Source: a virus. Taken from it: a stretch of 20,899 nt of DNA. Of the stretch, positions 1-20,899 are shown piece after piece. A program made the translations under genes and the position numbers. The stretch lies in IMG/VR virus record IMGVR_UViG_3300020442_001797, positions 1-20,899 of that record; one strand, 5' to 3'. The first letter of the stretch is position 1. Each line of letters starts with the position of its first letter. The notes under the pieces were generated by a model. The model did not search any database, had not been told where the DNA came from, and saw only the letters and a program-made list of their open reading frames with translations.

Positions 1-1502
1 GAAGATGTATCCATAAATACTACGTCAGAATCACTTGACATAGAGAAGTCCGACGAAATATTGTTGTAATTTCTTTTCAGGTCGTCCCAAACTCTATCGT
101 TAATTTCTTTGGTTTTTAGATAACCGCCATTGTTAACAACCACACTATTTTCTGTGGAGGATATAGAATCTAAACTGACTTGTATACTAGAAGTTGATAC
201 TATCAAACTAGACGTTGATACTATCTGAGTTGAGATTTGACCGGTTGAATCGTTAAAGTTTAAGTTTGAATTTGTGCTTAAAGTCCCGTTTGTATCTGAT
301 ATGTATAACATTCTACCGGTTGAAAAACCAGCGACGGGCATTCTGATCGAGGAGCTAGGGTCTAATACAAGATTTCCATCACTAGTTGTGATCGTTAAAT
401 CACCAGTAGATGATCTAGTTATGCTTGAGCCGTTTGTATCCAGATTGCCGCCCAGCTGAGGTGTAGTGTCTTCTACTATGTTTTGCAAAGCAGTTGCTGC
501 GACACCAGAAGCCTGAGTAGCTATGCCAGATACCGCACTTATATCCTCAGACGTTACATCTCCTTCGCCACCAATAATAGACCCATTAAATCTAAGTGTG
601 CCATTATCATTGTATAATATATTAGTTGTAGAGGGCGGTACGTAGGAGGGCAGATTTATACCACTAACTTTAATGCCACTGGTGCTTAGTGCTCCATCGT
701 TACCTATACTTGCAAGCTGTGTTCCATCAGACTTCTCCCAAACCTGAAGATCGGAAGTCGTTAGAGGTGCCCCTTGAACCGTTAGTACTGGGTAAGCTGT
801 TGCTTTACCGTCAATATAAACACCAGTATCAGAGCTAGCTTTAAGTATAAAGTGTGATTTATTATATGTTGAAAAACCTTCTGATCTAGATAGTGCTATA
901 TAGTCTGTGGATGATGAGACTAAACCCGCAGCACCTTCTCTGGCATAGACATAACCAAGTGTTGGTGACGCAGTATTACTATTAGGGTTATTCTTGAGGC
1001 CTAGGGTCCAAGTTGGCGAGGCTTGATCGTTAATATGTAAGGCTATAGTCTTTTTGTCGCTGTCATCTCTATAGGCATGAATAAAGTTGCCCGCCGAATC
1101 GGGTCTAACTAAAGTTAACATACCACTAGACAAAATACCGCTAGAAACATCTAGCTTTGTACCAATGAACCCACTAGCTGAAACATTAAAGTCTGGATCT
1201 TTAAGGAAAGCTTTTGAAGAGGGTAAAGCACAAAAAACAACTGACGCACCCTCTAGTGTAATCTTGGAGCCGCCGCTAGAACTCGAAAAAACTACATCTC
1301 TAGAAAGAGAGTTAGTTGCTGAAGAATAAACACCCTGTCCGACTTCCCAGCGTGAATAATTTTCTATTACATAATAGGTTGTATTTCCGTTGCCAATGCC
1401 ATCAGAAAAAGTTTGGAATGCACCTATAGCACCGCCTAAGACAACCGATCCGGTGCCGGTAGTCGATGAAGACTCTTTAATTCTGTCTGATATTTTAAAC
1501 AT
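1..1502 (-). CDS. Phage tail-fibre-like structural protein, N-terminal 500 residues (runs off left edge)
   Basis: The frame is open from an ATG at 1502 to the window edge without a stop, so at least 500 residues are present and the C-terminus is missing. The first ~100 residues (starting MFKISDRIKE, then a Thr/Ser/Gly-rich stretch, GNTTYYVIE, RWEVGQGVYS, LSRDVVFSSS) match a module I know from the N-termini of phage fibre proteins, where it probably anchors or starts the fibre. The rest is Ser/Thr/Gly/Asn-rich beta-type sequence with phrases such as TPQLGGNLDTNG and LRFNGSIIGGEGDVT, typical of fibre shafts. A weak ribosome site (CAGGGA) lies about 10 bases upstream, and the gap from the 1418-residue gene is 15 bases, so it is probably the next gene of the same operon. 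It probably acts on the virion surface in host adsorption. The family assignment is from memory of the module, not from a search. Confidence 0.75.
   Translation of the reverse strand, partial: MFKISDRIKESSSTTGTGSVVLGGAIGAFQTFSDGIGNGNTTYYVIENYSRWEVGQGVYSSATNSLSRDVVFSSSSGGSKITLEGASVVFCALPSSKAFLKDPDFNVSASGFIGTKLDVSSGILSSGMLTLVRPDSAGNFIHAYRDDSDKKTIALHINDQASPTWTLGLKNNPNSNTASPTLGYVYAREGAAGLVSSSTDYIALSRSEGFSTYNKSHFILKASSDTGVYIDGKATAYPVLTVQGAPLTTSDLQVWEKSDGTQLASIGNDGALSTSGIKVSGINLPSYVPPSTTNILYNDNGTLRFNGSIIGGEGDVTSEDISAVSGIATQASGVAATALQNIVEDTTPQLGGNLDTNGSSITRSSTGDLTITTSDGNLVLDPSSSIRMPVAGFSTGRMLYISDTNGTLSTNSNLNFNDSTGQISTQIVSTSSLIVSTSSIQVSLDSISSTENSVVVNNGGYLKTKEINDRVWDDLKRNYNNISSDFSMSSDSDVVFMDTS
187..228 (-). 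repeat. Two 21-base tandem units inside the left-end fibre gene
   Basis: Two adjacent 21-base units (187-207 and 208-228) share the core gttgatactatc and differ at a few bases. On the coding strand they encode two successive copies of the heptad IVSTSSL/I. It looks like local duplication in a fibre-shaft sequence and extends the shaft by a short beta-type unit. Confidence 0.6.
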
Positions 1503-1517
1503 TAAATTTAATCCCTG

Positions 1518-4500
1518 TTAAGACATGACGGCTATAGACTCACGCCTGCGGCTAAATACATTCATGTAAAAAATTTCCGAAAAGGCAACGTCCTCAGTCC
1601 CATCATCTCGTATGTGTACGGCTTTGATTCTAAACTGTCTCCGAGGCAGGATATATTTATCGCACCAATCTTCATGTATAGTTCTAGATGATCCAGCCCC
1701 TGTAATATGAGAATCATACTTTTTAGACTGAGCCAGTTGGAAGTACTGGAACAATCTGTCACTACGATTGTTGTTTGTAAAGGCTCTTAGGTTGAAACTC
1801 AGGGGTGGGTGATATAATCTACTTGTAAAGCTGAGATATTGGTTGGGGCTATCAAGACCTTGAAATAATGGGTTTGCTGCCCCCATAGATTCTCCTGCGG
1901 CAGTAGTCAGAAAAGGACTTTGAAATAAATAGGAAAATCCAAGTTGACTTACGTTGTCGCCATTTATTGTTTTGTTCGCCTGGTTTTTATGGAATGGAAA
2001 TGGAATGTATGGCCAACGAATACAATTATCCGCTGGGACTATATCTAAATCAAGTAGATCCGGCGTAGTTGCAAAGCGGGAGTTTTGGTAAAAGGGAATG
2101 TGCTGAATGCCACGACGGTGAGGCTTGCTTTCAAGGCCACTTTTAATAAAAAAGGTGTGGATGTCGTTGTGAAATTCAACATTTGGAGAAGGTGATCCCA
2201 CATCGCGGTATCTGTATGTTCCGTCCGACATTTTCGCAGTTGGGTAGTTCTTTGACCTGTCAGAAAAAACCATAGTCTTGTAATCTCTAATATAATAAGT
2301 TTTATGTACGTCTCTTGGGTTTATTGCGGGATCAATAGTGTTAACAAATCTGCAAAACTTTCCAGTGTCACCATAATCGCCATGTTGGGTGTGAGGACCG
2401 GTAGCACCAAAGGGACTAACGAAGCCGCCAAGTGAACCGACCGTTCTGTCAAAAACGCGGTCATCTTGTACAAAGGTTTCGCCTAAAGCACCGCTGTCTA
2501 AACCAGGTTTGCCTGTTACATTGTGACCGGTTAGCCTGTCCAGTCCCGGTGGAAGGTAGCTACTCTGCCTCGCATCTACAATCTCTGTCTGATTTGGAAA
2601 CGTACCATTGCGATCTGGTATCATCTTTCTGTAAGACCAACCATGATAGTTGGTATACTTAAACAAGAATACTTTTCCGGGTCTAGAGAGTCTGTGAAAA
2701 TCTTCATTACGTTCAGTGATGTAAGACTTATCAGTATTCCTGTTAGAAAACATCCCCCTATCGTTCGTTGATTCTTTAGGGGTGGGGAATCTTTCATTCA
2801 TAACAACTACGTGATCGGGACCGCTCAAGGGAGCTTCATTTTCGGATTTAAAAAGAACGTTCGGGTATCGGTAAAAGGGAAAGGCGACTTCATAACCGGG
2901 TGGGTCTATGTAATCAATGTTGTTATTGAGGCCCTGGTGAATATGCGGGCTAATGGTGCTTTCACCATAACTTAATGAATTTTCAAGGGCTATATCAACA
3001 GGATGACTGAGAACAATCTGTGGTTTATCAAAATTCGAACTGTGAAGTGGATAACTATCTGGACCAATGTGAAAAAAGGGGGCGGGGGAATTTAAAAAGT
3101 TGCTTCTTATACCTCGTGATGGTATATCTTTGGCATAAAATAAATCAGACTTTCTACAGTTCCAACCGGTTTTGAATTGACCACCAGCATGAACATACGT
3201 CTGATACAAGGTTTTACTGCCCCGACGTTTTTCTATCTCATCAGTGCTAGTTCCGGTCCTCACGCTTGGGTAAATATACTGACACATCCCCATTATAAGA
3301 TCGCTGTTGTCGTTACGGAATCTTCTGGAGGGGGTAAAAACAAACGCATTGCCAGCAGCCTCCATATTAACCAGATGGCAGCTAGCTAACTCTAAGAGAT
3401 ACCCATTCGCCTCGCTAAATACAACGTCAGGTTCAACAAAGGCGTTCGTAGCTGGTGAATCAGGTATGGAGAATAGAGAAGTGTTAAACCAGTTATTGTG
3501 AGTACCGTCAGGAAGAGTAAATAGCCCGAAAACGTTCCGCTCTCCCGTCCTAGTATTTGCCCAAAGATCAGCTGTTCTTGCTGGGTTAAAAGTAGGCGAA
3601 GAGCCAGTAGTGGTACTGTTATTACATGCAGAAACTACTAGTTTATCACAGGCTGCATTCATTGAAGCGTCATAACCCATCGTGTAAAATAAAAGTTCAA
3701 AACTTCCTGAGCCGTTACTCTCTTTGAGAACATAAATACATTGACGGGCATCTTTTAGTAAAAGATACTTATCGTTCTCAGAAGTGTTTTCCTCGTTATT
3801 TACGTGCTTAACTTTAAAATCTACAATCCTGCAATTTTCCAAGAACCTTCCGTTCGAGCCAACATCTGGCCTGTGATCTAGGGGGAGGTCGTCTCTAAGA
3901 ATCGTGTTTAGATCTGTGGATATGACCTTAAACCAATTTCCAGGGGCATCGTGGGGCGGACCATCTGGAATACCATCTGGGTCGTATTGGTATATCTCAA
4001 TCTCTCCAGGTTTTGTTGTGATATTGGGTTGTCTAGCTAGATAAAGAGTCGTAGAGGTGGAGTCATTGAGAGTATAACGGTGGCACGCTAGTTTGGCTAC
4101 ACCACCACTAGATGTATTCCCGCCAGAAATAAGGTCTCCTATTTGCACCCATTCGTTTTGCAACCAATCTTCAGAAGATTTAACTCCCAAGTGTAGATTG
4201 TTTTCTCCGTCCTTTTCGTTCGCAGTACGCAATAAAAAGTGAGCTAGGTTTCTGGTGTCATATGGGTAACTACCAACTGTGTATGTGCCCTCCATCGTAC
4301 CACATAGTGGGTTACCCTTACCTCCGTAAATAAATTCCTGAGAGCTGAGGCTATCAAAATCAATTAATGGTCTTTTGACGAAAACTTTGGTTTGGTTTCT
4401 CTGGGTTACCGCCATAAAATCAACAGGAATGTCATACGTTTTAAACCAGTCTGGTGCGTGTGCTACTCTAAACAGCTTGGCGTCACCGTTTTCTGGGTAA

Positions 4501-5774
4501 TCTTTAAGGAGCGGCAAACTTCCTCGACGCTTTTGTGTTCCTAGGTCGCCGGGGTGGGTTATGCTTAATAAGTCAATTGAGTCGATTGGCACGTGTTGGT
4601 AATCACTAACAGACACTTTGTGTGTCTTTGCATATTTTAAAGGTATACGTGAGTGATTATGCGTATCTTCTATGTTTATGGTCCTATGGTTAAGTGTATT
4701 CGCGTAAGATACATCTAATGGAAATAGATCAGAAAAGCTATCCAATTGGTTTCCATCGGCATCATACCGTAAATCGCCTAACGGGTTGGGTTCGACGGGG
4801 GACAATCGGCTAGGTTTAATGTCTCGTTTTTGTAAAACATAGCTTACTGCTCTATCATATATCTTTTGATCGCCCTTTAATAGATTGACCCCAAGTTGAA
4901 TACCACGTATAGGTTTTTTAAAGGTGTCGAGGCTGCACGCGGATTCAAATAGAGAGATGTCCCTTTCATCCGACTTGATATCCAGCAGTTCAAGCGTATA
5001 CTCACTATCAGGCTCTTCACTTAGAGTGGGAAAACAATCCGGAGTGGCAGTAAGAAGCTTTCTAAAATCAGAAGCATCAGCACTGTTGCAGCACTCATGG
5101 TGTGTAAAACCTGAAAAGAAAGCCTGAGTTCTGAGCTTGGTGTTTGTCAAGGCCCGGGTACCAACCGGGTTAACAATATCCTTTCCCGCTGCCCGTATCG
5201 AATTGAGAAGTGTTTTATATTTAAAACCAATGTCAGTAGTGTCAAGGGCTAACTTGTTAATCAAATTCCTATCTGATAGTACGTCAATGCAAACCTGTGA
5301 CGAATTGTTAAACAAATCTTGTGCCTCAGTTGATGACGCATTAATCATTTGATTAATTCGAGACCACCAATTAGCTTGACCAAAGACGTGTTTATCTGCG
5401 TAATCTCCATAGTATCTATAATATGAGAAGTCAAAAGTATCTCGACTATAGTTTTCTGGATATCGAATCTTGGGTGGTCTTTTTCCAATGTACCCAGGAA
5501 GATAGAAAGGGAAAATTTCTAAAACAATGTGAATCCTGTTTGGATAGGCAGATCTATAAGCATTGTATTCGTTGTTGGTTTCTTCGTAGGTTCGGGATTG
5601 AGTATAAGTCGCACGACCGGAGATGTAACCAGATTTCAACGTGCTACCGAGAAAAACAATATTAATCATGTCATCGCAACTGGTGGGCGATGAAGGCGGA
5701 TCGGGTGTATCGGGTGTATCGGGTGATCCGGGTGAACAACAAGCGTTACAAGATTTTTTAGGTGGTCTACCCAT
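1518..5774 (-). CDS. Giant 1418-residue probable virion protein with Cys/Pro-rich N-terminus
   Basis: I do not recognise a named family. The start is firm: ATG at 5774 with AGGAGA 6 bases upstream. Residues 9-13 contain CNACC, followed by a Pro/Asp/Ser linker (residues 14-33, PDTPDTPD type) encoded by 9-base repeats. Residues ~36-230 form a separate mixed-composition domain with many Tyr/Trp and scattered Cys (C162, C228, C229). Residues ~538-720 show repeated units resembling beta-propeller blades (EWVQIG; LYLA then IEIYQYD; NWFKVI; LLLK then IYVLKES; SFELLF). The remainder is Asn/Ser/Pro/aromatic-rich and globular rather than shaft-like, ending in a beta-type tail. There is no signal peptide or membrane segment. 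It sits between two fibre-type genes (9 bases after the upstream one), so a role as a large adhesion or baseplate-associated surface protein is inferred. Confidence 0.85.
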   Translation of the reverse strand: MGRPPKKSCNACCSPGSPDTPDTPDPPSSPTSCDDMINIVFLGSTLKSGYISGRATYTQSRTYEETNNEYNAYRSAYPNRIHIVLEIFPFYLPGYIGKRPPKIRYPENYSRDTFDFSYYRYYGDYADKHVFGQANWWSRINQMINASSTEAQDLFNNSSQVCIDVLSDRNLINKLALDTTDIGFKYKTLLNSIRAAGKDIVNPVGTRALTNTKLRTQAFFSGFTHHECCNSADASDFRKLLTATPDCFPTLSEEPDSEYTLELLDIKSDERDISLFESACSLDTFKKPIRGIQLGVNLLKGDQKIYDRAVSYVLQKRDIKPSRLSPVEPNPLGDLRYDADGNQLDSFSDLFPLDVSYANTLNHRTINIEDTHNHSRIPLKYAKTHKVSVSDYQHVPIDSIDLLSITHPGDLGTQKRRGSLPLLKDYPENGDAKLFRVAHAPDWFKTYDIPVDFMAVTQRNQTKVFVKRPLIDFDSLSSQEFIYGGKGNPLCGTMEGTYTVGSYPYDTRNLAHFLLRTANEKDGENNLHLGVKSSEDWLQNEWVQIGDLISGGNTSSGGVAKLACHRYTLNDSTSTTLYLARQPNITTKPGEIEIYQYDPDGIPDGPPHDAPGNWFKVISTDLNTILRDDLPLDHRPDVGSNGRFLENCRIVDFKVKHVNNEENTSENDKYLLLKDARQCIYVLKESNGSGSFELLFYTMGYDASMNAACDKLVVSACNNSTTTGSSPTFNPARTADLWANTRTGERNVFGLFTLPDGTHNNWFNTSLFSIPDSPATNAFVEPDVVFSEANGYLLELASCHLVNMEAAGNAFVFTPSRRFRNDNSDLIMGMCQYIYPSVRTGTSTDEIEKRRGSKTLYQTYVHAGGQFKTGWNCRKSDLFYAKDIPSRGIRSNFLNSPAPFFHIGPDSYPLHSSNFDKPQIVLSHPVDIALENSLSYGESTISPHIHQGLNNNIDYIDPPGYEVAFPFYRYPNVLFKSENEAPLSGPDHVVVMNERFPTPKESTNDRGMFSNRNTDKSYITERNEDFHRLSRPGKVFLFKYTNYHGWSYRKMIPDRNGTFPNQTEIVDARQSSYLPPGLDRLTGHNVTGKPGLDSGALGETFVQDDRVFDRTVGSLGGFVSPFGATGPHTQHGDYGDTGKFCRFVNTIDPAINPRDVHKTYYIRDYKTMVFSDRSKNYPTAKMSDGTYRYRDVGSPSPNVEFHNDIHTFFIKSGLESKPHRRGIQHIPFYQNSRFATTPDLLDLDIVPADNCIRWPYIPFPFHKNQANKTINGDNVSQLGFSYLFQSPFLTTAAGESMGAANPLFQGLDSPNQYLSFTSRLYHPPLSFNLRAFTNNNRSDRLFQYFQLAQSKKYDSHITGAGSSRTIHEDWCDKYILPRRQFRIKAVHIRDDGTEDVAFSEIFYMNVFSRRRESIAVMS
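3615..4163 (-). other. Beta-propeller-like repeat region within the 1418-residue protein
   Basis: Residues ~538-720 of the 1418-residue protein show a recurring order: an aromatic-plus-I/V strand (EWVQIGDLI, NWFKVISTDL, SFELLFYTMG), a Lys/Arg-containing strand (KLACHRY, RIVDFKV, KLVVSAC), then hydrophobic strand pairs (LYLA / IEIYQYD, YLLLKD / IYVLKES). In FG-GAP/integrin-alpha-like propellers a comparable cycle reads roughly W-x-Q-x-G-x-D-I, V-x-x-S-x-D, V-A-x-G-A, V-x-V-Y-x-Y-D. The match is by eye and partial; two to three blades are suggested, fewer than a full propeller. Confidence 0.35.
5701..5736 (-). repeat. Four 9-base tandem repeats encoding the Pro/Asp linker
   Basis: Four consecutive units (tcgggtgta, tcgggtgta, tcgggtgat, ccgggtgaa on the plus strand) encode the PDTPDTPDPP-type linker near the N-terminus of the 1418-residue protein. 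The first two units are identical. Unit number changes would stay in frame and only alter linker length. Confidence 0.9.
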
Positions 5775-5783
5775 TAGTTTCTC

Positions 5784-8483
5784 CTAGCAACTTACCCATA
5801 GAGGTCTGTATTCATCGCCTATTTTAATCGCTACAACGTAAGCACCGGAATCGCCAGTCAAGCTAGAATCTCTATTGGTTATCGTAACCGTTCCTCCTCC
5901 CCTCAGATTTAAAGTCTGCTGATGAGAAGAAGTTGGATTTGAATAATTACCAGCAGCTAGCGGGCCAGTTAAGACCCCTTCTACGACCAAATCCGCAGTA
6001 CCACCGCCACCGTGATTCGTATAAACTCCGTTGCAGTCAACACTAGCAACTAGAGTATCATCACAATACCAAGTTTGAACATAGTTATTGGAGTTTGCAG
6101 CATGAATAATACTATCTTTTCTAACCTCTAGGGGTGCCGTTGGCGAAAGTCTAGCATCACCAATAGAAATATTTCTAGTGTTAGTAGTACCCGCAATTGT
6201 ATTTTGTATGTTAAGGCGGTCAGACAGTGTTTGCTGATACATCAACCGTTCATTATCGTCTTTACCAGTGATAATCTCTATGTTGTTTTGGTTGTTTTCA
6301 TCTAAGTTGGCATCCTCGTTTCCACGAAGTGCGTTAAAACCAATAGCGATAGAAGAGCTGGTATTGGCACGCTGACCAGCATTGACACCGATGAAGACAG
6401 ATTTATCTGCTTCTGAAGCAGCATTACCAGCGTCCTCACCTATGAAGATAGAGTTTGTAATTGAGTCCGCGTTATTACCAGCGTTGTGACCAATAAAGAT
6501 GACGCCCTTCTCAGAAATGGCAGTATCTGTTGTAGCGTCTGTACCGGCGTTGCTACCAATAATAACAGCGTTTCTCCACCCCTTCGCACGTTGTGCTACA
6601 TTACACCCAATTAGAACGCTGTCATAAATTTCTCCTACGTTTACGCTACCTCTTTGTTCTGCTTTTGTAATCAGTACATTGCAGTTTTCAGCCATCGTAT
6701 CCGTCTGGTCGCTAACGTAAGCGGCAAAACCTTGAATAGACATCTTGGCTACAGATGAAGAGTCAGTTCCGTCTGTTTGTACTGCAACAAAAGTATTGTC
6801 ACTAAGTATATTGGAAGAAACCTGAGTAGCAAGCTTAAGGCTAGAGTAATCTAAAACAAGACGATTGGTGCTGTCTTCTACCTTTTTATTTATTCCAGAA
6901 GTGCCCGCAAGTGGTAGTAAGTCGATATGACTCAAACCAGACATTGACGTTTCATCTGCAAACCTTATAGCACCCTGTATTTTAAAGTCACCCTGTAGCT
7001 CTGCATACGGCCTATTAGGGTCCGAGTCTATTTGATATGTTGGAACATTTGTTAGTTTAGAGGCAAACGGATCTAAGCGGAATAGCGTTAATTTTACATC
7101 CTCGCCGTTTTCAAAATTAAACTTTAGATCATTTTTAGGATTATCAGTACCAACTCTAAGATCGTCAACAACTGAAACCACCCTCGTTCTTCTACTCTCG
7201 CTAACGTCATTTTCGTCTGTGATTTTAAACTCAGCACCCTCTTGAATAGAAAGAGACTTACTGTTGAAAAACAAGGATCTGCTAGTGGCATTAAGGTCAC
7301 CAGAAATTATTGGTGTGTCTCCAACACCTATTGCTAGAGTTTTGTCAGCCGGTAGCTCAAGGTTATATAGATCTCTCCCCAGAAGGATGCAGTCGTCTAT
7401 GCTTCCAAGCTCACTTGTTGAACCAACTAGGTTGTTATCTCCAAATATTACATTATTCGCTGCTCCACCATAATTGGTTAAACTGTTAGAGCCTACAACG
7501 GTGTTATTCAACACTGATATTGAGAGTGAAAGTGAGTTACCCGGAATAACTCCTAAACCACTACCGGCTGCATGACCTATAAGAGTGTTGTCTCTTGTCG
7601 GATTCGTTTCGGAATAAAGGTCATGTCCTGCACCCCATCCATAATAGGTGTTATTACTTATAGTATCAACAGAAGGTCTAGTGCTAGGTGTATACCAACC
7701 ACCGTAAGTGTTCCCATTATGTCCAAATATAAGACCATCAGTAGATACAGAGGGTTCTAAGTCCTGACTTAATACTAAGTTGGTTTCGTTACCTCCGTCG
7801 TCTTTAAAGAACAAAGCTTGGGTTCTACCGCCGGTTGTGAAGGGTTTGACAAATATCTTACCGAAGTTTGAGTAAGTAGCGGGTGAGCTAGCTTGCTCGT
7901 GCATTGAAATCGTTCCACTGTCTGAATGACCGTAGCAATCGTAAGAAACTGTCAATGGTGCGTGAGGGTAAACTCTTCTGTCGTAACCATTGCCTGCATC
8001 GTTAGGTCTTCTTGTTAAGCCAACTCCAACGTAACCGTTTTCCGCTAAAGTTATATGCGAAAACTCTGCACCCTCGCTACCACTTGCTCGGATTAAAGAG
8101 AAGTCAACAACAGGATTATTACCACCGTTAGGGTCTACACAATGATCGCCATGACCTCCATAGCCGGGTCCAATAACGTAGGCGTTGTCTAGCGTTGGAT
8201 CATATGTTATGAGTAAACCGGATGCTCTCTGGTTGCCGTTTCCAAGTAATTCAACGTGACTCTTTTTTGATGGACCACTGGAAAACCTAATGTTTGAATC
8301 GCCAGTAGACTGGACGTTGAATATTGTAGCGGGAACAGTGGGAGAGCCACCGTCCATATATGTCGCATTGGTTATACCGACAAGGCCAGACTGAGAAGCT
8401 TGACCGCCATTTCTCAATATTGTTACAGCCTCTCTTACCGATGATTGGCCATTATCTATATGTACTGATAATCTATCTTTCAT
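5784..8483 (-). CDS. Fibre-type virion protein, 899 residues, with two YadA-head-like repeat blocks
   Basis: Probable trimeric surface or fibre protein. Residues ~278-388 and ~621-740 contain serial motifs of the type N-[ST]-x-[IV]-[IF]-[IF]-G-x-[ND]-A-G (IGSNAG, IGHNAG, IGEDAG, IGVNAG, IGFNAL), as in the left-handed beta-roll heads of YadA-type adhesins and in many phage fibres. Between the blocks (residues ~400-600) is a beta-rich region with FNSKSLSI and LRVGTDNPKNDLKF, a phrase type common in phage fibre shafts. The C-terminal ~120 residues (LEVRKDS onward, ending RPLWVSC) form a distinct globular end containing Cys807 and Cys817. The ATG at 8483 has a moderate AGGA site 10 bases upstream and lies 5 bases after the 549-residue gene, so both are in one operon. 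Likely role: host-surface binding. No autocleaving chaperone or peptidase motif is visible. Confidence 0.8.
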   Translation of the reverse strand: MKDRLSVHIDNGQSSVREAVTILRNGGQASQSGLVGITNATYMDGGSPTVPATIFNVQSTGDSNIRFSSGPSKKSHVELLGNGNQRASGLLITYDPTLDNAYVIGPGYGGHGDHCVDPNGGNNPVVDFSLIRASGSEGAEFSHITLAENGYVGVGLTRRPNDAGNGYDRRVYPHAPLTVSYDCYGHSDSGTISMHEQASSPATYSNFGKIFVKPFTTGGRTQALFFKDDGGNETNLVLSQDLEPSVSTDGLIFGHNGNTYGGWYTPSTRPSVDTISNNTYYGWGAGHDLYSETNPTRDNTLIGHAAGSGLGVIPGNSLSLSISVLNNTVVGSNSLTNYGGAANNVIFGDNNLVGSTSELGSIDDCILLGRDLYNLELPADKTLAIGVGDTPIISGDLNATSRSLFFNSKSLSIQEGAEFKITDENDVSESRRTRVVSVVDDLRVGTDNPKNDLKFNFENGEDVKLTLFRLDPFASKLTNVPTYQIDSDPNRPYAELQGDFKIQGAIRFADETSMSGLSHIDLLPLAGTSGINKKVEDSTNRLVLDYSSLKLATQVSSNILSDNTFVAVQTDGTDSSSVAKMSIQGFAAYVSDQTDTMAENCNVLITKAEQRGSVNVGEIYDSVLIGCNVAQRAKGWRNAVIIGSNAGTDATTDTAISEKGVIFIGHNAGNNADSITNSIFIGEDAGNAASEADKSVFIGVNAGQRANTSSSIAIGFNALRGNEDANLDENNQNNIEIITGKDDNERLMYQQTLSDRLNIQNTIAGTTNTRNISIGDARLSPTAPLEVRKDSIIHAANSNNYVQTWYCDDTLVASVDCNGVYTNHGGGGTADLVVEGVLTGPLAAGNYSNPTSSHQQTLNLRGGGTVTITNRDSSLTGDSGAYVVAIKIGDEYRPLWVSC
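6264..6623 (-). repeat. C-proximal YadA-head-like repeat block (residues ~621-740 of the 899-residue protein)
   Basis: At least five imperfect units of about 17-22 residues centred on IGxNAG: VLIGCNVA, VIIGSNAG, IFIGHNAG, IFIGEDAG, VFIGVNAG, IAIGFNAL. Cores are conserved while linkers vary (TTDTAISEK, NADSITN, ASEADK), as expected for stacked beta-roll turns of a trimeric head. Confidence 0.85.
7320..7652 (-). repeat. N-proximal YadA-head-like repeat block (residues ~278-388 of the 899-residue protein)
   Basis: A more diverged series than the C-proximal block: NTYYGWGAG, NTLIGHAAG, NTVVGSNSL, NVIFGDNNL, CILLGRDL, LAIGVGD. Spacing is about 15-30 residues. It probably forms a second beta-roll head along the same chain. 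Confidence 0.75.
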
Positions 8484-8488
8484 TTATT

Positions 8489-10138
8489 TTAGTCCTGATC
8501 AAGTTCATCATGGTAAACAATACTAAAACCTCTAGAAGTGCTTGAGCTTTTTATTCTACTGGAGAATTTTTGCATAACTTTCACGCCTGAATCTACAGTT
8601 CCATACATGACTGAGTAATCATATCCAACGGGATTGCCATCTGCCCCTAGATGTGTTCCGGATCTAGATATAAAGTTAGCGTCTTGAAGTGTTGGGTATC
8701 TATTATTAAAGTGTGGCTCCTGACCAACAACTATTCTTTGGCCGGAAACTGCATAAGGTTCTAGGAATACACCCATGCAGCCGCTTTGTATAACATTGGC
8801 TAGTTTTGTTCTACCTAATGTTCTTTCTGAGATAAGTGATTTACCGCTTGGTATTTCTATGGAAATATTGGATTCCCATCTACTCCTTGAATAAGCGTTA
8901 TCCGCGTTATTACCTAAACAAGAAAGGGTTGCGTCTGGGTATCTATATAAAAATTGGTAATCTCTTACATAGTAGCTAGACTCTCCAACTACCCCACCGC
9001 TAGAATGTATTATAAATCCAGCACCGTCTAGAGAGGTGTCGTTTAGGAATCCACAAACGGCAGAGTTATGAAAGCCGTCATCTTCTGGATCGCAAAAGCC
9101 ACTGGTAGCTAGGTGTAAGGTCTTACACTCATAAAGACAGTGTGAAACCTCGTTAAGAACAAATGATTCATCAAATATTGTAAGTTGGCCACTAATAATG
9201 ACATCATTTAGATAAGCATCCCACATAAGGTGGTTGCCTTGACCGGGACCTCCGGGATAACCTAATGCAAACCTTCCGTTTTGACTAGGAACAAGATCTC
9301 CATAAACGGTCATTTTAGCGTCATTTACGTTATGTATAGCTCCAGAAGGTGAGCCGCCAATACCAATATTGTCCCCACTAAATACTATAAAGTCATTGAT
9401 GCCAGACCAGCGTTTTTGGGATGTGCCTAGGCTGTAAGATTCACTGTCACTTGGTGATATTTTTCCAGCTACCTGAAGGGTTCCGTGATCGTGCAGGGAG
9501 TTAGTTCCAATTGCCAATCTAAGGTTTGAGGAAGTTAGGTCGCCGTACAGAAGTGGTGCTGGGCCAGTCGTTACTGGGTTGCCATCAACGTCGCAGAGGT
9601 GGCCAGATCCAATCTCATGAGAACCAACATATAACTTATAGTTGTCATCTCTACCTATGTAATAACCAGCACCGTGACCTATTGCTATATTAAAGTCACC
9701 TGTCTTATTATTATTTAAGGCGTAGTTTCCCACGCCTATGTTTCCAGAACCTCTAGTATTTCCAGCTAAAGTTTGATAGCCCACAGCTGTATTGCTGCTA
9801 CCATAAATATTGCAAGACATGGCGTGAGAGCCAATAGCTGTATTTCCAGAACCGTTAAAATTAGGTCTAAGAGTAGCGTAACCAAAAGCAGAATTGTCTG
9901 CGGTAGATCTTCCACCTCCCGTGTAGTTTATTAGGGAAAACTCACCGGCCTTTGTTGTTCTAGTGTCAGGTGTTGAGAAATTTCCAGCAGATATATCCCT
10001 TCCGTCCATCATAAGGTGGACAGAATCAACAAGATTAATCAAGCTAGTTCTCAAATCTAGGGGAGATATCTCCTGCCTAGAGTTATCAGGCAATAACTCA
10101 TTTATAGAGCTGAGGTACTCTGATTTGGTCAAAATCAT
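8489..10138 (-). CDS. Fibre-type virion protein, 549 residues, with NTAIG repeats
   Basis: Probable fibre or head-surface protein. Residues 1-45 (starting MILTKSEYLSSINELLPDN) are predicted helical and probably form the attachment region. Residues ~82-155 contain five YadA-head-like units (NSAFGYATL, NTAIGSHAM, NTAVGYQTL, NIGVGNYAL, NIAIGHGAG). Residues ~198-260 carry LRLAIGTNSL, LQVAGKISP and LGTSQKRWSGI, the last being the LG-S-x-x-RW motif frequent in phage fibre shafts. The C-terminal half is Cys-containing and globular (CLYECKT, CGFLND, CLGNN). The ATG at 10138 has AGGCGG about 10 bases upstream and lies 13 bases after the 160-residue gene. Its shared repeat type with the next gene suggests the two proteins have related ancestry or work side by side. 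Confidence 0.8.
   Translation of the reverse strand: MILTKSEYLSSINELLPDNSRQEISPLDLRTSLINLVDSVHLMMDGRDISAGNFSTPDTRTTKAGEFSLINYTGGGRSTADNSAFGYATLRPNFNGSGNTAIGSHAMSCNIYGSSNTAVGYQTLAGNTRGSGNIGVGNYALNNNKTGDFNIAIGHGAGYYIGRDDNYKLYVGSHEIGSGHLCDVDGNPVTTGPAPLLYGDLTSSNLRLAIGTNSLHDHGTLQVAGKISPSDSESYSLGTSQKRWSGINDFIVFSGDNIGIGGSPSGAIHNVNDAKMTVYGDLVPSQNGRFALGYPGGPGQGNHLMWDAYLNDVIISGQLTIFDESFVLNEVSHCLYECKTLHLATSGFCDPEDDGFHNSAVCGFLNDTSLDGAGFIIHSSGGVVGESSYYVRDYQFLYRYPDATLSCLGNNADNAYSRSRWESNISIEIPSGKSLISERTLGRTKLANVIQSGCMGVFLEPYAVSGQRIVVGQEPHFNNRYPTLQDANFISRSGTHLGADGNPVGYDYSVMYGTVDSGVKVMQKFSSRIKSSSTSRGFSIVYHDELDQD
9674..9895 (-). repeat. YadA-head-like NTAIG repeats (residues ~82-155 of the 549-residue protein)
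   Basis: Five units with cores AFGYATL, AIGSHAM, AVGYQTL, GVGNYAL and AIGHGAG, separated by Gly/Asn/Ser-rich linkers (GSGN, GSSN, GSGN, TGDFN). Unit length is about 13-20 residues. The regularity is higher than in the 899-residue protein. Confidence 0.85.
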
Positions 10139-10151
10139 AATTTATAACCGC

Positions 10152-10634
10152 CTACTTAAAGCTAATTTGTAACGTCGAAGTGTCAAACTTGACTGAATCA
10201 CCTTCGTATATAATTCTTGGATTATTTAATTCTGCATACATAAGCAGATTGCCCGTTCCAACAGTGCCTGAATCACAAACAGCTATTCCAGATACCCATC
10301 CCCAATCTTGAAGAGCGTTTGAGAATAAAAAAGTAACACTATTTTTTATAAGACCACTTCCAGCGTTGTGATCATCTATATTGTAATTCCAGTAGTAATC
10401 TCCACTGGCTGTTCCACCAGTTGTGTCATCTGGGTGAGATAGGAAATATCTTCTATATCCAGTATCTCCATTACTATTACCAGATGGTAGCTCTGGTATG
10501 GTAGAGCCTGTGTCTGACTCTCTAGGTACACCACTACACAGTGCTATTGATATACCGTCTGGCTTTGCGAAGGATTGCCCTCTAAAAATATGCTGGAGTA
10601 AGCCTGACTCCATATAATCTGATAAGGCGGTCAT
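10152..10634 (-). CDS. Small virion structural protein, 160 residues (LSDYxExxLLxHIFRG family)
   Basis: The N-terminus (LSDYMESGLLQHIFRG, then KPDGISIALCSG) and C-terminal strands (DWGWVSGIAVCD, GNLLMYAEL, EGDSVKF, LQISF) match a widespread phage protein pattern in which a short helix binds and a beta domain follows. I know it from memory as an uncharacterised virion or tail-associated protein, without an agreed name. The start ATG at 10634 has AAAGGGGA upstream. It is the first gene after the capsid-operon terminator, with a promoter-like TGTGTATAAT about 48 bases before the ATG, and heads the row of fibre genes. It could be an adaptor that anchors fibres or a minor head/tail protein; this is inference. 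Confidence 0.7.
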   Translation of the reverse strand: MTALSDYMESGLLQHIFRGQSFAKPDGISIALCSGVPRESDTGSTIPELPSGNSNGDTGYRRYFLSHPDDTTGGTASGDYYWNYNIDDHNAGSGLIKNSVTFLFSNALQDWGWVSGIAVCDSGTVGTGNLLMYAELNNPRIIYEGDSVKFDTSTLQISFK

Positions 10635-10680
10635 AGAGTTTCCCCTTTAAAAATTCCTAATTGTAAACGCGAATACACAC

Positions 10681-10691
10681 TATTATACACA
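10681..10691 (-). promoter_or_regulatory. Candidate promoter (TGTGTATAATA) for the fibre gene block
   Basis: On the minus strand this reads TGTGTATAATA, directly preceded by the T-tract of the terminator. It shares ten bases with two other intergenic sites ahead of virion genes. TATAAT is a perfect sigma-70 -10 box. No good -35 box lies 17 bases upstream (TTGGGG, inside the terminator stem). Expected leader to the 160-residue gene is about 40 bases. Confidence 0.55.
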
Positions 10692-10735
10692 AAAAAAGAG
10701 CCATCCCCAATGATATGAGGACGACTCTCTTTTGT
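10691..10735 (-). terminator. Rho-independent terminator after the major capsid gene
   Basis: On the minus strand a 9-bp stem (arms 10719-10727 and 10698-10706, two G-U wobbles) encloses a 12-base loop and is followed by seven T residues (10697-10691). A-rich sequence ahead of the stem extends pairing into the T-tract. It starts about 20 bases after the capsid stop codon. It should end most transcripts of the protease/scaffold-decoration-capsid unit. Confidence 0.88.
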
Positions 10736-10754
10736 AGTTAAGGCAGTACCTAGA

Positions 10755-11762
10755 TTAGAAGGAGCCTAAGATAACTCTACGGTTATCAAGAACACCAAAT
10801 CCAAGTTCAGCAAAACCATAGTAGCCAGCTCGCTGCTGTCTGTGAAGAGTAGGATCTTCAAAGACCTGAACTGCCTGCTTCATTGGCATAACGAAGCTAT
10901 CGTTAGCTGACTGATCAAGACCAACAACCAACTCAACGTCGGATGTTTGAACAGCCCCGCTTAGACCCTCAGTGAAGAAGGTCTGATACTCTTGGCCTTC
11001 GCCAAGCTCATCGAGATCGTGAAGATTCACACCAAAGATGCGTGTGATTGGAGCACCACCTTCAGAAGCGGTGTAGATTTCTCGACGAGTAACTTCGTCT
11101 ACCTGATCAAGTCCCCAGTTACGCACATCTTCGAGTGCTTCTGGAGAAACATAAAGGTCAGTCAAGCGACCGCGATTAGCGGAACCGGTGTTACCGCCAG
11201 CGTTTCGTCTCATAACAGTCTGCATGAGGGAAACAAGTCTCTTGCTGAACAATCCAGCAGTTGCATCGCCATCGTAAACCAAAATGTTACGGTCAACGCC
11301 AGCTGCTAGGATAGTGTGCCAACCATCGTCATTCATTTTCTTGACGAAGCCAGCTTCCATAACCTGCATCGCACGGGCAGCAACGTCCCAACGAGCTTCA
11401 CGAGCAAAACGCAGAAGATAATCAACTGAGCTTGTGATGCTATAAGTTGGAATCATGACGTAGTCGCTTTCGACCGCACGTTCAGGAATACGACCGTGAC
11501 CTGGGTTGGTGTAAGCAACATGCTCACCTTCAAGTCCCGGTGAAATCAAGTCGAGTGGATACTCAGTAGATGCACCCGGCTCAACATTGATGGTCTCGAA
11601 AATATCACCAAGGATATTTCCAACCAATACACCCTTACGCAAAGGGAGTTCAAGTGCCTTAGCAAACTCGCGTTGAGCTGCGTAAGCCACATTCTGGTCA
11701 TTATTACCAGTCTGCTTCAAAAGTGAAATAAATTCTTCACTTGGTCTTTCTGTATATGACAT
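10755..11762 (-). CDS. Major capsid protein, HK97-fold type
   Basis: A 335-residue protein with the size, position and sequence style of HK97-fold major capsid proteins: a short N-arm, then beta-type segments and the characteristic aromatic/acidic middle (LTDLYVSPEALEDVRNW, residues ~202-219, and ITRIFGVNLHDLDELG, ~240-255), and a C-terminal AGYYGFAELGFGVLDNRRV. It has no long N-terminal delta domain, which fits assembly on a separately encoded scaffold from the gene upstream. It forms the icosahedral shell. The ATG at 11762 has AGGAGA 9 bases upstream; a 26-base gap follows the decoration gene. Arg codons are mostly CGN type rather than AGA, unlike the neighbouring long genes, as expected for a very highly expressed product. 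A strong terminator follows. Confidence 0.9.
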   Translation of the reverse strand: MSYTERPSEEFISLLKQTGNNDQNVAYAAQREFAKALELPLRKGVLVGNILGDIFETINVEPGASTEYPLDLISPGLEGEHVAYTNPGHGRIPERAVESDYVMIPTYSITSSVDYLLRFAREARWDVAARAMQVMEAGFVKKMNDDGWHTILAAGVDRNILVYDGDATAGLFSKRLVSLMQTVMRRNAGGNTGSANRGRLTDLYVSPEALEDVRNWGLDQVDEVTRREIYTASEGGAPITRIFGVNLHDLDELGEGQEYQTFFTEGLSGAVQTSDVELVVGLDQSANDSFVMPMKQAVQVFEDPTLHRQQRAGYYGFAELGFGVLDNRRVILGSF

Positions 11763-11788
11763 TGTTAAATTCTCCTTTAAATTATGGC

Positions 11789-12280
11789 TTAGGCACCGTG
11801 ATTAGGAAGGTTGATGTAAACTTTAGCGTAGCCGTCTGCGTCTTTACGAGACATGAAACGACCGATAGCCAAGTTACCCGAAGCTGTGGAATTCTTAGCG
11901 GTTGTCGAAATATGCCCCTGAGTTTCAGATGCATAAGCCAAGTCACCAGCTTTAGGAGAGCCATCAACTTGGTCGGTAACAACCCAGCCACGAGTCAAGA
12001 CGGTAACTTTACCACCCAATTGAACTTCATCTTTATACTGGTTAAGATGAGTTCTAGTTAGATCCTTATTAACAACATCGTTAAGAATGATGCCAACTGG
12101 AACATCTGTTTCGGCAGCTGCTTGAGGTGAAACGGTGTTTTCACCTTGGTCAAGGGCTGCACCCGAAGCACCAGCAAGTGCTGCTGCATCTAAACAAACA
12201 ACTTCGCCTCTAACGCCAGTGGCTGACGAAAAATAGCTAATGTCTGTTGATTCTTCATATCTATCTGCTTTGAGAGCCAT
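11789..12280 (-). CDS. Capsid decoration (cement) protein
   Basis: A 163-residue Ala/Gly/Thr-rich protein located directly between scaffold and major capsid, the standard place for a head decoration protein. The sequence pattern (GEVVCLDAAALAGASGAALDQG, then VPVGIILNDV, VTVLTRGWVVTDQV, KAGDLAYASETQGHIS, AIGRFMSRKDADGYAKVYINLP) matches the small beta-barrel cement proteins of phage heads, which sit on shell trimers and stabilise the expanded capsid. The ATG at 12280 has AAAGGAGA close upstream, nearly identical to the site of the capsid gene, so both are probably made in large amounts. Assignment rests on location plus pattern. Confidence 0.75.
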   Translation of the reverse strand: MALKADRYEESTDISYFSSATGVRGEVVCLDAAALAGASGAALDQGENTVSPQAAAETDVPVGIILNDVVNKDLTRTHLNQYKDEVQLGGKVTVLTRGWVVTDQVDGSPKAGDLAYASETQGHISTTAKNSTASGNLAIGRFMSRKDADGYAKVYINLPNHGA

Positions 12281-12304
12281 TGTTATTCTCCTTTAATTTG
12301 AAAA

Positions 12305-12994
12305 TTACTTTGTGTTAAGGACGTGAGATTCAAACCAGTCAGCAACGCTGGCTCTAGTTTTTTCGGATTCGTCCAATTCTTCGGACTCCACCAAAGTTGC
12401 TTCAGAAGACTCAAGATCTTCAAACGCTTCTTGGTTAATTTCTTCTGCTTCCGCTTCTTCTTCAGCTTTAGCTTCCTTTTCTTTCTTTTTCTTTTCTATA
12501 GCTTCTTTCAGCTCTGGTGGCATACCAGCTTCAGCTTCATCTTCTTTTTCGTCCTTTTTTGCTTTCTTTTTCATGAGAGCAACAACGGCTTCAAAAGCTT
12601 CATCAGCTAGAGACTCGAAAGTAGCAAGAGATTCTTCAATCTCTTCAGCTTCAAAGCCAGCTTCTTCCAGAGAAGCCTTACGCTTCATCATAGCTTCTTT
12701 TTTCTTCATCTTGTCCATTTCCTTCATAGCTTCTGCTAATTCAGTTGTGGACGTATTAAGTTGATCTTCAAGTTCAGCAACGCGAGCCTGAGTAGATTTA
12801 ATCGTTTCATTAAGCTCATCAATAGTTGCTTGACTTTCTTCAGCCTTTGCTTCAAAAGCTTCGACCTGAGAAGCAAACTCTTTATCTTTTGCTTCTTCGA
12901 TTTTAGCTTTGATAGCTTCATTTTCAGCCTTAGCTTCTGACAGCTGAGTCTGAACTTCGGCCAACTGCTTTTCTAACAGCGAAGTATCTGACAT
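12305..12994 (-). CDS. Separate scaffolding protein from internal start (229 residues)
   Basis: In-frame ATG at 12994 (residue 274 of the fusion) begins MSDTSLLEKQ and is preceded by a perfect AGGAGA at 13007-13002 with a 7-base spacer, as good as the site of the capsid gene. The product would be only the coiled-coil scaffold without the protease. The same nested arrangement is known from lambda C/Nu3. Residues 1-120 form heptad-like Leu/Ala/Glu helices; residues ~135-210 are Lys/Glu-rich; the last ~15 residues (VADWFESHVLNTK) are probably the capsid-binding end, by analogy with other scaffolds. Confidence 0.75.
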   Translation of the reverse strand: MSDTSLLEKQLAEVQTQLSEAKAENEAIKAKIEEAKDKEFASQVEAFEAKAEESQATIDELNETIKSTQARVAELEDQLNTSTTELAEAMKEMDKMKKKEAMMKRKASLEEAGFEAEEIEESLATFESLADEAFEAVVALMKKKAKKDEKEDEAEAGMPPELKEAIEKKKKEKEAKAEEEAEAEEINQEAFEDLESSEATLVESEELDESEKTRASVADWFESHVLNTK

Positions 12995-13813
12995 AATAAT
13001 GTCTCCTAAAATAGTGTGATTAGAATTGATATCTTGTACGTTGAATTGTGCCGTGCTTTTATTATTTAATATAACACTCCTGGGGTTGGCTGGTTTTGAA
13101 ACCAATCCTTTACCAGAAAAGGATATATTGGAAAGAGCACGACCAACCTTATATCCTTCGTATTCGCCCGACCCACCGTAAGCACGCAAATGCTTAGTTA
13201 GAAAGGCTGATTCTTCGTTTCTCGCCAGAAGCTTAGAGTTACCTTCGCTGTCTGTTAAAGCGTAATCGAAACCAGAGAAAAGGCATTCCATTGAAACAAA
13301 CCACTTGCCTTCTTTAATTTCAGCTATGATTTGCTGCATCCTCTCTCTGTTTTCTGCACCGGTCCAGCTGTTGTATAAAACAGCTTGTGATATTATGTCA
13401 AAATCTTCTGGCATGTCTGAGTCGTCTGCTACAGCCTTGCCATCTTTAGTTAAAACATAACTTCCGGTTATATGCCCAATGATATCATTCTCATCGTGCA
13501 TAAAGTTAAATTGTTTATCTTCTGGTGTATTTCTAGCTTCCCATGTGGCTTTCGCTAGGAACACATCGTCGTTTTTATTCCAACCGCATGAAACCAGAAC
13601 AGACTCTATGTAATGTAAGTCTATCTGGTCTTTATTTTCAGCTTTTGCAATCCCCAGTTTCTCCAGTTCTATATCTGTTAAATCTTTGAGTTCTGGAAAG
13701 GGGACTTCACTCTTTTTCAGGGTGGCAGCAGAACAATACGCAACACTGGCGGTGCTTTTAACAAGCTCGCCAACGCCGTCTTCAATTTCTCTTTGATATA
13801 TTTTTATTGTCAT
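12305..13813 (-). CDS. Head maturation protease fused to scaffolding protein
   Basis: A 502-residue two-part protein. Residues 1-260 resemble phage prohead proteases: FNFMHDENDIIGHI (His106 as candidate catalytic His) and KWFVSMECLF (Ser174 as candidate nucleophile), then GKGLVSKPANPRSVI near the domain end. Residues ~274-502 are a highly charged Glu/Lys/Ala-rich coiled coil (LLEKQLAEVQTQLSEAKAEN onward), typical of internal scaffolds that are digested before DNA entry. The ATG at 13813 follows TGTGAGGT. A strong internal ribosome site and in-frame ATG at 12994 would also yield free scaffold. It lies after portal and before decoration and capsid genes. The fused enzyme would cut scaffold and itself inside the procapsid. 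The protease call is by motif and layout; the third catalytic residue is not assigned. Confidence 0.8.
   Translation of the reverse strand: MTIKIYQREIEDGVGELVKSTASVAYCSAATLKKSEVPFPELKDLTDIELEKLGIAKAENKDQIDLHYIESVLVSCGWNKNDDVFLAKATWEARNTPEDKQFNFMHDENDIIGHITGSYVLTKDGKAVADDSDMPEDFDIISQAVLYNSWTGAENRERMQQIIAEIKEGKWFVSMECLFSGFDYALTDSEGNSKLLARNEESAFLTKHLRAYGGSGEYEGYKVGRALSNISFSGKGLVSKPANPRSVILNNKSTAQFNVQDINSNHTILGDIIMSDTSLLEKQLAEVQTQLSEAKAENEAIKAKIEEAKDKEFASQVEAFEAKAEESQATIDELNETIKSTQARVAELEDQLNTSTTELAEAMKEMDKMKKKEAMMKRKASLEEAGFEAEEIEESLATFESLADEAFEAVVALMKKKAKKDEKEDEAEAGMPPELKEAIEKKKKEKEAKAEEEAEAEEINQEAFEDLESSEATLVESEELDESEKTRASVADWFESHVLNTK
13002..13007 (-). promoter_or_regulatory. Internal ribosome binding site AGGAGA for free scaffold
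   Basis: The minus strand reads AGGAGA, then CATTATT, then ATG. Spacing is 7 bases, and the site matches the AGGAGA seen ahead of the decoration and capsid genes. It lies inside coding sequence for ILGDII, just at the boundary between the protease-like and coiled-coil parts. Confidence 0.8.
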
Positions 13814-13828
13814 ATTTTTACCTCACAG

Positions 13829-13839
13829 GATTATACACA
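13829..13839 (-). promoter_or_regulatory. Candidate promoter (TGTGTATAATC) for protease/scaffold-decoration-capsid unit
   Basis: Minus strand TGTGTATAATC, preceded by seven T residues. The -10-like TATAAT ends only 17 bases before the ATG at 13813, so the leader would be about 10 bases and hold little more than the ribosome site. A weak -35-like TGTAAA lies 17 bases upstream (13858-13853). Same motif as at 10681 and 15940. Confidence 0.55.
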
Positions 13840-13854
13840 AAAAAATATTTTTTT
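13839..13854. repeat. A/T-only perfect palindrome between portal and protease/scaffold genes
   Basis: Seven A, T-A, seven T: a perfect 16-base inverted repeat in the 52-base intergenic gap, next to the promoter-like motif. It could form a weak hairpin ending in T residues after the portal gene, or an UP-like/curved element for the promoter. It lacks the GC stem of a normal terminator. Confidence 0.5.
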
Positions 13855-13865
13855 TACAAAAAACG

Positions 13866-15887
13866 CTATTTTGTCCCAAAAGAATGTTCTACAAACATCC
13901 CAATGACAGATTTTTTATAATTTTCCATTGTCATATTAGAGGGGGATATTTTTTGGTTCTTTAGCTGTCTCTTGAATGAAGCAGAGCTTTTGTTGGTAAT
14001 TGAGAGGGCGTTAAATATTGATTTATCATCCACGTCGGACAAAGGCTCTAGGTTCAATAATACGTCTATTTTAATAGACTCCAACTCTATAGCCTCAGCT
14101 TTTGTTAGTTGTCTCATGTTGGTTTTTTCTTTAGTTCCAAGATAGGCCTTTGAAACACAACTGAGAGAGTCGAAGGTGTTGGAGGCCCATATAAACATTT
14201 CAGCTAAACCGGGTTGGCTTTTAGGTGTATCAACCCTTTGTTTTCTAGGCTCTTCGTCTATTTTGAAGGGAGGTCTTCCATTATCGTTTAGTGGGCGTTT
14301 TTCAGGGGCTGGCTGTTTTGATTCTTGCTTTTTATCATTTATCTCGCTTTGCTTCTCCATTTTTTCTAAATCATTCTTATGATTGGCGTTATGGAAAGGA
14401 CTGGCTTTTGGAGGTGCTTTATCTGCATCTCTCGCTTTGTCTTCTCTTTTTAGCCTTACCTTCTCTACTTCGGGAACTTCTTTGAATCTTTCAAGTACGG
14501 TTTCATGAGATATAATATCCCTGTCGGCAAGTTGGATCAGAAGTTGTTTTTCTGAAGACTCGTCAGATAAACTCATTTGGTCATAGACAACGTGAGCGGC
14601 CTTTCTGAATCCCATAGCCTTACGAACAAACTCAAGCTCTTTTTCCCAGAACTTTGTTAGTTGATCTCTACCGTACTGAAGTCTCTCGACTAGAGTTTTC
14701 AGAGATATAAAGTTGTTTGTAAACCCGCCACTCTGTCCAGCCATACCGGTTAGAGTTGGGGGAACACCCAATCCAGCATAAATGCTATTCAGAACAGATT
14801 GATACTTTTCAGAACCCAGAAATTTGTATACTTGACTATTAGATTCTGTATACGAAAGCTCTGGCCCCCAAACAAGCTCCATCGTTCCTCCTCCAACATT
14901 ACTAGCTAGAATATTTCTTAGCTTATTAATAGCTGTTTTGTTAGGTAGGATTTTGTGATCTAGACTACCGAGAGTCCAAAGTCTTATGTTTGAGATAGCC
15001 CCATCTAAAGCAGATAAGTCAGCTAAACGCATCTTCTCTAACATTATAATGTCATCTAGGATAGCGTATACCAACGGATGTGCCCATTGTTGCCAGTCAT
15101 CTTTTTTGTAATAAAATACTGAAAGCCTATCGGGGTCTAACGGTATTTTTCTTTCGCCATTTTTTATAGCATTTTTAACATTAACGGGCAGTGTCTCTAA
15201 TACTTTGGCTGGGATAGCACCATCTTTGAAGTTATCAAAAAAGCTATTTGCTTGCAGTTGATAATTTTTTCTACCTAAAAATAGATTGATCTCGCCATTT
15301 TTAACATCAACAGTTAAGGGGTTGAAGAAGTTGTACCTCCAAGGAACAACAGACTGTTCTATTTGGGGAACCTCTAGAGTTATATCGGAACCTAAAGATT
15401 TTACATATTTTGTGATCTCTGGCGTTAGCTGAGTGTAACTTTTATATATAAACACTTGTCCGGTTTTATACAAGTTGTTTAAGAACCGCTCCGACCGCTC
15501 TTTGCCACCTATCTTTTTCCACCACTGCTTCAAAAACTTTTCTACGCTTTTGTTCTCGTGTACAATGTCGATACCTTGACAACCAAAATCGCCCATAAGG
15601 TCGATAACATTTCTGACAATTCCAACTTTGTCATACGCATCCATGCACATCTTGATGGCACGTTTAGCTTGGCGTGGTATTTGTTCGTCTGGTCTAAATG
15701 CGTAGTAGTCTTGGCTTTTGAAACCGGGTCTGACAGATCTGTTGGTCTCTATGTCAAGAAAAGTGTCTCTGTGATAAGCTTTGGTTATGCCTTCGTATTC
15801 ATGTATAGAGCTGGAAAATTCTTCAAAGGCTTTTGCCTTACCTGTAGAATCGCCTTCGTTCCAAGTTATAAGAGGGTCGTTTGGCAT
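13866..15887 (-). CDS. Portal protein
   Basis: Portal vertex protein, a ring through which DNA enters and leaves the head. The length (673 residues) and order after terminase fit. Recognisable features: N-terminal stretch with RQAKRAIKMCMDAYDKVGIVRNVIDLMGDFG, the core with FYYKKDDWQQWAHPLVYAILDDI, and the portal hallmark GLGVPPTLTG. The C-terminal ~190 residues comprise a highly charged Lys/Glu/Pro linker and a helical end domain, longer than in many portals. I chose the ATG at 15887 rather than an in-frame TTG at 15902 because AGGA lies 6 bases before this ATG and overlaps the TTG-side codons. A candidate promoter lies ~50 bases upstream. The terminase stop is 68 bases before the start. Confidence 0.9.
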   Translation of the reverse strand: MPNDPLITWNEGDSTGKAKAFEEFSSSIHEYEGITKAYHRDTFLDIETNRSVRPGFKSQDYYAFRPDEQIPRQAKRAIKMCMDAYDKVGIVRNVIDLMGDFGCQGIDIVHENKSVEKFLKQWWKKIGGKERSERFLNNLYKTGQVFIYKSYTQLTPEITKYVKSLGSDITLEVPQIEQSVVPWRYNFFNPLTVDVKNGEINLFLGRKNYQLQANSFFDNFKDGAIPAKVLETLPVNVKNAIKNGERKIPLDPDRLSVFYYKKDDWQQWAHPLVYAILDDIIMLEKMRLADLSALDGAISNIRLWTLGSLDHKILPNKTAINKLRNILASNVGGGTMELVWGPELSYTESNSQVYKFLGSEKYQSVLNSIYAGLGVPPTLTGMAGQSGGFTNNFISLKTLVERLQYGRDQLTKFWEKELEFVRKAMGFRKAAHVVYDQMSLSDESSEKQLLIQLADRDIISHETVLERFKEVPEVEKVRLKREDKARDADKAPPKASPFHNANHKNDLEKMEKQSEINDKKQESKQPAPEKRPLNDNGRPPFKIDEEPRKQRVDTPKSQPGLAEMFIWASNTFDSLSCVSKAYLGTKEKTNMRQLTKAEAIELESIKIDVLLNLEPLSDVDDKSIFNALSITNKSSASFKRQLKNQKISPSNMTMENYKKSVIGMFVEHSFGTK

Positions 15888-15893
15888 GTTAAT

Positions 15894-15897
15894 TCCT
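15894..15897 (-). promoter_or_regulatory. Ribosome site deciding the portal start
   Basis: Minus strand AGGA, then ATTAAC, then ATG at 15887. The upstream in-frame TTG (15902) would put this site inside the coding region and has no purine-rich site of its own, so ATG is favoured. Confidence 0.65.
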
Positions 15898-15939
15898 ATC
15901 AATCAGATTGTAATTGGATTGTTAATTGAACTGTTACTA

Positions 15940-15950
15940 GATTATACACA
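15940..15950 (-). promoter_or_regulatory. Candidate promoter (TGTGTATAATC) for the portal gene
   Basis: Minus strand TGTGTATAATC in the terminase-portal gap, immediately after the terminase stop. It is preceded by TTTC rather than a full T run. No -35 box is seen at 17 bases. The leader to the portal ATG would be about 45-50 bases. It shares ten bases with the sites at 13829 and 10681. Confidence 0.55.
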
Positions 15951-15955
15951 GAAAC

Positions 15956-17932
15956 CTAATAAATTCCGTTCATACCTTCTGTGAACCAGTTCGGACCGGA
16001 GAAATCATCTCCACCTTTCTCTTTTGACTTCTCTACGGTAGCGAATCCTCCGTAAAAATTATAGATAGTCGCTTCGGGTGCTCTTGCTATTGTTCTAGCG
16101 GCCATATTAGCCATGAGCAAAGAAGAATACCTGTCTTTTCTGAGTTTCCCCTTTTTGCCTGTACCAATTACTGTTTCTGGTGTATCCCACTTGTCACGAC
16201 CTGTAGCGGTTTGTGTGATTTGAATCATGGTTAGTTCGTCTTTGAGGTCTTCTATTTCTAACACGCACTGTTCTAGGGTATCATACGTACGGCCTTTTAA
16301 TCCATCTTCTGCATTAGCTATTCCTAGACTTACAGAGTCAAACATAGGAAATAGCAAAACCTTGTCTTCTAGGTCTTTTCTTAGGCCGTGATTAGCCTCG
16401 GATAACCACTCATATCTAGAAAATTGACACATCTCTAAAATATGTAATCCTCTATTGTCGTCTGTATCTTTTGGTTTGTTTTCATCTATTACTGGCCAGA
16501 TTGGTAATTCGTCTTCTTGGATCTTATCTTGGTCGTGCAATGATTCCATTACAGCAATACCTCCACCTCCAGCGTCCATAGCTATGTGGATACATGGGAA
16601 TATTCTCATAAGATCTCTAATTTTCCTAGAGCAGTATGCGTAAAAGTCTGACTCTTTCGAGTATCCGCTCTTAACTTTTTCTTTGTGCTGATCTCTATTT
16701 GTTGTCCAGCAATGAACTATTCTTCTATGATCGGCATTCGCCTCCAAAACAACTATGCTGAAATTATCAACTTCAGATGCGGGGTCAACTCCAAAGATAT
16801 ATTTTTTGTTGGGGTCTCCTCTTAGTTGTGCCTGAAAACATATCTCATTATCCTTAGAGTCTTTGACCTTGCCTTTATCATCAGTCACGCAGCTCTCGAT
16901 CAGGGTACGCTTAAAGAAGCCCTGAGAATCGCGTGTAAAGCACGCTCCGAACTCCATCTGATATATTCCAGCATGTACCGTTGCCTTCGATCTGGCGACC
17001 TGTGAGGCGTCCATGAAGCCTTCTGGTAAAAGCTCGTAGGGTATTCTTATGATTGAGTAATCTTTCCAGTTAAAGTCCTTTGGTGGATCATCTCCGAAAA
17101 TTTCTCGTAATCTATTTTCCCTACCTTGGCTCTGGATTATTGACTTCCATTTTTTCCAGTATTCAGCAAAGTGGTTGAAGTCGTAATAAGCAGTCCCGCT
17201 TAATATAATCTGGTTATCCTTCTTATCTAATATGGACTCAGAATCCTGTTCTATTTCTATGCCTAGTTCTTGAGCTTTCTTTTTTGCCGCTATCTTTTTT
17301 ACGTTTTCTATAGGATCAGAGCTAACAGCAGCAAACCCAGCGACAACTGTTTCAAAGATATCTCTAGGAATGGAAGCGAACTCATCGCTAATAATATCAT
17401 TAGCTCTCTGGCCTCTAATCTTTTGTCCGTCACCCAGAGGGAGGCAAGTGACGCGAGAGCCGTTGATACGCATAACGCAACGATCAACATCTCGTCTGGG
17501 TCCACTGTTTGCATCGCACATACTCCTGAGTATTGGGGAATTATTCCAGATTGTTTCCATGTATTCAAAAAGAACTTTAGACTGCCTGAACGCAGCACCA
17601 ACAACTACCACTTTTCTCTCAGGTAATAATAAAGCTCTAATCATTGAGTATAGAGATAATATAAATGATTTTCCAAAACCACGACTAGCAATAAGCATGG
17701 GAAATCTTCTGTTCCACATCTCGCACAAAAAGAGTGCCTGTGAGGGGAGGATGTTTATATTGAAGACTTGTTTGCACAGAAAGGAGAAGTACTCCGGCCT
17801 AGTCATTAGCCATAGAAGCTTGTAGTGGTAGTCATCTTCGTTGAAGTTTACCAATTTAAACGGATTGAAAACATTCCTATCTTCAAGATCTAAATTAAGC
17901 CAAGCTTCATTTATTTTTTTAAGGTTGTTCAT
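15956..17932 (-). CDS. terL: Terminase large subunit
   Basis: ATPase-nuclease motor that cuts concatemeric phage DNA and pumps it into the prohead. Visible motifs in the 658-residue protein: Walker A ASRGFGKS (residues 82-89), Walker B DIISDE (179-184, Asp183/Glu184), coupling motif SGT (245-247), and RNase H-like nuclease acidic residues in FGVDPA (Asp383), IAMDAG (Asp453) and the RDKWDTPE stretch (Asp580/Asp583). An inserted Lys/Glu-rich segment (~205-240) lies between ATPase motifs. Its ATG overlaps the ClpP-like stop (TAATG). A separate small terminase is not seen in the window. Packs into the portal encoded by the next gene. Confidence 0.95.
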   Translation of the reverse strand: MNNLKKINEAWLNLDLEDRNVFNPFKLVNFNEDDYHYKLLWLMTRPEYFSFLCKQVFNINILPSQALFLCEMWNRRFPMLIASRGFGKSFILSLYSMIRALLLPERKVVVVGAAFRQSKVLFEYMETIWNNSPILRSMCDANSGPRRDVDRCVMRINGSRVTCLPLGDGQKIRGQRANDIISDEFASIPRDIFETVVAGFAAVSSDPIENVKKIAAKKKAQELGIEIEQDSESILDKKDNQIILSGTAYYDFNHFAEYWKKWKSIIQSQGRENRLREIFGDDPPKDFNWKDYSIIRIPYELLPEGFMDASQVARSKATVHAGIYQMEFGACFTRDSQGFFKRTLIESCVTDDKGKVKDSKDNEICFQAQLRGDPNKKYIFGVDPASEVDNFSIVVLEANADHRRIVHCWTTNRDQHKEKVKSGYSKESDFYAYCSRKIRDLMRIFPCIHIAMDAGGGGIAVMESLHDQDKIQEDELPIWPVIDENKPKDTDDNRGLHILEMCQFSRYEWLSEANHGLRKDLEDKVLLFPMFDSVSLGIANAEDGLKGRTYDTLEQCVLEIEDLKDELTMIQITQTATGRDKWDTPETVIGTGKKGKLRKDRYSSLLMANMAARTIARAPEATIYNFYGGFATVEKSKEKGGDDFSGPNWFTEGMNGIY

Positions 17933-18585
17933 TACTTTAAACTGTTAATCGAATTGAATTTTCTTGTGTTAAGGACTAGGTCTGCAAACCCATAATAAAC
18001 TGATTCGTTGGCGTCTAGATACCAGTCTCCGTCTTTAAATTTTCTTTTCAGGTAGCTTTTAACTTTATCAAAGTCAGGTTCGCTGTAATGCTCTTTAAAA
18101 TACTTTCCGTCTTTACAGCCTTCTGCGTATATATCTAACATTGTCTCTGTTTGGCGTTTTTCAAATGCTGCCCCTTTTTGTACATCTAGATAACTTCCGC
18201 CGTAGCCGCTGGAACCAAAGTGGCACATAAAATATGCGTGAGGCATCATGACTCTATTGTCGGCAGCTTGCAGAATAATACTGCTCATGGATTCTGCTTG
18301 ACCATAAGCCAGTATGGTTATGTAGGATTTAGCCATCATGATGGAGTCAAATATGGTCATTCCATCATTCCAGTTACCTCCAACACTATGCATGTGAATT
18401 AATATAGGATCATTGGATAGATTATCTAATAACCTAATGTTCTTATAAAAAGAGGAGGCCATTTTATAGTCCACGCCGGGATCTTCATCTGAATTTGCAA
18501 CATAGCTATGAAGAAAAAGCTCTCTGTTCTTAACGTCTACGCCGTACGAATTTATATCTGATATCATATCCACATTAATTGTCAC
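17932..18585 (-). CDS. ClpP-like serine protease (S14 family)
   Basis: A 217-residue protein with the ClpP fold signature: PILIHMHSVGGNWNDGMTIFDSI (oxyanion-site glycines at residues 69-70), GQAESMSSIIL with Ser99 as nucleophile, MCHFG with His122, and GDWYLDANESVYYGFAD with Asp187 as the likely third member. Known family roles are ClpXP proteolysis in cells and, in many phages, processing of prohead proteins. I infer either a phage head-maturation enzyme or a regulator of host proteolysis. The start is GTG at 18585 with an excellent GGGAGGA site and overlaps the ERCC4 stop by 4 bases (GTGA). An ATG at 18567 is an alternative but has no better site. The head module already has another protease-like domain, which makes this one's target uncertain. 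Confidence 0.88.
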   Translation of the reverse strand: MTINVDMISDINSYGVDVKNRELFLHSYVANSDEDPGVDYKMASSFYKNIRLLDNLSNDPILIHMHSVGGNWNDGMTIFDSIMMAKSYITILAYGQAESMSSIILQAADNRVMMPHAYFMCHFGSSGYGGSYLDVQKGAAFEKRQTETMLDIYAEGCKDGKYFKEHYSEPDFDKVKSYLKRKFKDGDWYLDANESVYYGFADLVLNTRKFNSINSLK

Positions 18586-19088
18586 TTTTTCCTCCCGATA
18601 GAGTAAAATTCATTGACCCTTTTTAATATGCTACTGACAACAAGTTTTGCATTTTTCCTATTGCCGCAAAAAATAACATGAATATCGTCATACATTTGAA
18701 ACTCTATCAGCATTTTTAACATGTACTTATTAGTGATCTTGATAGAATTCCAATTCTCTTGCGGGATGTCAGAACCTTCTGGAAAGTCCATAACATCTTT
18801 GAGTGAAAATTCAAGAATTAAAAATTTAAATGGGAAATCTTTCATTCTCTCTATTTCTCTCATAAACCTATGTTTGTCTTTACCTAGATTTATTGCTAAC
18901 TCGGATATTCTTCCTTTTCTCTCTATACAAAGTTTGTCCTCTAATCCTACTAGAGAGTAGTCTCCAGTATCTAATTTCTGTACAACCATGCCTGCACAAG
19001 CGTGATATCTACTTTCAAACCTTTCAAAAGTATATCCGTCTTGTTCTCTGGTATCTTTTATAACTGTATATGCTGGGGCTTTAGGCAT
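18582..19088 (-). CDS. ERCC4-fold (XPF/MUS81-type) nuclease
   Basis: A 168-residue single-domain nuclease. DTREQ (residues 12-16), LDTGDYS (39-45) and CIERKGR (54-60) make up the classic ERCC4 active site (Asp/Arg-Glu, GDY, ERK). Helix RFMREIERMKD follows. In other phages stand-alone ERCC4 nucleases act on branched or damaged DNA; the substrate here is unknown. No helix-hairpin-helix DNA-binding tail is seen, so a partner may target it. The start ATG at 19088 overlaps the HNH gene by 8 bases and the end overlaps the ClpP-like gene by 4, so it belongs to the packaging-side unit. It may clear branches from replicating DNA before packaging; this is inference. Confidence 0.85.
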   Translation of the reverse strand: MPKAPAYTVIKDTREQDGYTFERFESRYHACAGMVVQKLDTGDYSLVGLEDKLCIERKGRISELAINLGKDKHRFMREIERMKDFPFKFLILEFSLKDVMDFPEGSDIPQENWNSIKITNKYMLKMLIEFQMYDDIHVIFCGNRKNAKLVVSSILKRVNEFYSIGRKK

Positions 19089-19347
19089 TTTTGTCTCTCA
19101 CTATATCTGTGAATAATCTTTCGTAAAAGTGTTCGTTTCTCGTTACCTCTTTGTGGCACGCCGCACATAAGGTGATTCCATTGTCTATATCAAATCTCAA
19201 CATTGAGGCTGATGACCATTTTTTAATATGGTGAACTTGAAGGAGTTTCTTGTGTTTGCAATTAGGCATTTGGCAGCAATATCTATCTCTGGATAAAACC
19301 TTTTTACGCCACTCTTTGTATACTGGATCGTGGAAGTCTCTTCTCAT
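19081..19347 (-). CDS. HNH endonuclease
   Basis: An 88-residue protein with a compact HNH site: VHHIKKW (His39/His40), Asn56 and the CAACH motif with His65, plus zinc cysteines C25 (or C24), C30, C61 and C64. HNH proteins encoded beside terminase are required for packaging cleavage in HK97-type phages, so a terminase helper role is plausible. It could instead be a free-standing mobile nuclease, but its tight overlaps with both neighbours (ATGA upstream, 8 bases downstream) argue for an integrated role. It has no long DNA-recognition domain. Its start has only a weak upstream site, which fits translational coupling to the gene before. Confidence 0.88.
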   Translation of the reverse strand: MRRDFHDPVYKEWRKKVLSRDRYCCQMPNCKHKKLLQVHHIKKWSSASMLRFDIDNGITLCAACHKEVTRNEHFYERLFTDIVRDKNA

Positions 19348-19592
19348 TTTGGTTTTACCCTTGTTACTTTTATTTCGTGCATCATCTCTTTGAGCATTTT
19401 TGAGGTTGCTGAAGACTCGTCTTGTTTGAGTATTATCTCAGAAAATCTACAATACGCTAGGTAGCAAGCATCGTCGGGATTATCAGCTTCCACAAAAATA
19501 GTGGGATACATCGAGTTAAACTCTTTTAATCTGAATTTCTTTAATCTAGCTATGACAGCCGTCAGATCAAATGTAACATTGTATATAATCAT
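19344..19592 (-). CDS. Hypothetical protein, 82 residues
   Basis: I do not recognise this protein. It begins MIIYNVTFDLTAVIARL, continues with IFVEADNPDDACYLAYCRFSEIIL and ends in a Lys-rich tail (IKVTRVKPK). The alternating hydrophobic pattern suggests a small alpha/beta fold such as a ferredoxin-like regulator, but there is no motif. The start ATG overlaps the dehydratase stop (ATGA) and its stop overlaps the HNH start (ATGA), so it is certainly translated if its neighbours are. It could be an accessory factor for the nuclease or terminase next to it. No signal peptide or membrane segment. Confidence 0.75.
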   Translation of the reverse strand: MIIYNVTFDLTAVIARLKKFRLKEFNSMYPTIFVEADNPDDACYLAYCRFSEIILKQDESSATSKMLKEMMHEIKVTRVKPK

Positions 19593-20680
19593 TTATCCAA
19601 GTCATGTTCTACCATAAGTTTTACAAGGTCTTCAAACGAATGTTTTGGCTTCCATCCTAACTTATTGTTTGCCTTGCTGCAATCTCCTCTCAAATAATCT
19701 ACTTCTGCTGGTCTATAAAATTCAGGGTCTTGAACAACACATGAAGACCAATCATTTATTCCAACGTGTTTAAATGCTACGTCTAAGAATTCTCGAATAG
19801 TATGAGTTTCGCCAGTGCAGATGACATAATCATCAGGATTATCCTGTTGAAGCATCATCCACATTGCTTCCACATAATCTCCTGCATACCCCCAATCTCG
19901 GAATGCTTCCAAATTACCTAGACGTAGCTTTGGAAAGCTGTACTGAACTCCAGATGCAAATAATAAGTCACCTTCTTTGCAGGCTTCTGAAATATCAGTA
20001 TATTTTAAATTTAGATTTTCGAGCCATTCCATAAACTCTCCAATCCACTTAGTGATTTTTCTAGTTACGAAGGTTTCTCCTCTTCGTGGACCCTCGTGAT
20101 TAAATAATATACCAGCACTAGAATGAATATCATAACCTTCTCTAAAAAGTCTTGTTAGATGGTGTGCGGCACATTTAGCTATAGCGTAGGGGCTTTGTGG
20201 CAGGAACTTTGTTTCTTCATCTTGGTATTTTTCCATAGGCAGCTTGCTATCGAAATCTCCATCAGTAGGTCTTTCATCATAGTTTCTTCCAAACATTTCA
20301 CTAGAGCTTGCTTGGTAGAACCTAGCATTAGTTAATTTTAGATCCACAATGCTTTGTAGTATATTTAGACAGCCCTTGCCCGTGATATCCCATGTTAATG
20401 CAGGTTGCTTAAATGATACAGCGACATGAGATTGAGCTGCTAGATTGTAGATTTCATCTACGTCTACGTGTTCTGAAAGGACTCTGATTATACTATGCGA
20501 GTCAGTTATATCTCCTTGAACGAGCTTAAAGTTATCATGACTGAGAATATTCTTTATTCTACCGGTGTTGTCGTTGCTAGTTCTCCTAGCTACTCCTATG
20601 ACCTGATAGTGTTTAGAAAGTAGTAGATCCGCTAAGTGGCTACCGTCTTGTCCTGTTACACCAAAAATAATCGCTTTCAT
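19589..20680 (-). CDS. gmd: GDP-mannose 4,6-dehydratase
   Basis: Converts GDP-D-mannose to GDP-4-keto-6-deoxy-D-mannose, precursor of GDP-fucose and other deoxysugars. Short-chain dehydrogenase features: NAD(P)-binding GVTGQDG (residues 7-13), NLAAQSHVAVSF (79-90), SSSEMFG (125-131, Ser126/Glu128 as likely catalytic pair), SPYAIAK (Tyr165/Lys169), LFNHEGPRRGETFVTRK (192-208), RDWGYAGDYV and EFYRPAEVDYLRGD near the end. Compared with E. coli Gmd it has a ~15-residue insertion after the SSSEMFG motif and a ~28-residue insertion before LGNLEAFRDWG, while a C-terminal loop before YRPAEV is shorter. The ATG at 20680 has GAGGAGA upstream. Known as an auxiliary gene in cyanophages; may serve surface glycan synthesis in the infected host or sugar modification of virion parts. 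Confidence 0.93.
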   Translation of the reverse strand: MKAIIFGVTGQDGSHLADLLLSKHYQVIGVARRTSNDNTGRIKNILSHDNFKLVQGDITDSHSIIRVLSEHVDVDEIYNLAAQSHVAVSFKQPALTWDITGKGCLNILQSIVDLKLTNARFYQASSSEMFGRNYDERPTDGDFDSKLPMEKYQDEETKFLPQSPYAIAKCAAHHLTRLFREGYDIHSSAGILFNHEGPRRGETFVTRKITKWIGEFMEWLENLNLKYTDISEACKEGDLLFASGVQYSFPKLRLGNLEAFRDWGYAGDYVEAMWMMLQQDNPDDYVICTGETHTIREFLDVAFKHVGINDWSSCVVQDPEFYRPAEVDYLRGDCSKANNKLGWKPKHSFEDLVKLMVEHDLDK

Positions 20681-20682
20681 TC

Positions 20683-20899
20683 CTAGTTTCTCCTCAGAAA
20701 TTTTTTTTCTATCGCACCTTTTAGTGGCACTTCTTTGATTTTATTTTCTTTGAAAAGATGATTCCAAACTCTTTCCCATCCTTTTGATCCTTTTTTATTT
20801 TCAGGTGGAGGCCATTTAGAGAACTCTTCGCTATCCAGTACTTCACGCATTAGAGCTGAAGCTATGATAAACGTATTGTACAGTATTATATTCTCGTCG
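20683..20899 (-). CDS. Unknown protein, C-terminal 71 residues (runs off right edge)
   Basis: The frame is open from the right edge to a TAG at 20685-20683, giving 71 residues with no start in the window. The visible part begins DENIILYNTFIIASALMREV and later contains EFSKWPPPENKKGSKGWERVWNHLF and ends in a basic tail (KKFLRRN). Composition is helical and charged. I do not recognise the family. It ends 2 bases before the dehydratase ATG, and the dehydratase ribosome site sits within its last codons, so the genes are in one operon and it may be related to sugar-nucleotide or DNA metabolism. Confidence 0.7.
   Translation of the reverse strand, partial: DENIILYNTFIIASALMREVLDSEEFSKWPPPENKKGSKGWERVWNHLFKENKIKEVPLKGAIEKKFLRRN

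Follow-up and report, generated by a model that had tools for sequence, protein, structure and literature searches.

A conserved internal start signal argues for a nested scaffold gene within a putative protease/scaffold fusion of environmental phages

Does a single open reading frame (ORF) among the head genes of an uncultivated virus encode one protein or two? The ORF lies in the IMG/VR virus record IMGVR_UViG_3300020442_001797, whose whole 20,899 bases were analysed as one stretch (the window, to which all position numbers refer). The original prediction was that this ORF fuses a protease-like domain to a scaffold, and that a free scaffold is also made from an in-frame ATG at 12994, preceded by AGGAGA with a 7-base spacer at the junction of the two parts. 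This anatomy was confirmed on the sequence, the ATG being in frame with the fusion ORF and lying after the conserved N-terminal domain, just before an acidic coiled-coil region. The elements of the locus are as follows.

12305..13813, minus strand: protease/scaffold fusion ORF, 502 aa, 56.1 kDa, fused in all relatives examined
13820..13824, minus strand: Shine-Dalgarno (SD) sequence GAGGT of the full-length start, 6-base spacer, with GAGG here in most relatives
12995..13813, minus strand: N-terminal domain, putatively of clan SH type (herpesvirus assemblin/prohead protease-like), plus linker, assigned by hhalign to the Slash-family N-terminal domain and by the Slash model
13002..13007, minus strand: internal SD sequence AGGAGA (TAGGAGA with 13008), invariant in close relatives, its Gly codon without synonymous change
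12992..12994, minus strand: internal start codon ATG (Met274), Met in 62/62 distinct genes, GTG or TTG in some distant relatives
12305..12994, minus strand: nested gene, predicted free scaffold of 229 aa, 25.7 kDa, pI 4.4, coiled-coil-like

The conserved core of the N-terminal domain ends near residue 249 (13067) and is followed by a linker of ~24 residues (about 250-273) whose protein sequence is poorly conserved. The C-terminal region is acidic, charged and coiled-coil-like, and Pfam and PHROG searches gave only weak matches of coiled-coil type to it. Its position, its acidic coiled-coil character and analogy suggest that it functions as a scaffold. Matches of the fusion protein to DivIC, SMC and Rz-like spanin were discounted as coiled-coil matches of low complexity.

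On the minus strand, the late genes run from an ERCC4-type nuclease gene through those for the ClpP-like protease, the terminase large subunit and the portal to the fusion, after which come the cement protein, the probable major capsid protein, a gp80-like protein and large structural proteins. The order terminase-portal-fusion-cement-capsid is constant in relatives.

15956..17932, minus strand: terminase large subunit (PHROG 2, 1.5e-24; Pfam PF03237)
13866..15902, minus strand: portal protein, from a weak PHROG 64 match (0.0036) and position
11789..12280, minus strand: capsid cement protein, Phage_cement / XM1 gp53-like (Pfam PF22758, 1.1e-11; PF23982, 2.2e-12)
10755..11762, minus strand: probable major capsid protein, from position and size only, same order in relatives

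Neither Pfam nor PHROG matched the probable major capsid protein. As listed, the portal ORF opens with a TTG codon that lacks an SD sequence, and comparison with a relative (L002) suggests that translation really starts five codons further downstream, at an ATG (about 15887).

We then examined whether the internal site is kept in homologous genes. In a first set of relatives, 80 from IMG/VR with 64-94% identity, TAGGAGA-N7-ATG is present in 80/80. It is also found in all but one of 19 further distinct ORFs, the sole exception (L150) being an ORF of just 265 aa that stops short of the site. Apart from L150, no relative carrying the fusion was found to have lost the site, the loss that the original prediction had named as speaking against it. 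Among the relatives examined, none was found with protease and scaffold as separate genes. The codons of the site were analysed, with a tree, in 62 distinct genes of the window group. The Gly codon within the site is GGA in 62/62 genes (overall use of GGA, 28%), and the other Gly columns hold mixed codons, the next most uniform of them having 76% of one codon. On the tree, no synonymous change is inferred at the site Gly codon, whereas the 14 other conserved Gly columns have 14-22 each. At the site Ile codon, 60/62 genes have ATA, and the tree gives 1 synonymous change, compared with 8-20 for other Ile columns. Of 93 conserved columns with 3-6-fold degeneracy, these two have changed least. Constraint of this kind on the nucleotides is as expected for an internal start that would yield the 229-aa free scaffold.

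In IMG/VR, relatives of the fusion protein are encoded on more than 570 contig stretches, and a tblastn search of named phages with this protein gave no match. Judged by sequence, the window group is one of abundant environmental phages without a close isolate.

The same site also persists in distant relatives. Scanning genome contigs turned up three homologues of greater divergence, in metagenome-assembled genomes (L161, L162 and L163, with 57, 45 and 34% identity), and all three keep an SD sequence and an ATG at the junction. Bacillus phage Slash and Microcystis phage MaeS were reached through terminase similarity and gene position, a link that profile comparison then confirmed, and the genes concerned are annotated as hypothetical, without a nested gene.

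L082:11928-12947: Slash gp35, PHROG 16389 (unknown function)
L083:11927-12991: MaeS QJT70421, PHROG 16389 (unknown function)

Proteins of this family have 339-354 aa and occupy the same gene position as the window fusion, and their N-terminal domain is homologous to that of the window (hhalign E 4.7e-6). They are shorter, lack an insertion with His208 and share about 20-30% identity with the window protein in this domain. As in the window, SD and start lie at the junction: AGGAGG is followed by ATG, GTG or TTG, in another reading phase and over different peptides. The distance from SD to start is 7 bases in the window group and 7-10 in the Slash/MaeS family, and the start codon is always in frame. 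The peptide encoded at the SD is IGD in the window group and L161, KEN in L162, KES in L163, GG in Slash and KEE in MaeS, and in L162 and L163 the SD likewise lies in a different reading phase from that of the window group. The synonymous constraint, together with the persistence of SD and start across different phases and peptides, therefore indicates selection on the nucleotides. Since the signal is kept through changes of phase, of peptide and even of start codon, alternatives to translation initiation are hard to sustain. To our mind this is a comparative demonstration of selection on a nested scaffold gene, in which the start signal stays and the encoded peptide changes. The contigs of L161, L162 and L163 were binned into SAR202, Flavobacteriales and Gemmataceae genomes, and because these bins disagree, the host hints that they give are weak.

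One alternative is that the fusion alone is translated, with self-cleavage in the linker releasing the free scaffold and AGGAGA surviving as the relic of a former gene fusion. Prohead proteases can self-process, as SPN3US gp245 does in cleaving off its own C-terminal propeptide (PMC7411985), and the poor conservation of the linker is compatible with this reading. However, a relic would decay, yet the site has accumulated 0-1 synonymous changes against 8-22 at comparable codons. It persists, moreover, down to 34% identity and, in other reading phases, in the far Slash/MaeS family, and we regard the relic as very improbable.

We also compared the strength of the start sites, calculating the anti-SD pairing energy at the 20 in-frame ATG, GTG or TTG codons of the fusion ORF. 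The internal ATG has the strongest pairing of all 20 candidates (-7.3 kcal/mol), the full-length start reaching -6.9 kcal/mol. In 67/67 genes the internal SD pairs slightly more strongly than the full-length SD (-7.3 kcal/mol, compared with -6.8 on average), with a gap of 0.4 kcal/mol in the window and 0.5 on average over the 67 genes. The site of the capsid gene (-8.7 kcal/mol) is 1.4 kcal/mol stronger than the internal one, so that the equal strength originally claimed for the two does not hold. Nor can much more scaffold than protease be expected from site strength, as had also been proposed, the internal site being just 0.4 kcal/mol above the full-length start; SD strength by itself does not predict a large scaffold excess. 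When the same scan was applied to Mu I as a control, the annotated Mu Z start ranked first, and in lambda C the best internal codon was the ATG at codon 309, with AGGAGG. In the lambda record J02459.1 (L165), nu3 is annotated from codon 239 of C; a start at codon 309 (record position 5342), where the internal SD and ATG score best, would give a product of 131 aa.

The local mRNA is unstructured at both starts, with 60-nt minimum free energies of -6.1 and -6.3, whereas random gene positions give -9.8. When the aligned upstream sequence was inspected by eye, no conserved promoter was evident ahead of the internal start. This region is AT-rich, at 71% compared with 60% over the gene, a composition that suits initiation at an unstructured site. 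A further alternative is that the internal SD-like sequence is no start but a programmed ribosome pause between the domains, aiding folding of the protease. Pauses at domain boundaries can aid folding, and the sequence sits exactly at such a boundary. A pause, however, would work without a start codon, and yet the SD is in every case followed by an in-frame ATG, GTG or TTG; the accessible mRNA, too, fits initiation. This explanation appears marginally less probable even than the relic. A nested gene giving free scaffold is strongly supported by the sequence comparisons, with the invariant TAGGAGA-N7-ATG of the 80 relatives and the absence of synonymous Gly changes bearing out what had been predicted.

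What is the N-terminal domain? In the window protein, this domain had no credible match in Pfam, PHROG or NCBIfam, and sequence profiles gave none in the PDB. No match of the window protein was found to Peptidase S49 (PF01343), whereas lambda C matches this profile at 1.5e-44. The Pfam profile of Peptidase_S78 (PF04586, HK97 gp4 type) did not match the window protein either, and the domain was therefore not filed under S78. The predicted model of the window domain itself was poor (pLDDT 48) and gave no fold match. The predicted model of the Slash N-terminal domain was better (pLDDT 73.5, pTM 0.73), and its six best PDB matches are the proteases of HCMV and EBV (best E 5.5e-4, probability 1.00), at modest TM-scores of 0.42-0.48. 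The pseudorabies protease ranks 8 among its PDB matches, and many phage prohead proteases are among its matches in BFVD. The assemblin-like fold thus belongs to the Slash-family homologue and reaches the window domain through the hhalign alignment at E 4.7e-6. Three residues are invariant in the window group.

13496..13498, minus strand: codon of His106, candidate catalytic His, invariant in 62/62
13472-13474, minus strand: codon of His114, equally invariant His, 62/62
13292..13294, minus strand: codon of Ser174, candidate nucleophile in VSME, 62/62, also in the Slash/MaeS family

The domain thus carries candidates for the conserved catalytic Ser and His of clan SH proteases. The Slash-family fold and the invariant His and Ser point to a clan SH prohead protease and not to the S49 type of lambda C, and this putative identity is the most likely one for the window domain. 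The non-S49 character of the protease-like domain had been predicted, and is consistent with both the unmatched S49 profile and the modelled fold of the Slash family. Slash gp35 and MaeS QJT70421 in turn appear to be clan SH protease/scaffold fusions in which the nested scaffold gene has gone unannotated; we found no work on a Slashvirus scaffold in the literature. For the large environmental group, Bacillus phage Slash and Microcystis phage MaeS, gene annotation would accordingly be corrected to two products, and PHROG 16389, of unknown function, is now linked to herpesvirus-type prohead protease-scaffold fusions.

With protease and presumed scaffold in one ORF beside the portal and capsid genes, and a conserved SD and start at their junction, the locus is of the nested lambda C/Nu3 and Mu I/Z type. 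Like lambda, it combines a protease-scaffold fusion with an in-frame internal start for free scaffold, in the gene order portal-fusion-decoration-capsid; the annotated lambda record has the same arrangement, and the likeness to C/Nu3 drawn in the original prediction stands. The protease of lambda C is, however, a Peptidase_S49, and direct comparison with gpC gave no sequence link to the window family. In Mu, as its annotated record shows, and in relatives such as KS10, a non-S49 protease gene (PF10123) likewise contains the scaffold gene in frame within its 3' end (I/Z), and Mu Z also uses AGGAGA. In contrast, comparison with a single Mu sequence detected no similarity between gpI and the window protein, and the window has a separate cement protein and another gene context. 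In herpesvirus UL26/UL26.5 the scaffold is at the C-terminus of the protease protein and there is a separate scaffold-only product, made from its own 3'-coterminal mRNA. The window shares with this system an N-terminal protease of the same fold class (as seen via the Slash model) but uses an SD-driven internal start, presumably on the same mRNA. The two-product logic is thus already known from lambda and Mu; what is new is its strict conservation in a lineage for which it had gone unannotated.

Very probably, then, the locus encodes an assemblin-type protease/scaffold fusion and an independently initiated free scaffold, which would co-assemble and later be cleaved. We infer production of both proteins, their ratio, their co-assembly and their cleavage along the following lines. 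Initiation at 13813 would give the 56 kDa protease-scaffold fusion, and independent initiation at 12994 through the internal AGGAGA, presumably on the same mRNA, would give the 25.7 kDa scaffold without protease. Because both share the C-terminal scaffold, we propose that they co-assemble in the procapsid, where the fusion would be present in a smaller dose than the free scaffold; a large excess of the latter is plausible by analogy. The scaffold part would carry the protease into the growing shell, the protease-free scaffold filling the rest, and after assembly the protease would destroy the scaffold, and probably itself too, before DNA fills the head.

A separate ClpP-like gene directly precedes the terminase gene, so the head module has two protease-like genes.

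17932..18585, minus strand: ClpP-like (S14) protease (PF00574, 1.2e-22; PHROG 94 'head maturation protease', 4.5e-31)

Its product has Ser99/His122 at the places of the ClpP motif, and the gene is syntenic in relatives. These features, with the PHROG 94 match, would suit an arrangement in which the nested gene is real and the ClpP-like protein does the maturation proteolysis, the N-terminal domain of the fusion having another role or being inactive. Against this stand the herpesvirus/prohead protease fold of the domain family and the invariance of His106, His114 and Ser174. Furthermore, about 9 kb to each side of TerL in Slash and in MaeS yielded nothing homologous to the window ClpP, and we consider this division of labour unlikely. 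The ClpP-like protein may serve as an additional head protease. A shared descent with herpesviruses, rather than reinvention, of the combination of scaffold-fused assemblin-type protease and independently made scaffold in the environmental group and the Slash/MaeS phages, with the ClpP-like protease added in the environmental branch, seems somewhat less likely still. Adjoining the head genes, at 19589-20680 on the minus strand, is a gene for GDP-mannose 4,6-dehydratase (PF16363, 2.8e-111), a sugar-nucleotide auxiliary gene.
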